Below are positions 1-64,000 of a stretch of DNA of 64,000 nucleotides, piece by piece; the stretch's first letter is position 1; each line of letters begins with the position of its first letter. A program made the translations under genes and the position numbers. Location of the stretch: positions 62,001-126,000 of the forward strand of contig JAFLSQ010000001.1 in assembly GCA_022510865.1 (NCBI GenBank), read 5' to 3'. Below the pieces are notes generated by a model. That model searched no databases. It was not told where the DNA came from and saw only the letters and a list, made by a program, of their open reading frames with translations. The DNA comes from Treponema sp. GTDB lineage: Bacteria; Spirochaetota; Spirochaetia; Treponematales; Treponemataceae.

Positions 1-690
1 ATTTGACTGCGTGTATTTGAGCACAATCAGCGAGATGATGAGATTGCGCTTGTCGTCCGAAGAGAGCGTCTTATTTTTTGTGACGATGTTCGACAGTGCC
101 GATTTCTCATCGATTTTTAAAAAATTGTGCCCCTGCTCGAATGTCACGCCAAAAACCTGCTTGCGCTCCAAGTCAGCGGGAACATAATCCGCATCAATCT
201 GAATGACGCAGTAATTTCCACCTTTTTTCGCCTTCAAAATCTCAAGCGCTTTCTGCGAATAGCCCGGCGCAATAATTCCGTCCGAGACTTCTTTTTTAAT
301 CAAAAGCGCGGTGGACTCATCGCACTCATCGCTCAAAGAAATGAAGTCGCCGAACGAGCTCATTCTGTCCGCACCGCGCGCACGCGCATACGCGCAGGCA
401 AGGGCGGTAAGCTCCACGCCGTCAGTAAAATAAATCTGCTTTAAAGTTTCGCTTAAAGGAACGCCGACGGCCGCACCCGCGGGACTGACGTGCTTAAAAC
501 TTGTGGCGGCAGGAAGCCCGGTCGCCTCTTTAAGCTCTTTCACAAGCTGCCAGCCGTTCAGCGCGTCCAGAAGATTGATGTACCCCGGCCGTCCGTTCAA
601 AACGGTGATGGGAAGCTCGCCGTTTTCCATAAAAACCCGAGCCGGCTTCTGATTCGGGTTGCATCCGTATTTCAATTCAAGTTCTTTCAT
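1..690 (-). CDS. purH: AICAR formyltransferase (PurH transformylase half), 3' end outside the window
   Basis: The protein would transfer a formyl group from 10-formyl-THF to AICAR, the penultimate step of IMP synthesis. The reading frame opens at an ATG (688-690) and stays open to base 1, giving the first 230 residues. It starts directly in transformylase-type sequence (KYGCNPNQKPA near the N-terminus, then SFKHVSPAGAAVG, then SFGDFISLSDECD, and SDGIIAPGYSQKALEIL). The IMP cyclohydrolase (MGS-like) domain that precedes this part in bifunctional PurH is absent. A separate PurO-type cyclohydrolase lies at 7825-8565, so the two activities appear to be split. No clear Shine-Dalgarno sequence precedes the ATG; a weak TACTAT hexamer lies 6 nt upstream. 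The family call is confident; the C-terminus cannot be seen. Confidence 0.88.
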   Translation of the reverse strand, partial: MKELELKYGCNPNQKPARVFMENGELPITVLNGRPGYINLLDALNGWQLVKELKEATGLPAATSFKHVSPAGAAVGVPLSETLKQIYFTDGVELTALACAYARARGADRMSSFGDFISLSDECDESTALLIKKEVSDGIIAPGYSQKALEILKAKKGGNYCVIQIDADYVPADLERKQVFGVTFEQGHNFLKIDEKSALSNIVTKNKTLSSDDKRNLIISLIVLKYTQSN

Positions 691-865
691 ATCAACATAG
701 TAATGCAAATCAGGATTTTTGGGTAGAGGCGCAGAATTTTTGACTGGCGATTGCCTGCCTGATTTTCAGCCCCGCTTTTTCCCGCTGATGACAACCGCCT
801 GTGATTTTTGAGCCACGCGCGCTTACATCACAAAAAATCGCCAGAGCGCAGTCCGCAGGAGTTTA
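691..865. other. Intergenic gap between purH and the YesL-like gene
   Basis: No gene is seen here. The stretch carries GATTTTC/GAAAATC-type motifs that recur in other gaps of the window. A 9-bp inverted pair (CTGGCGATT and AATCGCCAG) lies about 90 bp apart. No clear terminator is visible. Confidence 0.4.
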
Positions 866-1519
866 TCACTGGTTGATTGTTCCCGGAGTTCCCGTGCTGT
901 CTGGCGGACTGGTGTTTTTATCCAGCTGCTGGAAAATCCGTTTGGCAATGGCACTTATGGTGTAGATTATGAATTCCGGGCCGATGAACGCGCCCACTGC
1001 GAGCGTCACACGATTCCAGAAAATTATTGCGATTTCCAGAGCCACAAGGACGACAAGAAAAATTGTCCTGCCAAAGTACTGGACGCAAATCCCGAGCGAG
1101 TTTTTTATCATGTTTTTGAGGGTGTTGTCGTAGCGGGCAATCAGCGGATAAGCGTACAAATTTGTGGCAATCACAATCGCGGTGAAAAAAATCGCGCCAA
1201 GAATCGCGATAAAGCCAATGCCGTCCGCTTTTGCGACAACCTGCCAGATTAAAAATGCGGCGTAAACGCACGGTGCGGTAATCAGCCACATGAAAGTGCC
1301 CTGACGGAAATTCGCGCGGAACGCCTTGACGAACATCCGGGCAACATAGCCTTCTTCCTCGTCAACCATTTTGAGCGTGACGGAGAAAGCCGCGCAGGTT
1401 GCCGCGCCCACGGTAAAAACCGGCAGGCTGAATACGAGCCAGAGAATGTTCAGCACGAGCACGTCCATCGCGCGGTTCATAAACCGCCAGAACCCGCCGT
1501 TGATATTGAAAAGTCCCAT
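866..1519 (-). CDS. YesL-family (DUF624) membrane protein
   Basis: This 217-residue protein has the YesL pattern: a short N-terminal segment (FWRFMNRAMDVLVLNILW), then about five hydrophobic stretches, with a basic C-terminal tail. YesL-like proteins usually sit beside Lpl/Yes-type carbohydrate ABC transporters. Here it directly follows the solute-binding protein on the same strand. Their molecular role is not established; a link to assembly or regulation of the transporter is inference. A strong terminator (1551-1579) separates it from the upstream transporter genes, so it may be expressed separately or by read-through. No Shine-Dalgarno is evident before the ATG. Confidence 0.75.
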   Translation of the reverse strand: MGLFNINGGFWRFMNRAMDVLVLNILWLVFSLPVFTVGAATCAAFSVTLKMVDEEEGYVARMFVKAFRANFRQGTFMWLITAPCVYAAFLIWQVVAKADGIGFIAILGAIFFTAIVIATNLYAYPLIARYDNTLKNMIKNSLGICVQYFGRTIFLVVLVALEIAIIFWNRVTLAVGAFIGPEFIIYTISAIAKRIFQQLDKNTSPPDSTGTPGTINQ

Positions 1520-1543
1520 GCAGAAAATCTATCAGAATTTAAA

Positions 1544-1579
1544 ATAAAAAAACAGGCGGAAAGCAAGTTTCCGCCTGTT
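1544..1579 (-). terminator. Rho-independent terminator after the solute-binding protein gene
   Basis: A perfect 12-bp stem (arms 1551-1562 and 1568-1579, 5-nt loop) is followed on the minus strand by a T run (A run at 1546-1552 on the plus strand). It should end transcription of the sugar transporter genes just before the YesL-like gene. Confidence 0.88.
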
Positions 1580-1599
1580 CTGCAAGAAAAATCGCTGGT

Positions 1600-3297
1600 T
1601 TAGTTTGTAGCGGCTCTTTCTGCGGCTGCGCGTTTCTGCGCCTGCTCTGCGTAGAACGCCTCAAGGTCATCCCAACCGTAGGCTTTGCAATCAGAAATCA
1701 TTTTTGCAACGATTCTGTCGTAGTCCGCGTCAGAGGTTGCGTAAATCGCATTCCAAGAAGAAGTTTTGATTGCCTCGCAGACCTGTGTTTTCTTCATGTC
1801 AAGCTCGGTTGGAACCGGCTGGGCTGAATACAGTGTTCCGGGTGCAAGCTGATAGTTAAACTTCTGGAGGTATGCGTCCGGATTCGCCGCGCCTGCCCAT
1901 TCGCGCCAAGATTTCTCAATCGCGTACTGCGCGTCTTTTAGCTCTGAGGGCCAGAAGTAGCGGTTGTAAGTCTCGCCGTCTGTAAGCGGGTTTGTGGCAT
2001 CAACAGACCAAGTGATGTTGTTAATCTTGAATGAGCCGTCCATGAACGTTCCTTTGTACGGGGCGGGCATCTCGGTGTTGTTCTGGTCAGCCATCGCACG
2101 TTTTCCGAAGTCTGTCAGATACTGTTTTTTGCCCTTGATTTCCCAAGCAACGCCTTCCGGACCATACTGTGTGGTCAAGAAACCTTCCGGTGTGCAGAAC
2201 CAGTTGATGATTGCCATGCAAAGCTCAGGATAAGCGGTTTTTGCGCCGATAGACCAGATTCGCTCTGCGCCGTAAACGTTCTGTCCGTAAACAAGCGGAC
2301 GAGCATCTTTCGGGGCAACCGGATACATCGCTTTTCCCTGAGAGACATGAGTATCAGAATTGTATGTTCCGGAGCCCATCCAGTTAAAGATGTTCCAGAA
2401 CGCGGTTCCGTTCTGATAATCCTCAGACATTCCGTTGTATTTCTGTGTCAAAGAATCCGGGTCAACCAATCCCATCTGGAAAAGTTTGTTGTAGAATTTA
2501 AGACAAGCAAGGTACGGGCCATTCTCTTCCAGCGCACCGTGGAATTTTCCAGTTGACGGATCATAAAGACCGGTGTAGAACTCATCATAGCCGTAGTAGG
2601 CGGTCGCAAGTGCTTTGACGAACATGACCATATCGCCATCCCAGTCGTTGAACATAGAGACGCCGTAGGTTGTGTTGCCGTTGTCATCCTTGGGGCAGAT
2701 TTCTTTCATCTGCGCAAGAACATCGGCCAAATCATCAAGAGTGTTGATTTCGGGTGTGCCCAGCTGCTCATACAAATCAAAACGCAAATCCCAGGTGTAG
2801 AAGAACTGCTGCAAATCTTTTGGGGTTGTTGACACTCCGTGACCAAAACCGTGGAGCTTGTTGTCCGGGGAGACAAGGAACTTGTTTTTCTGCAATGCGA
2901 GCTTCATGTGCGCGTTGATGTAAGGACCGTAATTCGCAAGAAGATTGTCTTCCTCCCAGTCAAGCAGATAGCCGGCTCTGACCGCATTCTGATACTGCTC
3001 GCCGTCACTTCCCCAAATCACGAGGTCGCCAAGGTTCTCAGATTCCATGCGGGTCTGGTATGCGCCGCCAACATCCGGGATGATGTTCAGACGCACGTTG
3101 AATTTCTCCAGCATAATATCCGCGAACCAACCGGTTTGCAGTCCTGAATAATTCGCGAGCTGTGAGAATACATCCAGAGTGACTGTGTTCTCCGGGCGCA
3201 CACTTGCAGCCGCATCCTGCTTCTTTCCGCTACAGCCTGAAAAACAGACTGCCGCAACTGTCAGTCCCGCGACCGCCAGCATTTTTGAACGTTTCAT
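1600..3297 (-). CDS. Extracellular solute-binding lipoprotein of a carbohydrate ABC transporter (LplA-like)
   Basis: This is the substrate receptor of an oligosaccharide importer, probably anchored in a membrane facing the periplasm. The ATG at 3297 is chosen because AGGAGG (3309-3314) precedes it. The first residues then form a lipoprotein signal, MKRSKMLAVAGLTVAAVCFS, ending in a GC lipobox. The remaining roughly 540 residues have the family-1-like solute-binding look (TLDVFSQLANYSG, LGDLVIWGSDGEQYQ, YPELCMAIINWFCTPEGF). At 565 residues it matches the large LplA-type receptors. Two permease genes lie upstream on the same strand; no ATPase gene is nearby, as is usual when a shared MsmX-like ATPase serves several importers. 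The substrate cannot be read from the sequence. Confidence 0.9.
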   Translation of the reverse strand: MKRSKMLAVAGLTVAAVCFSGCSGKKQDAAASVRPENTVTLDVFSQLANYSGLQTGWFADIMLEKFNVRLNIIPDVGGAYQTRMESENLGDLVIWGSDGEQYQNAVRAGYLLDWEEDNLLANYGPYINAHMKLALQKNKFLVSPDNKLHGFGHGVSTTPKDLQQFFYTWDLRFDLYEQLGTPEINTLDDLADVLAQMKEICPKDDNGNTTYGVSMFNDWDGDMVMFVKALATAYYGYDEFYTGLYDPSTGKFHGALEENGPYLACLKFYNKLFQMGLVDPDSLTQKYNGMSEDYQNGTAFWNIFNWMGSGTYNSDTHVSQGKAMYPVAPKDARPLVYGQNVYGAERIWSIGAKTAYPELCMAIINWFCTPEGFLTTQYGPEGVAWEIKGKKQYLTDFGKRAMADQNNTEMPAPYKGTFMDGSFKINNITWSVDATNPLTDGETYNRYFWPSELKDAQYAIEKSWREWAGAANPDAYLQKFNYQLAPGTLYSAQPVPTELDMKKTQVCEAIKTSSWNAIYATSDADYDRIVAKMISDCKAYGWDDLEAFYAEQAQKRAAAERAATN

Positions 3298-3308
3298 TTT
3301 TCTTCGTT

Positions 3309-3314
3309 CCTCCT
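3309..3314 (-). promoter_or_regulatory. Ribosome binding site fixing the solute-binding protein start
   Basis: AGGAGG lies 11 nt before the ATG at 3297. It makes that start far more likely than the in-frame ATG 19 codons upstream. Confidence 0.85.
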
Positions 3315-3406
3315 GTTTAAGGCCGCAATGCGACCTTGATTCTATAGCAAGCAAAGCAATCGGGTTTGCACCGCAAACATCGATTTTTGGCTTTCCATAT
3401 TCGATT

Positions 3407-4309
3407 TTAACCCTTGACCGCGCCCAGCATCAGACCTTTTACAAAATATTTCTGCATGAACGGATAAACGCACAGAATCGGGATGGCGGTGACCATCGCG
3501 ACTGTATACTGAATTGATTTTGTGTTCAGCATTTCCTGACGCTGCGCCTCTGTAAGTCCGGTTGTCGCCGTGCCCATTGAAGCCGCAAGGTTCGATGACT
3601 GGTTCAGGTAAATGTACAGACGTTCCTGCAAAGTCTTGAGCTTCGGCGCACCGGACATCAAAATCAGGGAGTCCTGGAACGAATTCCAGTGGCCGACAGC
3701 GCACCAAATGGCGATGGTCGCCAGAATCGGTTTGGAAAGCGGCCAGATAATCTTGACGAAAATCGTCATATAAGACGCGCCGTCAATCTGCGCGCTCTCC
3801 TCCAGCTCCGCCGGAATTGACTCGATGTAGGTTTTTACCATGATGATATTATAGACGCTCACGATTCCAGGAATGATGTACGCAAGGAATGTGTTCGTAA
3901 GTCCGAGCATCTGCATTGTGGTGAACCATGGAATCAGACCCGCGCTGAAATACATCGTCACAATCATAAAGCGATAGCAGAACTTGCGATGCCACAGCTC
4001 ATTTTTTGTGACAAGATAGCCCACAAATCCCGATGCGGCAGTGCTCACAACTGTTCCAATCAGCGTTCTTGCCACCGTAACAATGAACGACGCGCCCAAG
4101 TCATGCACATCACGCAATGCAATGTAATTGCGCAGATGAATTCCTCGCGGATAGAAGTTTATCAATCCCTTTGCGACAAGGCCGTTGTCCGAGATTGTGT
4201 TTATGAAAAGATAATAAAACGGGAACACGCAGATGAGCGTGAACAGCCAGAAAAACAGATAGTTCAAAAAACTGAAAATTATGTCGTTTACGCCGTGTTT
4301 CTCTACCAT
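3407..4309 (-). CDS. Carbohydrate ABC transporter permease (LplC/YtcP-like)
   Basis: This 300-residue inner-membrane permease has about six hydrophobic segments. It carries the EAA loop that contacts the ATPase, seen as EESAQIDGASYMTIFVKIIWPLSKP around residue 190. The end, QKYFVKGLMLGAVKG, is typical of the LplC group. AGGAGG precedes the ATG. It lies 10 nt downstream of the larger permease and upstream of the solute-binding protein, so the three form one minus-strand operon. Confidence 0.92.
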   Translation of the reverse strand: MVEKHGVNDIIFSFLNYLFFWLFTLICVFPFYYLFINTISDNGLVAKGLINFYPRGIHLRNYIALRDVHDLGASFIVTVARTLIGTVVSTAASGFVGYLVTKNELWHRKFCYRFMIVTMYFSAGLIPWFTTMQMLGLTNTFLAYIIPGIVSVYNIIMVKTYIESIPAELEESAQIDGASYMTIFVKIIWPLSKPILATIAIWCAVGHWNSFQDSLILMSGAPKLKTLQERLYIYLNQSSNLAASMGTATTGLTEAQRQEMLNTKSIQYTVAMVTAIPILCVYPFMQKYFVKGLMLGAVKG

Positions 4310-4319
4310 GAAAATCCTC

Positions 4320-6497
4320 CTAGAAAATGCTTGAGCCGCGCACTATCTTTGAAATGCGGTTCGTCACGAACAGCAGCACGACGCTCACCAGAGACTTGAA
4401 CATACTCACAACCGTAGAGAACGGGATGTTGCTGCTTGAGCCTGCCTCAAACGTCAGCTGATAGACGTACAAATCCAGAACCTCAATTGGGCCTTTGTTC
4501 GTCGGATTTTTGAACACAAGATACTGATCCATTCCGTTGCTCAGAATGTTCGAGATTGAGAGAATCAGCAGGACGATGTACGTAGGAATCAGCTCCGGCA
4601 GCGTGATGTGCCAGATTTTCTGGAACCTGCCCGCGCCGTCAACTGTGGCGGCCTCATACAGCTGCTGATCAATTCCGGAAATGGCCGCGATGTACATAAT
4701 CGCGCTCCAACCAAGACCCTTCCACATTCCCCACATAAGCATTTTGAGCCAGATAAAGCTGTCGCCCATCAGCATATTTTTTCCCTGCGACCAAAATCCG
4801 CCATTAACCATCAGGCTGGATATGAAGCCCTCAGTTCCGAAAATACAGAACGCAATGGCATACACAAGAACCCAGGAAATAAAATTCGGGACTGTCGTGA
4901 GAGTCTGGATTACCCGCCTTGCCTTGGAATTTTTGATTTCTGCCAGGAACACCGCAAAAACCATCGGACACCAGCTGGTCAGAATGCCAAGGCCGCTCAT
5001 CGCAAGTGTGTTTCTGAGGACGCGCAGAATATCCGCACGGGTCGCCGCATTATTGAACGGCATTTTGAACCATTTGAAGCCGGCCCAGCGATCCATGTTC
5101 AACGCCTCGCCCGCCTGATAATCAAAGAATGCGTAACGCCATCCCCAGAGCGGAAGATAACTGAAAATGAACACAAGGATGAGGAACGGCAGGAGCATCA
5201 AAAACAGCTGGAACGGTGCCTCAATCTTGCACTTCTCGTCTTTTTCCGGCGCAGGAGTTTTTACGAACGAGACGAGCGTAAAGCAGAAAATTGCCAGAGA
5301 CAGGACGATGAACCAGATTGACCCGGACGGCTCAATCACATCAAGTTTGTCAACGTTCGGGCTTGCCGCGAACAAAGAGTACGCCCTCTGCAATCCGAAC
5401 ATACTCAGAAAAAGAACCGCGCTTCCGCCGAACAGCGTGAAATGCGCGTAGCGTTTAAGCCGATTGTTTCCAACAGACATACACGCGCCCACACCGCAGG
5501 CAATAGCGCCAAGACAGGCGAGCAGGCTGGACGCGAACGCAAGGTTCACGTAAGAATACGGAAGAAATCCGCGAACCAAAAGCCGCTGCATATTCTGCGT
5601 GTAAGTGCCGTATGAGAATCCCGAGGTAAAAAGCGAGACATTGCGGCTGATATTCGTGGAAATTCGCGCGGGGTTCACGCCCGGAATAAAAAGCAGGATA
5701 AAAATCAGAAGGGAAATCACGCGGAGCGCAACCTGGAACGGACGCTCTGAAAAAGACGACTGCGCGGATGAATCAGTTTTTTCTGTCACAACAAAATACA
5801 TCGTCATGGCAAAAGCAATCACGCTGAGCACAACAAAAATCGGAATGCCGCGCGGGGAAATCGCATTCTGCGCGAGCGCGTCCGAAGCAAGCGCGAACCT
5901 TGAGTGCGCCACGCCAAAGTTAATCATGCTGAGGCAGACGAGCGCAGAGCCTGCAAGGACGATTATCTGCCCGATTCTGCGGACTTTATTCGTGCCGCAC
6001 ACAAAAAACACGCCGAGCACACAAATCAGCACCGCCACAAAAGTAATGATGCTCGCGAGCCGGGCATATTCCAGCGCGGACGCAACTTCCGGATGCGCGG
6101 ACTTAAAAGACTGCCAGACTACGGAATACTTTTTTGCGTGGATATTCTCGGCAGCCTCGGATTGGGACTCACCCCCCCCCTCCCCCACCTCACCGGCGGC
6201 GGCAATCATGCTCGCGATTGAAGCGTAATAATCATCATAATCAGCGCCATCACTCAGAGAAAGCCCGGAAGATTTTTCATCCTCCGCCTTCTGCCCTGTG
6301 GCTGTCACAACTCCGCTTGTAAAACTTTTGAAATAAAAAGCGGATTTCAAAAGCGGAGTGCTCGCGCTGATGTCCTTGGAAATTCGAGCGGGGTTAATCC
6401 TGCCAAAAAAAAGAAGCACAACAAGAAGGATTACCGCGCCCCTGGCCGCATATTCAAAGGCCGTCTCCAGAATCTTTTTATAGTCAGTGATTTTCAT
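4320..6497 (-). CDS. Carbohydrate ABC permease (LplB-like) with a duplicated N-terminal membrane module
   Basis: The C-terminal part (about residues 455-725) is an ordinary LplB-type permease with the EAA loop EAATVDGAGRFQKIWHITLP. The first 450 residues are unusual. They contain two copies of a membrane module, each opening with NPARIS followed by an (I)S pair, then two or more hydrophobic spans, then a block reading GSALVCLSM in copy 1 and GSAVLFLSM in copy 2. Typical LplB proteins are near 300 residues, so this is an extended form. The start at 6497 (MKITDYKK) is preferred over an upstream ATG because a plausible promoter lies between them. A G9 run (6172-6180) falls in the loop of module 1. 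What the extension does is unknown. Confidence 0.85.
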   Translation of the reverse strand: MKITDYKKILETAFEYAARGAVILLVVLLFFGRINPARISKDISASTPLLKSAFYFKSFTSGVVTATGQKAEDEKSSGLSLSDGADYDDYYASIASMIAAAGEVGEGGGESQSEAAENIHAKKYSVVWQSFKSAHPEVASALEYARLASIITFVAVLICVLGVFFVCGTNKVRRIGQIIVLAGSALVCLSMINFGVAHSRFALASDALAQNAISPRGIPIFVVLSVIAFAMTMYFVVTEKTDSSAQSSFSERPFQVALRVISLLIFILLFIPGVNPARISTNISRNVSLFTSGFSYGTYTQNMQRLLVRGFLPYSYVNLAFASSLLACLGAIACGVGACMSVGNNRLKRYAHFTLFGGSAVLFLSMFGLQRAYSLFAASPNVDKLDVIEPSGSIWFIVLSLAIFCFTLVSFVKTPAPEKDEKCKIEAPFQLFLMLLPFLILVFIFSYLPLWGWRYAFFDYQAGEALNMDRWAGFKWFKMPFNNAATRADILRVLRNTLAMSGLGILTSWCPMVFAVFLAEIKNSKARRVIQTLTTVPNFISWVLVYAIAFCIFGTEGFISSLMVNGGFWSQGKNMLMGDSFIWLKMLMWGMWKGLGWSAIMYIAAISGIDQQLYEAATVDGAGRFQKIWHITLPELIPTYIVLLILSISNILSNGMDQYLVFKNPTNKGPIEVLDLYVYQLTFEAGSSSNIPFSTVVSMFKSLVSVVLLFVTNRISKIVRGSSIF
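6172..6190. repeat. Homopolymer tract: C9 then C5 on the plus strand (G runs in the permease coding strand)
   Basis: Nine C are followed by T and five more C within the coding region for a Gly/Glu-rich loop. A change of one base would shift the reading frame early in the permease gene. Confidence 0.85.
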
Positions 6498-6507
6498 ACC
6501 AATCTTT

Positions 6508-6557
6508 ATTTTATCACAAAATTCTGTAAAAACAATGATAATTTTAAACTTATCATT
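6508..6557 (-). promoter_or_regulatory. Candidate promoter and operator of the sugar transporter operon
   Basis: A -10 hexamer TAAAAT (6508-6513) lies 16 nt from a weak -35 TTGTTT (6530-6535). An 8-bp perfect inverted repeat (AATGATAA 6534-6541, TTATCATT 6550-6557) overlaps the -35 side. This suggests a regulator site, but the evidence is only positional. Confidence 0.4.
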
Positions 6558-6685
6558 AAAACACGCGCCGGGCATTTAAATCCTGATTTTTATTGCGATT
6601 TTTATGACCGTCCGCACCGCAAAATCCCCCGGACTGAATCCGATGCAAAACGGGAGACCGCAGAAAAATCGGTTGGCAAGAAAAA

Positions 6686-7795
6686 TCACTCTGCGTAATT
6701 CTTGAACATTGTCTTGAGGTTGTCCGCAATGAAAGTCGCGTTGCTCATGTGCACCGGGCGGTTTGCCAGAACTATGACAGAAAGTCCGCTGTCAAAATCA
6801 TAATAATTGTAGGAATTAAAGACGTTTGTGCTTCCCGCGTGGAACATCGCCTTGTTTTTGACGTAAACGCCGTAACCGTAAGAGTCCGTGGCAATCATCT
6901 GGCGCAGAGATTTTTTGCTGACGATTTTTCCGCCCGCAAAAAGCACGTTCCATTTGAACAAATCTGTGACGCTGGAATTAACATCACCGCAGCCGAGCGC
7001 AAGGCTTGCGGGAATGCTGTAATATCGGCCGTAGCGGTCATAGCCTTTTGTGTCGGTCTGCTGAAAACGCAGATTTGAGTGAGCCATCCCCGCTTTTTTA
7101 AAAATATTTTTCTGAATGTACTCCTCGTAGGGCAATCCGCTTGCCTGCTCCACAATTTTTGCGAGCAGATAATAATTTGTGTTGCAGTAAAAATACGTGC
7201 TGTTCGGCGGAGCCAAAAGAGGCGCGTCATAAAGATAAGTGAGCACGATTTCATCATCCAGAGGCTTGTTCTCAAGCTGATTTCTCTCAATCTGCCGGTA
7301 AATGCTGATTGGAAAAAACTCGTCCGCCTCGTTTATGTGGTCTGTCAGCCCGGAGCGCATCTTGAGCAGCATTTCCACAGTAATCTGATTGCCGTGCTCG
7401 TAATCCGGGAAAAACCGCGAGATTGGGTCAGAGACAGAAATCTTTTTTTGCTGAACCAGCTGCATGATTGCGGCGGCGGTCATCTGCTTGGAAATTGAGC
7501 CTGCCTCAAAAGTTGCGTTCAGAAAAATCACGCGGGATTTATCATCATTCGGGTCACAGCGGCCGAATCCCTTTGCGAAAATGATTTCCCTGCCTTTGCC
7601 CACAAGCACCGCGCCCTGAAAATGCAAATCTTGCAGATATGCGTCCGCGGCAAGAGTGAAGTCGCTGTAATGCGGATTTATAATCTGAGTGGCATCCCAG
7701 TCTTTTGATTTAAAACTGGCGCATCCCGCAAAAGAAACGAACAGGAAAACGGACGCGAGCTGAAAAAGAAATCTGTGCAAAGATTCAGTTTTCAT
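6686..7795 (-). CDS. Serine hydrolase lipoprotein, beta-lactamase/PBP-like (class C fold)
   Basis: This is a penicillin-binding-protein-like hydrolase, likely lipid-anchored. The ATG at 7795 follows GGAGGTGAT and begins a lipoprotein signal ending in VSFAGC. The catalytic SxxK motif is SISK (in FEAGSISKQMTAAAI), the second motif is YCN (YFYCNTNYYLLAKIVE), and an HAG near the end (AMFHAGSTNVF) matches the third motif. At 369 residues it has family-typical length. Such proteins act as peptidases or esterases and the substrate is unknown. It lies 29 nt downstream of the PurO-like gene with no obvious functional link. Confidence 0.87.
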   Translation of the reverse strand: MKTESLHRFLFQLASVFLFVSFAGCASFKSKDWDATQIINPHYSDFTLAADAYLQDLHFQGAVLVGKGREIIFAKGFGRCDPNDDKSRVIFLNATFEAGSISKQMTAAAIMQLVQQKKISVSDPISRFFPDYEHGNQITVEMLLKMRSGLTDHINEADEFFPISIYRQIERNQLENKPLDDEIVLTYLYDAPLLAPPNSTYFYCNTNYYLLAKIVEQASGLPYEEYIQKNIFKKAGMAHSNLRFQQTDTKGYDRYGRYYSIPASLALGCGDVNSSVTDLFKWNVLFAGGKIVSKKSLRQMIATDSYGYGVYVKNKAMFHAGSTNVFNSYNYYDFDSGLSVIVLANRPVHMSNATFIADNLKTMFKNYAE

Positions 7796-7824
7796 ATCAC
7801 CTCCGTATAAAAATCCCCCGGAAT

Positions 7825-8565
7825 TTATTTGTTCTTGTTGATTATGCGCGTCTCGCACTTTCCGGTGGCAATGTCAATGTAGCGCACAAAAAGCGCGACT
7901 TTGTTGTCCGCGTCAAGCGCGCCCCAGATTTCATTGGTCAGGGCGTCAATGTCGCCGCGCAAAGAAAGCTTCACCGGCTCGCCCTCAAAACTTGGCGGCG
8001 GATTGCCGTCCTCCATGTAGGTGTGGATGTAATGACCCTCGCCGTCCTGCGGATTATCATAACTGAACGTGAAGCGCAACGTGTTCTGGGGATTCCCGCA
8101 GTCGCTTTTGAGCACAGAAAGCGCGTACCCGAATTTTCCGCCGTCAGTCTCCAGAAGTGATGAGATGCGCGGAGTGTAAAGCGGAGCGTCATGCTCGAAT
8201 TTTCGCGAGCGCAGAGACTGCTCAAAAGTGAGACCGTTTTTCAATCCCTCAAAAATTGTGTCGGTCTGGTCGCCGTTCGTGACAATCGTCCTCAGCGAGC
8301 CGCCTTCCCCAAGCGTTCGCACCGCCGCGTAGATTGTCAGGCTTATGTCGCCCGCAATCTTGCTCTCATCAAAAGGTTTTGTGCGGATTACCTCGCGGCC
8401 GTCCTCAACATCCGTGACAAAAATGCGGTTCCGGCTTCCCGCGCTGCGCCCCATCGTCCAGTACGCGGACACAGCGGATTTCCCGTCCTCTGATTTTCCC
8501 GCTATGATTCCGCGCCCGGGGTAACTTGTGCGCGAAAGCTCGTCTTTTACAGTCAGAATTGTCAT
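7825..8565 (-). CDS. purO: IMP cyclohydrolase, PurO-type (PF07826-like)
   Basis: The protein should close the purine ring of FAICAR to give IMP. It opens with YPGRGIIAGKSEDGK and AYWTMGRSAGSRNRIF, the signature of the archaeal-type PurO family, and its 246 residues fit that family. AGGAG sits 6 nt before the ATG at 8565, so the ATG two codons upstream is not used. It matches the missing half of the AICAR formyltransferase at 1-690, which lacks a cyclohydrolase domain. Together they would complete IMP synthesis. The symbol follows the archaeal enzyme; function is inferred from family resemblance and context. Confidence 0.82.
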   Translation of the reverse strand: MTILTVKDELSRTSYPGRGIIAGKSEDGKSAVSAYWTMGRSAGSRNRIFVTDVEDGREVIRTKPFDESKIAGDISLTIYAAVRTLGEGGSLRTIVTNGDQTDTIFEGLKNGLTFEQSLRSRKFEHDAPLYTPRISSLLETDGGKFGYALSVLKSDCGNPQNTLRFTFSYDNPQDGEGHYIHTYMEDGNPPPSFEGEPVKLSLRGDIDALTNEIWGALDADNKVALFVRYIDIATGKCETRIINKNK

Positions 8566-8583
8566 AATCATCTCCTGGCAAGA

Positions 8584-9492
8584 TTATTTTGCCGCCCTTG
8601 TTTTCTCAACAGCCTCGTGCTGCTCCTCAAGAATCTCCATCACGCGGTCCACGGTTTTCTGCTTGGGGTCTGGCTCGTCATCTGGCAGCGCGGACAGCAC
8701 CTCATCGCGGAAATTCTTGCATTTGATGACCGGACTTGCCGTGAGCGTCACAACATCAGGGTCCAGAATATCAGCAAGCATATCCTCAGGATTATTCGGA
8801 TTGATTTTGAGCGCATTCCCGTTTATTGAGACCAGAATCATATTGTCGAACAGGCGCAGGTAGCTGTCAATCTCGCGAAGCCCGCGTTTTGTCTCGGGCT
8901 GCCCCGGCCGGTAGCGCGTTCCGCTCGGGAACACAAGGATAATCTGCCCACGTTTTTTGCAGCTGTCCATTGCGCGCATGGCAGCAAAATTGATTTTGCG
9001 CGCTTTCTGCTCCTCCGCCGCCTTCTCCTCGTCAGAAATAAGTTTGTCCTCGGCGGCATTGAGCGAGCGCGTAGGATAGATGACCACGCGCGTGAAGCCT
9101 TCTGTGAACGCGCGCACGCCCGCGCTCGCCTCATTCAGTTTCATGCCAGCCACCGCCACAATCCGGGATGAGAAATCCTTTGCCCAGTCCTCGCCCTGCT
9201 TCTCCAGAAGATAGAGGATTGCCGGAAGGTCAAGATTGGAATAATGCTCCATCAAAATCAGTCCGTTCTTGCCCTCTTTCACGACCGACTCATAAAATCG
9301 CTTGAAATTCTCAATGTTGTTCAGCCCGGAGCCGCTCTTGAAATTCTCATCCAGAACTTTATACATATATTTGCGCGACTCAAGGTTGGCCTCTTCGTAA
9401 ACCTTCGTCTCGTCAATTTTTGCGGCCGCGTGGGAGATTTTTGTCATCTCCGCGAACAGGCTGCCATATTTTCCCCTTAAAGTATTTTCCAT
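8584..9492 (-). CDS. Glycerolipid acyltransferase-like protein (PlsC/PlsB fold)
   Basis: The likely role is acylation of a glycerol-phosphate or lysophospholipid at the membrane face. The catalytic HX4D motif is seen as HYSNLD in LILMEHYSNLDLPAIL near residue 83. A second conserved block, FPSGTRYRPGQPETKRGLREID, follows near residue 185 and corresponds to the glycerol-phosphate binding region. Length is 302 residues. The C-terminus is charged and helical. A leader of about 30 nt with AAGGG precedes the ATG. It lies 18 nt upstream of the PurO-like gene. The exact substrate is uncertain. Confidence 0.78.
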   Translation of the reverse strand: MENTLRGKYGSLFAEMTKISHAAAKIDETKVYEEANLESRKYMYKVLDENFKSGSGLNNIENFKRFYESVVKEGKNGLILMEHYSNLDLPAILYLLEKQGEDWAKDFSSRIVAVAGMKLNEASAGVRAFTEGFTRVVIYPTRSLNAAEDKLISDEEKAAEEQKARKINFAAMRAMDSCKKRGQIILVFPSGTRYRPGQPETKRGLREIDSYLRLFDNMILVSINGNALKINPNNPEDMLADILDPDVVTLTASPVIKCKNFRDEVLSALPDDEPDPKQKTVDRVMEILEEQHEAVEKTRAAK

Positions 9493-9507
9493 TTCGTAGC
9501 CCTTAAC

Positions 9508-9556
9508 ACAATGTAGTTCAGTAATTATATGCTATTTCGTGGATTTTGTACATTGT
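9508..9556 (-). promoter_or_regulatory. Promoter region of the acyltransferase gene flanked by an inverted repeat
   Basis: A TATAAT -10 (plus-strand ATTATA at 9523-9528) lies about 30 nt before the start codon at 9492. It is bracketed by the perfect 8-bp inverted arms ACAATGTA (9508-9515) and TACATTGT (9549-9556). An operator is possible. Confidence 0.4.
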
Positions 9557-9672
9557 CTGATGAGAAGCACGGATTGCCCTGCCAGATTTCCAAACTGATT
9601 TTAAAACCTTGAATAAAACCCCACGGGAAGCCGGGCAATCGCCAAAAAGCGGGATTTTTGCCTGATTTTCCG

Positions 9673-9701
9673 TTTACTATCGGCTTTTTCTGCCTTATAC
9701 T
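9673..9701 (+). promoter_or_regulatory. Promoter of the GH26-like gene, leaderless geometry
   Basis: TTTACT (9673-9678), a 17-nt spacer and TATACT (9696-9701) are followed only 7 nt later by the ATG at 9709. Transcription would begin at or next to the start codon. Confidence 0.65.
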
Positions 9702-9708
9702 GGTTTTC

Positions 9709-11187
9709 ATGGACACAAGAAAAGTATTTTTAAAAGCCGCCCCGTGCGCTCTGGATTTGGGAGACGGCAGCGAGCGCGGACTTTACGTGAATCAGGATTA
9801 TATCCTGCAAAAAATGAGGAAAATCCACCGGGGAATCAGCCTCATGTACACATACTATCCGAACGACAAAACCTGGCCCGTCAGGGCTAGCGTGGCATGT
9901 CCGCAGGAAACGCCGAGCGGAGCGTGGGACTATCCGTATGAGGATTATTTTCCTTACCGCGGAGGGCGTGAGGGCCGCCGTGATGACGAGCCGTTCAATT
10001 TTATGCGAGAAATCCGGCGGCACGGAATGGATGTTGTGCTCACGCTCACAATCGACCCGGAGCTTAAGGAAGAGGATTTGATTCCCATCGCGCAGGATTT
10101 GCGTCCGTTCGGCCGTGTGCTTCTGCGCGTGAACCACGAGTGCACCGGCACATGGTTCTGCTTCAACAAACGGGCAAGCTATCAGCAGCTCGCGGATTTT
10201 TTTGTGCTTGTCTGCAAGGTCATGCACGAGCACGCTCCCAACGTCAAAATGATTCTCTGCGCCGGAATGTTCGACAAGGCATCCGGAAAAATTGAGATGG
10301 AGGACGTTTTTCTGGAGGCGCACAAAGCCGCGGACATCTGGTCTGGGGATAATTATCTTTCACTGCACTGGGGCTGGCCGGTTGACGTTGCCACAAAAGA
10401 GACAAAAAACTACGCCTGCTATGATGTCGATGAGGTTTACGACAAGGCAAAGGCAACAGTCCGCCGACTGCGCGAGATTACCGGGCAGGACAAACCGTTC
10501 GTCCTTTCTGAACTGAACGGCGACGGCGATGTAACCGGCGCGTATGAGCAGGCCAACATGATGCGCCACTTCATGGAGCGTCTTGAAAAAGATGACGAGA
10601 AATGGCTCTCCGCGTTTACGCTGTATCAGTTCCGTGATGATGGCAGACTCGGTCTTGAAATCACAGACCCGAACAACAAAGACGTGGGGATTGAGCAGCC
10701 GCTTTTTGCGACTTACCGCAAACAGCTGCACAAGCCGTTTTTCTCGCAGAAAATTGAGGATGCGGGCGCGCTTGCTTTCCCGGCAAAACTGCGCTGGAGC
10801 AGCTCCGAGGATGCGGAAGGCGTTGAGACCGAAGTCAAAGTGCAGAAAAATCCGCATTATGCAGAGCTTTATTTTGAAGGCGATTTGCAGAGCCTGAACC
10901 TTATGATTGAATTCGGCGGGTACTGGTTTTACAAAGCCCCCGGCGTAAAGTGCGTGGATTTGATGAGCTATTTCTTTGAGAATCCGCTTGCGGACAGCCA
11001 GAGCAAATCCATGAAACTGCGGATTTTCGCGCCTCCTGCGGACGGCATGAACCATCCGTCAGACAACAGCGACCCGTTCACCGCGCCAGACGGCCAGTGG
11101 ATGCACGACTCGTTCACCACAATCCCGGCCATGCCAAAAATCCGCATAGAATATGAGCCTGTGACGCTCGCAAAGCATTACGACTGA
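9709..11187 (+). CDS. TIM-barrel glycoside hydrolase, GH26-like (beta-mannanase type)
   Basis: This 492-residue protein without a signal peptide looks like a cytoplasmic glycosidase. The GH26 acid/base motif appears as RVNHECTGTWFCF (Glu near residue 145), close to the family pattern HExxGxWFxW. A nucleophile candidate is the Glu of PFVLSELNGDG near residue 270. A C-terminal beta-rich part of about 150 residues follows the barrel. The ATG at 9709 is chosen because the promoter -10 lies 7 nt before it. The gene runs toward the CE2-like esterase and overlaps it by 10 nt tail to tail, suggesting a shared theme of hemicellulose or mannan breakdown. The family call is by motif only. Confidence 0.7.
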   Translation: MDTRKVFLKAAPCALDLGDGSERGLYVNQDYILQKMRKIHRGISLMYTYYPNDKTWPVRASVACPQETPSGAWDYPYEDYFPYRGGREGRRDDEPFNFMREIRRHGMDVVLTLTIDPELKEEDLIPIAQDLRPFGRVLLRVNHECTGTWFCFNKRASYQQLADFFVLVCKVMHEHAPNVKMILCAGMFDKASGKIEMEDVFLEAHKAADIWSGDNYLSLHWGWPVDVATKETKNYACYDVDEVYDKAKATVRRLREITGQDKPFVLSELNGDGDVTGAYEQANMMRHFMERLEKDDEKWLSAFTLYQFRDDGRLGLEITDPNNKDVGIEQPLFATYRKQLHKPFFSQKIEDAGALAFPAKLRWSSSEDAEGVETEVKVQKNPHYAELYFEGDLQSLNLMIEFGGYWFYKAPGVKCVDLMSYFFENPLADSQSKSMKLRIFAPPADGMNHPSDNSDPFTAPDGQWMHDSFTTIPAMPKIRIEYEPVTLAKHYD

Positions 11188-12344
11188 TTTTCTGCGCCTG
11201 CGGGACTGCACCAATCCCGCAGGGCATCGGCCAGCATGACTGCCATCTTTTCGTGAGTTCTCGCGGAAGGATGCCAGTTCGCGCCGATTCCGTCACGCTC
11301 ATCCTGCATTGGAAAGCGGATTGTCTTGACGAGAACGTTTTTAAAATCCCCGTTGAACTGCGCGGCCGCCTCCTCCACAGAATCGCACAAATCCTGCCCC
11401 ATTGCGCCAAGGCAGCAGCAGATTTTCGCCTTTGGCGAGCGGCGGTGGATTGCCTCCAGAAACTGGCGCAAACCGCTCACAAAAGCCTTGCGGCGGCCCT
11501 CAACTTTGCGCACATAGCTCATGTCGTTTGTGCCAAGGTGGACAATCACAATATCCGGGGAAAACCTTGATTCATCCCAGACTTCCGGCTCAAGCCCGCG
11601 GCGCAGCGACAAAGATTTGTCTGTGTAAGGCCAGACGGACGGCATCACAACGGTTGTGTCCGGCTCCTCAACGGTCTCCTCCACGTATTTTGAGATAATC
11701 CCGATGCCGCTCCAGCTTACAAGATGAAAATCCGCGCCAAGTTTTTTTGCGGTCAGAAATCCGTAGGCTTTGTCCGCACGCTCCTGTTTTGTGGTGAACG
11801 GATCCTCGGCGCGCTCGCCCTCAATTCCGTAACCGCAGGTGATTGAATCCCCGATTATCTCGATTTTAGGCGGATTTACGCCCGTCCCGATTTTTCCGCC
11901 GGAACAATCGCAGGAATTTTTCTTGGGATTGTTCCGCGTTCCGTCAATCTCAAGCAGTTTTAATCCCGCGCAGCCAAAATTCACCTCGCTAAGTTTCAGC
12001 ACGCGGATAATCACGGTTTTCTCATCAGCAGACTCAAAAAGCGTGCATTCTGTCTCTTTTTGCGTGAGGATGAAGCGGGCAGAAATATCATCGGGAAAAT
12101 CGTTCCACAAAGAGCGCGCGGTGTAACGCTCCGCGGCAGAACCATCAGGGATTTCTGAGACATAAACCCCGAGCACACATTTTGTCGTGTCATCAAAAAG
12201 TTCCGGGTCACTTTGGATTGTAGCCACGGCTTTTTTGCCGGTCATGCAGAACTCAAAACCTGAAGCAGAATAATCAAAATAGCGGATGCCGTCTATGTCC
12301 GCGAACCGGCCGTACCAAGTCAAATCATCAGTTTTTAAAATCAT
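11178..12344 (-). CDS. SGNH-fold carbohydrate esterase (CE2-like)
   Basis: The protein has an N-terminal beta-sandwich region (about residues 1-155) and a C-terminal SGNH hydrolase domain. The catalytic Ser is in GDSITCGYG, the third block is HLGTNDMSY and the His is in WHPSART. This two-part layout matches carbohydrate esterase family 2, which removes acetyl groups from sugars. No signal peptide is seen, so it would act in the cytoplasm on imported oligosaccharides. AGAGGTGAA precedes the ATG. It overlaps argA by 4 nt (ATGA), so it belongs to that operon. Confidence 0.82.
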   Translation of the reverse strand: MILKTDDLTWYGRFADIDGIRYFDYSASGFEFCMTGKKAVATIQSDPELFDDTTKCVLGVYVSEIPDGSAAERYTARSLWNDFPDDISARFILTQKETECTLFESADEKTVIIRVLKLSEVNFGCAGLKLLEIDGTRNNPKKNSCDCSGGKIGTGVNPPKIEIIGDSITCGYGIEGERAEDPFTTKQERADKAYGFLTAKKLGADFHLVSWSGIGIISKYVEETVEEPDTTVVMPSVWPYTDKSLSLRRGLEPEVWDESRFSPDIVIVHLGTNDMSYVRKVEGRRKAFVSGLRQFLEAIHRRSPKAKICCCLGAMGQDLCDSVEEAAAQFNGDFKNVLVKTIRFPMQDERDGIGANWHPSARTHEKMAVMLADALRDWCSPAGAENQS

Positions 12345-13699
12345 ATTTCACCTCTTTTTTTGCGATTTTTGAGCGGCAACCTGTAAACTTTGGAGTTTCG
12401 CCCCTTTGTCCAGATTGCGCGGCGTTCGGCGGGGATTGATTCCAGCGAGTCCGGCAGAAAACCAAGTTTCTCGAACCAGTCGGCCGCCTGTGTTGTCATA
12501 ATGAAAACGGATTTTGCGTCGGCGTCATCCGCACGTTTTAAAAGAAAATCCACGAGTTTTGGCCCGATTCCCATGTGCGCGAACGACTCGTCAACCGCAA
12601 CCGCCGCAATCTCTGCCTGGCCGTCATCATACAAGCGGAGCGCGGCACAAGCATGAACTCCGCCGTCAAGCTCGTACACGACAAAATCCTCAATGTGCGC
12701 GGATAAATCTGCCTCGGTGCGCAAAAGAAGCTTTCCGCTCGCGATGAAAGGACGCATTACTGCAAGGACAGCAGGAATATCCGTCTGATTCATCCCGCGG
12801 ATTTTCCCGTAATTGCTTGTGTAAATCATTGTGCCCGAGCCAAGGTCGCTGAAAATCTCACAGGGCAGAACACCGTCCAGCGCGCCGTCTACAATGTGAG
12901 CGCGGGTCACACCTTTGCGGCACGCCTCCTGCGCGGCTTTAAGCAGCATGGCGATTGAGAAGCGGACGTCTTCATCAGACGCATCCGGATTTTTGGACAC
13001 GTTCGCGGCAAGAAACAAATCCACCTCCTCAAGATTCATTGCGGGAACCTCGCCGGTCTCTGACAGCGAGAATTCAGCCGGAATATCATACCTTGATGTG
13101 CTGATTTGCCCGTCGAACATCACGAAAAAAAGTTTGTCCGCGCCAAGGCTCACCGCAACCTGCTGCGCCAGCGACACTGAGGATATATTGTAGGGATGGC
13201 CCACCGTGTTCCAGCCAATGCACGGAAAAACCGGGATAAAACCATCGTCCAGAACCGTGCGGATTGCAGATGTCTCCAGCCGCTCAATCTCGCCGGCGGT
13301 GCCAAAATCAAATCCGCCGAGAATGCCCTTTGCCCTTGCCCGGACCCAGTTCCCGATAATCGCCGTTATGCCGTTCGCGGCAAGGCTTGTCATAATCGCA
13401 TTTGAGACATCGAAGGCCGCCATTTTAATCAGCGGCATAGCGTCCTCGTCGGTCACGCGGATATTATCCTTGTAATGCCACTCAATTTGCTTGCCGGAAA
13501 GAACCTCGTCGATGCGGCTGCGCGCGCCCGGAACAATCACGACTTTAAGCCCCGCCTCGTGAAGCAGAGCGATGTCCCGGATGTGCGATGAATAAAGCGC
13601 AGAACCGATTGTCCTGTCATCCAGATAGATGACGGATACGGCGTTCCTGAATTTTTGCAGGTAGCGGATTACATTCCTGATATTTTCCGGAGAATTCAT
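12341..13699 (-). CDS. argA: N-acetylglutamate synthase (kinase-like plus GNAT domains)
   Basis: This enzyme acetylates glutamate with acetyl-CoA, the first step of arginine synthesis. Residues 1-290 form an amino-acid-kinase-like domain (VVIVPGARSRIDEVL, GILGGFDFGTAGEIERLE). The last 140 residues form a GNAT acetyltransferase domain (AEIAAVAVDESFAHMGIGPKLVDFLLKRA). The 452-residue length fits ArgA. The ATG is 3 nt after the dus stop codon with no Shine-Dalgarno. A TATACT hexamer lies 7 nt before it, so an internal promoter is possible as well as coupling to dus. Confidence 0.9.
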   Translation of the reverse strand: MNSPENIRNVIRYLQKFRNAVSVIYLDDRTIGSALYSSHIRDIALLHEAGLKVVIVPGARSRIDEVLSGKQIEWHYKDNIRVTDEDAMPLIKMAAFDVSNAIMTSLAANGITAIIGNWVRARAKGILGGFDFGTAGEIERLETSAIRTVLDDGFIPVFPCIGWNTVGHPYNISSVSLAQQVAVSLGADKLFFVMFDGQISTSRYDIPAEFSLSETGEVPAMNLEEVDLFLAANVSKNPDASDEDVRFSIAMLLKAAQEACRKGVTRAHIVDGALDGVLPCEIFSDLGSGTMIYTSNYGKIRGMNQTDIPAVLAVMRPFIASGKLLLRTEADLSAHIEDFVVYELDGGVHACAALRLYDDGQAEIAAVAVDESFAHMGIGPKLVDFLLKRADDADAKSVFIMTTQAADWFEKLGFLPDSLESIPAERRAIWTKGRNSKVYRLPLKNRKKRGEI

Positions 13700-13702
13700 G
13701 CT

Positions 13703-14710
13703 TTACAGTATAACAGAAGAGAAGATGTCGCGATAGTCCTGTATTGTCGCGGCATGAACTATTCTTGCGCGGAGCGCGGCACCGTTCTCTATTCCTTTTG
13801 AATATGCGGAAAAACGTTTGCGCATCTCAAGGCACGCATGATTTTCGCTCGTCTCGCCGGCAAGCCGCTCCAGCTCCATGAAACCGGTCTTTATGCGTTC
13901 CCGCGCAGGAACAGGCTCATATTTCCCGGTGGTGAGCAGGGAAGTCGTGTCACGGAAAATAAAAGGATTGCCCATCGCACCCCGCGCGAACATCACGCCG
14001 TCAACTTTTGTGTGCTCCAGCATTCTGCGCGCGTCATCCGGCTTGAAAAGGTCTCCGCTTCCGAACACAGGCACGCGCCCGGAAACTTCCTCCACAAGCG
14101 CTGCCATAATATCCCAGTCGGAATGGCCCTCATAGCCTTGGGCACGTGTGCGCGGATGAATTGTGATTGCGCTCGCGCCCGCATCCAATGCCGCCTGCGC
14201 AGCCTCCCGCCATGTAATCTGTTTCTGCTCCCATCCAGAGCGGACTTTCACGGTGACAGGAATTCCGCCCGAGGCAGGGCTTCCGCCGCACGCGCCTACA
14301 ACGGCAGAGACAACTTTGTGCAGCCTGTCCGGGTCACGTGTGAGCGCGGCGCCCGCTCCAGTGCGGACAATTTTTGGAACCGGGCAACCGCAGTTGATGT
14401 CTATAACCTCGCAGCCAACGTTCTCAATCACAATGCGGGCAGCGCGGGCCATCACATCCGGTTCTCCGCCAAAAATCTGGACGGCATACGCAGTCTCATT
14501 GAAAGCGCGCCGCATAAGCGTCAGAGTTTTCTGATTGTTGCGAACCAGAGCCTCCGCGCTCACCATCTCTGTGTAAGTGAAGCACGCACCGTTCTCCACA
14601 CAAACCGAGCGGAACGCCGCATCGCTGTAACCCGCCACCGGCGCAAGAAAAATATTGCCTTTTAGCCCGATATTCCCGATTTTTACCGGATGATAAAGCC
14701 CAGAATCCAA
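13703..14710 (-). CDS. dus: tRNA-dihydrouridine synthase (DusB-like)
   Basis: This flavoenzyme reduces uridine to dihydrouridine in tRNA D-loops. FMN-binding and catalytic blocks are clear: FLAPVAGYSDAAFR, EMVSAEALVR, QIFGGEPDVMARAA, IDINCGCPVPKIVRTGAG with the catalytic Cys, and ITIHPRTRAQGYEG. No ATG fits the N-terminus. A TTG at 14710 preceded by GGAGTAGG is preferred; another TTG at 14761 would give a longer overlap with tatD. From 14710 the protein has 335 residues, close to the family norm. The gene lies in the tatD-dus-argA-esterase operon. Confidence 0.9.
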   Translation of the reverse strand: MDSGLYHPVKIGNIGLKGNIFLAPVAGYSDAAFRSVCVENGACFTYTEMVSAEALVRNNQKTLTLMRRAFNETAYAVQIFGGEPDVMARAARIVIENVGCEVIDINCGCPVPKIVRTGAGAALTRDPDRLHKVVSAVVGACGGSPASGGIPVTVKVRSGWEQKQITWREAAQAALDAGASAITIHPRTRAQGYEGHSDWDIMAALVEEVSGRVPVFGSGDLFKPDDARRMLEHTKVDGVMFARGAMGNPFIFRDTTSLLTTGKYEPVPARERIKTGFMELERLAGETSENHACLEMRKRFSAYSKGIENGAALRARIVHAATIQDYRDIFSSVIL

Positions 14711-14721
14711 CGCAGAAAATC

Positions 14722-15498
14722 CTACTCCGGAAGATTGAACGCCTTGCAGCTGTTTTTCCAAAGCTGGTCGGCAAGGGCTTCCAAATCAGTCTCAAGCATT
14801 TCCGCAAGAAAACGCGCCGTGGAAGGCAGATACGCCGGCTTAGTCCGCTTTTTATCACGGAATTCCGCGGGAATCATGAACGGACTTTCAGTCTCTATCA
14901 GAATTCTGTCTGTGGGGATGTTCATGACCGTCTCGTGCAGATTACGGGCGTTGCGGTACGTCAGGTTGCCCGCAAAACTGAACCAGATATTTTTATCAAG
15001 GCATTTTTTTGCGAACGCCGCATCCTCGGAGTAGCAGTGAAGGATTGCGCCGCGGTCAGGCATCCGCTCAGAGAGGATGTCATACACATCCTTTCCGGCA
15101 TCACGGTTATGGATTATCACAGGAAGATTGTGTTTCTGCGCAATCTCCAGCTGAGTGATGAAAAGCTCAATCTGCGAGCGTTTGTCACCGAACTGCTTGA
15201 AGTAATCCAATCCGATTTCTCCGACTGCAACCACGTTCGGGAGCGCAAGGCTTTTCTCAAGCACAGAAATCCAGTCCGGCCCTGGATTCGTCACCTCGGA
15301 AGGCGCGACTCCAGCCGCATGATACACCCCGGACATCGACTTTAAATTAGGATAAACCTTGTTAAAATCATAAAGGCTGTTATTCATGCTTATGATTCTC
15401 TGCACACCGGCCTGCTTAGCCTGCTGCACCACGCGCAATTGCTCAATAGGGTCATCGTATATAAGCCCGATGTGGGCGTGAGTATCAAAAAACTTCAT
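14722..15498 (-). CDS. tatD: TatD-family metal-dependent hydrolase (DNase)
   Basis: This is a TIM-barrel metal hydrolase of 258 residues. Metal ligands are visible as DTHAHIG at the N-terminus, the Glu of VGEIGLDYFKQF, the His of PVIIHNRDAG and the late ILIETESPFM. The family acts as 3'-5' DNases or deacylases. GGAGAAAAGCC precedes the ATG. A promoter-like TTGACA lies about 90 nt upstream. It is divergent from the M23 peptidase gene and heads the tatD-dus-argA-esterase operon. Confidence 0.92.
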   Translation of the reverse strand: MKFFDTHAHIGLIYDDPIEQLRVVQQAKQAGVQRIISMNNSLYDFNKVYPNLKSMSGVYHAAGVAPSEVTNPGPDWISVLEKSLALPNVVAVGEIGLDYFKQFGDKRSQIELFITQLEIAQKHNLPVIIHNRDAGKDVYDILSERMPDRGAILHCYSEDAAFAKKCLDKNIWFSFAGNLTYRNARNLHETVMNIPTDRILIETESPFMIPAEFRDKKRTKPAYLPSTARFLAEMLETDLEALADQLWKNSCKAFNLPE

Positions 15499-15615
15499 GG
15501 CTTTTCTCCAAAAAGGTGTTTATGTAAAGATTAGTTCCACTTCTACCGAATATAAAGATAGCACAGGATTGTCAATCCGTCAAATTTTTGTGTCTCAATT
15601 CGCTTTTCCGGCAGT

Positions 15616-15645
15616 TTGACACAAAAATGAATACCGTGTTATAAT
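15616..15645 (+). promoter_or_regulatory. Promoter of the M23-bactofilin operon
   Basis: TTGACA (15616-15621), an 18-nt spacer and TATAAT (15640-15645) form a consensus promoter. The in-frame ATG at 15648 lies before the expected start of transcription, so the ATG at 15660 must be used. Confidence 0.85.
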
Positions 15646-15659
15646 CGATGGGAACGGCT

Positions 15660-16682
15660 ATGTCCAGAACGTCAAATTCTTTTAAAAAAATTGAGAAGCA
15701 GTTCGCGTCAAATGTGACCCACGGGGTCGGGCATTTTTTCCGGCTTGTGGGAAGTCTTTTTGTCCGGATTTTTAAAGTCTTTGACAGCAAGCTCACGATT
15801 ATGGTCGTGCCGCACTCGCAGAGCAAAGTAATCAATTTTCAGACGAATGTTTTCGCGCTCGCGCTGGGCGTGCTTCTGGCGGTGGGCGTGGTTATATCAT
15901 TCTTTTTTTACAACACGCGCTCGCTTTCCGCAAGCAGGGAGATTTCTCTGCTTGAAGAGCAGAACCGCTCCACTCTGGCAAGCCTTGACGCGCTGCGTGA
16001 TGAGAACGCGAATCTTTTTCAGGCGGCAAAACGCTTCCAGACATCGCTTTCGCAGAGCCTGTCCCTTCTTGGGATTGACCAGGTTAAACGCTCGTCAGCA
16101 ATGTCATCCAACAGCGACCTTTCCGCATTGTTCACCTCAACCGAGCTTGCGCAGGGAACTTCAAGGGAAGTTGCAGATATAAAAGAGCTTGCGACTTATC
16201 TGGAGGACGCGGTTCAGCCAATCGAACAGATTGGAAAAATGCTCAAAACCCAGCAGAATCTTTTTACAGAAATTCCGAGCATCTGCCCGGTAAAAAATCC
16301 GAATTATCACATCTCAATGGCGTTCGGCCCGGCGGTGCATCCGCTTTACGGCAACTGGTACATCCACAAAGGAATGGATTTCTCTACCTGGCGTTCCGGC
16401 GACCCGGTCATGGCAACGGCATCCGGTCAGGTTGTCTCAGTGGGATTTGATAACAATTTCGGGAATTTCATCATCATCAAGCATAATCACGGAATATACA
16501 CGCGCTACGCGCACCTCAACTCGTTCCGGGTGAGGAACGGCCAGTACGTTGAGCAGAGCGAGGTAATCGGCACAATCGGAAACACAGGAATTTCTACCGG
16601 ACCGCATCTGCATTACGAGGTTCACATCGGCTCTGACGTAGTTGACCCGGCAAAATACATCAACATCAATTTATCAAAATAG
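15660..16682 (+). CDS. M23-family peptidoglycan endopeptidase with transmembrane anchor and coiled coil
   Basis: The protein likely cuts peptide cross-links in the cell wall. It has a basic N-terminus, one transmembrane segment (FALALGVLLAVGVVISFFF, about residues 58-77), a coiled-coil stretch (ISLLEEQNRSTLASLDALRDE) and a C-terminal M23 domain. The zinc ligands are HKGMD and HLHYE, within GISTGPHLHYEVHIG. Length is 340 residues. It is followed by a bactofilin gene 6 nt later, a pairing known from cell-shape systems such as Csd1-CcmA in Helicobacter. A role in shaping the wall or the helical cell is inferred from that pairing. Confidence 0.9.
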   Translation: MSRTSNSFKKIEKQFASNVTHGVGHFFRLVGSLFVRIFKVFDSKLTIMVVPHSQSKVINFQTNVFALALGVLLAVGVVISFFFYNTRSLSASREISLLEEQNRSTLASLDALRDENANLFQAAKRFQTSLSQSLSLLGIDQVKRSSAMSSNSDLSALFTSTELAQGTSREVADIKELATYLEDAVQPIEQIGKMLKTQQNLFTEIPSICPVKNPNYHISMAFGPAVHPLYGNWYIHKGMDFSTWRSGDPVMATASGQVVSVGFDNNFGNFIIIKHNHGIYTRYAHLNSFRVRNGQYVEQSEVIGTIGNTGISTGPHLHYEVHIGSDVVDPAKYININLSK

Positions 16683-16688
16683 GTTGCT

Positions 16689-17099
16689 ATGGCTTTACGA
16701 ATTGACGACATCTCAATCGATACGGTGATAGGCAGAGGCTCCGCAATTTCGGGCAATTTGCGCGTGAACGGATTTGTGCGCGTGGACGGCGACATTGACG
16801 GCAACCTTGAGACGGACGGCAACGTGATTGTCGGCGAGAATGCGAGAATCCGCGGGGATGTCAAGGCAAAGTCCATCATAATCGGCGGGATAATTCTTGG
16901 GAACGTCACGGCTCCGGAAGGCGTGAGGGTGCTCACAAAATCGGTTGTGGTAGGCGATGTCATTTCCAGCAAAGTGACCATAGACGATAACTCGCATTTT
17001 CGCGGGCACTGCATCTCAATCAAAGAGAAAGAGCGGTTCATGGCAAAATCGGACGAGTATCTGCAATCACGCGCCATAAAAGACAAGGTTTTACTTTAA
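16689..17099 (+). CDS. Bactofilin (polymer-forming cytoskeletal protein)
   Basis: This 136-residue protein has the bactofilin beta-helix pattern of glycine-spaced valine/isoleucine repeats (VRVDGDIDGNLETDGNVIVG, ARIRGDVKAKSIIIGG). Bactofilins form filaments under the membrane that position wall enzymes. It lies between the M23 peptidase and the YaaR-like gene, and its stop overlaps the next start (TAATG). The spacing indicates one operon. Confidence 0.92.
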   Translation: MALRIDDISIDTVIGRGSAISGNLRVNGFVRVDGDIDGNLETDGNVIVGENARIRGDVKAKSIIIGGIILGNVTAPEGVRVLTKSVVVGDVISSKVTIDDNSHFRGHCISIKEKERFMAKSDEYLQSRAIKDKVLL

Positions 17100-17692
17100 T
17101 GGCAGAAGTCGATTCTCTTGGCACGAATTTTTATTACGCCGGCACTCAGAGCGCGACAAACGAGGCTCTCAAAAAAAATCAGAAGAATGAGCGCACTTCC
17201 TCCGCACGAAAACTAAAATTCTCCGAGCTTTTGAAATCTGAGGCGGGCGAAAATCAGACAGAGATTATCATGCGCGGACTGCCTCCTGAAATTTCCGGAA
17301 TGTCTGTGGATGACGCGGCGATTTTCTTGAAGGATGCGGTGGATAACGCCGGAAACGACCTTTCTGAATCGCTGACAAAAGAGAACATCGAGAAGTTCAA
17401 GACTTCTGTGCGGCAGTTCGTGACGTTCGTGGTCAGCAATAATTTTGAGGTGACAGCGCGGCGAAAAAAGAACCGCATGGGCAAAGACATGATTGTTCCG
17501 TCGCGCACGAATTTTTTCTCAAACTACACGCTCCCGCCCCACCGCATTGACCCAAAATATCAGATTCAGATTATAAATGCAAAACTTGATGAGTTCACGC
17601 GGGCCACGCTTGAAAATCAGATTGACAACCTTAAGATTCTGGCGCAGGCAAATGAGATAAAAGGCCTCATAATTGACTTGATGAGTTCTTGA
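17099..17692 (+). CDS. YaaR-family (DUF327) protein
   Basis: This soluble 197-residue helical protein resembles Bacillus YaaR (FSELLKSEAG, SVRQFVTFVVSNNFEV, MIVPSRTNFF, INAKLDEFTRATLENQIDNLKILAQANEIKGLIIDL). Its function is not known. In Bacillus the gene lies close to yaaT/ricT; here a PSP1/RicT-like gene also follows directly. The start overlaps the bactofilin stop by one base. Confidence 0.8.
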   Translation: MAEVDSLGTNFYYAGTQSATNEALKKNQKNERTSSARKLKFSELLKSEAGENQTEIIMRGLPPEISGMSVDDAAIFLKDAVDNAGNDLSESLTKENIEKFKTSVRQFVTFVVSNNFEVTARRKKNRMGKDMIVPSRTNFFSNYTLPPHRIDPKYQIQIINAKLDEFTRATLENQIDNLKILAQANEIKGLIIDLMSS

Positions 17693-17707
17693 TTCGTGAG
17701 GTATACT
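17678..17707 (+). promoter_or_regulatory. Possible internal promoter of the RicT-like gene
   Basis: TTGATG (17678-17683), an 18-nt spacer and TATACT (17702-17707) lie 8 nt before the ATG. The intervening AAAAGGAA could also serve as a ribosome site on read-through transcripts. Confidence 0.45.
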
Positions 17708-17715
17708 AAAAGGAA

Positions 17716-18636
17716 ATGAGTGATATTTTTGAAACCGATATAGATGACAGCACCGACTCCCTTGATTCCCTTGAGGACAACGATGGCGGCTCTTCTGAAG
17801 GCGAGGACATTGTTGTAGACTCGCCGCTCTATCATCTTAAACTTCGATATTCCTGCGAGACTTTGTATGCCAAGGTCTCCGACAAACTTAAACTTTCTTC
17901 CGGCGATTACGTCATCTGCCCAACACGTTACGGCAAGGACATGGCTTTTGTCCTGGGCGTAACAAAGAAGCCGATGGGAATCAAAAAAAACGATATTGTG
18001 GCTGTTGAGCGCAAGGCCACTGACGACGACCTTAAAAAACTGCGCGAGATTGAGCAGCGGGAAGAAGAGGCTTTTCCCGTGTTCAAGGAAAAAGTCGAGG
18101 CTCACAAACTGGATATGAAACTTGTGCAGGTGCACTTTTTGTTTGAGGAGCAGAAAGCCCTGTTCTTTTTCAGCTCAGACAACCGTGTGGATTTTCGCGA
18201 GCTGGTCAAAGACCTTGTTTCCGTCTTCAAAATGCGCATCGAGCTGCGGCAAATCGGGGTGCGCGATGAGTCACGCATAACAGGCGGGCTTGGTGTCTGC
18301 GGAAGGCCGTTCTGCTGTCACGCCGTCTCTGACAAACTGCGCCCGGTCTCAATCAAAATGGCAAAAGACCAGAACCTCTCGCTTAACTCAATGAAGATTT
18401 CCGGGCAATGCGGACGATTGCTCTGCTGCCTTTCCTACGAATACGACTGGTACAACGAGATGCGCAAGAAACTCCCGAATGAAGGCATCCGCATACGGTA
18501 TGACGGCACTGAATTCCGACTAACGGAGGTCAATCCGCTCACATCAATGGTGAAAATGTCCGGAGAGGACGGCCGGCTTCTGGAAGTGAACGCAAAACGC
18601 TTTTACAAAGAAAACAACCACTGGAAAATCGACTAG
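17716..18636 (+). CDS. PSP1-domain protein, RicT/YaaT-like
   Basis: The 306-residue protein begins with an acidic tail of about 35 residues and then a PSP1 domain. The Cys motifs that bind Fe-S clusters in RicT are present as GVCGRPFCCHAVSDK and QCGRLLCCLSYEYDWY. In Bacillus, RicT partners with RicA and RicF and stimulates RNase Y mRNA maturation; the role here is unproven. It follows the YaaR-like gene by 23 nt. Confidence 0.88.
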   Translation: MSDIFETDIDDSTDSLDSLEDNDGGSSEGEDIVVDSPLYHLKLRYSCETLYAKVSDKLKLSSGDYVICPTRYGKDMAFVLGVTKKPMGIKKNDIVAVERKATDDDLKKLREIEQREEEAFPVFKEKVEAHKLDMKLVQVHFLFEEQKALFFFSSDNRVDFRELVKDLVSVFKMRIELRQIGVRDESRITGGLGVCGRPFCCHAVSDKLRPVSIKMAKDQNLSLNSMKISGQCGRLLCCLSYEYDWYNEMRKKLPNEGIRIRYDGTEFRLTEVNPLTSMVKMSGEDGRLLEVNAKRFYKENNHWKID

Positions 18637-18645
18637 AGCAATCAC

Positions 18646-18673
18646 TTGAAATCTTGCGGATTTATGATAAAAT
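18646..18673 (+). promoter_or_regulatory. Promoter of the methyltransferase gene, near-leaderless
   Basis: TTGAAA (18646-18651), a 16-nt spacer and TAAAAT (18668-18673) are followed 9 nt later by the ATG at 18683. No Shine-Dalgarno is seen. Confidence 0.55.
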
Positions 18674-18682
18674 CACAATATT

Positions 18683-19426
18683 ATGATTTATATTAAGCGA
18701 TGGACAGATTTTTACGAGGAACTTTTTCCGGCAGACCCGGTTCAGGACGATTTTTTTGACTCTCTCCTGGCAAACGCGCAGTCCGCTCAGCCCGCAAAAT
18801 TTTTGAGCGTGGAGTGCGGGCCAGGCAATCTTTCTATGAAACTTGGCAAAAAATATGATGTGACGGTCACAGACCAGTTCGCGGAATTCACAAAGATTGT
18901 CAACGAGAAAATTGTGAGTCAGGGCACAAAAATCAACGTGTTCAATCTGAATCCTGTGGACATTTCGCGTTTCCTGCCAAAAAATCATTATGATGTGATT
19001 GCCTGCCTGAACTATCGCCTTATTTTTCTTAAAGACCGCGGGCTTGCAAAAAAATTCATGCTGGACGCGTACATGATGCTCGCGGACGGCGGCTTTCTGG
19101 TTCTGGATTTAATCAATTTCTCAAAATACGATTTTTCTGCCACAAAAATAGATTTGCCGGAGCGCAGGTGCGAGCGCGCGACGCTCTACTCATCGCTCAT
19201 AAAAAACACGGAGACCGCGAACTATAAATTGTTCCAGCACATTGTCACCGCTGAGGGCACAATGATTGAGGAAGTCAAGGATGAGGTCGTCACGCCAATC
19301 AGTCTGGAGACGTTCAAAACCGCCGCGGACGAGATGGGCTTCACCTCAATCGAATTTTTCAGCGATTATAATAAAATGCCGTACTCGCTGGAATCAGACA
19401 GGATTATCTGCTTGTTGAAAAAATAG
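18683..19426 (+). CDS. Class I SAM-dependent methyltransferase-like protein
   Basis: The protein of 247 residues has the Rossmann methyltransferase pattern: motif I FLSVECGPGNLSMKLG, an acidic position after beta-2 (VTVTDQF), the motif IV region HYDVIACLNYRLIFL, and a later MMLADGGFLVLDLIN block. Motif I has EC instead of the usual DxG start, so methyl transfer is likely but not assured. The substrate is unknown. It lies between the RicT-like gene and proS, each with its own promoter. Confidence 0.75.
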   Translation: MIYIKRWTDFYEELFPADPVQDDFFDSLLANAQSAQPAKFLSVECGPGNLSMKLGKKYDVTVTDQFAEFTKIVNEKIVSQGTKINVFNLNPVDISRFLPKNHYDVIACLNYRLIFLKDRGLAKKFMLDAYMMLADGGFLVLDLINFSKYDFSATKIDLPERRCERATLYSSLIKNTETANYKLFQHIVTAEGTMIEEVKDEVVTPISLETFKTAADEMGFTSIEFFSDYNKMPYSLESDRIICLLKK

Positions 19427-19443
19427 CCGACTTTCACTAGAAT
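19415..19443 (+). promoter_or_regulatory. Promoter of proS, leaderless geometry
   Basis: TTGAAA (19415-19420), a 17-nt spacer and TAGAAT (19438-19443) stand 7 nt before the ATG at 19451. No ribosome binding site is present. Confidence 0.7.
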
Positions 19444-19450
19444 AATCTGC

Positions 19451-21262
19451 ATGAAAGCGACAAAAACAATCATCTCTACGCTGCGCGACGCGCCGAATGA
19501 CGCGGTTATTGCAAGCCATCAGCTTATGATGCGCGCGGGGCTTATCAGAAAACTTGGAAACGGACTTTACGGCTATATGCCTTTCGGATTGCGCTCTTTT
19601 ATGAAAGTCCAGAAGATTATCCGCGAGGAACTTGATGAGGCGGGGCTTCTGGAAATAAAATCCACGGTGATTCAGCCGGCAAGCCTGTGGCGCGAGTCCG
19701 GGCGCTGGGCTCAGGCATCCGGGGAAATGCTCTGCGCACAGAACCGCCAGGGGCAGGATATGATTGTCTCGCCTACCGCCGAGGAAGCGTTCACCGCGCT
19801 TGTGCGTGACGGGCTTTCGTCTTACAAGCAGCTGCCTTTCACGCTTTACCAGATTAACACAAAATACCGCGATGAGATTCGCCCGCGTTACGGCGTTATG
19901 CGCGGCCGCGAATTCACGATGATGGACGCATACTCGTTCGACAAAAATCAGGCGGATTTGGACGCGTCCTATAAAAACATCTCGGAGGCATATCACAAGA
20001 TTTTCAAGCGGATGGGCCTGACTACAATCACCGTGAAAGCAGACACAGGCATGATGGGCGGCTCCGGCTCAGAGGAATTCATGGTTGAAAGCGAAGTTGG
20101 CGATGACACGCTCCTGCTCTGCCCGGACTGCGGTTACGCCGCGAACGTGGAGAAAGCATCGTGCCTGAATGATATTCCGCTGGACTCAAATGGGAATCCG
20201 CAGAAAAAAACAGACCTTGCAATCGAGGAAGTTGCCACTCCGAACGTCCTGAGCATTGCGGATATGGAGACCTTTTTTGGCGAGAAGCCCACAACTTTCC
20301 TCAAAGCACTGATTTACAAAGTCTACAACTGCGCAATCGACCTTTCAAAAACGGAATTCTATAAAAATGCGCAGACCGTCACATCAGGCGGCGCGACTTA
20401 CATCCCGGAAACTTTCTTCTGCGTGCTCATCCGCGGAGACCTTGACGTGAACGAGGCAAAACTTGCCTCCGAGCTTAAGGCAAGCGGCGTAGAGCTTGCC
20501 TGCGATGAAGATGTGCTCAAATATTCCGGCGCATCACACGGATTTGTCGGGCCGGTCGGCATAAAAATCCCGATTCTGGCAGATAAATCCACTTTAGAGA
20601 TGCACGACTGCATTGCCGGCGCGGGCAAAACAGGCTTCCACATCAAGCACGTTGAGCCGGGCCGCGATTTCACCGCGTTTATGACCGCCGATGTGCGCAC
20701 CTGCAAAGCGGACGACAAATGCCCCGACTGCGGCGGAACATTCTACACGCGCAAAGGCAACGAGCTTGGGCACATTTTCGCGCTTGGCGACAAATACACA
20801 AAACCGATGAACGTCACTTACCTTGACGAGAACGGCAAGCCGGTCATTCCGCTGATGGGCTGCTACGGAATCGGGGTGGACCGCACGCTCGCGAGCATCA
20901 TCGAAAATCATCACGATGAGAAGGGGATTATCTGGCCCATGTCGGTCGCTCCATATCAGGTTGTGGTGATTCCCGTGGCCTACAAAGACAAAATGAAGGA
21001 TGTCGCGGACAAAATTTACGGCGAGCTGACTGCCGCTGGCGTTGAGGTTCTGCTTGATGACCGCAACGAGCGTCCCGGCGTAAAATTCACTGACTCGGAG
21101 CTGATTGGCTATCCAATCCGTATTGTGGTGGGTGATAAAAATCTTCCGAACGTGGAGCTTAAAATCAGAAGTGAGGCGGAGACCCTGCTTGTTCCGGCGG
21201 ATGAAGCCTCGGCAAAAGCCGCAGAAATCGTTCGTGACGCGGTTGCCAGACTGAACGCCTGA
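19451..21262 (+). CDS. proS: Prolyl-tRNA synthetase (bacterial type with editing insert)
   Basis: This class II synthetase charges tRNA-Pro. Motif 2 is RDEIRPRYGVMRGREFTMMDAYSFD, motif 3 is GCYGIGVDRTLASIIEN, and the C-terminal anticodon-binding domain follows. The insert between motifs 2 and 3 (about residues 225-410) is the INS editing domain of the bacterial form; it includes SHGFVGPVGIKIPIL. Two Cys pairs (CPDCG near 225 and CPDCGG near 425) are seen. At 603 residues it is slightly longer than the E. coli enzyme. Confidence 0.97.
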   Translation: MKATKTIISTLRDAPNDAVIASHQLMMRAGLIRKLGNGLYGYMPFGLRSFMKVQKIIREELDEAGLLEIKSTVIQPASLWRESGRWAQASGEMLCAQNRQGQDMIVSPTAEEAFTALVRDGLSSYKQLPFTLYQINTKYRDEIRPRYGVMRGREFTMMDAYSFDKNQADLDASYKNISEAYHKIFKRMGLTTITVKADTGMMGGSGSEEFMVESEVGDDTLLLCPDCGYAANVEKASCLNDIPLDSNGNPQKKTDLAIEEVATPNVLSIADMETFFGEKPTTFLKALIYKVYNCAIDLSKTEFYKNAQTVTSGGATYIPETFFCVLIRGDLDVNEAKLASELKASGVELACDEDVLKYSGASHGFVGPVGIKIPILADKSTLEMHDCIAGAGKTGFHIKHVEPGRDFTAFMTADVRTCKADDKCPDCGGTFYTRKGNELGHIFALGDKYTKPMNVTYLDENGKPVIPLMGCYGIGVDRTLASIIENHHDEKGIIWPMSVAPYQVVVIPVAYKDKMKDVADKIYGELTAAGVEVLLDDRNERPGVKFTDSELIGYPIRIVVGDKNLPNVELKIRSEAETLLVPADEASAKAAEIVRDAVARLNA

Positions 21263-21384
21263 CCATCACGATTGTGACGCTTTTAGTTCGCGCCGCAATT
21301 ATCTTAAACCGTGCGCCTCCGTTTTCCCCGGATTCGCGCGGAAATCAGACGGATTTTCTGCCTGATTTTTATGGGAGACTCCAA

Positions 21385-22449
21385 ATGAGAAAAATCACAA
21401 TTTTTGCCGTTGCCGCGTTTTTTGCGCTGGCTCCGCTTGCCGCAATGCCGGGCTTTCAATCGTTTTTGCCTGATATTTCCGGCGAGTACGTGTATTACAG
21501 GGACAACACTTTTATCCGCGAGTCTTACGTCGGGCTGCTTTACTATGACGCGGGCACGGTTCAAATCAGATATTACGCGCCGCAGGACAGTGAGAATTTT
21601 CTGCCGGAAAAAGACATCGCAATCCTCATCACGGTGAACCCGGATTCGCCGCACTGGGATATGACCGGCGAGCGCATAATTTCCGCAATTATGCCCGGAA
21701 CTGAGGACATGGACATTGTGAATTATCTGCATGATTTTCTGTACGAATTTTCTGCCCGCAGAATCAAGGCCGGGGAAATCACAGAGAAAAGCAAGAGCAT
21801 TGTGCAGGATTACGAGCAGTTCGGCGGGCAGGTCACAGTGATTTTTGACTGCCGCATCCCGATGTTCAATATCCGTGGCATTGAGGCCGCCGGGAAAAAA
21901 CCGCTTGAATGCGTGACAATCGGGCAGCTTCGGGACAGTTTTGACAAATCGTTTGATGATTTCAAGGGCTTTCCTAAAAATCAGGGGAACGAGAAAAAAT
22001 CAAAAAGTGCGAAAATCAAAAAATCCAAGGCAAAAGATGTGAAGTGCGAGTACGCGAATCAGTCGGTCACGCTTGATTCGGACTGGATTCACCCGATGGA
22101 GAACGTCTGGATGCTCGGCGACGACTCGATTGTGACGCTCGGCATAATTCCCGCTTTTGATGAAGAGAACGCCGCACGCAACAATTTTTTTGTTCAGCGG
22201 AGGATTCTTGAGAGCGCGCAGAATTCTTACACGGATTTTTCTTCGCTTGATATTCAGGACAAAAATTCTGTGAAAATAACCGCACGCATTTTTCAAGCCG
22301 AGACCGGGAAATCAGTTTTCAGCACAAAAATCATCTCAAAAAAGCAGGATTCCAGCGATTTTGACTACTTCTCAATCTCCACGTTTGAGAAACCTTGGAC
22401 AGAGAACAAGTCGTACTATCAGAAAATCATAAAATCTTACTCGAACTAG
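21385..22449 (+). CDS. Secreted protein of unknown function
   Basis: The ATG at 21385 follows GGGAGACTCC and begins a clear signal peptide (MRKITIFAVAAFFALAPLAAMPG). The remaining 330 or so residues are mixed beta and charged sequence with a Lys/Ser-rich linker around residue 210 (EKKSKSAKIKKSKAKD). No known motif was recognised. It lies 120 nt after proS and converges on the GerMN gene. Confidence 0.75.
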   Translation: MRKITIFAVAAFFALAPLAAMPGFQSFLPDISGEYVYYRDNTFIRESYVGLLYYDAGTVQIRYYAPQDSENFLPEKDIAILITVNPDSPHWDMTGERIISAIMPGTEDMDIVNYLHDFLYEFSARRIKAGEITEKSKSIVQDYEQFGGQVTVIFDCRIPMFNIRGIEAAGKKPLECVTIGQLRDSFDKSFDDFKGFPKNQGNEKKSKSAKIKKSKAKDVKCEYANQSVTLDSDWIHPMENVWMLGDDSIVTLGIIPAFDEENAARNNFFVQRRILESAQNSYTDFSSLDIQDKNSVKITARIFQAETGKSVFSTKIISKKQDSSDFDYFSISTFEKPWTENKSYYQKIIKSYSN

Positions 22450-22457
22450 GAACGCGA

Positions 22458-23324
22458 TTAAAATGAGGCGCGGGAAAGCGGGGAGCCAATCCAAACGCCC
22501 TCGCCCAGATAATCCTGCGTTTTGCCCTCAATCATAAACTGGACGCTGCTCACCGTGGAAAACGCGGTGGCGGTGTAGACAATCTGCTCCAGCTGATGAA
22601 TCTGACCGTCAATTCCGACGCTGTTGAAAAGGAACTCTTCTGTGAAATTCAGGTATGCAACTCCGTTCTGAACTCTCGCGGTCAAAAGGCGGGTGCCGGC
22701 CGGAATGAGGGTCATGCAGTTTCTTTCCGCAGATTTTGTGGTGTCCGGCCCTTTCAGAAGCAGATTGATTGCGGTTGTGAGCGGCGAGTCATTTTTTGGA
22801 ACTGAGCGGCGCACGATTTTCCGCACAACGCTGCCGTCGCCGTCTATGAGCACAAAGCACAGCTCAAGTTCGGTTGTCGCAGATGGTTTTGCCTCTGATT
22901 TTTTCTCCTCGGTCTTTTTTGGCTCGGTTTTCTGCGGCGCAGGCTTTTTCTGGTCAAGATGCTCCGGCTTGGGCTCGGATGGTGTCGGTACGCGTTGCGC
23001 AGGTTGTTCCGGCTGCTCGGGCGGAACGGTTATAAAATCGTCCGTCTCTTCTTTTTGTGGCACAGGCTGGACGCTCTCTATGCGGATTGTCACGTCCTCT
23101 TTTAAAGGAAGCTCGCCCTGCTCCTTCTGCTCCACCTCGTGATTCTCAATGAACTGAGGCGTTGTTCCCACGACTTTCTCAAAAAAAGCCGTCTCTTTCA
23201 GATTGGTTTTTATCTGGTCGCGCTTCACAATAAAAGTAATCAGGATAATCAGCAGACCAAGAGCAACACAGGCCGCAGCGAGCAATGTATTTTTAGATTT
23301 CTTTTTTTTCTGTTTCTGTGCCAT
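22458..23324 (-). CDS. GerMN-domain protein with membrane anchor and Pro/Glu-rich linker
   Basis: The 288-residue protein has a basic N-terminus, one membrane segment (TLLAAACVALGLLIILITFIV), a long Pro/Glu/Lys-rich linker (about residues 60-155) and a C-terminal GerMN domain (LLKGPDTTKSAERNCMTLIPAG, VQNGVAYLNFTEEF). GerMN domains occur in spore germination GerM and in envelope proteins of non-spore-formers; their ligand is unclear. GATAAT lies 6 nt before the ATG, with CGGAG in between. Confidence 0.82.
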   Translation of the reverse strand: MAQKQKKKKSKNTLLAAACVALGLLIILITFIVKRDQIKTNLKETAFFEKVVGTTPQFIENHEVEQKEQGELPLKEDVTIRIESVQPVPQKEETDDFITVPPEQPEQPAQRVPTPSEPKPEHLDQKKPAPQKTEPKKTEEKKSEAKPSATTELELCFVLIDGDGSVVRKIVRRSVPKNDSPLTTAINLLLKGPDTTKSAERNCMTLIPAGTRLLTARVQNGVAYLNFTEEFLFNSVGIDGQIHQLEQIVYTATAFSTVSSVQFMIEGKTQDYLGEGVWIGSPLSRASF

Positions 23325-23330
23325 ACTCCG

Positions 23331-23359
23331 ATTATCGGCAGAACGGGCGGTCGGGTTAA
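23331..23359 (-). promoter_or_regulatory. Promoter of the GerMN gene
   Basis: On the minus strand TTAACC (23354-23359), a 17-nt spacer and GATAAT (23331-23336) lie 6 nt before the ATG at 23324. Confidence 0.5.
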
Positions 23360-23396
23360 TAAAATACAGCGGATTTCAATGCCTTCCCGCGGATTG

Positions 23397-23690
23397 CCCG
23401 CTGTGCGTCCAAACTTCCAATTCGGACTTGCGTCCGAATTAGACCCGCTCTGGGCAAGCCGGCCTGATTTGCAAATTATGCTTTCGCCAGATACTCGTTT
23501 ATTCCGGCGGCGGCTTTTCTTCCTTCGCCCATCGGTATTGGCCGCTGCGCGCCCAAACTTCGCATTCGGACTTTCGTCCGAATGCGACCCGCTCTGGGCA
23601 AGCCTGCTTGATTTGCAAATTATGCTTTCGCCAGATACTCGTTTATTCCAGACGCAGCTTTTCTCCCCTCGCCCATCGCTAGAATAACGG
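23397..23690. repeat. Two copies of a 144-bp unit holding a duplicate nfnB 3' end and a hairpin
   Basis: The unit repeats with a 144-bp offset. Copy 2 contains the true 3' end of nfnB. Copy 1 contains a second 3' end reading MGEGRKAAAGINEYLAKA then stop. A 40-bp stretch starting at 23466 is identical to that starting at 23610. Each copy carries a hairpin: 9-bp stem at 23419-23440 and 11-bp stem at 23561-23586. Confidence 0.9.
23561..23586 (-). ncRNA. Hairpin with GNRA-type loop downstream of nfnB (second copy at 23419-23440)
   Basis: On the nfnB transcript strand the stem is 11 bp with loop GAAA; the copy at 23419-23440 has a 9-bp stem with loop GCAA. The ninth pair from the loop is C:G in one copy and A:T in the other, so both sides changed together. 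There is no T run, so it is not a standard terminator. A structured 3' RNA element is inferred. Confidence 0.5.
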
Positions 23691-25098
23691 TGGCGGCACC
23701 AAGAACTATGTCGCCGCCGGCCCAGACTTTCGCGTGGTGAGTGGCTTGTTTTTCGTCCACCAGAATGTGACCGCGTTTGTCAGCGTCAAGCCCCGGGGTT
23801 GTGCTCACCAACAGCGGATTTGAGCCGTTACCAAGCGCGACAATCACAGCATCGCAGGGAACATCGTGCTCGCTGCCTGGAATTGGCACAGGACTGCGCC
23901 GGCCGCTCTCATCTGGCTCGCCAAGCTCGTAGCTCAGACAGCGGACTGCGCAGACTTTGCCCTCATCATCGCCCAGAACTTCCACCGGATTCTCAAGGAA
24001 GCGGAAGTTCACGCCTTCTTCCTCGGCATGACCAATCTCTTCAAGACGGGCTGGCATCTCATTCCTTGTGCGGCGGTAAACCACGTCCACCGTCTCCGCG
24101 CCAAGCCGGAATGCCATGCGGGCCGCGTCCATCGCAACATTTCCCGCGCCGCAAACGACCACGTGCTTCGCATCATAAATTGGTGTGGCGGCATGTTCCT
24201 TGTCGTAGCCTTTCATAAGATTCGCGCGGGTAAGGTATTCATTCGCGCTGAAAACTCCGATTAAATTCTCGCCCGGAACGTTCAGGAATTTCGGAAGCCC
24301 CGCGCCAGTTCCTACAAACGCCGCGTCAAAGCCTTTTTCATCCAGAAGCTGGTCAAGCGTGTCCGTGCGACCAACAAGAAAATTCGTCTCGAATTTCACG
24401 CCGATTTTCTGGAGATTCTCAATCTCATCCTGCACTATCTTTTTGGGCAGCCTGAATTCCGGGATTCCGTACATCATCACGCCGCCGCATTTATGAAAAG
24501 CCTCAAAAACCGTCACCTCGTGACCGGCACGCGCACAGTCGGCGGCAACAGTAAGTCCGGCAGGGCCAGAGCCAATCACCGCGACTTTTTTTCCGGTTGC
24601 GGGCGCGACAGTCGGCATCGTCACCTGATTGTTCTCGCGCTCCCAGTCTGCCACAAAACGCTCCAGCCTTCCGATTGACACTGCTTTCTCGGGATTTTTC
24701 CACACTTTTCCAACGGTGCATTTTCCCTGGCACTGTTTTTCCTGCGGGCAGACACGACCACAAATCGCAGGCAGAAGGCTCGTTTTTTTGATGATGTCAA
24801 CCGATGCCTTGAAGTTACCGTCCGCAATCTCTTTGATGAACCCCGGAATGTCAATGTTCACGGGGCAGCCGTCCATGCAGAACGGTTTTGCGCATTGCAG
24901 GCAGCGGTTCGCCTCAACAACCGCCTGCTCCGCAGAAAAACCGAGCGCAACCTCGGCCATCTCGCGGGCGCGTGTTTTAGGCTCGCGGGCAGGCATCTCC
25001 ATCTGCGGGATTGCATTACGTTCCTTTGCGGTGAGCGTTCCGTTCGCCTTTATCAAATCCTGTATTTTTTTGTATTCTTCTGTCACGTTGATTGCCAT
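23620..25098 (-). CDS. nfnB: NfnB: large subunit of NADH-dependent reduced ferredoxin:NADP oxidoreductase (GltD-like)
   Basis: The 492-residue flavoprotein has an N-terminal Fe-S region (CLQCAKPFCMDGCPV and CGRVCPQEKQCQGKC), an FAD-binding GxGxxG (VIGSGPAGLTVAADCARAG) and an NADP-binding region (VVCGAGNVAMDAAR). The sequence would also fit the small subunit of glutamate synthase. The adjacent NfnA-like gene 4 nt upstream makes the electron-bifurcating NfnAB complex the better call. NfnAB balances NADH, NADPH and ferredoxin in anaerobes. A second copy of the gene's 3' end follows downstream. Confidence 0.85.
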   Translation of the reverse strand: MAINVTEEYKKIQDLIKANGTLTAKERNAIPQMEMPAREPKTRAREMAEVALGFSAEQAVVEANRCLQCAKPFCMDGCPVNIDIPGFIKEIADGNFKASVDIIKKTSLLPAICGRVCPQEKQCQGKCTVGKVWKNPEKAVSIGRLERFVADWERENNQVTMPTVAPATGKKVAVIGSGPAGLTVAADCARAGHEVTVFEAFHKCGGVMMYGIPEFRLPKKIVQDEIENLQKIGVKFETNFLVGRTDTLDQLLDEKGFDAAFVGTGAGLPKFLNVPGENLIGVFSANEYLTRANLMKGYDKEHAATPIYDAKHVVVCGAGNVAMDAARMAFRLGAETVDVVYRRTRNEMPARLEEIGHAEEEGVNFRFLENPVEVLGDDEGKVCAVRCLSYELGEPDESGRRSPVPIPGSEHDVPCDAVIVALGNGSNPLLVSTTPGLDADKRGHILVDEKQATHHAKVWAGGDIVLGAATVILAMGEGRKAASGINEYLAKA

Positions 25099-25102
25099 CT
25101 GA

Positions 25103-25942
25103 TTATGCTCCTAACCCAATCTTGCACCTGTGAAAATCTTCCTGCTCCCGGGATTTGAATGACTTCATCCGCATCATCATATTGTCCCAGTCCACGTCAT
25201 GCGCGTTGAATTCCGGGCCGTCAACGCAGACAAATTTTGTCTCGCCGCCAACGCTCACGCGGCAGCCGCCGCACATTCCCGTTCCGTCAATCATAATCGT
25301 GTTGAGCGAGACAGTCGTCTTGATTCCGTATTCCTTTGTGGTAAGCGCACAGAATTTCATCATAATCGGCGGACCGATTGCAATGACCTCGGCGGGCGGG
25401 CACTGGCTCTCGCACATTTCTTTTACCGGCACGGTTGAGACACCTTTGCGGCCGGCAGAGCCATCGTCCGTCATAATAATCACTTCATCGGCGATGGCCT
25501 TCATCTCATCAACATAGATGAGCAAATCTTTAGTGCGCGCGCAGATTACCATAATCACTTTGTTGCCTATGGCTTTGTGCGCCTGCACAATCGGATAGCA
25601 CGGCGCAACCCCGAAGCCACCGCCAACAACCAGAACAGGGCGGTCATATTTTTCAATTTTTGAGGGATTGCCAAGCGGCCCAAGAACAGCAGGCAGCGAA
25701 TCGCCCTCGCTCATCAGAGAAAGTTTGTATGTGGACGCGCCAACTGCCTGGAAGACAAGGGCAATCCATCCCTCGCTGGCATTCGCGTCCGCAATTGTGA
25801 GCGGAATGCGCTCGCCAAAATCCAAATCCACCTGGACAATCACAAACTGCCCGGCCTTGCGGTTTCTGGCAATCTCTGGCGCAGACACCTTCATGTAAAA
25901 AACGCCGGCAGAAAGCTGCTTTTTCTCAAGAATCTTAAACAT
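25103..25942 (-). CDS. nfnA: NfnA: small subunit of ferredoxin:NADP oxidoreductase (FAD, 2Fe-2S)
   Basis: The 279-residue protein has a ferredoxin-reductase-like FAD domain (ERIPLTIADA), an NAD-binding region (VLVVGGGFGVAPCYPIVQ) and a C-terminal Cys cluster (MCGGCRVSVGG and KFVCVDGPEF) for a 2Fe-2S centre. This is the dihydroorotate dehydrogenase B electron-transfer type found as NfnA. GAGAGGC precedes the ATG. A 10-bp inverted repeat overlaps the promoter region (25955-25983). Confidence 0.85.
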   Translation of the reverse strand: MFKILEKKQLSAGVFYMKVSAPEIARNRKAGQFVIVQVDLDFGERIPLTIADANASEGWIALVFQAVGASTYKLSLMSEGDSLPAVLGPLGNPSKIEKYDRPVLVVGGGFGVAPCYPIVQAHKAIGNKVIMVICARTKDLLIYVDEMKAIADEVIIMTDDGSAGRKGVSTVPVKEMCESQCPPAEVIAIGPPIMMKFCALTTKEYGIKTTVSLNTIMIDGTGMCGGCRVSVGGETKFVCVDGPEFNAHDVDWDNMMMRMKSFKSREQEDFHRCKIGLGA

Positions 25943-25954
25943 TTTTGCCTCTCA

Positions 25955-25983
25955 TAAAATAAACGTGCAAGTGGTTTATTTTA
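25955..25983. promoter_or_regulatory. Perfect inverted repeat in the nfnAB promoter region, candidate operator
   Basis: Arms TAAAATAAAC (25955-25964) and GTTTATTTTA (25974-25983) are separated by 9 bp. A promoter with TTGTAA and TTTATT hexamers 17 nt apart lies inside it on the minus strand. It is AT-rich without a T run, so a repressor site fits better than a terminator. Confidence 0.55.
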
Positions 25984-26027
25984 CAATATGACGGCGTTTA
26001 GGTCAAATGCGCGGATTCTCTGACGGC

Positions 26028-27218
26028 CTAGAATCCCATTGCGAACACCAGATATGCGCCGAATCCCGAGCCAAGCCAGCTTTTTGTAAAACTCACAGAC
26101 TGCATCGAAACGCCCGCGTCAATTTCAAGCAGACGCAGATTCAGGACAACTCCAAGCTGATTGATGAAAACCTGCCTCGTGTATTCTGTTGAAATTGAGA
26201 ATTTCAGCATATTGATGAAATTCACCGTCAGCCCAAGATAATACTGCCAGTAAAACTGCATTGAGTTATCGGTCATAAACGGATGGAAAATGCCGAATCC
26301 TGCGCCAGCACGCAAATCAAGCAGGTTGCGCATAGGCAGAAAATCAACATAACCCATAAGTGTAAGCGGTCTGTTGATTTTGAACTTCGCGCCGGACTCG
26401 CTCACCAATTCCGGGTCAGAAGAATCAAAAGCAAAATTATCCAAATCTTCCAGAGAAATTGTCGTTCCGCCTTTCATTTCCATTGACGCATGATAATCAA
26501 GCGTTGCGGGAACAATCGGCATTCGCGTGTCGGCAGAGAAAGTCAGATGCTTGAAAAGCGGCAGGGAAAATCCCATTGCAAGGTCAACGCCAAGGCCTTT
26601 CATCACGGAGCTGGAATCAAAATCCTCCAAATTGTCAAAAGCGAACGGCGTGTAAAGATTGAAAACCGCGTCCATTGTCATTTCGATTGAATCGCTTTTG
26701 TTCTCCACAAAAAGACCGCCTTTCCCGGAGACGCTTAGTATAGGAGCAAAAACGCCCGGCCGCACATAAAAGCTGAATCTGTTGAATTTCAAGCCGACGT
26801 TCGTCTCTGCGTAGGCGAACAAATCTATTTTTGGCGAGATGCTGATGTCCAGCTCATCGCCAACTTTCAGACCGCTGCCAAGCATTTTCAGAAGGCCGTC
26901 GCCCATCCCGATGTTCGCATAAGCGTCAAGGCCTGCAATCAGCCCAACTTTCACGCTTGGAAGATTCAGGTTCAGCTGAATTTCCGGATTCATCGTCATC
27001 AGGAAAGTAAGTCCGTCCTCCGCAACGCCTGCGGCAAGGGAATTCAGGTCAATCACTGCCTCCTCTTTCATCAGGTCGTCCAGCGCAAAGCAGTTGTTCG
27101 AGAAAGCGAACGGCACAGTGATTTTGTACTCAAAATACCGCTCATCAAAAAAATTGCGCGCGAACAATGTTGAGAAAACAAGAGAAATGATGATTAGAAA
27201 CGTCGATTTCTTTTTCAT
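26028..27218 (-). CDS. Outer-membrane beta-barrel-like protein
   Basis: The 396-residue protein starts with a signal peptide (MKKKSTFLIIISLVFSTLFA). It continues with alternating hydrophobic and polar strands with frequent aromatic ends, and its last residues are YLVFAMGF, a terminal Phe typical of outer-membrane barrels. No family was recognised. It overlaps the upstream lipoprotein gene by 4 nt (ATGA), so the two are co-transcribed and may work together at the cell surface. Confidence 0.72.
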   Translation of the reverse strand: MKKKSTFLIIISLVFSTLFARNFFDERYFEYKITVPFAFSNNCFALDDLMKEEAVIDLNSLAAGVAEDGLTFLMTMNPEIQLNLNLPSVKVGLIAGLDAYANIGMGDGLLKMLGSGLKVGDELDISISPKIDLFAYAETNVGLKFNRFSFYVRPGVFAPILSVSGKGGLFVENKSDSIEMTMDAVFNLYTPFAFDNLEDFDSSSVMKGLGVDLAMGFSLPLFKHLTFSADTRMPIVPATLDYHASMEMKGGTTISLEDLDNFAFDSSDPELVSESGAKFKINRPLTLMGYVDFLPMRNLLDLRAGAGFGIFHPFMTDNSMQFYWQYYLGLTVNFINMLKFSISTEYTRQVFINQLGVVLNLRLLEIDAGVSMQSVSFTKSWLGSGFGAYLVFAMGF

Positions 27219-28621
27219 AATGCGCCTCCCATTAGATTTGGATAAACTTCAATCTCGCCGCCGGTTTTCACCCCGATAATTACATCCGCATCAAAGTCCA
27301 GAACCCTTGGGATTTTGACCATGCCTTTCGGGAAAGCCAAGGACAGCCCCATTGACGCGCCAGAGGACATTGCGCTCATCATTTCATCCAAATCCAATGG
27401 AGAGATTTGGAATTCTGATTGCTCGCCAATGTCTTTTATAGGAATTTTGATTTGTGCCTTGCCGAATTCCAGAATTATGTCCAGAGTTCCGTTAGGGTTG
27501 TCCGGCTCAATGTCAAACGGCAACGCCTTGGGCGTAAGCTTGATGTAGCCGCCGTCCATAGTATCAAAAATCGGATTTGAGGATTCGCCGGAATCTGCGG
27601 GCGCGCCGTCATCGGACTCACCGCCTCCTATAATCTCCATTGTAGATTTCTTGTCGAGCCGGAAATTCATCTGGAAATCTATATACATATAAACGCTGAC
27701 ATCAACTGGCTTGCCGCTGGATATAAGCGACGTTGGCAAAGTGATTTCTTTTAACTCAACTTGCATATAAAGGTCTGCGTCTTCACCAGCGGAATAGTTC
27801 AGGACACCGGCCAAATCCGATTTTACCACATTATCGTCGTCAAGCGCATCAGCAATGCTCATTGTCAGAACGTCTTTTTCATCATCGCCTTCTTTGATTT
27901 TTTCAGTCTTAAGCCCCGGATTTTCCATAAAGCCAAATAAACCAGGCTCAATTTCATCGCCAGTATCGGTGTTGCCTTCTCCCAGAATAAAATGATGTTT
28001 TGACAGCTCACTGCCTTCATCTTTTTTTCCATAAAAAAGCGAGATTGCACCGCTGATTTTTGCCTGCTTCCATCCAGACCCATCACCTTCCGGAATCTGT
28101 GCAAAAAGATAAATTGGAACTGTCCTGAATTTTAGGTTCTTGCCAAAATCGCCGCCCAAAGCGTCAAACGCAGAGTCCATGATTGACGACATATTGAAGC
28201 CAAGAGAAAATTTGTCCTTATAATTTATAGGTATCGTCAACTCGTCTGGCAACCCCAAATTGCCAAAACCGTCTGGAGCAGAAAAAGTCTCGGTGGGAGA
28301 GTCAGCATTATTATTTTCAATATTAAAATCAAAAACGCTTTTTCCTATCAGAATCTGTTTCAGATTCGCATGTCTTTTGCCAGGAAAATAATCGTGCACT
28401 ACCCAGTCTTCGCCATCAAGACTTTCGCTGATTGTCTTTGCCAAATCAAAATCACTAAGTAAACCGCCCGATGCCATTGATTCGGTCAGGCTATCGCCAA
28501 GTCCAAGCTCGTAAGTCGCGTCTGTTTTTACTGAAACTTTCTGAGGAATCTGCCAGTCACAGCCTGCAAAAAAAAGCGAGGTCAAAAGAATCGCTGCAAT
28601 CGGCATAAAATTTTTTTTCAT
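27215..28621 (-). CDS. Lipoprotein of unknown function
   Basis: The ATG at 28621 follows AGGGGGTG and begins a lipoprotein signal (MKKNFMPIAAILLTSLFFAGC). The mature part of about 450 residues is rich in Asp, Glu, Gly and Ser and predicted beta. It contains the acidic linker GGGESDDGAPADSGESSNP. No known domain was seen. It is the first gene of a two-gene operon with the outer-membrane barrel protein. Confidence 0.75.
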   Translation of the reverse strand: MKKNFMPIAAILLTSLFFAGCDWQIPQKVSVKTDATYELGLGDSLTESMASGGLLSDFDLAKTISESLDGEDWVVHDYFPGKRHANLKQILIGKSVFDFNIENNNADSPTETFSAPDGFGNLGLPDELTIPINYKDKFSLGFNMSSIMDSAFDALGGDFGKNLKFRTVPIYLFAQIPEGDGSGWKQAKISGAISLFYGKKDEGSELSKHHFILGEGNTDTGDEIEPGLFGFMENPGLKTEKIKEGDDEKDVLTMSIADALDDDNVVKSDLAGVLNYSAGEDADLYMQVELKEITLPTSLISSGKPVDVSVYMYIDFQMNFRLDKKSTMEIIGGGESDDGAPADSGESSNPIFDTMDGGYIKLTPKALPFDIEPDNPNGTLDIILEFGKAQIKIPIKDIGEQSEFQISPLDLDEMMSAMSSGASMGLSLAFPKGMVKIPRVLDFDADVIIGVKTGGEIEVYPNLMGGAL

Positions 28622-28645
28622 ACGACACCCCCTTGCATTATCGGC

Positions 28646-28675
28646 ATTATACCATGAATACTTTAGTAAAATCAA
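28646..28675 (-). promoter_or_regulatory. Promoter of the lipoprotein-barrel operon
   Basis: On the minus strand TTGATT (28670-28675), an 18-nt spacer and TATAAT (28646-28651) lie about 25 nt before the start codon. Confidence 0.7.
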
Positions 28676-28680
28676 AAAAT

Positions 28681-31074
28681 TTATTTTTGATTGAAAAACG
28701 CGGCAAACGGATTGTAACTCATTCCGTCATCACTGCCGGAATTTCCACGGTTGCGCCCGCGCTGCTCACGGCCCTGAGTCTGCGCGGCGGAATTTCCGTT
28801 GGAACCGCTTTTTTTCACAACCACAACGCGGCGGCCCGAACCGCTGTTTTTGGGAGCGTCACGGCGGGCGGGGCTTTTCTGCCCTGTTCCGGCGCGGCTT
28901 GCCGCATCACTTTTCAAAGAAAGCGCGATTCTGCGACGGTCCTTGTCCAACTCAATTATTGTGAACTCGTGCACGTCTCCCACTTTCACAACGTCCATCG
29001 GATTCTCAACAAAATTGTCAGAAAGCTCGCTCAGATGAACAAGCCCGGTCTCGTGCAACCCAATATCCACAAAAGCACCAAAATCCACCACATTTTTGAT
29101 TTTTCCGGTGACTTTCATGCCTTCCTTCAAATCCTCAAATTGCAGAACGCCTTTCTGCATAATCGGGGCAGGATAGCCGTCACGCGGGTCGCGGTTGGGT
29201 TTCTGCAGCTCCTCAACGATGTCTCGCACCGTGGTCTCGCCAATACCGTATTTTTCCGCCAGATTCTTTATGAAATCCGCGGGGATTTTCTCCTTCTTCT
29301 GGATGTAAGGCAGAACCTCACGCGCCGCCTCGTAATTTTCCGGATGAACCCATGTGTTGTCCAGCGGATCAGAACTTTCCGCAATCTTAAGGAAACCGGC
29401 GCACTGCTCAAAAGCCTTTGGCCCAAGCCCGGGAACGTTTTTCAAATCCTCACGGCTTGTGATTTTTCCGTTCTGGTCGCGGTACGCCACGATTTTTTTC
29501 GCGGTCGTGCTGTTTATTCCGGAGACATACTTCAAAAGCGAGTAACTCGCGGTGTTCAGGTTCACGCCCACGTTGTTCACAACCGAGCCGACAACCTCAT
29601 CAAGCTGCTCGGCAAGTTTTTTCTGATTAACGTCATGCTGATAAAGTCCCACACCGATTGCTTTGGGGTCAATTTTCACAAATTCGCTGAGCGGGTCCTG
29701 AAGCCTGCGTCCCATGCTGATTGCTCCGCGCACCGTCAAATCCAAATCAGGGAATTCCTCACGCGCAATATCGCTCGCGGAATAAACGGACGCGCCCGAC
29801 TCATCCACAACCGTGTAGACAACATCGTTGTAATTATCCCCGATTACTTTGCTCACAATCGCCTGGACTTCCTGACTGCCCGTTCCGTTGCCCACCGCCA
29901 CAACCTGAATATCATACTTGTCTATGGCATCGTTAATCATTTTGTACGAGCCGTCCGGGTCTGTCACCTGGAAAAACTTAAAATAGCCAAGATATTTGCC
30001 CGTCTCGTCAAGGGCGGCGCATTTTGTTCCCGTGCGGATTCCGGGGTCAACGCCAAGCACACGGCTTCCCTTAATCGGCTGGGTCATCAGAAGATTTCTG
30101 AGATTCTCGCTGAAAATCCCGATTCCGTGCTCGTCTGCCTCGTCCGTCTCATCGCTGCGAATCTCGCGCACAACGGCAGGGCTAAGAAGTCGCACAACTC
30201 CGTCCTCAATCGCATCTTTAAGATAATGATTGTGAATATCGGCCCGGCGCTGCAAATCCGCCACGGCAGAATCCACATCAACTTCTATTGTGACTTCAAG
30301 AGCCTCCTCGCGCTCTCCGCGGTTAATCGCAAGAATGCGGTGCGGCTTCACCTGATTGAGCGGCTCGCTGTAATCCCAGTACATTTTATAAGTGGACGTG
30401 TTCTCTGCGACGGCGGCATCCTGTCCTTCCGGCACGATTCCTTTTGTGCGGATTGTCCCGGTGCGCATATAAAGGTCATGGATTGCCCGGCGGTTGTCCG
30501 ATTCCTGAGAGACCCTCTCCGCGATGATGTCGTTCGCGCCCGCAAGGGCATCCGCAGTTGTCTCAACGTTCAGGGCAGGGTCATCATTATCAGTTTTGAT
30601 GTATTTCTCTGCCTCTTTCTCCACGGCAGCGTCATCGTTAGCGGCAAGAATAAAATCCGCGAGCGGCTCAAGCCCTTTCTCTGCGGCAAGCATTCCGCGC
30701 GTCTTTTTCTTTTTCTTGAACGGTGCCCAGAGGTCTTCCAGAGCAGTCAGCGTTGCGGCAGACATAACCGCGTTGTAAAGGGTTTCGGTCAGTTTTCCCT
30801 GCGCAAAAATGCCTTTCACGATGTCAAGGCGGCGGTCCTCCAGATTGTGATAAGATTTATAAAGATGGTCGCAGTCGCGCACCTGAACCTCATCAAGATT
30901 GTCATGCTTTTCCTTGCGGTAACGGCTTATAAACGGGATTGTGCAGCCTTCTTCCACCAGAGAGATGACCGCGCTCACCTGCTGCACGCGGATGCTCAGC
31001 TCCTCCGCGATTTTTTTCATAATGTCAACTTCGTTAACCGAAAGAGCGTCAATAGATTCCTGTGTAAATTCCAT
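28681..31074 (-). CDS. tex: Tex-family RNA-binding transcription accessory protein
   Basis: Tex proteins bind nucleic acid and affect transcription. The 797-residue protein shows the Tex N-terminal domain (EEGCTIPFISRYRKEKHDNLDEVQVRD), a YqgF-like nuclease fold (VLGVDPGIRTGTKCAALDETG), a helix-hairpin-helix region (LLKYVSGINSTTAKKIVAYRD, NVPGLGPKAFEQCAGFLKI) and an S1 domain (GKIKNVVDFGAFVDIGLHETGLVHLSEL). An Arg/Gly/Ser-rich tail of about 70 residues follows and may bind RNA. No Shine-Dalgarno is obvious before the ATG. Confidence 0.95.
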   Translation of the reverse strand: MEFTQESIDALSVNEVDIMKKIAEELSIRVQQVSAVISLVEEGCTIPFISRYRKEKHDNLDEVQVRDCDHLYKSYHNLEDRRLDIVKGIFAQGKLTETLYNAVMSAATLTALEDLWAPFKKKKKTRGMLAAEKGLEPLADFILAANDDAAVEKEAEKYIKTDNDDPALNVETTADALAGANDIIAERVSQESDNRRAIHDLYMRTGTIRTKGIVPEGQDAAVAENTSTYKMYWDYSEPLNQVKPHRILAINRGEREEALEVTIEVDVDSAVADLQRRADIHNHYLKDAIEDGVVRLLSPAVVREIRSDETDEADEHGIGIFSENLRNLLMTQPIKGSRVLGVDPGIRTGTKCAALDETGKYLGYFKFFQVTDPDGSYKMINDAIDKYDIQVVAVGNGTGSQEVQAIVSKVIGDNYNDVVYTVVDESGASVYSASDIAREEFPDLDLTVRGAISMGRRLQDPLSEFVKIDPKAIGVGLYQHDVNQKKLAEQLDEVVGSVVNNVGVNLNTASYSLLKYVSGINSTTAKKIVAYRDQNGKITSREDLKNVPGLGPKAFEQCAGFLKIAESSDPLDNTWVHPENYEAAREVLPYIQKKEKIPADFIKNLAEKYGIGETTVRDIVEELQKPNRDPRDGYPAPIMQKGVLQFEDLKEGMKVTGKIKNVVDFGAFVDIGLHETGLVHLSELSDNFVENPMDVVKVGDVHEFTIIELDKDRRRIALSLKSDAASRAGTGQKSPARRDAPKNSGSGRRVVVVKKSGSNGNSAAQTQGREQRGRNRGNSGSDDGMSYNPFAAFFNQK

Positions 31075-31115
31075 AGTTGTATCACTGCGCAGGGCAGTTT
31101 CCTTTTTTAGTGTTG

Positions 31116-31250
31116 TGATATTCTAGTGAAAACTTCGGGAATTGGGAATAGGCTGGAAGCATCGCAGTCAAAATCATCAGAAGATTTTTGGGCATGGCGA
31201 TTGCCACCTGAATCTCGTTGAAAATCTCACCGTAAACCACTAGAATATCA
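31116..31250. promoter_or_regulatory. Divergent tex/glnN control region with 13-bp inverted repeat
   Basis: TGATATTCTAGTG (31116-31128) and its exact reverse complement (31238-31250) lie 109 nt apart. Each contains a TAGAAT -10 hexamer, one facing tex and one facing glnN. The glnN side is a good promoter: TTGAAA (31218-31223), 17 nt, TAGAAT (31241-31246). The tex side lacks a clear -35. Confidence 0.65.
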
Positions 31251-31280
31251 GCATAAAATCAAAATAAGACGGAGTTCTTC

Positions 31281-33371
31281 ATGGCAAACACAAATATCCC
31301 CGAGCTTTTTGGAAGCCTGGTTTTCAATCAGACTGTTATGAGAGAGACGCTGCCCGCGGCAACCTACAAAGCGCTCAAGCACACTATGGAAGAAGGAACT
31401 CCGCTGGATTTGGATGCCGCGAATCAGATTGCAGAGGCCATGAAAAACTGGGCGGTCTCAAAAGGCGCGACCCATTATTCGCACTGGTTCCAGCCGCTCA
31501 CGGGCATAACCGCAGAAAAGCACGACTCATTCCTTGCCCCCGAGGATGAGGGCAAAGTGATTATGAGCTTCAGCGGAAAAGAGCTGATTAAGGGCGAGCC
31601 GGACGCATCATCATTCCCGAACGGCGGGAACCGCTCCACTTTTGAGGCGCGCGGATACACCGTCTGGGACCCCACGTCATATCCGTTTGTGAAAGACCAC
31701 ACGCTCTGCATTCCCACGGCGTTCTGCTCTTACAACGGCGAGGCTCTGGACAAAAAAACGCCGCTCCTGCGCTCAATGGAGGCGATTAACGAGCAGGGGC
31801 TTAGAATCCTGAGGCTTTTCGGCAACAAGGCAAAGCACGTCACAACAACGATGGGCCCGGAGCAGGAATATTTTCTGATTGACGAGAAACTTTACCAGAA
31901 GCGCAAGGATTTGAAGATGTGCGGACGGACGCTTTTTGGCGCGCGCCCGGTAAAAGGTCAGGAGATGGATGACCAGTACTTTGCCGCAATCAAGCCGCGC
32001 GTAATCGAATACATGGAGGACTTGAACAACGAGCTTTGGAAACTTGGAGTTTACTGCAAGACCGAGCACAACGAGGTTGCGCCAGCCCAGCACGAGATGG
32101 CCCCGATTTTCACGACCAGCAACCTTGCCGCCGACCAGAATCAGCTGACAATGGAAATAATGAAAAAAGTGGCGCGCCGTCACGGACTTCTCTGCCTGCT
32201 CCACGAAAAACCGTTCGCGGGCGTGAACGGCAGCGGCAAGCACAACAACTGGTCAATTGCGACAGACCTTGGCGAGAACCTTTTCAGTCCGGGAAAAACA
32301 CCGCTTGACAACGCGCAGTTCCTGCTTTTTCTGACCGCTGTGATAAAGGCCGTGGACGAGAATCAGGATTTGCTGCGCTATTCCGTTGCGAGCGCGGGCA
32401 ACGACCACCGGCTTGGCGCGAACGAGGCTCCGCCGGCAATCATCTCAATTTATGTTGGTGATGAGCTGGACGCGGTTCTGCGGGCAATCAAGGACGGCAC
32501 CGATTATGACGGAAAATCCGGGGGAAAAATGACAATCGGGGTGGATGTGCTGCCATCAATCCCAAAAGATTCGACTGACCGCAACCGCACCTCTCCGTTC
32601 GCATTCACCGGAAACCGCTTTGAATTCCGCTCGGTGGGAAGCGCACTGTCAATCAGCGGGCCGAACACAATACTGAATTCAATTCTTGCGGACAGCCTGC
32701 GGGCGTTCGCGGACGAGCTGGAAAAATCCCAGAATTTTGAGGCTGACTTGCACGCGCTAATCAGGCGGGAAATCACGGAGCACTGGCGCATCCTCTTCAA
32801 CGGCAACGGCTATGGCGCAGAGTGGATTGAGGAGGCAGAGCGTCGCGGCCTCAAAAATTACCGCACAACGCCCAAGGCCGTTGAGCATTATCTGGATGAG
32901 AAAAACATCGCGCTTTTCACAAGGCTTGGAATCTACACAAAAGAGGAGATGAAAAGCCATCACGACATCAAACTGGAAAAATACTGTCAGGTAATCAACA
33001 TTGAGGCGAACACAATGCTTGAGATGGTGCACAAGGACATCATCCCCGCAGCCTTTAAATATCTGAATGTGCTTGCGGACACGGAGTTCAAAATGCAGCG
33101 CGTGTTCCATCTTTGCGATGCCGGTCTCAAACTGATGGAAAAACTGAACACTCTTGTGAACGAACTTTCCAACAAATCGGCGGAACTGGCGCAGAAGCAC
33201 GAGCAGACGAAAAAAATCGAAAATCTGATGGAGCGCGCCCACTCTTACGCAAAAATTGTTCTGCCCGCGATGGATGACGTGCGCGCCACCGCCGACCAGA
33301 TTGAGATGCTGCTGGGCGAGGAGTACAAGCCGTTCCCCAGCTACGAAGATTTGCTTTACAGCGTGCAGTGA
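31281..33371 (+). CDS. glnN: Type III glutamine synthetase
   Basis: This enzyme makes glutamine from glutamate, ammonia and ATP. The 696-residue length and signatures mark the GSIII class: the N-terminal FGSLVFNQTVMRETLP, the ATP/glutamate region GPEQEYFLIDEKLY, KTEHNEVAPAQHEMAP and HEKPFAGVNGSGKHNNWSI, and NRTSPFAFTGNRFEFRSVG. GSIII is typical of Bacteroides and other anaerobes. GGAG lies 8 nt before the ATG. It is divergent from tex. Confidence 0.97.
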   Translation: MANTNIPELFGSLVFNQTVMRETLPAATYKALKHTMEEGTPLDLDAANQIAEAMKNWAVSKGATHYSHWFQPLTGITAEKHDSFLAPEDEGKVIMSFSGKELIKGEPDASSFPNGGNRSTFEARGYTVWDPTSYPFVKDHTLCIPTAFCSYNGEALDKKTPLLRSMEAINEQGLRILRLFGNKAKHVTTTMGPEQEYFLIDEKLYQKRKDLKMCGRTLFGARPVKGQEMDDQYFAAIKPRVIEYMEDLNNELWKLGVYCKTEHNEVAPAQHEMAPIFTTSNLAADQNQLTMEIMKKVARRHGLLCLLHEKPFAGVNGSGKHNNWSIATDLGENLFSPGKTPLDNAQFLLFLTAVIKAVDENQDLLRYSVASAGNDHRLGANEAPPAIISIYVGDELDAVLRAIKDGTDYDGKSGGKMTIGVDVLPSIPKDSTDRNRTSPFAFTGNRFEFRSVGSALSISGPNTILNSILADSLRAFADELEKSQNFEADLHALIRREITEHWRILFNGNGYGAEWIEEAERRGLKNYRTTPKAVEHYLDEKNIALFTRLGIYTKEEMKSHHDIKLEKYCQVINIEANTMLEMVHKDIIPAAFKYLNVLADTEFKMQRVFHLCDAGLKLMEKLNTLVNELSNKSAELAQKHEQTKKIENLMERAHSYAKIVLPAMDDVRATADQIEMLLGEEYKPFPSYEDLLYSVQ

Positions 33372-33375
33372 TTTG

Positions 33376-34602
33376 ATGATGAAAGTGTCTGTTCAAAAAT
33401 TACTGCCGCAACTTTCTTTCACAAAATCATCCGGGGAGGCAATCCGCAGGAGCTACGGCATTGCACCGGAAGACGAGATTATCATGGCAATCTGGGTCAC
33501 AAGCCGCAAAAATCCTGTTTTTAAACGCAGCGGATTTATCATCACAAAAAACGGATTGTCATGGAAACACCCCGCAGCAGCAGAAATGGGCGAAAATTCG
33601 TACGGTATAAAAGAAGTCCTGGCACGAAGCAGCGGTTTTATTGCAAAAAATGACGTGATTTTTCAGGGAATTTCCGTGAATTCCGCGGATGAGCCTGACA
33701 ATCAGGATGGAAAAAACGAAATTCAACTGAAAACGCAGGAAACGCTCTACAAATTCTTTTTTGAGAATTCGGCTTCAAAAACAGGGCTTTGCACATTGGA
33801 GCGGATTCTCACGGCGCATTTTTCCAACACACTTAATCCTGCGGATTTTGAGAAAGATGTCTGCAAGTACAGCCTTGAACTCACGCTGCTTTGCGTAAAA
33901 GATTTTCTGTGCCAAAAATGGATTCTGGCAAAAGAAAAATGTACCATGGCAAAAAGAAATTTTGCAGAAAACGCCACCGCCAGAAAAGAACGGCGTGAAA
34001 AAAGACGCGGGCAGAAAAATCAAGAGTTTTTGAAACGCAAGAAAAAGCCTGAAAAAAAGAGCACGGCTCAAAAAACCGAGAAAATTTACAAAGCTCTCGC
34101 AAAATTCGGGGCTTTTCTGCGTCACATCATAGATTTTTGTGCGGATTTCCTGCTGATTTTTGCAATCGTGATTTTTATTAAGCCGGATTTGCTCGACAAT
34201 CGGCTGCAATTGTCAATACAAATCGGCAAGATGAAGCTTTGCGCCAACGCCACAGTTCTTATCATCGCCGCTTTTGTGTGGATTATCCTGAAAATCCTTA
34301 TTTCGCTCACGTGCCGCAGAAACCGAAAAGCGCTCACATTCCTGCTGATTGCAATGCTCATTGCAAGTTCGCTCATCATCGCCGAGAAATTCATAGTTTT
34401 CGCAATTCTTATTTCCATGATTCTGCTCGCGCTTCAATTCTCAATGGGTTTCACCGGAAAAGTCGTTCTGGCAAAATCTGCATTGTTTGTGATTGCGGTC
34501 ATTTGGGGTTATCTCTCACTGCATATACTCGTGAAGCCCGACATAATCCAACAGCTAGAAATTCTTGCCGATTGCCTGCGTTTCCCCGCAAAATGGTGGT
34601 AA
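33376..34602 (+). CDS. Membrane protein of unknown function with a basic middle
   Basis: The 408-residue protein has a soluble N-terminal part of about 180 residues (QKLLPQLSFTKSSGEAIRRSYG), a strongly basic stretch (RKERREKRRGQKNQEFLKRKKKPEKK) and about five C-terminal membrane segments. ATG at 33376 or 33379 lies 4-7 nt after the glnN stop with no Shine-Dalgarno, which suggests coupling to glnN. The frame is open further upstream inside glnN, but that part overlaps real glnN coding sequence. No family was recognised. Confidence 0.65.
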   Translation: MMKVSVQKLLPQLSFTKSSGEAIRRSYGIAPEDEIIMAIWVTSRKNPVFKRSGFIITKNGLSWKHPAAAEMGENSYGIKEVLARSSGFIAKNDVIFQGISVNSADEPDNQDGKNEIQLKTQETLYKFFFENSASKTGLCTLERILTAHFSNTLNPADFEKDVCKYSLELTLLCVKDFLCQKWILAKEKCTMAKRNFAENATARKERREKRRGQKNQEFLKRKKKPEKKSTAQKTEKIYKALAKFGAFLRHIIDFCADFLLIFAIVIFIKPDLLDNRLQLSIQIGKMKLCANATVLIIAAFVWIILKILISLTCRRNRKALTFLLIAMLIASSLIIAEKFIVFAILISMILLALQFSMGFTGKVVLAKSALFVIAVIWGYLSLHILVKPDIIQQLEILADCLRFPAKWW

Positions 34603-34697
34603 TAAATCTTCAGGATTTTGATTGGCTTTCCCGCCGCCAGATTGAGATGCTGTTGGACGAGGAACGCGGGATTTTGTATTCAAATCTGTTTTACTAG
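34593..34697 (+). CDS. Possible small ORF, 34 residues
   Basis: An ATG inside the end of the previous gene opens a 34-residue frame with a regular composition (DFDWLSRRQIEMLLDEERG). There is no Shine-Dalgarno and no recognised family. It could be a fragment of a larger lost gene. Low certainty. Confidence 0.25.
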   Translation: MVVINLQDFDWLSRRQIEMLLDEERGILYSNLFY

Positions 34698-34722
34698 TTA
34701 AGTAATATTTATTACTAGTTAA
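34691..34722 (+). promoter_or_regulatory. Two direct repeats 21 bp apart upstream of the HTH gene, candidate operator
   Basis: TTACTAGTTAA occurs at 34691-34701 and 34712-34722. The 21-bp phase places both copies on the same helix face. They lie just upstream of the promoter for the HTH gene and may bind its product. Confidence 0.5.
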
Positions 34723-34726
34723 AAAG

Positions 34727-34755
34727 TTCCAAGAATATCTAGGGAATGAGATAAT
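34727..34755 (+). promoter_or_regulatory. Promoter of the HTH gene, leaderless geometry
   Basis: GATAAT (34750-34755) stands 7 nt before the ATG at 34763; a weak -35 (TTCCAA) lies 17 nt upstream. No ribosome site is present. Confidence 0.5.
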
Positions 34756-34762
34756 CTGACGC

Positions 34763-35080
34763 ATGGATGAAAAGGAGCTGAACATTCCTGCGTTATTCGG
34801 GAAAAATGTGCAGAAATACAGAAAAATGGCGGGGCTTACACAGGCGGAATTCTCCAAGCGGCTGGAAATCTCGCAAAAGCATCTTTCTATCATAGAGACT
34901 GGCTCACAATTCGCGTCCGCAAATCTGATTGCAAAAATTGCGACAGAGCTGAATGTTCCGCCGGCAGCTCTTTTTGGCGATGATTTGAATCAGGCTTATT
35001 TTGACAATCTTTACGCCCGCATTGCCTCCCACATGGAAAACAAAATGAACTGGCTTTACAATCAGCTTGCAAAAAACTGA
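34763..35080 (+). CDS. Small XRE-family HTH regulator
   Basis: The 105-residue protein carries one helix-turn-helix of the Cro/CI type: KYRKMAGLTQAEFSKRLEISQKHLSIIETG, about residues 18-47. The C-terminal helical tail is likely for dimerisation. Direct repeats upstream suggest autoregulation. Its targets are not evident; the neighbouring transglutaminase-like gene has its own promoter. Confidence 0.88.
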   Translation: MDEKELNIPALFGKNVQKYRKMAGLTQAEFSKRLEISQKHLSIIETGSQFASANLIAKIATELNVPPAALFGDDLNQAYFDNLYARIASHMENKMNWLYNQLAKN

Positions 35081-35119
35081 CGGGCTGTTCCAATCGTCAC
35101 AAAATCTCCCGCAAAAGCA

Positions 35120-35149
35120 TTTACAAATCCCGATTTTTCTGTCTATAAT
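35120..35149 (+). promoter_or_regulatory. Promoter of the transglutaminase-like lipoprotein gene
   Basis: TTTACA (35120-35125), an 18-nt spacer and TATAAT (35144-35149). A leader of about 40 nt with AGAGGTAG precedes the ATG at 35198. Confidence 0.7.
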
Positions 35150-35197
35150 ATTACCATAAAGATGGATTATTTTACCTATTTATTCAGAGGTAGTGTT

Positions 35198-36616
35198 ATG
35201 AGAAAGTCTAACGTGCTGGCTTTGATTGCGGTTGCCGTGATTGGCGTTTCCTTTTCCGGATGCGCCACGCTGTCGGAGTTTGGTGATAAAATCGCGGGGG
35301 TTTTCAATGGGGACTCAAAATCACGAGGCAGCAGAAATGATGACAGAGTTCCAATAAAACCGGTGGCATCCGCTTTAAAAACTGCGGAGTCCTACGAAAA
35401 AGCGTACTCTTACCGCACAGACACTCCGAACAAGACGGTGCAGACGTTTATGCGGACAAAAAACGTTGACACCTTGCGCGGCACAAATCCGGATGAATAT
35501 GTCAAGACTATCGTCGCAAAAATCAACGAGACCGCCACCAGCGATTTTGAGCGCGTCAAACTGGCGCACGACGCAATCTGCCTTTTGGTCAGTTATGACG
35601 CAAAGAATTTCTGGGCGAACACCGTTCCAGACCAAAGCTGGCAGACCGTGGTAAAGACAAAAACCGCCGTGTGCGAGGGCTATGCGAATCTGTTCCAGCG
35701 GTTCTGTTCGGAACTGAGGCTTTCCTCCCAGAAAGTCACGGGGTACGCCCGGGGAGTCGGCACGTCAATCGCAGATGAAAATCCGCGGGACTCAAACCAC
35801 GCATGGAACATCGTCAAGATAGAAGACTGCTGGTATCTGGTTGACTGCACATGGGATTCCGGCTATATGTCGGGGGGAAATTCCGTGCAGTCCTACACCA
35901 CCGACTGGCTTTTTTTGCGGCCGGAGCAATTCGCCTGCTCACACTTGCCAACAGACTCAAGGTACCAGCTGATTCAGCCGCCGCTTTCTCTGGAGAAATT
36001 TTCCGCTCTGCCAGATTTTAGACCAAAGCTTTTTGAGCTTGCGGGAGACAGCCTTGCTTCAATAAAGAAACAGAATTATGCCGATGACTCCTTTGAATTT
36101 GAATTCCGGGTGAAAGACGGCTACAGGCTCAGTTTCAATGTGAGCGGCGCGGACGGCAGGCAGGTTGACAACAGGACGCTCACGGAAAAAAACGGCGATG
36201 TCTTCGCCACACGCATGAACTTCCCTGAGGCGGGAACATATACCGTGAATGTCTTTTATTCCAAGGACGGCGCAAAAACCGGCAGGAGCTGCGGTCAGTT
36301 CCTTGTGACAGCCACAAAGGGAAACAACGTGACTTATCCTGCGATGTTTCAGGTTTCCGCACAGAACGTAAAAATCATCACGCCAAAGCAAAGCCCGCTC
36401 AAAGCAGGAGAAACGGTCAGATTTGAGATTCACGCGGAGGGCAGGGCCTTTGCCGCCGTAATCGTGGGCAAGAATTTCAACCAGCTGGAAAATGACGGGA
36501 ACGGCAATTTTGTGGGGGACGTTGATATTCCCCCGGGAACAAAGAAAGTTTCCGTCGGGCTTTCTTCCAAACTTACCGGCAGCTACGAGACTCTGGCTGT
36601 GTACGAGGTGAAGTAA
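35198..36616 (+). CDS. Lipoprotein with transglutaminase-like (KY-type) protease domain
   Basis: The ATG at 35198 has AGAGGTAG upstream and begins a lipoprotein signal (MRKSNVLALIAVAVIGVSFSGC). The transglutaminase-like triad is visible: Cys in TAVCEGYANLFQRFC, His in SNHAWNIVKI, and Asp in WYLVDCTWDSGY, all within about residues 160-230. This arrangement matches kyphoscoliosis-type peptidases. Two beta-sandwich regions follow (about residues 290-390 and 395-472). The total is 472 residues. The substrate is unknown. Confidence 0.85.
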   Translation: MRKSNVLALIAVAVIGVSFSGCATLSEFGDKIAGVFNGDSKSRGSRNDDRVPIKPVASALKTAESYEKAYSYRTDTPNKTVQTFMRTKNVDTLRGTNPDEYVKTIVAKINETATSDFERVKLAHDAICLLVSYDAKNFWANTVPDQSWQTVVKTKTAVCEGYANLFQRFCSELRLSSQKVTGYARGVGTSIADENPRDSNHAWNIVKIEDCWYLVDCTWDSGYMSGGNSVQSYTTDWLFLRPEQFACSHLPTDSRYQLIQPPLSLEKFSALPDFRPKLFELAGDSLASIKKQNYADDSFEFEFRVKDGYRLSFNVSGADGRQVDNRTLTEKNGDVFATRMNFPEAGTYTVNVFYSKDGAKTGRSCGQFLVTATKGNNVTYPAMFQVSAQNVKIITPKQSPLKAGETVRFEIHAEGRAFAAVIVGKNFNQLENDGNGNFVGDVDIPPGTKKVSVGLSSKLTGSYETLAVYEVK

Positions 36617-36650
36617 TCATACATCCGCGATGTAACACCGTCCCACATAC

Positions 36651-36784
36651 GCCTTTAACACACCGTTAAGTACGTCTTTAACAGTGTGTTAAAGGCGTAC
36701 TTAACGGTGCATCAAAAGCCAAGTTAACGGTGCGTTAAAGAGCAACTTGATGGTGTGTTAAAGCCTAAGTTGATGGTGCATCAC
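36651..36784 (+). repeat. Array of 23-bp repeats, one inverted and about 4.6 direct units
   Basis: Direct units at 36678-36700, 36701-36723, 36724-36746, 36747-36769 and a partial at 36770-36784 share the start TTAACGGTG or TTGATGGTG and a central GTTAAAG or ATCAAAAG. An inverted unit lies at 36652-36674. The inverted unit can form two competing perfect stems with the first direct unit: 13 bp (36651-36663 with 36684-36696) or 12 bp (36663-36674 with 36696-36707). There are no spacers, so it is not CRISPR. Confidence 0.85.
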
Positions 36785-36823
36785 ATTGCCGTGTTGGGGA
36801 TAAAAACGTGCCCGTGTGATTGA

Positions 36824-36845
36824 CGCTCACGTGTACACGTGAGCG
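36824..36845. repeat. Perfect 22-bp palindrome
   Basis: The half-site is CGCTCACGTGT followed directly by its reverse complement. A second hairpin (9-bp stem, 36886-36894 with 36907-36915) follows. The region from 36617 to 37087 holds no gene. Confidence 0.8.
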
Positions 36846-37004
36846 CGGGCAACTTGCACTTGTGATTAGTTTTTTCTGCGCAGGTGCGCGGTCTCTGCAT
36901 TTTTCCAGACCGCGCGCTCACATCAAGGCGGGAAGGGATTCTGTCAAGCCGCCGCAGTCTGCCTGTCATGTTTATTATATCACGTTGCCGCGCAATAAAT
37001 CAAC

Positions 37005-37075
37005 GGATATTATAAAAGGCTCACGGGCAGCGGTTTTTATCACAAGGCGTTGATAATCAAACCGAGCGTGAGCCA
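37005..37075 (-). terminator. Terminator-like hairpin after purD
   Basis: On the minus strand GGCTCACG and CGTGAGCC (plus positions 37068-37075 and 37019-37026) close a long hairpin with an inner CGGTTT/AAACCG pairing, followed by TTTTATAAT. The T run is short, so termination may be partial. Confidence 0.45.
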
Positions 37076-37087
37076 TCCGCCTTTTTA

Positions 37088-38425
37088 TCAGAGCCTGACG
37101 CTTTCTGCCGCGCCGGGTAGTCCGATGTCCCGGCGGAAAAACGCGCCTTCAAATCTCACAGCAGAGATTCCCTGATATGCTTTTGCCCATGCCTCCTGAA
37201 AAGTTGAGCCGAACGCGCTGGACGCGAGCACACGCCCGCCGCTTGTGAGCATATCGCCGCCGCGCCTGCCCGGAACCGCGCCCGCCACAAAAATCTTCGC
37301 GCCGCTGTCGTGCAAAATCTGTTCGTTAAAAGAAATCTCGCAGCCTTTCTTGTAATCTCCCGGATAGCCGCCGCTCACGACAACAGGCGCAACCTGATAG
37401 CCCTGCTTCCACTTCAAATCAAACTCTTTGAGAGAGCCGTTCAGAATCGCTGTGCAGAGAGCCGCAAAATCAAAATCCATGAGGGGCAGGACTGCCTGCG
37501 TCTCCGGGTCGCCAAGCCGCACGTTGTACTCCAGAAGTTTTGGCCCTGTTTTTGTGAGCATAACTCCAAAAAAGATAAAGCCGCGATAATCAAACTTTTC
37601 TTTTATAAAGCCGTTCAAAGTCGGCTCCAGAATGTCCTTGCTGAACTGCTCCATGATTGCAGGCGTGACATCATCCAGCGGGGATACCGCGCCCATTCCG
37701 CCTGTGTTCGGGCCTTTTGCGCCGTCATAAAGACGCTTGTGGTCGCGGGCAGGCAAAAACGATTTTATTACAGCATTTCCGCTCACCGCATATTCCGGGG
37801 CAACCGAGACCGCCGCAAGTACAGAAATCTCCACGCCCTCCAGATAATCCTCAATGACAAGTTTTTTTCCGGCATCACCGACACGGCCGCCGTCCATCAG
37901 TTCTGTGACCGCATTAACCGCCTCATCAACGGTGGCGGCGACGACAACGCCTTTTCCGGCCGCAAGTCCATCGGCTTTGACGACTACCGGCGCACCGTGC
38001 TCCCTTATGTACTGGATTGCAGCGTCTTTGTTCACGAATGTCTCGCTGGCGGCGCAGGCAACCCCGTATTTTCGCATAAAATTCTTTGATAAATCTTTGC
38101 TCGCCTCCAGCTGGGCGGCAACTTTCTTGGGACCAACGCATGGAATATCGGCTTTCCAGAATTCGTCCGCAAGACCATCCGCAAGAGGGTCTTCCGGCCC
38201 GATTACAGCCATGCGGCAGCCTTCATGTCTGGCAATCGCCACAAAAGGATTCTCGCCATCGGCAATATAATCGCAATTTTTGGGATTTATGTTCTGGCAC
38301 TTCGCCTCCAGCGCGGTTCCGCCGTTGCCAGGCACAACAATAATTTTGTCTACAAGTGAACTCTGAGCCAATTTCCAGCAGATAGTGTGCTCACGTCCAC
38401 CACTGCCAACAACAATCACATTCAT
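37088..38425 (-). CDS. purD: Phosphoribosylamine-glycine ligase (GAR synthetase)
   Basis: PurD joins glycine to phosphoribosylamine in purine synthesis. The 445-residue sequence has the family start (MNVIVVGSGGREHTICWKL), the ATP-grasp glycine loop (VKADGLAAGKGVVVA), the KRLYDGAKGPNTGGMGAVSP signature and RLGDPETQAVLPLMD. A promoter with TAAAAT only 6 nt before the ATG suggests a leaderless mRNA. purH and purO are elsewhere in the window, not in one operon. Confidence 0.96.
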   Translation of the reverse strand: MNVIVVGSGGREHTICWKLAQSSLVDKIIVVPGNGGTALEAKCQNINPKNCDYIADGENPFVAIARHEGCRMAVIGPEDPLADGLADEFWKADIPCVGPKKVAAQLEASKDLSKNFMRKYGVACAASETFVNKDAAIQYIREHGAPVVVKADGLAAGKGVVVAATVDEAVNAVTELMDGGRVGDAGKKLVIEDYLEGVEISVLAAVSVAPEYAVSGNAVIKSFLPARDHKRLYDGAKGPNTGGMGAVSPLDDVTPAIMEQFSKDILEPTLNGFIKEKFDYRGFIFFGVMLTKTGPKLLEYNVRLGDPETQAVLPLMDFDFAALCTAILNGSLKEFDLKWKQGYQVAPVVVSGGYPGDYKKGCEISFNEQILHDSGAKIFVAGAVPGRRGGDMLTSGGRVLASSAFGSTFQEAWAKAYQGISAVRFEGAFFRRDIGLPGAAESVRL

Positions 38426-38431
38426 ATTGCG

Positions 38432-38460
38432 ATTTTAAAAAAAAATCGGCGGATTGTAAA
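38432..38460 (-). promoter_or_regulatory. Promoter of purD, leaderless geometry
   Basis: On the minus strand TTTACA (38455-38460), a 17-nt spacer and TAAAAT (38432-38437) stand 6 nt before the ATG at 38425. Confidence 0.65.
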
Positions 38461-38496
38461 TAGCCCGGCATCTGCCAGAAAATCGGTTCTAAGACG

Positions 38497-40212
38497 CTAC
38501 AGGCTGTTCAGATGCTCCGCAGAGATTGCCTCCAGCTCCGCAATCGTAAAGCGCGAGAGAAGCTCTTTTGTGCTTGATATGAGTTTTGTGCTCATAGAAA
38601 GAGTTCTGATTCCCATGCCGGCAAGAACCATCACGCTGTCCTGCCGTCCTGCCATCTCGCCGCAGATGCTCACCGGCACTCCGTGATTTTTTCCGTTCTG
38701 CATGGTCATCTGAATCAGGCGCAGCACAGAGAGGCTGAACTCGTCGTAAAGCGATGACACGTGCTGATTCTCGCGGTCCACCCCGAGCGTGTACTGCGTC
38801 AGGTCGTTTGTGCCAAGGCTGAAAAAATCGCTGACACCGGCAAGGCAATCAGAAATGACTGCGGCGGCGGCGGTCTCAACCATAATTCCAACCGGAGTAT
38901 CGGGATTATATGGGATTTTCTCGGAATCAAACTCCGCAAGAACCTCCTCAATCAGGCGGCGGCAGCCTTTCACCTGCTCAACCGTGGAAATCAGCGGGAA
39001 CATAATCTGCAAATTGCCGTAGACGCTCGCGCGGTACAAAGCGCGCAGCTGAGTTTTCAGCACATTGGGATAGGCAAGGCTAAGGCGCACGGCACGCAGT
39101 CCCATCAGCGGATTTTTCTCGTCCAGAAGCGGAATATCAACGGAATTTATGAGCTTGTCTCCGCCCGCGTCCAGCGTCCGGATTGTCACGGGCTTGCCGT
39201 CCATTATCTGGAGGACTTTTTTGTATGCCTCGAACTGGGTCTGCTCGGTGAAAGAGCGGGCGGCGGCGTTCAGCGAGACACCGCTGTGCGACATATAAAA
39301 AAATTCCGTGCGAAAAAGCCCGATTCCGTCCGCGCCCTCCGCAAGCGCAAGCTCCGCTTCCTCCGGCGTTCCGATGTTCGCAAAAAGCTTGAATTCCACG
39401 CCGTCTTTTGTGACGGCAGGCTTGCCCAGAAATTCCCGCAGCTGAATTTTGCGCTGCTGTTCCGCAAGGATTTTCGACTTGTACTCGCCGATTGTGTGCC
39501 TGTCCGGGTTCACAAGAATTTCCGCGGCTTTGCCGTCAACAATCACAGTCTCACCGTTGTGCACTTTCTTGATGATGTTCTCAAGCCCTACAACCGTTGG
39601 AATGCCGTAATTCCGCGCAAGAATCACCACGTGCGATGATACCCCGCCTTCTGTGAGCGCAAGCCCGGCAATCTTCCGCTTTGACAGCACGATTGTATCT
39701 GCGGAACTGAGTGAATTCGCAAGGATGACAGAGCCATCGGGAACGCGGTTAATATCAAACGGATGAATATCAAGCATCTCGTCAAGGACGCGCCCAAAAA
39801 TATCAGTGATGTCTTTTGCCCGCTCCGAAAGATAGTAATTTCCCGCCTGGCGCAGACGCGAGGCATATTCCTCCGCCTTCATCTCAACGGTGTACTCAAT
39901 GTTGAAAAGCTCTTCCTCGTAAAAAGCCTGCACCTCTTTGGAAAAAACAGGATCGTCCAGCATCAGAATGTAAGTCTCAAAAACCTCGCGCTGAGCCTTG
40001 TCGCGCTCATCAGTTTTTGAGAGAGTCTCCAGATGCGATGAAAGTTCCAGAGTGACGGACTGCACCGCCGCCTGAAAACGCGCCCATCCTTGATTAACCT
40101 CGTCAATTTTGATTCTGTGCCGTGGAATCGCACGTTTTACAGGCTCGGGAATCACAAACGCAGTCCCGATTCCAACTCCATCCGCCGCCGGTAATCCAAG
40201 AAAAACTTCCAT
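38497..40212 (-). CDS. ptsI: PTS enzyme I (phosphoenolpyruvate-protein phosphotransferase)
   Basis: Enzyme I takes phosphate from PEP and passes it to HPr. The phosphorylated His is in TEGGVSSHVVILARNYGIP (about residue 192). The PEP-binding barrel follows with GLFRTEFFYM, TIRTLDAGGDK and NPLMGLRAVRLSL, and the C-terminal Cys is in VSICGEMAGRQDS. Length is 571 residues. The start at 40212 is set by the promoter: the upstream in-frame ATG lies before the -10 hexamer. The -10 is 9 nt upstream and no Shine-Dalgarno is present. No HPr or EII gene is in the window. Confidence 0.95.
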   Translation of the reverse strand: MEVFLGLPAADGVGIGTAFVIPEPVKRAIPRHRIKIDEVNQGWARFQAAVQSVTLELSSHLETLSKTDERDKAQREVFETYILMLDDPVFSKEVQAFYEEELFNIEYTVEMKAEEYASRLRQAGNYYLSERAKDITDIFGRVLDEMLDIHPFDINRVPDGSVILANSLSSADTIVLSKRKIAGLALTEGGVSSHVVILARNYGIPTVVGLENIIKKVHNGETVIVDGKAAEILVNPDRHTIGEYKSKILAEQQRKIQLREFLGKPAVTKDGVEFKLFANIGTPEEAELALAEGADGIGLFRTEFFYMSHSGVSLNAAARSFTEQTQFEAYKKVLQIMDGKPVTIRTLDAGGDKLINSVDIPLLDEKNPLMGLRAVRLSLAYPNVLKTQLRALYRASVYGNLQIMFPLISTVEQVKGCRRLIEEVLAEFDSEKIPYNPDTPVGIMVETAAAAVISDCLAGVSDFFSLGTNDLTQYTLGVDRENQHVSSLYDEFSLSVLRLIQMTMQNGKNHGVPVSICGEMAGRQDSVMVLAGMGIRTLSMSTKLISSTKELLSRFTIAELEAISAEHLNSL

Positions 40213-40221
40213 ACTGCTAGA

Positions 40222-40250
40222 ATTATACAGCATTTTCGGCTATATTTAAA
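40222..40250 (-). promoter_or_regulatory. Promoter of ptsI, overlapping the divergent promoter
   Basis: TTTAAA (40245-40250), a 17-nt spacer and TATAAT (40222-40227) on the minus strand. The -35 overlaps the -10 (TATATT, 40241-40246) of the plus-strand CmpB-like gene. Confidence 0.65.
40241..40246 (+). promoter_or_regulatory. -10 element of the CmpB-like gene
   Basis: TATATT lies 6 nt before the ATG at 40253. The -35 is weak. The geometry again implies a leaderless transcript. Confidence 0.45.
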
Positions 40251-40252
40251 GC

Positions 40253-41095
40253 ATGGAAGTTGTACCTATTTTTCAGCTGCCTTCTCAGGCCGCCTTTTTG
40301 ATTTTCATCATGTTCAGCGTCATTGGCTGGTGCTCCGAAGTCCTGTATGTAGGAATTTTCCATGAGCACAAGTTTGTGAACCGCGGATTTCTGCACGGGC
40401 CGCTCTGCCCGGTCTATGGTTTTGGCGGAGTTGTGATTCTTCTTCTGCCAAAAGATTTGTACTCAACCTGGGTGCCGCTGTTTTTCGCCTCCATGATTTT
40501 GTGCACAATCGTTGAGTATTTTGTAAGCTGGCTCATGGAAAAAATGTTCCACGCCCGCTGGTGGGATTACTCGCACTACAAACTGAACATCAACGGACGT
40601 GTCTGCGCACTGAATTCCGTGCTCTTCGGATTTCTGGGGCTTGGAATCATCCGCTTTGTCTATCCGCAGATAATCCGGCTTCTGAACTGGATGGGCAGTT
40701 TTGCAATCGCCGCATCCGCACACATAATCGCGGCTCTGCTCACAGTTGACGTGATAGTAACCGTGAAAAGGCTTGTGGATTTCAACACCACGATGGAGAA
40801 GCTCAAGAATTTTGGCGAGAGCCTGAGCGACCACTACGGCCACGAGGAATGGTTCCGCGGAACTTCCGTGTACGAGATGGCAAGCTCGGTGAAAGAGCAC
40901 GCGCAGGTTGAGTGGGAGAAATTCAGCCAGAGCGTCCTTGAGAGAATCGAGCAGCTGATGGAAAAACGTCACCGCAACGTTGAGAGTTTCATCAACCGCT
41001 TCCCGACAATGAAGAGCATCCACTATCAAAAAGAAATGGACGAGCTTAAGAGCAGGATGAAAGCGCGTGGCGTAAAATCCCAGGTAAAAAAATGA
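40253..41095 (+). CDS. CmpB-like (putative ABC transporter type IV, PF06541-like) membrane protein
   Basis: The 280-residue protein has about five membrane segments in its first 175 residues. It carries the family block SVIGWCSEVLYVGIFHEHKFVNRGFLHGPLCPVYG and the later WWDYSHYKLNINGRVC. The C-terminal 100 residues are charged and helical (likely coiled coil). Transport activity of this family is not proven. It overlaps the Rsm22-like gene by 4 nt (ATGA) and is divergent from ptsI. Confidence 0.82.
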   Translation: MEVVPIFQLPSQAAFLIFIMFSVIGWCSEVLYVGIFHEHKFVNRGFLHGPLCPVYGFGGVVILLLPKDLYSTWVPLFFASMILCTIVEYFVSWLMEKMFHARWWDYSHYKLNINGRVCALNSVLFGFLGLGIIRFVYPQIIRLLNWMGSFAIAASAHIIAALLTVDVIVTVKRLVDFNTTMEKLKNFGESLSDHYGHEEWFRGTSVYEMASSVKEHAQVEWEKFSQSVLERIEQLMEKRHRNVESFINRFPTMKSIHYQKEMDELKSRMKARGVKSQVKK

Positions 41096-42429
41096 CAGTT
41101 GATTCGGTGCGCCCGCTGTTTGATAAGTCAACGCTTCCCGCAGACTCGGCAAAAATCATCGAGAATTTTGATGAGATTTTGCAGAAAGTGCGCCCGCTAA
41201 ACAGCCGCCAGCTGCACCAACTGCCCGACAACATCAAAAGTCTTTCACATCAGCTTACCGACGAGCGCGCATCGCGCAGGCTTGGTTACATGAACGACAC
41301 GGTTCAGTTAATCTCGTATGTGCGCTACTACACGTGGTGGAATCTTGTGCGCCTCACGCGATTGCTCAGCAATCTGCCGGAAGAAAGTTTTCCCTCGGAA
41401 AGTCAGGGCAAAGAAATCAGCGCGAAAACTGATGACAAGACGGAGGCCGGGAAATCCGCTCAAATAATCTGCCTTGATTTGGGAAGCGGGCCGCTCACCG
41501 TTGTCACCGCGCTCTGGCTTGCCCGCCCAGAACTGCGCGGGCTTCCGCTCGCATGGTACTGCCTGGATGTCTCGGCGGGCAGCATGGTTCTTGGCGAGGA
41601 CATTTTTCTTTCTGTGGTGGCACGAACCGGCGGAGAGCCGTGGAAAATCACAAAGGTGAAAGGCAGTTTTGGCACGAACATCCGCCAGAAAGCCGATTTT
41701 GTGACTTGCGCGAATATGCTCAATGAACTTGACCAAGTTTCTGATATGCCGCCCGAATTCCAATCAAAAAAATATTTCTCGCAGTTCTGCGCGTACAGCG
41801 CGCAGAACGCAAAATTCCTGCTGGTTGAGCCGGGAGTTCCAAAATCAAGCAGAACTTTGTCTTTGCTCCGCGAGCGTTTCATAAAAAATGGCAGTGAGAT
41901 TGCCGCGCCGTGCCCGCATTCAGGCGGCTGCCCAATGAGCGGCTTCAAGGCGTACACCGGAAGCAAGCACAAATGGTGCAACTTTGCGTTCTCAACGGAG
42001 GACGCGCCCGCCGGTCTGCAAAAACTTTCTGAGCGGGCAAAACTGCCAAAAGAGCGGGCAACTTTGTCATTTTTGTCTGTGATTCCCAAAAAAGCCGATA
42101 AATCAGGCAAAAATAATCATAAAACGGATTTCTCATGCAGAATCGCGTCCGATGAATTCCGGTTGCCGCGCGGAAAATCAGGATTTTACGCCTGCTCGGA
42201 GCTGGGGCTGACGCTGCTGCAAACCGCCGCGCAGGGAAAATATCACTCCGGGGACTTGGTGACGGTTCTGAAATCCGGGGAAAACGGTGAAGCAAAAAAA
42301 ATCAGAGGAAGCAAGGGCGATTATTTTGCCGGAAATTACGCGCAACAAAACCGGGCAAAAAAAACACCGGAATCTTCGGGCGGGCAAAAACGCGACGAAA
42401 AGTCCGGTGCGGTTGTAATTGAGATTTGA
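41092..42429 (+). CDS. Rsm22-like small-subunit rRNA methyltransferase-like protein
   Basis: The 445-residue protein shows the Rsm22 layout: an SAM-binding motif (IICLDLGSGPLTVVTALWLA), LLVEPGVPKSSRTL, then a Cys-rich stretch CPHSGGCPMSG and KWCNFAFS. The last motif is usually WCHF, so the His-to-Asn change may alter a metal ligand. A Lys/Gly/Ser-rich tail ends the protein. In mitochondria Rsm22 acts in ribosome assembly; the bacterial role is unknown. Confidence 0.82.
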   Translation: MTVDSVRPLFDKSTLPADSAKIIENFDEILQKVRPLNSRQLHQLPDNIKSLSHQLTDERASRRLGYMNDTVQLISYVRYYTWWNLVRLTRLLSNLPEESFPSESQGKEISAKTDDKTEAGKSAQIICLDLGSGPLTVVTALWLARPELRGLPLAWYCLDVSAGSMVLGEDIFLSVVARTGGEPWKITKVKGSFGTNIRQKADFVTCANMLNELDQVSDMPPEFQSKKYFSQFCAYSAQNAKFLLVEPGVPKSSRTLSLLRERFIKNGSEIAAPCPHSGGCPMSGFKAYTGSKHKWCNFAFSTEDAPAGLQKLSERAKLPKERATLSFLSVIPKKADKSGKNNHKTDFSCRIASDEFRLPRGKSGFYACSELGLTLLQTAAQGKYHSGDLVTVLKSGENGEAKKIRGSKGDYFAGNYAQQNRAKKTPESSGGQKRDEKSGAVVIEI

Positions 42430-42453
42430 CGTGCGCTTCGCGCACATCCCAAG

Positions 42454-42864
42454 TTATCTGCCGGTGAAATAGCCAAGGCAGGCGACAATCCATCCGCAAA
42501 TCACAAGATAAAATCCCACCGCGATGTTTTTCAGCAGGCTTTTTCCAATGAATTTTGCGACATAGCCGCCGGTCGAAAAGCCGAGTACAAGAATCACGCC
42601 GCCAGCAACACTTGCAAGCAGGAAAATCAGTTTGAGGCTTTTGAGCTGCGGCACGAACTGCGATATAATTCCCGCAACTGCGCCGCAGAAAATCAGAATT
42701 GCGCCGATGGAGACGAATGACGACTCGCCAAAATCAATGAGCTTGAAGCCGTTCGCGCCGATTCCAAGAAACTTTGATTTTATTATCGGGCAGCAAAACC
42801 CGATCACCGTGATTGCCATCCCGCAACAATACAAATAATTTAAAAGACCCATTTTCTTTGCCAT
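42454..42864 (-). CDS. Small membrane protein of unknown function
   Basis: This 136-residue protein has four hydrophobic segments and almost no loops. The ATG at 42864 is chosen because AGGAGG lies 7 nt upstream. It follows the CrtI-like gene on the same strand. No family was recognised. Confidence 0.7.
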   Translation of the reverse strand: MAKKMGLLNYLYCCGMAITVIGFCCPIIKSKFLGIGANGFKLIDFGESSFVSIGAILIFCGAVAGIISQFVPQLKSLKLIFLLASVAGGVILVLGFSTGGYVAKFIGKSLLKNIAVGFYLVICGWIVACLGYFTGR

Positions 42865-42945
42865 TTTTTCCTCCTGTAGCAGAAAATTCAGTGTCATAAA
42901 ATCGATGTCCGCGAAAATCTGGCGGGCAATCCGCAAATCTGATTA

Positions 42946-44427
42946 TCACACGAAAATCTGGGCAAAATCACGGCAGAGCATCTGAGCGGCAAGCCGCCCC
43001 GAATTCACCGCGATTGGAAGGCCGCCGGGCATAAGCACACGCAGTCCCGCAAAATAAAGTCCGCTGATTCCCGCGACTGTCTGCGGATAGTTCTGCATTT
43101 TTCCGCCCTTCTGCCAGACGCTCATCCAGCTGCCTTTGTACGAGCCGCAATAACGCTCGTAAGTGCAGGGCGTAGCCACATCGGTGACTTCAATGTTGCC
43201 CTTGATTTCCGGAATGAATTTCTCAAGCTGATTTACAAACTGTGCCAGAAGCGCGTCTTTTTTCTGACGGTAAGTGCCGTCCTCCTTCGCAGCCTTCCAA
43301 AAATCATAACTCTCACCAAGTAAAAGGCAGGTGAGGACAGTGCAGCCGTCCGGCGCATGACCTTCATATCCCGAATAATTATTTATGCGGAATTCCGTGA
43401 CTTTCAGCCCGCCAAATTCAAAAGGAGTGTCCAGCGGGAACACGCATCCGTAAGGCAGGCGCGATAAATCGGCTTTGATTCCAAGGCACACAAAAACATT
43501 CTGCTCGCCAATGACATTGCCGCGCATTTTTTCTGCCCAGGCGCAGTCAAGCGGAGGGTCAAAAAGCGAGTCAATCGCGGCTCGGGCATCCTGCGTGACA
43601 ATCACCGCATCCGCCTGCAAAAATCCGTCGTTGGTCTGCACGCCTTTTGTAACGCCGTCCTCAATCTGGATTTTTAAAACCTTGGTCTTGAACTGGATTT
43701 TCCCGCCCAAGTCCAAGAAAGTCTGCTCCATATTTTTTGCCATCCGCACGGAGCCGCCCGCGGGGTAGCCGCAGTCACCGCTCGCAAACGAGCCGAGCGT
43801 GTACACAAATGAGAGCGCATTGTAGCGGTAGCCAATCACCACTTTTAAAAGATGACGGATATTTTTGTTCCTGAATTTTCCCACATATTCCTCGTAGCTC
43901 TGGTTCACGAGCCGGGGAAAGCGAAGCGCGGCGGGCAGCATTTTTATAAACGCCAGAATGCTCTGCCTCGCAGGATTTTTGCACGCACAGCCGCGCACAT
44001 CAAAAATCGGCATGAAAAACCGGGAGAAGGCTTTGACATCGCGGTAAAGGCGGTTAATCATCCTTTTGTCCTCTGGCGCGAACGCAAGGAACTCCTCTTT
44101 CATTTTCTGCGGATTGCGGTGAAGGCTCAGTTTTTTGTCGCCGTCAAAAATTGTGTAGAGGACATCGCGGGTGTCAATCGGATTGTTCTGCTGCAACGCG
44201 CCTACAGTTTTCCAGACTTTGTTCAGCGGGAGTTTTGGGCTTGAGCCTGTGAGCCAGTGCATTCCGCCCTCAAAATAATAGCCTTTTCTGCTCCATGCGG
44301 TCGAAAGTCCGCCAGAAATATTGTGCTGCTCCAGAATTGTCACATCAAACCCGGAGCGGGCCGCGTAAATCGCCGCAGAAAGCCCCGATATTCCCGCCCC
44401 CACAACAACAACTTTTTTCTTATCCAT
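42946..44427 (-). CDS. FAD-dependent phytoene-desaturase-like (CrtI/CrtISO) oxidoreductase
   Basis: The 493-residue flavoprotein has the FAD-binding start KKVVVVGAGISGLSAAIYAARSGFDVTILE, then SGGLSTAWSRKGYYFEGGMHWLTG, and a C-terminal FAD block (VAGISGLYFAGLRVLMPGGLPIAVNSGR). This is the carotenoid desaturase/isomerase superfamily. No other carotenoid gene is in the window, so the substrate may be a different polyprenoid or lipid. It lies 6 nt after the SLBB export gene, in the same operon. Confidence 0.82.
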   Translation of the reverse strand: MDKKKVVVVGAGISGLSAAIYAARSGFDVTILEQHNISGGLSTAWSRKGYYFEGGMHWLTGSSPKLPLNKVWKTVGALQQNNPIDTRDVLYTIFDGDKKLSLHRNPQKMKEEFLAFAPEDKRMINRLYRDVKAFSRFFMPIFDVRGCACKNPARQSILAFIKMLPAALRFPRLVNQSYEEYVGKFRNKNIRHLLKVVIGYRYNALSFVYTLGSFASGDCGYPAGGSVRMAKNMEQTFLDLGGKIQFKTKVLKIQIEDGVTKGVQTNDGFLQADAVIVTQDARAAIDSLFDPPLDCAWAEKMRGNVIGEQNVFVCLGIKADLSRLPYGCVFPLDTPFEFGGLKVTEFRINNYSGYEGHAPDGCTVLTCLLLGESYDFWKAAKEDGTYRQKKDALLAQFVNQLEKFIPEIKGNIEVTDVATPCTYERYCGSYKGSWMSVWQKGGKMQNYPQTVAGISGLYFAGLRVLMPGGLPIAVNSGRLAAQMLCRDFAQIFV

Positions 44428-44433
44428 AGATTT

Positions 44434-45963
44434 TTAGGGTCTCCAGTCACCGGTAAACGTTATGAACGTCAGAAGCGCGGTGGCAAAAGAGATTACTGTG
44501 GTCAGCATGGGGATGAGCCAGCCGTTCCGCGGAGAATTCCTCTGCGCATAAATTATGGCTTCCGGCGGAATTGCGGATTTTTTGGATAGTTTCCTGCCGT
44601 CCTTGTCTGTAATCTTCACGATTTTAAAAAGTGCCTGGTCATAATCAAAACCCATCGCAAGGTTCACGTAATAGTTCCAGTCTCTGTCCGGCAAGTAGGA
44701 ATATCGCCCGGGGCTGACAACGCCGCCCGTCACCGTCACATAATACTGCATATACGGAATTACAAGCCTGTCATTCGGACGCAGCTCTATATCATCCGGG
44801 GTGGCAAGTCCCTCAACAGGATGCAGAAAAAGCTCCAGATTGATTTCCGTGCGCTCGCTTGTTACGTTGCCGTCCTCGTCAATTTTTGTGCGCAGAAGAT
44901 ACGCGCCGGATAAATCAGCAGAATTCACGAACATCAGCGGATTATCAAGCACAATCCCGCGGCAAGTGATGCCCTCGCTGAACGCAATTTTCAGAATTCC
45001 CGTGGAATTCGGGCCGGTTGTGACGGTGCCGTTCGCCTCGCCCGCAGAGCCGCTCTTGCTCTCATAATCATAATTTCTATTAACCGCGCCTTCCACATAA
45101 AACACCGCGCCAAAATTTCTTGCGGACGGAACATGAACTTTGTCGTAGTTCGCAAGCTGGATTTTCCCCTCCAAATCCGCCTCTTTATACTGTGTGTCAA
45201 CGTACATCACCGGGCCGCCCACAAAATGAGACAGCGTAAGCGAGTCTTTGTTCGCGTAGCGGTCAAATCCATCGGCATAGCCCATAATCAGTTCTTTCAG
45301 GTCTTCTTCGGGCAAAATCTCGTAAGTTCCGGGCCTGCGAACAGAGCCGGTTATGGCGATGCTCCTGTCAATTCTTGGCACAATGATTGTATCGCCGGGC
45401 CGCAGATACGGATTCTGGTCGCGATCACCATATCGGGTGTAGCGGTAAAAATCATACTGCTTTTCTGTGCCGTCCTCAGAAATCACGGTGACAAAACGCC
45501 TTGAGGAATATGATGTGTAAAAACCGTCCACGATGTCAGCAACGCGCTGCAATGCCCAAGTGGAGACTGTGGCAGCAGAAGTGACCTCGCCGCGCACAAA
45601 AACGTGATATTCAGACGGGTTCGAGAGGAACAGCTGAACTGCGGCGGCCGGAAAATTACTTGCAATCAGAGTCTCTACTCTGTTCTTGAATTCCTGTAGA
45701 GTAAGACCGCGCGCGTTTATAATTCCAAGGTTGGCAATCCGGACGCGGTAGGAACTGTCCACGGCAAGCGACATTGACGAGCCGTCATAAACAAGGGAAT
45801 AAATATCGCCGGCAGTCACAAGGTACTCGTTGTTAGCCATTGCAATTTGGGCGCGTTTTACGTTGTCTGTGGAAGTGTATGCGGCATCATCCGCGAATGC
45901 CGCAAAAATTGCAAGAAAGGCAACGGCAAAGGCTGTAAGTGATTTTTTTCCGGCATTTATCAT
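44434..45963 (-). CDS. Polysaccharide export protein with SLBB domains
   Basis: The 509-residue secreted protein has a signal peptide (SLTAFAVAFLAIFAAFA), then an export-type domain (VTAGDIYSLVYDG, VRIANLGIINARGLTLQEFKNRVETLI) and SLBB-type repeats (ITGSVRRPGTYEILPEEDL, VTGGVVSPGRYSYLPDRDW). The end has a hydrophobic segment (MLTTVISFATALLTFITF). This matches Wza/KpsD-like export proteins. It overlaps the Wzz-like gene by 4 nt (ATGA). It probably exports a surface glycan. Confidence 0.87.
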   Translation of the reverse strand: MINAGKKSLTAFAVAFLAIFAAFADDAAYTSTDNVKRAQIAMANNEYLVTAGDIYSLVYDGSSMSLAVDSSYRVRIANLGIINARGLTLQEFKNRVETLIASNFPAAAVQLFLSNPSEYHVFVRGEVTSAATVSTWALQRVADIVDGFYTSYSSRRFVTVISEDGTEKQYDFYRYTRYGDRDQNPYLRPGDTIIVPRIDRSIAITGSVRRPGTYEILPEEDLKELIMGYADGFDRYANKDSLTLSHFVGGPVMYVDTQYKEADLEGKIQLANYDKVHVPSARNFGAVFYVEGAVNRNYDYESKSGSAGEANGTVTTGPNSTGILKIAFSEGITCRGIVLDNPLMFVNSADLSGAYLLRTKIDEDGNVTSERTEINLELFLHPVEGLATPDDIELRPNDRLVIPYMQYYVTVTGGVVSPGRYSYLPDRDWNYYVNLAMGFDYDQALFKIVKITDKDGRKLSKKSAIPPEAIIYAQRNSPRNGWLIPMLTTVISFATALLTFITFTGDWRP

Positions 45964-46988
45964 CTTGCGCCATCCTTGCTGCCCGGGCTGAGTTTCTGCA
46001 TCACTTCCGGGTCATTCCTCATGTTCTTGATTGCATTGATAAGGAACGCAAGGAATATGGACATGAAAAACGCCGCAAAAGTCACGATAATGCAGAGCTT
46101 TCCGCGGCTTGGCCCTGATTTTATGTCCGGCACTGTGGGCCGCTCCAGAATCTGGAAAATGGGAGTCTCACTGCCCATGTTCACTTTCAGAAGCTCCAAT
46201 TGTGAGCGCAACTGAGTGTAAACCTCTTTCTGCGCCTCAAGCTCCAGCTCAATGCGCTGCTGCTCAACGGTGTCATTTTTTGTCCAGAAAGCGCGTCCCT
46301 GCGCAACTTTGTCCTGCATATCAGAAAGTCTTTTGGTAAGATTCAGAATTTCTGACCAGCAGACATCAATGTTTTTCTCAAGATTCTCTTTGCTGACCGT
46401 ATTGCTGTCAACTCCAAGCTCATCCAGCTGATTTGCAATCCAGTCCGCAATGAAATTGACCACCGCCACCGCGTATTCCGGGTCAATGTCCTCAAAAGAC
46501 ATTGTGAGCACTCCGCTGTCCGAGTCATAGTCGGCAGAAACCTGCTTTGACAACGTCTTGCGCGTGTTCGCAATCGGGGATTTCTCAAAGTCGAATTTCT
46601 CATAAAGATTGAACCGCTCGGCAATGGCATCATAAAACGGATTTGAATCTGTAAGATAAAGAATGAGCGAGCTTGTGTTGCTTGTGCCGCCGCCGACAGC
46701 CACGCCCAACATACTCGCAATGGAACTGGCAGAACCAGAAAGCGAAGGACCGGAATTGTTTTTTGGATCCGCAATGAGCATATTCGCGGAGACTTTGTAT
46801 TTGTTCGGCAAGAACGAATCCTCTGGCGGAAGTTTCAGGGAAATAACGCAGAGCACGACAACAACGACCATCGCAAGCCCTGTAATCCCGATTATAAGCC
46901 ATTTAAATCGCAGGAGAACGGCAAACAAATCTATGAGGGAAATCTCATCATCTTTTTCTGTGCCGGCGCTCACAACTTCCTCAGACAT
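45960..46988 (-). CDS. Wzz-family polysaccharide chain-length determinant
   Basis: The 342-residue inner-membrane protein has one N-terminal membrane segment (WLIIGITGLAMVVVVVLCVISL), a large periplasmic part with coiled-coil stretches, and a C-terminal Pro-rich plus membrane region (RPTVPDIKSGPSRGKLCIIVTFAAFFMSIFLAFLI). This is the Wzz/co-polymerase layout. The start at 46988 follows CGGAG. It heads the Wzz-SLBB-CrtI operon and is divergent from the WecA-like gene. Confidence 0.88.
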   Translation of the reverse strand: MSEEVVSAGTEKDDEISLIDLFAVLLRFKWLIIGITGLAMVVVVVLCVISLKLPPEDSFLPNKYKVSANMLIADPKNNSGPSLSGSASSIASMLGVAVGGGTSNTSSLILYLTDSNPFYDAIAERFNLYEKFDFEKSPIANTRKTLSKQVSADYDSDSGVLTMSFEDIDPEYAVAVVNFIADWIANQLDELGVDSNTVSKENLEKNIDVCWSEILNLTKRLSDMQDKVAQGRAFWTKNDTVEQQRIELELEAQKEVYTQLRSQLELLKVNMGSETPIFQILERPTVPDIKSGPSRGKLCIIVTFAAFFMSIFLAFLINAIKNMRNDPEVMQKLSPGSKDGAR

Positions 46989-47037
46989 AAAAACTCCGAA
47001 TTTTAAAGTACAAATAAATATTAACATATTTAACGTC

Positions 47038-47066
47038 TTGAAATCAAGAAGATTTTATGCGATTAT
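47038..47066 (+). promoter_or_regulatory. Promoter of the WecA-like gene, leaderless geometry
   Basis: TTGAAA (47038-47043), a 17-nt spacer and GATTAT (47061-47066) stand 6 nt before the ATG at 47073. Confidence 0.6.
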
Positions 47067-47072
47067 GAGCCT

Positions 47073-48131
47073 ATGAAAGTGCTTCTGTTCACTGCCCTCT
47101 CTGTGATTCTCTCACTGATTTCTATGCCGCTCATAATCCTTGGCTGCAAAAAATTCAATTTGTATGATTATCACGATGAAAGAAAAATTCATTCGGGCAA
47201 TATCTCACGGCTCGGCGGGCTTGGGATTGTCTTCTCGTTCCTTGTCTGCACCGTCCTCTATCTGATGACAGAGCGTTCCCTTGTAATGGCGGAGTATTTT
47301 CCAATCCTTGTCTCGGGCGCAATAATTTTTGTGTTCGCAATTGTGGATGACATTCTGAATCTTCCCGCAATCGTCAAACTGATTGTCCAGCTTGTGGCCG
47401 TGGTAATCGTGACTTTCAGCGGCTACCGCTTCAATCAGATTTTCGGATGGCAACTTCCGACTGTGGTTTCTATCATCATAACTTTTGGTTGGATTCTTGG
47501 CGTGACAAACGCCTACAATCTGATTGACGGCCTTGACGGTCTTTGCGGAACGCTCTCTTTCACCACAATCACGACGCTCGGCGTTCTGTATCTTCTTTCC
47601 GGCAACAAAGAGGCGGCAATGTGCTTCATTCTTTCCGGCGCAATCCTCGGATTTTTGTGCTTCAACTGGCCGCCCGCAAAACTTTTTATGGGAGACAACG
47701 GCGCGCAGTTTTTAGGTTTTATGATTGCCACGCTGCCGTTTTACACATCCTGCAAAGCATTTGAGTACAACAAATTCCTCATTATGATTGTCCTGACTTC
47801 TTTCGCGGTGTTCGACACAATCGCCGCAATCTGGAGACGTCTGCGCGACAAAAAACCAATAATGACCGGCGACCGCTCGCATCTGCATCACAAGCTCATC
47901 AACATGGGCTACTCAAAAAAAACAGCGCTGTATCTCATCGCGTTCATCCAGACTTTGCTGTGCCTGTCTGTTGTTGTGTCGTATTTTCTTGGGGCAGAAA
48001 AAGGAATGGCTCTGCTTCTGGAATCATTCTCGTTCATGGTTGTGTTTTTCAGCATAATTCACTACACAAACCGCAAAGTTATGCTGCGGACAAAAAATGA
48101 GGCCGCAGCGACGCCGGAATCATCGGTTTAG
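47073..48131 (+). CDS. Undecaprenyl-phosphate glycosyl-1-phosphate transferase (WecA/TagO-like)
   Basis: The 352-residue membrane enzyme attaches a sugar-phosphate to the lipid carrier to start glycan synthesis. Motifs of the MraY/WecA family are clear: the DD pair in FAIVDDILNLPAIVK, NAYNLIDGLDGLCG, LFMGDNGAQFLGF and TGDRSHLHHKLINMG. About ten membrane segments are present. It is divergent from Wzz and overlaps the UDG-like gene by 4 nt tail to tail. Confidence 0.92.
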   Translation: MKVLLFTALSVILSLISMPLIILGCKKFNLYDYHDERKIHSGNISRLGGLGIVFSFLVCTVLYLMTERSLVMAEYFPILVSGAIIFVFAIVDDILNLPAIVKLIVQLVAVVIVTFSGYRFNQIFGWQLPTVVSIIITFGWILGVTNAYNLIDGLDGLCGTLSFTTITTLGVLYLLSGNKEAAMCFILSGAILGFLCFNWPPAKLFMGDNGAQFLGFMIATLPFYTSCKAFEYNKFLIMIVLTSFAVFDTIAAIWRRLRDKKPIMTGDRSHLHHKLINMGYSKKTALYLIAFIQTLLCLSVVVSYFLGAEKGMALLLESFSFMVVFFSIIHYTNRKVMLRTKNEAAATPESSV

Positions 48132-48931
48132 CCAAAAATCTCTTTTTTGTGGATTTGCCCAAGACTGTGGATGCGCTCTTGCAGGGATGCTGTTCCGCAG
48201 TCATTTTTTTTGATGTAATCCATCAAGTCAATTGTAAAGCGGTTCATAGAAAAATGCTGGAACACAAAAACGCTCTCCCATTCAGCAGAAAGCCCGCAGT
48301 CATTTTCGTATGATTTTCTGAGCGTGTCGCGGTAACGCTCAAAAATCCCGTTTTTTTTAAGCTCGCTGTAACCCACAAGCCAAAGTTCCGGGCGAACGCC
48401 GTCATCCTCAATCTGATTTTCCTGCCTGACCGCGCGGCACAACTGCGTGTGAAGACGCGCGGTCTGCTGTGCGCACCAGATTTGGCTTTCCTCCAGAAGC
48501 GCGGAAACCTCGCTGCCACCGGCCTTTGCAAGGGCGCGCAGTTGTGCGGTTTTTGCGGTGTGCACCGGAGTTTTATTCAGAATAATCACGTTGCGCCTGA
48601 AATCCACGCCAAGTTCCGGATTGCGCCGGAAGTATCCTTCCGCAAGCCTGCCTGCCTGCCCCACAAGATAGCGGTTGTTGCGCGCAAGCTGCTCTTCCTT
48701 GCCGGGATTATCACCGATTACAATCAGTTTGATGTCATCTTCCGGGCGAATATCATCCAGAGATTTGTTGTAGACCACGGGAGTCTCAAACGGATATTCG
48801 GGATTTTTATCCGCCTGCGAGATTTGCTGCTGCAAACTCCGCAAGTTGGGGACGCGCGCACTCCACTCGCCGACTTTTGCTTTGAAATCGTCTTTAAATC
48901 TGCAAAAAACAGTCCACTGCAAGTCCGTCAT
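48128..48931 (-). CDS. Uracil-DNA-glycosylase-superfamily-like protein
   Basis: The 267-residue protein has a block like the UDG active-site motif (LIVIGDNPGKEEQLARNNRYLVGQAGRLA) and a C-terminal HxS/H motif (FVFQHFSMNRF). NKTPVHTAK lies between. These fit a distant UDG-fold protein, but glycosylase activity is not assured. The start at 48931 follows GGAG with 8 nt spacing. Confidence 0.5.
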   Translation of the reverse strand: MTDLQWTVFCRFKDDFKAKVGEWSARVPNLRSLQQQISQADKNPEYPFETPVVYNKSLDDIRPEDDIKLIVIGDNPGKEEQLARNNRYLVGQAGRLAEGYFRRNPELGVDFRRNVIILNKTPVHTAKTAQLRALAKAGGSEVSALLEESQIWCAQQTARLHTQLCRAVRQENQIEDDGVRPELWLVGYSELKKNGIFERYRDTLRKSYENDCGLSAEWESVFVFQHFSMNRFTIDLMDYIKKNDCGTASLQERIHSLGQIHKKEIFG

Positions 48932-49030
48932 AAAATCGCTCCAAAAAATCAAAAAATGTAATTTATTCGCAACACACGCCGATATAATATAGTGTATTTT
49001 ACAATAATTTCCACAGGGGGATTGGGGAAT

Positions 49031-49867
49031 ATGAAAAAAATTATTTCTTTGGCATTTGCGGCAGCGCTGGGATTGTCTGTGTTTGCGGCAGATATTTTTA
49101 CTTATGTTCCGCTGAACAGCAATGTGAAGGCTTACACAAAAACCGAATATTCCATTGCCTCAAAATTCGGGAACTACTTCCGCACACCAAGTCTGAAAAT
49201 CAAGCGTTCGTTTGAGAATGGCAACGAGATTGAGTCTGCGGAGATGACTCCCAAGGATGTTTTGCAGAACAAAATCTCATCTGTTTACGATGAGAGCGGG
49301 AAAATCCGCGAGCAAAGTTACATCAACAGCGAATCTGAGGTTGTCTGGAAAAACAGTTTCGTTTACAACGCAGAGGGGCTTAAAAGCGAGGTTTCGGAAT
49401 TCAACGCGAAGGACGAGCTGAAGTCAAAGACCATCTTCACTTATGAGAAAGGAAACCTTGTTGACGAGACAATTTATGATGCGGAGGGCGCGATTGTCTG
49501 GAAAACGGTCTACAAATACAACGCGCTCGGCAAAAAAGACACCGTTTGCGAATATTCCGCGGACGGCAAACTGAGCAGCCAGGAAACTTACGCTTACGAC
49601 AACAGCGACGCGAATGAAATCGACACAATCACAATTTATGATAAATTCGAGGGAACGCAGACGCAGAAAGTTTTCCGTTACAATGCAGAAAATCAGCTGA
49701 GCGAAATCACAACTTACAACAATGCGAATCAGATTTCAAACCGCGTGATTATAAAATATGATACGGATGGAAATGTCAGCCGCGTCTCTGAATACAATGT
49801 GGCCGAGAAATTCGGCACGACTGTGAACGAGCTGATTGGAATGGCCGAGTACAGCTACGAATTTTAA
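49031..49867 (+). CDS. Secreted repeat protein with YD/RHS-like motifs
   Basis: The 278-residue protein has a signal peptide (MKKIISLAFAAALGLSVFA). Repeats of about 20-25 residues follow, of the type YNAEGLKSEVSEFNAKDELK, YDAEGAIVWKTVYKYNALGK and YNAENQLSEITTYNN. GGGGAAT precedes the ATG, and TATAAT lies at 48983-48988. The repeats resemble the beta-structured YD repeats. Function is unknown. A strong terminator follows. Confidence 0.8.
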   Translation: MKKIISLAFAAALGLSVFAADIFTYVPLNSNVKAYTKTEYSIASKFGNYFRTPSLKIKRSFENGNEIESAEMTPKDVLQNKISSVYDESGKIREQSYINSESEVVWKNSFVYNAEGLKSEVSEFNAKDELKSKTIFTYEKGNLVDETIYDAEGAIVWKTVYKYNALGKKDTVCEYSADGKLSSQETYAYDNSDANEIDTITIYDKFEGTQTQKVFRYNAENQLSEITTYNNANQISNRVIIKYDTDGNVSRVSEYNVAEKFGTTVNELIGMAEYSYEF

Positions 49868-49896
49868 TCAGCTGTAAAATCTGGTCTTTAAAACTG

Positions 49897-49929
49897 ATGA
49901 GGCTGCGCTTCGCGCAGCCTCATTTTTTT
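49897..49929. terminator. Bidirectional terminator between the YD-repeat gene and rubrerythrin
   Basis: A 12-bp stem (starting ATGAGGCTGCGC, 3-nt loop) is followed by T7 on the plus strand; on the minus strand it is followed by a shorter TTTT nearby. It serves both converging genes. Confidence 0.85.
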
Positions 49930-50461
49930 AGTAGTTCTGTGGCTCAACCTGGAAATATGCCTGAGGATGCAGACAAACCGGGCAGACCTCCGGCGCGCTC
50001 GAGCCTACCACAATGTGACCGCAGTTCCTGCACTGCCAAATTGCATCGCCGTTTTTAGAGAACACAACTTTGTCCTCCACATTCTTAAGAAGACGGCGGT
50101 AACGCTCCTCGTGGTGCTTCTCAATCGCGGCAACACCCTCAAACTGCTTCGCAATCGCCTCAAAACCTTCCTCGCGGGCAGTTTTCGCAAAATCAGCGTA
50201 CATATCAGTCCACTCAAAAAGCTCGCCCTCAGCGGCAGCCTTCAAGTTCTCTGCTGTTGAGCCAATTCCGCCCAAATGCTTGAACCAGAGTTTGGCGTGC
50301 TCTTTCTCATTGTCGGCAGTCTCCAAAAACAAAGCCGCAATCTGCTCATATCCCTCTTTTTTTGCCACGCTCGCAAAATAAGTGTATTTATTGCGTGCCT
50401 GTGATTCTCCAGCAAACGCAGTCTGGAGATTTTTTTCTGTCCTAGAGCCTTTAAGTTCCAT
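49928..50461 (-). CDS. Rubrerythrin
   Basis: The 177-residue protein is a peroxide-reducing di-iron protein of anaerobes. Di-iron ligands are seen in [25 protein letters not shown] and [15 protein letters not shown]; the C-terminal rubredoxin centre is [10 protein letters not shown] and [11 protein letters not shown]. It has its own promoter and terminator. Peroxide or oxygen response is likely but no known operator was recognised. Confidence 0.96.
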
Positions 50462-50517
50462 AAAAATCCTCTTGTAAAAAAATTTGGCAGTCCGCGCAAG
50501 TGGCAGTCAGCCCCTCT

Positions 50518-50546
50518 AATATAATCGTTTTTTTTTGATTAGTAAA
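50518..50546 (-). promoter_or_regulatory. Promoter of the rubrerythrin gene
   Basis: On the minus strand TTTACT (50541-50546), a 17-nt spacer containing nine A and TATATT (50518-50523). The leader is about 50 nt with AGAGGA before the ATG. Confidence 0.7.
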
Positions 50547-50629
50547 CGACTTTTGATACTATTGCCGATTTTTAACCTGCACTTTCGCCCAAGCTCCCGG
50601 CAATTTTCCATGCGGATTTCCTGCCCGCG

Positions 50630-51592
50630 TCATCCGAGCAGTTTTCCGGCGGCCGCAGCGTAGCAGTCGTCAAAAGTCGCGCGGATAAGCGGACGCGCAA
50701 CAATCACCTGGTTTGCGCCGTAAAAAAGCGCGGTCTGGACATCCAGTTTTGTGCGGATTCCGCCGTCCACCCAGATTTCCCCGCAGTACGGTCTGATTGA
50801 TTTTGCGTGGTCGGCAAGAAAATCCGCCGTGCTGCCAAGCCGCGTCTCCACACGTCCGCCGTGATTTGAAATGTAAACCACATCCGGGTGAATCTGGCGA
50901 ACAAGGTCAAGGTCGTCATCGGTGAAAACGCCTTTGAGCACAAAAGGCAGGGCCGTGTGCCTGCGGAATTCCTGGAGCATATAATCGGTTTTGCGCTCAA
51001 GATGCACAAGATTGCGCATGGTGAGAATGTTGTACGAATCAATGTCTATGCCGATGTGCGAGGCATTCTGGCGCACCCACTCAACGCGCTCAAAAAGTTT
51101 TTCCTGCGGATACGGTTTGAGAAAAAACGCGGCCTTGCAATCCCAGGATTTTTTTTCCGCTGATTTTAACGCCTGGCTCTCCGAATCAAGGTCCGAAAAT
51201 CCGCGGAGACGCTGCACCGCATCCGCGCCAAGCCGCAGTTTCTCGTCAGGAAATCCGTCGCCAACACAAAGCGAGAATCCTGCGTCCAGTGCGTTGCGCA
51301 AGTACGGGTAATAAAAATCGGATTCGCGCTCATATCCGATGTTCTCAACCGCGCCTGTGACGGGCCCGCACCGGATTTGCTCCGCGCTCACGGGCACGGC
51401 CTCAAGCTCCGCAAGTTTTCCTTCGGAAGCGGCACGTTCGCGTAAGGCTGCCCAGCCCTCGCAGTTCAGCTGAAAATTCTTGTTCTCAAAAACGCCGCCA
51501 AGCCCCGGAAGCATCCCGATGCAGCCGTATCCGTCGCAGACTGCGCAGCGGTTGCATTTGAGGGCGTTGGCCGAAATTCCGCTAGTCGCCAA
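50630..51592 (-). CDS. FMN-dependent alpha-hydroxy-acid dehydrogenase-like protein
   Basis: The 320-residue TIM-barrel flavoprotein has the late FMN-binding and catalytic block VVYISNHGGRVETRLG and WVDGGIRTKLDVQTALFYGANQVIVARPL, as in the lactate oxidase family. The N-terminus has an unusual Cys cluster (CNRCAVCDGYGC), which could hold an Fe-S cluster. No ATG is available; a TTG at 51592 overlaps the end of pfkA by 11 nt and is the likely start. Its substrate is unknown. Confidence 0.78.
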   Translation of the reverse strand: MATSGISANALKCNRCAVCDGYGCIGMLPGLGGVFENKNFQLNCEGWAALRERAASEGKLAELEAVPVSAEQIRCGPVTGAVENIGYERESDFYYPYLRNALDAGFSLCVGDGFPDEKLRLGADAVQRLRGFSDLDSESQALKSAEKKSWDCKAAFFLKPYPQEKLFERVEWVRQNASHIGIDIDSYNILTMRNLVHLERKTDYMLQEFRRHTALPFVLKGVFTDDDLDLVRQIHPDVVYISNHGGRVETRLGSTADFLADHAKSIRPYCGEIWVDGGIRTKLDVQTALFYGANQVIVARPLIRATFDDCYAAAAGKLLG

Positions 51593-52673
51593 AGCAGATT
51601 CCCAGATTGCGGGCAGTTTTCAGCAAAGTGTCATCCTGCGGAACGGGTTTGACCCGCCCGGCGACAACAGAAAGCGGAGTGGCGACAATCTCGCCGCCTT
51701 TTGTCGCGACAAGATTTCCGAACCGGCCTTCGGCAAGAAAATCAGCGGCAGCGTCTCCAATCCTCGTGGCAAGAATTCTGTCGTAAGGCGACGGCTCGCC
51801 GCCTCTTTGAAGATAGCCCAGCACAGAAGTCCGGGTCTCAATTCCGGTCTCGGCCTCAATCTCTTTGGCAACGCGGAATCCAACGGAATGCGTCATGGCC
51901 TCACGCGCTTTTTTAAGCTCTTTTTTGCCAAGTTTCGCCTCGTTCAAATCCATCGCGCCCTCAGAGCAGGCAATGATGAAATATTCCTGCCCCTCCGATT
52001 TTTTTGCCTTCATATATTTCGCAATTTTTTTGATGTCATACGGAATTTCGGGAAGAAGAATCACGTCCGCGCGGGCAGCAAGCCCGGAATACAGGCCAAG
52101 CCATCCGACTTTATGACCCATAATCTCAACGACCATCGCCCTTCTGTGACTGCGTGCGGTCGTCCTGATTGCCTCGATTCCGTCTGTTGCAACATCAATC
52201 GCGGTGCGGAAGCCGAACGTCTCGTCCGTGCCAAAAATATCATTGTCGATTGTCTTCGGCAGTCCGATGACGTTGTAGCCTTCCTCAAACAAAAGCGATG
52301 CCGTCGTGTTCGTGCCGTTCCCGCCAAGGCACACAAGCGCGTCCAGTTTGTTGTCTTTGAAAGTTTTTCTGATTCCTTCAAGCGGAAGAAGCCCGGTATT
52401 TGGGTCAGGAACAGGATTTTTGAATGGCTTCACGCGGGAAGTTCCCAGCACCGAACCGCCCTGCGAGATGAGCGGCTGCAAATCAATCTCATCCATTTTA
52501 AAAGTGTCGCCGTCAATCAGACCGCGGTAACCGTTCCTGATTCCAATGAATTTCATGCCGTAATTATTTTTCCCGGAAATGCAGAGCGCGCGGATTGCCG
52601 CGTTCAGCCCGGGAGCGTCACCGCCGGAAGTCAGAATCCCGACAGTTTTTACAGAAGTCTTTGTTGTCGCCAT
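51582..52673 (-). CDS. pfkA: 6-phosphofructokinase (PfkA family)
   Basis: The 363-residue kinase phosphorylates fructose 6-phosphate. Motifs: GILTSGGDAPGLNAAIRAL, CLGGNGTNTTA, PKTIDNDIFGTDETFGF, IMGHKVGWLGLYSG and YLQRGGEPSPYDR. The Gly after GGN favours ATP over pyrophosphate. Asn replaces the usual Mg-binding Asp of GGDG, a feature that may mark the mixed-substrate group. The ATG at 52673 is 7 nt after TATAAT, with no ribosome site. The FMN enzyme gene overlaps its 3' end. Confidence 0.92.
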   Translation of the reverse strand: MATTKTSVKTVGILTSGGDAPGLNAAIRALCISGKNNYGMKFIGIRNGYRGLIDGDTFKMDEIDLQPLISQGGSVLGTSRVKPFKNPVPDPNTGLLPLEGIRKTFKDNKLDALVCLGGNGTNTTASLLFEEGYNVIGLPKTIDNDIFGTDETFGFRTAIDVATDGIEAIRTTARSHRRAMVVEIMGHKVGWLGLYSGLAARADVILLPEIPYDIKKIAKYMKAKKSEGQEYFIIACSEGAMDLNEAKLGKKELKKAREAMTHSVGFRVAKEIEAETGIETRTSVLGYLQRGGEPSPYDRILATRIGDAAADFLAEGRFGNLVATKGGEIVATPLSVVAGRVKPVPQDDTLLKTARNLGICFGD

Positions 52674-52680
52674 GCTAAAA

Positions 52681-52709
52681 ATTATAGCAAGAAAAAACTC
52701 ATAACACAA
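52681..52709 (-). promoter_or_regulatory. Promoter of pfkA, leaderless geometry
   Basis: On the minus strand TTGTGT (52704-52709), a 17-nt spacer and TATAAT (52681-52686) stand 7 nt before the ATG at 52673. Confidence 0.7.
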
Positions 52710-52925
52710 CGTTTTTCCGAGCAGTCAGCCGCAAAAGTAGCGCAAAGTCTCAGGCGGATTTTCTGACCGTCCCGGCAAGAAAATCCGCTGGAAGCGAATG
52801 AAAAAAACGGCAGCGTGGAAAAATCCGCAGGAAATCAGGGGGATTTTTTGACGGCCGCGCGAAAATCAGTTTTTTTGACGGCAAGGCGGGAAAATCGCAC
52901 AGAATTTTTCTTTTGCGGCGGATTA
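52710..52925. repeat. Intergenic stretch with degenerate GATTTT/GAAAATC motifs
   Basis: The gap contains a hairpin with 11-bp arms (GCGGATTTTCT and its complement) and further motifs such as GGGATTTTTTGACGG and GACGGCAAGGCGGGAAAATC. Similar motifs lie in other gaps (near 760, 6600, 9600, 21350, 42920, 50600). No gene is seen. Confidence 0.45.
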
Positions 52926-52954
52926 TTAACTCATTTCTGGCGATGTGCTAGAAT
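52926..52954 (+). promoter_or_regulatory. Promoter of the thioesterase gene, leaderless geometry
   Basis: TTAACT (52926-52931), a 17-nt spacer and TAGAAT (52949-52954) stand 8 nt before an in-frame GTG (52963) and 14 nt before ATG (52969). Confidence 0.5.
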
Positions 52955-52968
52955 GTTCCGGGGTGAAT

Positions 52969-53382
52969 ATGACGGACTTGGAAAAGGCGCGGGAATCTTT
53001 TGGCGGCGATTTGTACGCCACAAAAACAACCGGCATTCAAATTGACGAAGTTGGCGTGCAGTGCGCGAAATGCTCGCTCAAAATCACGGAGGCGCACCGC
53101 AACAGTTTTGGTGGCGTGATGGGCGGCGCAATCTTCACGTTGACGGATTATGCGTTCGCGGTTGCGTCGAATTTCAATCAGCAGCGGACGGTCTCTGTCA
53201 CAAGTCAGATAAATTTTCTGGGGATGGCAAAAGGCGGGACGCTCACGGCGGAAGCGCGGCTGATTAAGGACGGCCACACAACCTGCCTGTATGAGATAAA
53301 CATTGAGGACGATTTGCGCACAAAAATCGCGTTTGTGACAATCACCGGGATGAAAATACCGCCGAAAAAATCAGAGTCATAA
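52969..53382 (+). CDS. PaaI-like hotdog-fold thioesterase
   Basis: The 137-residue protein has the PaaI family core: EAHRNSFGGVMGGAIFTLTDYAFAVASN, then SVTSQINFLGMAKGGTLTAEARL. It would hydrolyse acyl- or aryl-CoA thioesters. Start is ATG at 52969 or GTG at 52963, which would suit a leaderless transcript. It ends 48 nt before the pheA attenuator leader peptide. Confidence 0.85.
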   Translation: MTDLEKARESFGGDLYATKTTGIQIDEVGVQCAKCSLKITEAHRNSFGGVMGGAIFTLTDYAFAVASNFNQQRTVSVTSQINFLGMAKGGTLTAEARLIKDGHTTCLYEINIEDDLRTKIAFVTITGMKIPPKKSES

Positions 53383-53392
53383 AATCAGGATA

Positions 53393-53421
53393 TTGACCTT
53401 GCCGCAGAAAATCATTATAAT
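53393..53421 (+). promoter_or_regulatory. Promoter of the phe attenuator and pheA operon
   Basis: TTGACC (53393-53398), a 17-nt spacer and TATAAT (53416-53421) stand 9 nt before the leader peptide ATG at 53431. Confidence 0.8.
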
Positions 53422-53430
53422 CTTGTACAA

Positions 53431-53523
53431 ATGAGTCTGAAAATCATAGTTTTTGTGCTTTCTTTCTTCTCGTCTTTTGCCTTTTACTTTTACGGCAGGA
53501 TTTGTGATTTCCGGAAAGCATAG
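53431..53523 (+). CDS. pheL: Phenylalanine-rich attenuator leader peptide
   Basis: The 30-residue ORF contains 7 Phe and 2 Tyr, mostly in a cluster reading SFFSSFAFYFY near residues 11-21, followed by GRICDFRKA and a TAG. It lies directly after the promoter and directly before a terminator and pheA. Too few charged phenylalanyl-tRNAs would stall a ribosome in this cluster. There is no Shine-Dalgarno and the start is about where transcription should begin. This arrangement is the classic amino-acid attenuator. The symbol follows the E. coli leader; the sequences themselves are not similar beyond Phe richness. Confidence 0.85.
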   Translation: MSLKIIVFVLSFFSSFAFYFYGRICDFRKA

Positions 53524-53584
53524 AAATAAGAATACGGCTTACAAAGCGGTTCTATCTTTCCGGATAGGGCCGTTTTTTTTTTTT
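53510..53584 (+). terminator. pheA attenuator: antiterminator and terminator
   Basis: The terminator stem pairs 53547-53556 (CGGTTCTATC) with 53563-53572 (GATAGGGCCG), with a 6-nt loop and T12 (53573-53584). A competing stem pairs TCCGGAAAGCATAGAA (about 53510-53525), with one bulged base, with TTCTATCTTTCCGGA (about 53550-53564). The first strand lies at the end of the leader peptide, so a ribosome at the stop codon would cover it and let the terminator form. Confidence 0.88.
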
Positions 53585-53598
53585 GCGCAGGAGGAAAA

Positions 53599-54402
53599 AT
53601 GAGGATTGCGTACAGCGGGATTGAGGGCGCGTTCGCCAACATCGTAGCGCGCAGAATTTTCCCGGGGCAGGAGCTTGTTCCGTTCGCGGATTTTCATGCG
53701 GCTTATGAGGCGGCACAATCCGGCGGATGTGATTACGCTGTGCTTCCAATAGAAAATTCCTATGCCGGCGAGGTTGGTCAGGTCATGGATTTACTTTTTC
53801 ACGGCGAGCTTTTTGTGAACGATGTCCACACGATGAACATTGTGCAGAATCTTCTTGGCGTGAAAGGCGCAAGCCTGCAATCCATAAAAAAAGTCATCAG
53901 CCATCCGCAGGCTTTGGAGCAGAGCGCGGATTTTCTGCAATCGCATGATTTTAAGACTGAAGAGGCGGTGAACACGGCACGCGCCGCAAAGCAGGTCGCA
54001 GAATTAAATGACGTTTCTGCGGCGGCGGTCGCAAGCGCGGAGACGGCGGAACTTTACGACCTTGAAATCATTGCCCGCGAGATAAACGGAAAAAGCGATA
54101 ATTCCACGCGGTTCGCGGTGCTCTCAAAAAACGAGGGCAGCCTGACCTCATCGGAAAAAACGACTTTCATCCTGATGTTCTCGGTGAAAAATGAGGCGGG
54201 CGCGCTTGTGAAGGTTCTGAACAAACTTTGGGAATTCGGCTACAATATGAGCGTCATTCACAGCCGTCCGCTCAAAGGGCTTGCCTGGTCATATTATTTT
54301 TACATCGAGGCGGAAGGTGAGTACGGCACACCGGCATTCCATCAGATGATTTCTGAGATTAAATACAGATGCGACAAACTTAAACTTTTAGGAAGATTTT
54401 AA
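53599..54402 (+). CDS. pheA: Prephenate dehydratase
   Basis: The enzyme converts prephenate to phenylpyruvate, the committed step to phenylalanine. It has the substrate-binding MRIAYSGIEGAFANIVARRIFPGQELVPFADF, the catalytic STRFAVLSKN motif near residue 175 and a C-terminal ACT domain (FMLMFSVKNEAGALVKVLNKLWEFGYN) for phenylalanine feedback. It is a single-domain dehydratase (267 residues) without chorismate mutase. AGGAGG precedes the ATG. Transcription is under the attenuator at 53431-53584. Confidence 0.95.
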   Translation: MRIAYSGIEGAFANIVARRIFPGQELVPFADFHAAYEAAQSGGCDYAVLPIENSYAGEVGQVMDLLFHGELFVNDVHTMNIVQNLLGVKGASLQSIKKVISHPQALEQSADFLQSHDFKTEEAVNTARAAKQVAELNDVSAAAVASAETAELYDLEIIAREINGKSDNSTRFAVLSKNEGSLTSSEKTTFILMFSVKNEAGALVKVLNKLWEFGYNMSVIHSRPLKGLAWSYYFYIEAEGEYGTPAFHQMISEIKYRCDKLKLLGRF

Positions 54403-54415
54403 AAGAGGTGATTAT

Positions 54416-55444
54416 ATGAACATGGATTTTGAGCGAAAAATCGCAGTTCCGGCAGAGGTGAAGGAGCAGTTTCCGGTCACTGGCAAGGTCAGCAAAATCG
54501 TTGAGGAGAAACGGGCGGAGGTGAAGGCCGTTTTTGAGGGGCGGCTGGACAAAATGCTTCTGATTTTAGGGCCTTGCTCCGCAGACAACGAGGATGCCGT
54601 CCTTGATTATATGCGCCGCCTCATTCCGGTGCAGGAAAAAGTGAAGGACAAGATTCTGATGGTCCCGCGCATTTACACGAACAAGCCGCGGACAACTGGC
54701 GAAGGCTACAAAGGTATGCTCCATCAGCCTGACCCGAACGCCAAACCGGATTTATACAAAGGGATTGTCGCGTGCCGTCACATGCACATGAAGGCCGTTG
54801 AGGAGACCGGTTTTGTTTTTGCGGATGAAATGCTTTACCCCGAAAACTATCAGTATCTGGATGATATTCTTGGCTATGTCGCGGTGGGTGCGCGCTCCGT
54901 GGAAGACCAGCAGCACCGCCTCACTGCAAGCGGAATTGAAGTGCCGGTCGGCATGAAAAATCCCACAAGCGGCGACTACTCGGTGATGATGAACGCAATC
55001 ATGGCGGCACAGCATTCGCACTCGTTCATTTACCGCGGCTGGGAAGTGCACTCAAATGGCAACGACCACTGCCACGCGATTCTGCGCGGCTCCACGAGCA
55101 AGCACGGAAACAGCCACCAGAACTATCACTACGAGGATTTGCTGCGCCTGTGCGACGCTTACGACGAGCGCGAGCTGAAAAATCCCGCGGTGATAATCGA
55201 CACAAACCATTCGAATTCGAACAAAAATCCGTTTGAGCAGCCCCGCATCGTGATGGACGTGCTCAATTCCTGCAAGCACAGCGACCGCATCGCAAAACTC
55301 GTGAAAGGTTTTATGATTGAAAGCTACATCGAGGACGGCTGCCAGAAAATCGGCGAGGGCGTTTACGGCAAATCGATTACAGACCCGTGCCTTGGCTGGC
55401 AAAAAACCGAGCAGATGATTTTTGACATTGCGGAAAAATTGTAG
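54416..55444 (+). CDS. aroF: DAHP synthase (type I, AroF/G/H)
   Basis: This enzyme condenses PEP and erythrose 4-phosphate, the first step of aromatic amino acid synthesis. The 342-residue protein has LLILGPCSADN, PRIYTNKPRTTGEGYKGMLHQPDPN, AVGARSVEDQQHRLTASG, ILRGSTSKHGN and the metal-site Cys/His/Glu residues. It lies 13 nt after pheA with AGAGGTGAT upstream, so the phe attenuator would control both pheA and this first-step enzyme. Which aromatic amino acid inhibits it cannot be told. Confidence 0.95.
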   Translation: MNMDFERKIAVPAEVKEQFPVTGKVSKIVEEKRAEVKAVFEGRLDKMLLILGPCSADNEDAVLDYMRRLIPVQEKVKDKILMVPRIYTNKPRTTGEGYKGMLHQPDPNAKPDLYKGIVACRHMHMKAVEETGFVFADEMLYPENYQYLDDILGYVAVGARSVEDQQHRLTASGIEVPVGMKNPTSGDYSVMMNAIMAAQHSHSFIYRGWEVHSNGNDHCHAILRGSTSKHGNSHQNYHYEDLLRLCDAYDERELKNPAVIIDTNHSNSNKNPFEQPRIVMDVLNSCKHSDRIAKLVKGFMIESYIEDGCQKIGEGVYGKSITDPCLGWQKTEQMIFDIAEKL

Positions 55445-55445
55445 A

Positions 55446-56558
55446 ATGCCCAAAAAGCAGGCTCATCGCAAAAAAACGGAGCGCATCCCGGCGACTTTCT
55501 GGCTTGCGCTCCGTTTTCTCATGCTGATTTTCATGGCGTTCCCGTTTTTCTCATGCGCCGGAAAATCCGTGAAAGTTACGGACAGCTTCAACGCAATGAG
55601 CACTTACGTCACCGTTCAGTTTTTTTCATCATCAAAAGACGGAAAAAATTTGTGCACGGCCGCAAAAAATGAGATTCTGGACATCGAGCGCGTTTTTTCC
55701 ACGACGCTCCCTCAGAGCGAGGTTTTTAAAATCAACCATGCGGCGGAAAACGACGTGCAAATCAGTCCGCAGGTAAAAAATCTTCTGGATTTTTCCGGGG
55801 AAATCCATCAGAAAACGGGCGGGCTTTTTAACCCCGCGCTTTATCCCGTGATTTTTGAGTGGGGATTCACGACGGAAAATTACAGCGTGCCGACTGCCGA
55901 GCGCATTTTTGAGCTGATGTCTCTGTGCGATTTTTCCACCCTTGAAGTCTCGCAGGATTGTGTCCTGCACAAAAAAGCCGGAACCCAGCTGGATTTTGGC
56001 GGGATTGCGAAGGGTTACGCCGGAGACGCGGCGCTGGACACGCTCGCGAGGATGGGCGCGACGGCCGCGCTCGTGAACCTTGGCGGGAACGTCCAGTTTT
56101 TCGGGAAAAAGCCGGATGGCTCGGCATGGACAATCGGCATAAAAAATCCGTGGACTGGCGAGCCTGCCTGCTCACTCAGAATGAGCGCGGAAGGCACGAC
56201 GGCGGTTGTCACAAGCGGCGGCTATGAGCGTTATTTTACCGGCGACGACGGCAATCGTTATTCCCACATTTTTGACCCGCGCACTGGCCGCCCCGCCCAA
56301 ACCGACCTGGAGAGCGTGACCGTTATCTGCGAGAAGGGCGTTTATGCGGACGCGCTGAGCACCGCGCTTTTTGTGATGGGAAAAACCGCCGCGATTGAAT
56401 TCTGGCAAAAAACGATGGCAGAGGAATCCGCGCCAGAAAATCAGTTTGATTTTATTCTGATGACAAAAGACCGGAAAATTTTGTACACAGACGGCCTGAA
56501 TCCCCGGCTGACACTCCTTTATGATTTTTCGGATGCGACGCTTATAACCGCACAGTGA
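55446..56558 (+). CDS. apbE: FAD:protein FMN transferase lipoprotein (ApbE)
   Basis: ApbE attaches FMN to proteins such as Rnf and Nqr subunits. The start at 55446 lies just after the DAHP synthase stop. A lipoprotein signal ends in FPFFSCAG. Family motifs are present: DSFNAMSTYVTVQFF, LDFGGIAKGYAGDAAL, LVNLGGNVQFFGKKPDG and YSHIFDPRTGRPAQTD near the C-terminal third. Length is 370 residues. Confidence 0.93.
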   Translation: MPKKQAHRKKTERIPATFWLALRFLMLIFMAFPFFSCAGKSVKVTDSFNAMSTYVTVQFFSSSKDGKNLCTAAKNEILDIERVFSTTLPQSEVFKINHAAENDVQISPQVKNLLDFSGEIHQKTGGLFNPALYPVIFEWGFTTENYSVPTAERIFELMSLCDFSTLEVSQDCVLHKKAGTQLDFGGIAKGYAGDAALDTLARMGATAALVNLGGNVQFFGKKPDGSAWTIGIKNPWTGEPACSLRMSAEGTTAVVTSGGYERYFTGDDGNRYSHIFDPRTGRPAQTDLESVTVICEKGVYADALSTALFVMGKTAAIEFWQKTMAEESAPENQFDFILMTKDRKILYTDGLNPRLTLLYDFSDATLITAQ

Positions 56559-56576
56559 AAGCATAGGAAACAAAGC

Positions 56577-56957
56577 GTGATGACGGAATTTTGCATAGTC
56601 GAATTTAAATATAGGAACAGCGTTTTCTACGCAATCTGGTGCACGGATGAGGACGACTATTTTTTTACGCAGGACGATGCGCTCGTTTGCTTTCCCACGT
56701 GGGAGGCTACGGAAAAATACTGCGCCGAAAAAAACTTCGGTGAGCCGGCTTTCGCCTCGTTTGATTTTGGCGGCATTGACCCGAAGAACTGCAATGACTA
56801 TTTGAAAAAATGGAACACCATCGACGATTTGGCAAGGACGTTGAAGATCGGCTTTCTCGGAAACGAGAATTTCTGCACCGACCTGTACGTAAAATTCGTG
56901 TGCAGCGCAAACATTCCCGCGCTGAACACCTCCGGCAAAAATACCGTACCGCGTTAG
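56577..56957 (+). CDS. Unknown protein, possibly frameshifted at its 3' end
   Basis: The 126-residue acidic protein (FYAIWCTDEDDYFFTQDDALVCFP, NTIDDLARTLKIGFLGNENF) has no recognised family. Start is GTG at 56577 or ATG at 56580, after TAGGAAAC. In another frame, directly past a run of five A near 56937, the sequence KYRTALDKEERRLIGRISKDM continues plausibly as protein to 57067. A one-base shift in the A run is therefore possible. It borders the decayed accessory region. Confidence 0.5.
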   Translation: MMTEFCIVEFKYRNSVFYAIWCTDEDDYFFTQDDALVCFPTWEATEKYCAEKNFGEPAFASFDFGGIDPKNCNDYLKKWNTIDDLARTLKIGFLGNENFCTDLYVKFVCSANIPALNTSGKNTVPR

Positions 56958-58027
56958 ACAAGGAGGAGCGGCGTTTGATTGGGCGCATATCAAAAGATAT
57001 GATTAGGATACTTCTGCTCGCCTTCGTAAGCAGGAGTGCATGCGAAAATCCACGGAGCGAAGTGTGAGAGATGCCGTGAAAAATCTTCCCCATTTTTTCC
57101 GCGTTTCTTGCGCCCCTGTTTTGCGGAGTGCTTTTCCGCTCTTGCACCGTTAAGGAAGATTCCGTTTTCGGACGACTCGTACATCAAGGCAGATTTGCTC
57201 CAACACGATGCCGCCCTCCACACGAAAAAAGGAAAACGCGCACTCGGCGGCATCACAGAATGGCTAGATTCGGAAAAACACATATACTACAAATATAACA
57301 ACACCGCCAGCGGAGGGTATTCTTGTACAGGAACGTCCAGTTCATAGAAACCTAACGAAAGAATTGCATTGGTCTTGAACTGACTGCCTTATGAACAGAA
57401 CAGGAACTGACGGTTAGATTAAACTATTCATTTTTTTACAAGGAGCTTCCTCCTCATGTCAAAAAGATTTGCCATTTTATGAAAAGATTGATTTAAAGTT
57501 TCTGCAAACTCCGCAACATTGGCAGAAACGGTTACTACACAAAGAGAAGCACCTACCCCGATGTCCGCGTTATCTTCCGTCTAAAACCGCCAGAAAGCTG
57601 GTAGGGCAAAAAGTACTGGAGGATCATCAGGCAATGCCATAAATGACATAAGATCTAACTAATCAAAATCGTGATTATTAGATCAATCAATAAAGGAGTT
57701 CGATTAACATGGCAAAGCTCCAAAAAGCAAACCAGACAATATTTACGCAGCCCCATTGTCGGACGGAACATATACATTTGGAAAAAAACTGCATATGAGG
57801 AAGTTATTTAGACAACGTAAAATCGCACATTTTTCTCAAGACGACAGGCGTTTCGCTTCAAATAAAGCAGAGATGGACTTTCACCCACCATCCTAGATGG
57901 GATTCACTACTTTTCTACCCACAAAAACACCGTTTTATGCTATAATCAAATATCATTTATATACAGTAATTTGTGTATATCAGATTGTTGTAACTACAAA
58001 ATGCAATTAAGTCTAGGAAGTATAAAT
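56958..58027. other. Decayed, partly AT-rich region without an intact gene
   Basis: About 1.07 kb has no convincing ORF. Base composition shifts to AT-rich from about 57350. A 13-bp inverted repeat with one bulge (GATCTAA and TTAGATC ends, about 57649-57681) and a ribosome site (AAAGGAG) precede a broken small ORF at 57710. A TATAAT and a 7-bp inverted pair (57959-57980) precede the TIR-like pseudogene. Confidence 0.55.
57710..57896 (+). pseudogene. Possible frameshifted Imm26-like immunity gene remnant
   Basis: An ATG after AAAGGAG opens MAKLQKA. A frame change then reads KPDNIYAAPLSDGTYTFGK, which resembles the start of Imm26-type immunity proteins (a short block with IPLxDGxYxFG). The frame continues to a TAG near 57896. 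Family assignment rests on a short stretch only. Confidence 0.3.
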
Positions 58028-58420
58028 ATGACTTATAATTTGTTCATTAGCCATTCGTAGTCTTATTCAGATGAGTATTCAAGGTTAGCAAACCTCTTGA
58101 ATAAAAAACCTGGGTTTTCTTGGAAAGATTACTCTGTTCCAAAAGATGACCCAATTCATAATGCTCCAACTACCGCCAAGCTGAGAGAGGCAATAGAAAA
58201 TCAAATGCGTCCAGCAAGTTGTGTTTTGATTTTAGCAGGTGTTTATGCAACTTATAGCAAATGGATAAATATTGAAATTGATTTGGCAAATAAGATGGGA
58301 AAGAAAATTATTGCAATCGAACCTTTTGGCTCAGAAAGAACATCATTGGTTGTAAAAGAAGCGGCGGATGAGATTGTAGGTTGGAATACAGACGCCATTA
58401 TTAATGCTATCAGTTCGTAG
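58028..58420 (+). pseudogene. TIR-like (MTH538/DUF1863, ThsB-type) gene with an early TAG
   Basis: AGGAAG precedes the ATG at 58028. The frame reads MTYNLFISHS, then TAG at 58058-58060, then SYSDEYSRLANLLNK and continues intact for about 120 residues (KDDPIHNAPTTAKLREAIENQ, CVLILAGVYATYSKWINIEIDLA, KKIIAIEPFG). FISHSW is the usual start of this TIR-like family, so the TAG sits where a Trp TGG is expected. Such proteins include ThsB of the Thoeris phage defence system; no ThsA partner is visible in the window. The gene is AT-rich compared with its neighbours, suggesting acquisition. Confidence 0.72.
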
Positions 58421-58461
58421 CAAGGAATGAAAAATCAAAGATTGATAGTCATTGCATACAA

Positions 58462-58686
58462 TCAGTATGCAATGACTTGCAGAACATGCGATGAACGTAA
58501 GTCAATCTCAACACAGATTATGAGGTCGCCGAGTTTGCGCTTGTCGTAGTTTTTTGTTCCGCTGGTTGTCTCCTCAATCCAGCCGTCAATGCAAAGGTTC
58601 TGCCTTTTGCAGAAATTGCCGATTTCAAAACGCTGGTTTTCGGCCGTCTGCCTGCCGCTTGAAATGCGGATGCAGCCGTATGTCAT
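58462..58686 (-). pseudogene. Truncated serine recombinase (resolvase/invertase N-terminus)
   Basis: The start MTYGCIRISSGRQTAENQRFE after AGGAAGGAAAC matches the N-terminal catalytic domain of small serine recombinases; the active Ser is in the ISSGRQ block. The match runs to about residue 56 (SGTKNYDKRKLGDLI) and then turns into unrelated sequence before a stop. Intact enzymes are near 190 residues. It is a remnant next to the TIR-like pseudogene. Confidence 0.7.
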
Positions 58687-58752
58687 GTTTCCTTCCTGAG
58701 TTCGTATAGTGCATGGCTCATGTGGATTATAGCAGAGGGTAATGTGCAGCAA

Positions 58753-59002
58753 TCACGGCTTATGCGGGGAACGCACATTGCTTATGGCGTACTGCGCGGG
58801 AAGTTCGTCCTTTTCGGTGAGCGTGCAAAATCACGCGACATCGCCATCTTCCACCGCCGTGAACGCGTTCCCATTCCGCAAAGTCGTTGTCGCGCATTTT
58901 CTGCGCAAGGTGCGAACCCGCCCGCCACGAGCAATGCTCGGAAAGCGCAGCCGCCTTTTCCCAAAACTCATGGTCGCGCATCATCACAAAAATTTCTGTC
59001 AT
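58753..59002 (-). pseudogene. Degraded GNAT-family acetyltransferase
   Basis: The frame starts MTEIFVMMRDHEFWEKAAALSEHCSW and runs to about residue 47 (EWERV). After a one-base shift it continues FTAVEDGDVA, a TGA, then FCTLTEKDELPAQY, which is the expected GNAT strand pattern. The rest of the domain is missing. It overlaps the start of the methyltransferase-like gene stop by 4 nt, so it once belonged to that operon. Confidence 0.6.
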
Positions 59003-59607
59003 TCGGTCGCCTTTTTGATTTTTCTGCGGATTTTCCGTCCCAAATATCTTCGCACCTGGCTCTTGTATCGCGCGTAATCATCGCCGAACGCGGCGGCGCA
59101 GAATTCCTCCTCCTGCAAAATCTGGAGGTGAAGCATCACAATCACAAGAACCGTGCAGATGACCGTGGCGATGTTGCAGTACGCAAGGCAGATTCCCGCG
59201 TACATCAGGTCAAAGCCGAGGAACGCAGGGTTGCGGCTCACGCTGTAGATTCCTTGTGAGACGAATTCGGTCTTGTCCTCGCTCGGAATGCCCGCGCGCC
59301 AGCTGTCGCGCATCGTGAGGACGGCCGTAAAAAACACCGCGTCGCCAAGAAATCCCGCAATGATTCCTGCAATCCTGAAGCCGCTGCTAAGGAGCGAATT
59401 GTCCAGTGCGATTGAGATGACCTGCACCGGCACAATCAGAGCGGTCTCAACGGACAACAGCGTCTCAATCCTCCTGGTTTTCTGGCTTTTTCCGGCTGCC
59501 CCAAGCTGCCGTGTGCGGATTCCGCGCTTTTTCTGCGAGAGCATTTTGCAGAAATAGACCGCGTAAAAAATAATCAGAATTAAAAATGCGAGCAGGGTGA
59601 AAATCAT
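58999..59607 (-). CDS. Isoprenylcysteine carboxyl methyltransferase (ICMT)-family membrane protein
   Basis: The 202-residue protein has four or five membrane segments and the family block GIYSVSRNPAFLGFDLMYAG, followed by EEEFCAAAFGDDYARYKSQVRRY. These match the ICMT/phospholipid methyltransferase superfamily. The substrate is unknown. GGAGG lies 6 nt before the ATG. Confidence 0.8.
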   Translation of the reverse strand: MIFTLLAFLILIIFYAVYFCKMLSQKKRGIRTRQLGAAGKSQKTRRIETLLSVETALIVPVQVISIALDNSLLSSGFRIAGIIAGFLGDAVFFTAVLTMRDSWRAGIPSEDKTEFVSQGIYSVSRNPAFLGFDLMYAGICLAYCNIATVICTVLVIVMLHLQILQEEEFCAAAFGDDYARYKSQVRRYLGRKIRRKIKKATE

Positions 59608-59673
59608 GATGCGCCTCCGTCTTTTCGCAAACAGTATATCGAACAGGCGGAATTTGTGAAAGGTGCGCGGAGG

Positions 59674-59850
59674 TCAGGCAATCCGCCCAGTTTTGCAGTC
59701 GAGCATGATTTCGATGACTTTGTACGTGCCGGGCATAAACTCGCGGCAAGCCCCACAGGGCGCACCGGCCGAGCCGTTCGGCGCAGATTCCGAGCAAGGA
59801 GCAGGGGCAATGCACACTTTTCCCGATTTCAAGCGGATTGCCCGGCTTTC
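59674..59850 (-). pseudogene. Cytidine deaminase C-terminal remnant
   Basis: An open frame on the minus strand contains the zinc motif APCGACREFMPGTYKV, followed by IEIMLDCKTGRIA and a stop. This matches the PCxxC half of cytidine deaminases. The N-terminal half with the catalytic HxE is absent, and no start is seen. It lies between the ICMT-like and DUF975 genes. Confidence 0.5.
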
Positions 59851-59859
59851 CCGATGTCC

Positions 59860-60465
59860 TCAGTTGCCCTCGGGTGCGGCTGGCGCGGGCAGTGCGGCGC
59901 GCTCGGACTTAAGCTTCTCGTAATAATTCGCGGTCGTCGCGTGCATGTACGGCACAACGTAAATCGCGGCAAGACCGAACGTGATGGAGACGAGCAAAAG
60001 CCACCAGAAAAAGCTCAGGCGCAGGACGAACAGCTCCCACTTGTGCCCCTTCATCATCTCCTTGGATTTTTTGATTGCCGCCATGCCGGAAATCCCCGGG
60101 TTGTCGGCGATGATGAAATAGGTCATGGAATACCGCAAATCCGCGATTAAGGCCGGCACGAAAAGAAGCAGGCTCCAGAGCAAGATGAAAATGTTCATCA
60201 GAAGTGATGCCACGAACGCCGAGCCGAACTGCTTGAAACCTTTGAAGCCGGTCTCGAATTTTCCGTCCTTTGTCCTCACCACCTCCAGAATGAACATGGC
60301 AGAGCCAAGGGCGAGCGGCCCCATCAGAACGAGCGGGCCGAACACAAGTATGCCCGAAACCATGCTGATAAGAGCGAGAATAACCGACAGCCCGAAGAAC
60401 GTCGCGACATTCCCCTTGATTTGCTGCCTAGCCGCTGCCTTCAATTCCTTTCGACTGATTGCCAT
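59860..60465 (-). CDS. DUF975-family membrane protein
   Basis: The 201-residue protein begins MAISRKELKAAARQQIKGN after GGGGGAT and has about five membrane segments, with DLRYSMTYFIIADNPGISGMAAIKKSKEMMKGHKWELF in the conserved loop. This is the DUF975 pattern. Function is unknown. Confidence 0.85.
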   Translation of the reverse strand: MAISRKELKAAARQQIKGNVATFFGLSVILALISMVSGILVFGPLVLMGPLALGSAMFILEVVRTKDGKFETGFKGFKQFGSAFVASLLMNIFILLWSLLLFVPALIADLRYSMTYFIIADNPGISGMAAIKKSKEMMKGHKWELFVLRLSFFWWLLLVSITFGLAAIYVVPYMHATTANYYEKLKSERAALPAPAAPEGN

Positions 60466-60619
60466 AAAATCCCCCATAAAGTTGCTGAAAATCTGCGTTT
60501 AATTATACATCGCACCCGCAAAAAATCAACGTCCACCGCAATGGTTCTGCGGCGGACGCAGGGTTCGTTGCGCTCCCCCTAGCATAAAATCGCGTTTTCT
60601 GATACACTCGCATTTCAGT

Positions 60620-60694
60620 ATGGAAACTGAATATTGCTTTGGAAACGCGCTTCTCAAATCAATGGGTGTCCATGCTGTTTTTGCGTGGCGTTAG
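60620..60694 (+). other. Short ORF ending just before a terminator hairpin
   Basis: A 24-residue frame (METEYCFGNALLKSMGVHAV and four more) ends 1 nt before the hairpin at 60696. It lacks a Shine-Dalgarno. The layout resembles a leader ORF with an attenuator ahead of the KilA-N gene, but no codon is strongly enriched. Confidence 0.25.
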
Positions 60695-60695
60695 G

Positions 60696-60726
60696 GCGAG
60701 TTTCTTTTCTGGAACTCGCTTTTTTT
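60696..60726 (+). terminator. Rho-independent terminator upstream of the KilA-N gene
   Basis: A 7-bp stem (GCGAGTT 60696-60702, AACTCGC 60713-60719) is followed by T7. Confidence 0.75.
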
Positions 60727-60756
60727 GTGCATTAGGGATTGCAGGCGGAGTTGCGA

Positions 60757-61573
60757 ATGGCGACAATCAAAGTGAAAGACTCGGTTATAAGAACTCTGAA
60801 AGTCAGCGGCACGGATTATATCTGCATAACCGACATCGCCCGGCAGAAAAATCCCGATGAGCCGAAGGACGTGGTGAAAAACTGGCTCCGCTCCAAAAAC
60901 ACGATTGAGTACCTGGGATTATGGGAAATGCTGAACAATCCCGGCTTCAAAGGGGGTCGAATTCGACCCCCTTTTGAGAGAAGCGGGGAGCAACGCCTTC
61001 ACGATGAGTCCGAGCCGGTGGATTGCGACCACGAACGCGCTCGGCCTGATTTCCAAAAGCGGCGCGAACGGCGGCACTTACGCGCAGCGCGACATTGCCT
61101 TCAAATTCGCGAGCTGGGTTTCCGTTGAATTTGAGCTGTACCTGATAAAAGAATTTCAGCGGCTGAAAGAGGCGGAGCAAAAGCAGCTCGGCTGGAGCGC
61201 GAGACGCGAGCTTGCGAAAATCAACTACCATATCCATACGGACGCAATCCGGCAGAACCTCATTCCGCAGGAACTCACGTCCGCGCAGAAATCTTCTGTC
61301 TATGCCGATGAGGCGGATATGCTCAACGTCGCGATGTTCGGTCAGACTGCCAGGCAGTGGCGCGAGGCAAATCCCGGTGCAAAAGGGAACATTCGCGATT
61401 ACGCCACCATGAACCAGCTGATTTGCCTCAGCAACATGGAAAACTTGAACGCCGTTTTTATCGGCGACGGCATTCCGCAGGGGGAGCGGCTTGAGAGACT
61501 GAACCGGATTGCCATTCAGCAGATGAAAATTCTGGAGAATGTCGGGGAGAGAAGATTGCTTGTGGAGCAGTAA
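60757..61573 (+). pseudogene. KilA-N domain protein, frameshifted
   Basis: The ATG at 60757 follows GGCGGAG. The first frame gives the KilA-N start (VKDSVIRTLKVSGTDYICITDIARQ, NWLRSKNTIEYLGLWEMLNNPGFKG). After about 65 residues the frame must shift to continue as LLREAGSNAFTMSPSRWIATTNALGLISKSG and on to 61573. Removing one G from the five-G run at 60952-60956 restores one protein of about 271 residues. The shift falls inside a 26-bp perfect palindrome. KilA-N proteins are common in phages and mobile regions. Confidence 0.78.
60949..60974. repeat. Perfect 26-bp palindrome at the KilA-N frameshift
   Basis: AAAGGGGGTCGAA (60949-60961) is followed directly by its reverse complement. Losing one G would repair the reading frame and also break the symmetry. 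Confidence 0.9.
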
Positions 61574-61645
61574 GCCGGCAGCATTCTGCACACGGTCATT
61601 GCACTGACAAAGAAGTTTATTCGTTGCCGCCAACGGCGTATATGG

Positions 61646-62199
61646 TCAGTTGTACCACCACTTTTGTTTACTGAAGTCGCCGTCCGTGCAGTGAACTTCA
61701 TAATTGCCATTACCAGTGCGAATAGTACTGCCACCACTATGAATAACACCCCTTTTTATTGCCTCCCACTGCTCTTTCGTGCCGTCGAACTGTACAACAA
61801 GATTATTACATCCTGTGAAAGTTTCCCCACCGATTTCCGTCACGTTTCTAAGGACAGAGACCGTCCTCAGCGATGTACAGTTTTTAAAGGCATAGGCATC
61901 GATGTACGTCACGGTTCTTGGAAGTGCAACGATTTCAAGCGACTTGTAACTCATAAAAGCACTTTCGCTGATTTTTTTATGCCTCTCGGGATTGTTACCA
62001 TCTTAAGCCCGCTACCCTCAAACGCATTCTTGCCGATTTCCTTTACACCCTCCGCAATTATCACACTTTCAAGTGATTTGCAGTTCTTGAACGTACCCGC
62101 TCCGAGTGTCAGCACGTAAATAGATTTTCTCTTTCGCCCGGTGATTTCGATATGCTCAATCACCGTCTTGTGCCTGAACAGCCGCAACCAACCGCCCAT
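61646..62199 (-). pseudogene. BspA-like LRR protein remnant, frameshifted in a T7/A7 run
   Basis: One frame (from 62199) reads CKSLESVIIAEGVKEIGKNAFEGSGL and then VTIPRGIKK; the next frame (to 61646) resumes MSYKSLEIVALPRTVTYIDAYAF and ends with LVVQFDGTKEQWEAI and CTDGDFSKQKWWYN. One more A in the A7 run (61972-61978 on the plus strand as T7) would join them as IKKISESAFMSYKS. The N-terminus is lost; upstream sequence does not match a signal peptide. Confidence 0.7.
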
Positions 62200-62318
62200 G
62201 CGGACAGGTCAATTAAGACAGGTTTGCAAGAAACCGTCAAGTGCTCGCCGACGCATTGGCCGTGCAGTAACGAAGTATAAAATATATCTTGTTGCCGCAG
62301 GGATGGATGTTGTGCGGA
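62200..62318. other. Gap between the two BspA-like genes
   Basis: No gene, promoter or clear terminator is visible in these 119 nt. The second BspA gene is downstream of the first in the transcription direction. Confidence 0.4.
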
Positions 62319-64000
62319 TTATAAATTCACCCCCCCGTCGCTACAACTAACATCTTTTACAGGGGAACTCCAGCACCAGTATCCACCGCGTGATATTTTT
62401 TTCCACTGCTCTACGGTGCCGGTAAAATTGATTGCGTTGAACGAGGAACAACTAGAGAACGCATAACCTCCTATCTTCTTCACACTGCTGGGTATCTCTA
62501 TGCTTGTAAGCGATGTGCAACCAGAGAAAGCCCAATCACCGATGCTTTCCACATTATTCCCGAGCTTCACGCTTTTTAGCGATTTGCAATGCCAGAACGC
62601 AGAATCTTCGATGCTTTTCACGTTGCTACCTATCGTTATATTTTCAAGTGAACTGCCTTTGAAAACACCTCTCTCGATTTTTATCACAGTCGTGGGAATT
62701 GTGACGCTCTTAAGTGAAGAACAGTTTGCAAATGCCTCTCTCTCAATTACTGTCACACCCTCGGGAATCACGATGTTGCCGGGGATTTTGTCACGATAGT
62801 ATCCAATCAGCTGTGTGCCTTGCAGCCTAAGATATGGTGGAATTTCTTCTGTCACACCAATAATACCATCTGTGCAGCGAATAGTTGAAAAAATCCATTT
62901 GCCTGAATCTGAAACTGCATTCCACTGCTCTTTCGTGCCGTCAAACTGGACGACAAGACTGACGCACCCCTTAAAAGCATTGCTTCCAATTGTTGTCACG
63001 CTTTTCGGAATTGAGATATTTCTGAGTAATGTGCAGCCTATGAATACCTCCTCGCTGATTGCCGTCACGCTTCTTGGAAGCGTGACGCTCTCAAGTAATT
63101 TGCAATCCTTAAAAGCACCTTTCCCGATTCCCTTTACGCCTTTCGGAATTGTTATGCTCGTAAGTGCCGTGCAACCACGGAATGCGCCTGTATAAGAACG
63201 TGTCTCTCCCCCTATTGTTGTCACGCCGTTTGGAATCGTAACGCTTGCAAGTGCCGTGCAGTCCTGGAACATTCCGCTTGGTATAGTTTCAACGCCTTCC
63301 TCAATCGTCACGCTCTCAAGCGACTTGCAATTCCAGAACACATCATAGCCCATGTTCTTTACGCTCCCGGGAATTGTTACTGTTTTTAACCCACTGCCAC
63401 TGAATGCGCCCTCGCCGATATATGTAACGCTCTCGGGGATTGCAATGCTCGTAAGCGACGTACAGCCGTTGAATGCACCCTGTTTATCACTCCCACCTCT
63501 TATTACTGTCACACTGTTAGGAATTTCGATGCTTGCAAGCACCGTGCAGCCCTTAAACGCACTGGAACCGATTTCCTCAACGCCCTTCACAATTGTAACG
63601 TTTTTGAGTGATGTACAACCACTAAATGCCCCGTTGCCGATTTCCTTTACACTTCTAGGAATGTTTACGCTTGTAAGCGAAGTGCAGTTCGAAAAATTGA
63701 TATACGTAACGCCTTCGGGAATCGTTATGCTTTCGAGCGATTTGCATCCGTTCAGACAAAGTGTTTTCACGCTATCAGGAATATTGATGTATGTAAGTGC
63801 CGTGCCACTGAACGCATACTCATCAATTTCTTCAACGCCTTCGGCAATTGTAACGCTTTTAAGCGACAAACAATCGCTGAAAGCACGGCTGCCTATTTTC
63901 GCCACGCCCTCCGCAATCATGGCACTTTTAAGCGATGAACAGCCAGAAAACGCATATTCGCCAATTTCCTTTACACTGCCAGGAATCTCGACGCTTTCAA
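62319..64000 (-). CDS. BspA-like leucine-rich repeat (TpLRR) surface protein, 5' end outside the window
   Basis: The frame is open to the window edge and ends at 62319. It holds more than 18 repeats of about 23 residues of the type FSGCTSLTSIEIPSSVKKIGGYA, typical of Treponema/Bacteroides BspA-like proteins. Two modules with the pattern GTKEQWNAV and GTVEQWKKI, ending in CTDG and CSDG, interrupt or close the repeats. Such proteins bind host or microbial surfaces. Signal and start cannot be seen. A G7 run lies close to the stop. Confidence 0.9.
   Translation of the reverse strand, partial: ESVEIPGSVKEIGEYAFSGCSSLKSAMIAEGVAKIGSRAFSDCLSLKSVTIAEGVEEIDEYAFSGTALTYINIPDSVKTLCLNGCKSLESITIPEGVTYINFSNCTSLTSVNIPRSVKEIGNGAFSGCTSLKNVTIVKGVEEIGSSAFKGCTVLASIEIPNSVTVIRGGSDKQGAFNGCTSLTSIAIPESVTYIGEGAFSGSGLKTVTIPGSVKNMGYDVFWNCKSLESVTIEEGVETIPSGMFQDCTALASVTIPNGVTTIGGETRSYTGAFRGCTALTSITIPKGVKGIGKGAFKDCKLLESVTLPRSVTAISEEVFIGCTLLRNISIPKSVTTIGSNAFKGCVSLVVQFDGTKEQWNAVSDSGKWIFSTIRCTDGIIGVTEEIPPYLRLQGTQLIGYYRDKIPGNIVIPEGVTVIEREAFANCSSLKSVTIPTTVIKIERGVFKGSSLENITIGSNVKSIEDSAFWHCKSLKSVKLGNNVESIGDWAFSGCTSLTSIEIPSSVKKIGGYAFSSCSSFNAINFTGTVEQWKKISRGGYWCWSSPVKDVSCSDGGVNL

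Follow-up and report, generated by a model that had tools for sequence, protein, structure and literature searches.

The DNA analysed here is a 64,000-nucleotide stretch of a Treponema sp. genome, which we call the window; all positions are counted from its first letter. The locus of interest is a gene of the ThsB_TIR family that is interrupted by a single in-frame TAG and lies between the ruins of other genes. Its features are as follows:

57079..57287, forward strand: duplicate, truncated and frameshifted, of a 245-aa ORF whose intact version lies on another contig of the same genome (C72:1398-2135; 91% DNA identity)
58014..58019, forward strand: Shine-Dalgarno-like AGGAAG preceding the ATG, assigned from the sequence
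58028..58420, forward strand: interrupted ThsB_TIR-family gene of 130 sense-or-stop codons plus a terminal TAG, assigned from PF08937, the PADLOC ThsB profile and a TIR-fold model
58058..58060, forward strand: in-frame TAG (codon 11) where homologues all have Trp; the site opens helix A, directly after strand A (FISHS)
58274..58276, forward strand: codon of Glu83, the conserved glutamate at the TIR catalytic position (SKWINIE), 3' of the stop
58465..58752, reverse strand: N-terminal remnant of an Mpi-type serine recombinase (DNA invertase), internally deleted and lacking its C-terminal part

Translation of the frame reads MTYNLFISHS, then the TAG, then SYSDEYSRL and onwards to the terminal TAG at 58418-58420. 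The first-pass annotation, made from the letters of the window, had described a good ribosome site and a frame intact on either side of one TAG. Both descriptions hold: AGGAAG ends 7 nt 5' of the ATG, and the only in-frame stops are those at 58058 and 58418. At the local base composition, the chance of a 119-codon open run is about 8e-5, and the remaining two forward frames over the same interval contain 10 and 12 stops. Translation that ends at codon 11 yields a peptide of 10 residues and removes 119 codons.

The family to which this gene belongs can be recognized by both sequence and structure. With the stop entered as X, the product matches PF08937 (ThsB_TIR) over residues 6-102 with 66.4 bits (E 3.3e-18; the gathering score is 21.2 bits) and the PADLOC ThsB profile PDLC00418 over residues 3-129 (E 1.3e-18). 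In both cases the homology extends across the codon-11 stop. By sequence, the closest solved structure is MTH538 (1eiw, E 2.5e-8), which also comes first by Foldseek, although the two proteins are only 26-27% identical and MTH538 is intact and functionally uncharacterised. An AlphaFold2 model, in which the TAG was read as Trp and 30 homologues were supplied, predicts a TIR domain (pLDDT 88.6, pTM 0.85). The best solved matches of this model are a B. cereus TIR protein (8fz9) and ThsB (6lhy), with Z 14.1, the latter at an rmsd of 2.2 over 113 residues. Pfam, PADLOC and the structure comparisons therefore agree on the MTH538/ThsB-type TIR-like identity first proposed for the gene. Moreover, the glutamate at the catalytic position is present in 33/33 aligned sequences, and by analogy with other TIR NADases we infer a catalytic role for Glu83. 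The gene thus resembles ThsB of Thoeris in sequence family (E about 1e-18), in predicted fold and in this glutamate. It is unlike ThsB in being broken at codon 11, in standing without an adjacent ThsA-type partner and in having relatives that pair with an 8xMP or a caspase-like gene rather than with a SIR2-type ThsA.

A scan of genome_contigs returned 37 related loci, which mostly share 54-73% identity with the window TIR. The residue at codon 11 is Trp in all 36 of these loci that cover the site, and also in L084 and L002. In a reduced alignment of 33 sequences, including the window's, the column consists of 32 Trp and one stop, and none of the aligned homologues has a stop at this position. 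The first-pass annotation had taken the TAG to replace an expected Trp, one base away (TGG to TAG), and had named unrelated residues at the site as the observation that would speak against this; the Trp is invariant across the homologues that cover codon 11, and the claim survives. That a TAG occupies the place of the Trp at codon 11 is accordingly confirmed. A stop at an invariant Trp disables the frame at a position that homologues conserve, which is one mark of a pseudogene.

Elsewhere the frame has been preserved well. It contains no second internal stop and no frameshift and, in about 50 conserved columns (those in which >=90% of the other sequences agree), it departs from the consensus only twice besides the stop, as many intact relatives do. 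Within codons 12-130, 5.2% of random base changes would create a stop, and a neutrally drifting frame could thus quite often remain open through a few per cent of divergence. Since the remainder is conserved, the frame was inactivated recently, unless the TAG reflects an assembly error. Across 200 genomes of the same genus, PF08937 has 17 further matches, and none of them contains an internal stop. The well-kept frame, which makes the loss either recent or not real, and these unbroken matches both count against a pseudogene. No near copy of the gene was found in viral_contigs, on plasmids or in the 200 genus genomes. Synteny searches by DNA and via the neighbouring methyltransferase gene gave no empty site for comparison, with matches confined to the recombinase remnant and small pieces. 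Broken copies of the family do occur elsewhere, at L016, L039, L040 and L041.

NAD+ is the substrate of TIR proteins of the ThsB kind, which convert it into ADP-ribose-type signals or deplete it. In known systems these signals act on a partner: this is a SIR2-type ThsA in type I Thoeris and a TM-macro ThsA in type II (PMC12847820), and type IV is described there, from Rousset et al. 2025, as a TIR, an N7-cADPR signal and a caspase-like protease. Relatives of the window gene hardly ever stand by themselves: the neighbour is an 8xMP (PF24838, 'octameric membrane protein', about 150 aa) in 27 loci and a caspase-like gene (PF00656) in six, and several loci have a second TIR. Within the window's own genus, L002 carries a SLATT-domain neighbour beside its TIR instead. 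Analogy with type II suggests that 8xMP may be a membrane effector. Intact relatives most likely sense infection, turn NAD+ into an ADP-ribose-type signal or deplete it, and act via the adjacent effector, be it the 8xMP membrane protein or the caspase-like protease.

The window gene has no such neighbour. No 8xMP, caspase or second-TIR homologue was detected near it, and a tblastn search of the window with 31 partner proteins gave nothing beyond chance near 57-60 kb, where a remnant might have lain. Profiles for 8xMP and caspase (Peptidase_C14) had no match in the whole genome, in which the window TIR is the sole PF08937 match. A search of the genome for ThsA via its STALD domain was also empty, but so were its controls. 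The ThsA-like partner that the first-pass annotation had suggested looking for thus has no counterpart in the form of an 8xMP or caspase-like gene, in the window or in the genome. Compared with a functional Thoeris system, the locus has neither an intact ThsB frame nor an 8xMP or caspase-like partner. In most of the TIR + 8xMP pairs, the TIR shares 57-74% identity with that of the window; the pairs differ in that the membrane partner is present and, except in L016, the TIR is uninterrupted. The resemblance to type IV Thoeris is of the same kind: in six homologous loci the TIR adjoins a caspase-like gene, and the genus has caspase + TIR clusters, whereas the window TIR stands alone and no Peptidase_C14 gene was found in its own genome.

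The flanks of the gene are decayed. On one side lies the truncated, frameshifted duplicate at 57079-57287, and on the other the recombinase remnant, of which PF00239 and NF009949 match the first 57 residues and a full-length relative exists in L043. The TIR gene itself stands out by composition, with 36% G+C and a GC3 of 30%, against 50% G+C for the window and a GC3 of 58% for a resident gene; this foreign composition fits a transferred gene. Both flanks match contig C72, the second match being C72:21692-21924, which corresponds to window 58637-58872. The 245-aa ORF at C72:1398-2135 belongs to no family that we recognised. Stretches related to the recombinase remnant recur in the same genome, and several species of the genus have them too.

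UAG is an ordinary stop codon in this organism. Both class-I release factors are intact, namely an RF1 type on C59 (GGQ; PQTESQG, with the PxT motif) and an RF2 type (SPF) on C65. TAG terminates 12 of the 48 long non-overlapping ORFs of the window, as well as the TIR gene itself. A CUA anticodon, as a suppressor tRNA would carry, is present in 0/40 tRNAs (ARAGORN on tRNA loci from an Rfam search), a negative that is strong and not absolute, given that the assembly is about 92% complete. Recoding of UAG was considered and set aside on these three observations.

We consider the gene to be an acquired, partnerless ThsB-like TIR gene that was recently inactivated by a nonsense change, that is, a pseudogene, and put the probability of this reading at roughly three in four. 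A stop at a site that is otherwise always Trp, a missing partner and flanking gene ruins together make an ordinary, recently dead gene the most likely account. The gene would have been gained by horizontal transfer, and its operon partner lost, or never brought along, probably before the stop arose. Without the partner, selection on the TIR would have lapsed, and a nonsense change at the Trp codon that begins helix A could then have followed. RF1 would end translation at the resulting UAG after 10 residues, leaving no functional TIR. Three readings had been proposed at first, namely a recent loss, a sequencing error, and a read-through or recoded stop. With the partner missing, the neighbourhood decayed and UAG terminating normally, recent loss is the one best supported; a consensus error ranks second and a leaky or recoded UAG is a remote third.

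The second reading is unlikely. On it, the TAG would come from wrong base calling, from an error in the assembly consensus or from a minority strain, and the organism itself would carry an intact gene. In its favour, TAG is a single base away from the expected codon, and the frame is otherwise conserved. The assembly is metagenome-like and fragmented (145 contigs, 92% complete), and a search for a second genome of the species came up empty. On the other hand, substitution errors are rare in an assembled consensus, and one would need to have hit precisely a partnerless gene within decayed surroundings. The absent partner and the broken flanking genes, moreover, indicate decay independently of the stop.

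A leaky or recoded stop, by which low UAG read-through by near-cognate tRNAs would limit a toxic TIR protein, is very improbable. The frame 3' of the stop is conserved and a U follows the stop; tRNA-Gln(CUG) and tRNA-Trp(CCA), both encoded in the genome, are possible near-cognate readers. A distant relative, L016, likewise has a lone early TAG, at codon 29, and an intact 8xMP. Set against this are the intact RF1, the ordinary use of TAG and the lack, among the 40 tRNAs found, of the suppressor tRNA that the first-pass annotation had suggested looking for; this part of that annotation is without support. In addition, no homologue is interrupted at the codon-11 site and, with the partner absent, there is no clear reason for keeping the protein. 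The stronger version, in which a regulated or leaky stop would serve as a safety that keeps a toxic orphan TIR NADase very low, is less probable still.

What a truly recoded stop looks like can be seen in one of the relatives. In SR1 (Absconditabacteria), genetic code 25 reads TGA as Gly. The SR1 homologue (L032:5001-5378) is a TIR relative that also carries in-frame stop codons, and these are three TGA codons, all where Gly fits. Such a consistent pattern is that of recoding, unlike the one lone TAG of the window gene.

Re-initiation behind the stop, at TTG 58097 or ATG 58205, to give a shorter protein is as improbable as read-through: a GAGG lies 5' of the codon-60 ATG and a start at the codon-24 TTG would give 107 aa, but both products would lack strand A and FISHS, which are found in intact relatives and solved TIR structures, and no relative begins at either start.

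The pseudogene reading has some bearing beyond this locus. The window gene is an anti-virus gene of an already known kind, most likely an ordinary dead one and not a new reading of the code. As such, it may be seen as a textbook example of the turnover of defence genes, from transfer through separation from the partner to loss. It is also a caution for counts of defence genes, since PADLOC and Pfam profiles score a broken gene well above threshold. More interesting than the stop codon, however, is the pairing of this TIR family with 8xMP, which is widespread over many phyla. The two-gene module occurs at L005-L031, L035 and L036 in genome_contigs and at L084 on an IMG/VR contig, with hosts that include Bacillota, Chloroflexi, Aeromonas, an archaeal MAG and others. 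PADLOC has no model for the 8xMP partner, and a literature search found no paper on the TIR + 8xMP pair or on a 'type III Thoeris'.

Several smaller observations concern the relatives and the end of the window. In L016:5001-5393 (a Desulforudis MAG), the codon with the single early in-frame TAG usually encodes Tyr, and the intact 8xMP is adjacent. The TIR + caspase-like (PF00656) arrangement, often with a second TIR, is found at L008, L022, L033, L034, L037 and L038, and clusters of TIR and caspase-like genes resembling type IV Thoeris occur in the same genus at L109, L111, L112, L117 and L118. Finally, the reverse strand at 62319-63998 encodes what appears, by eye, to be a large BspA-type leucine-rich repeat protein (SLKSVTIPEGV...), which runs past the end of the window.
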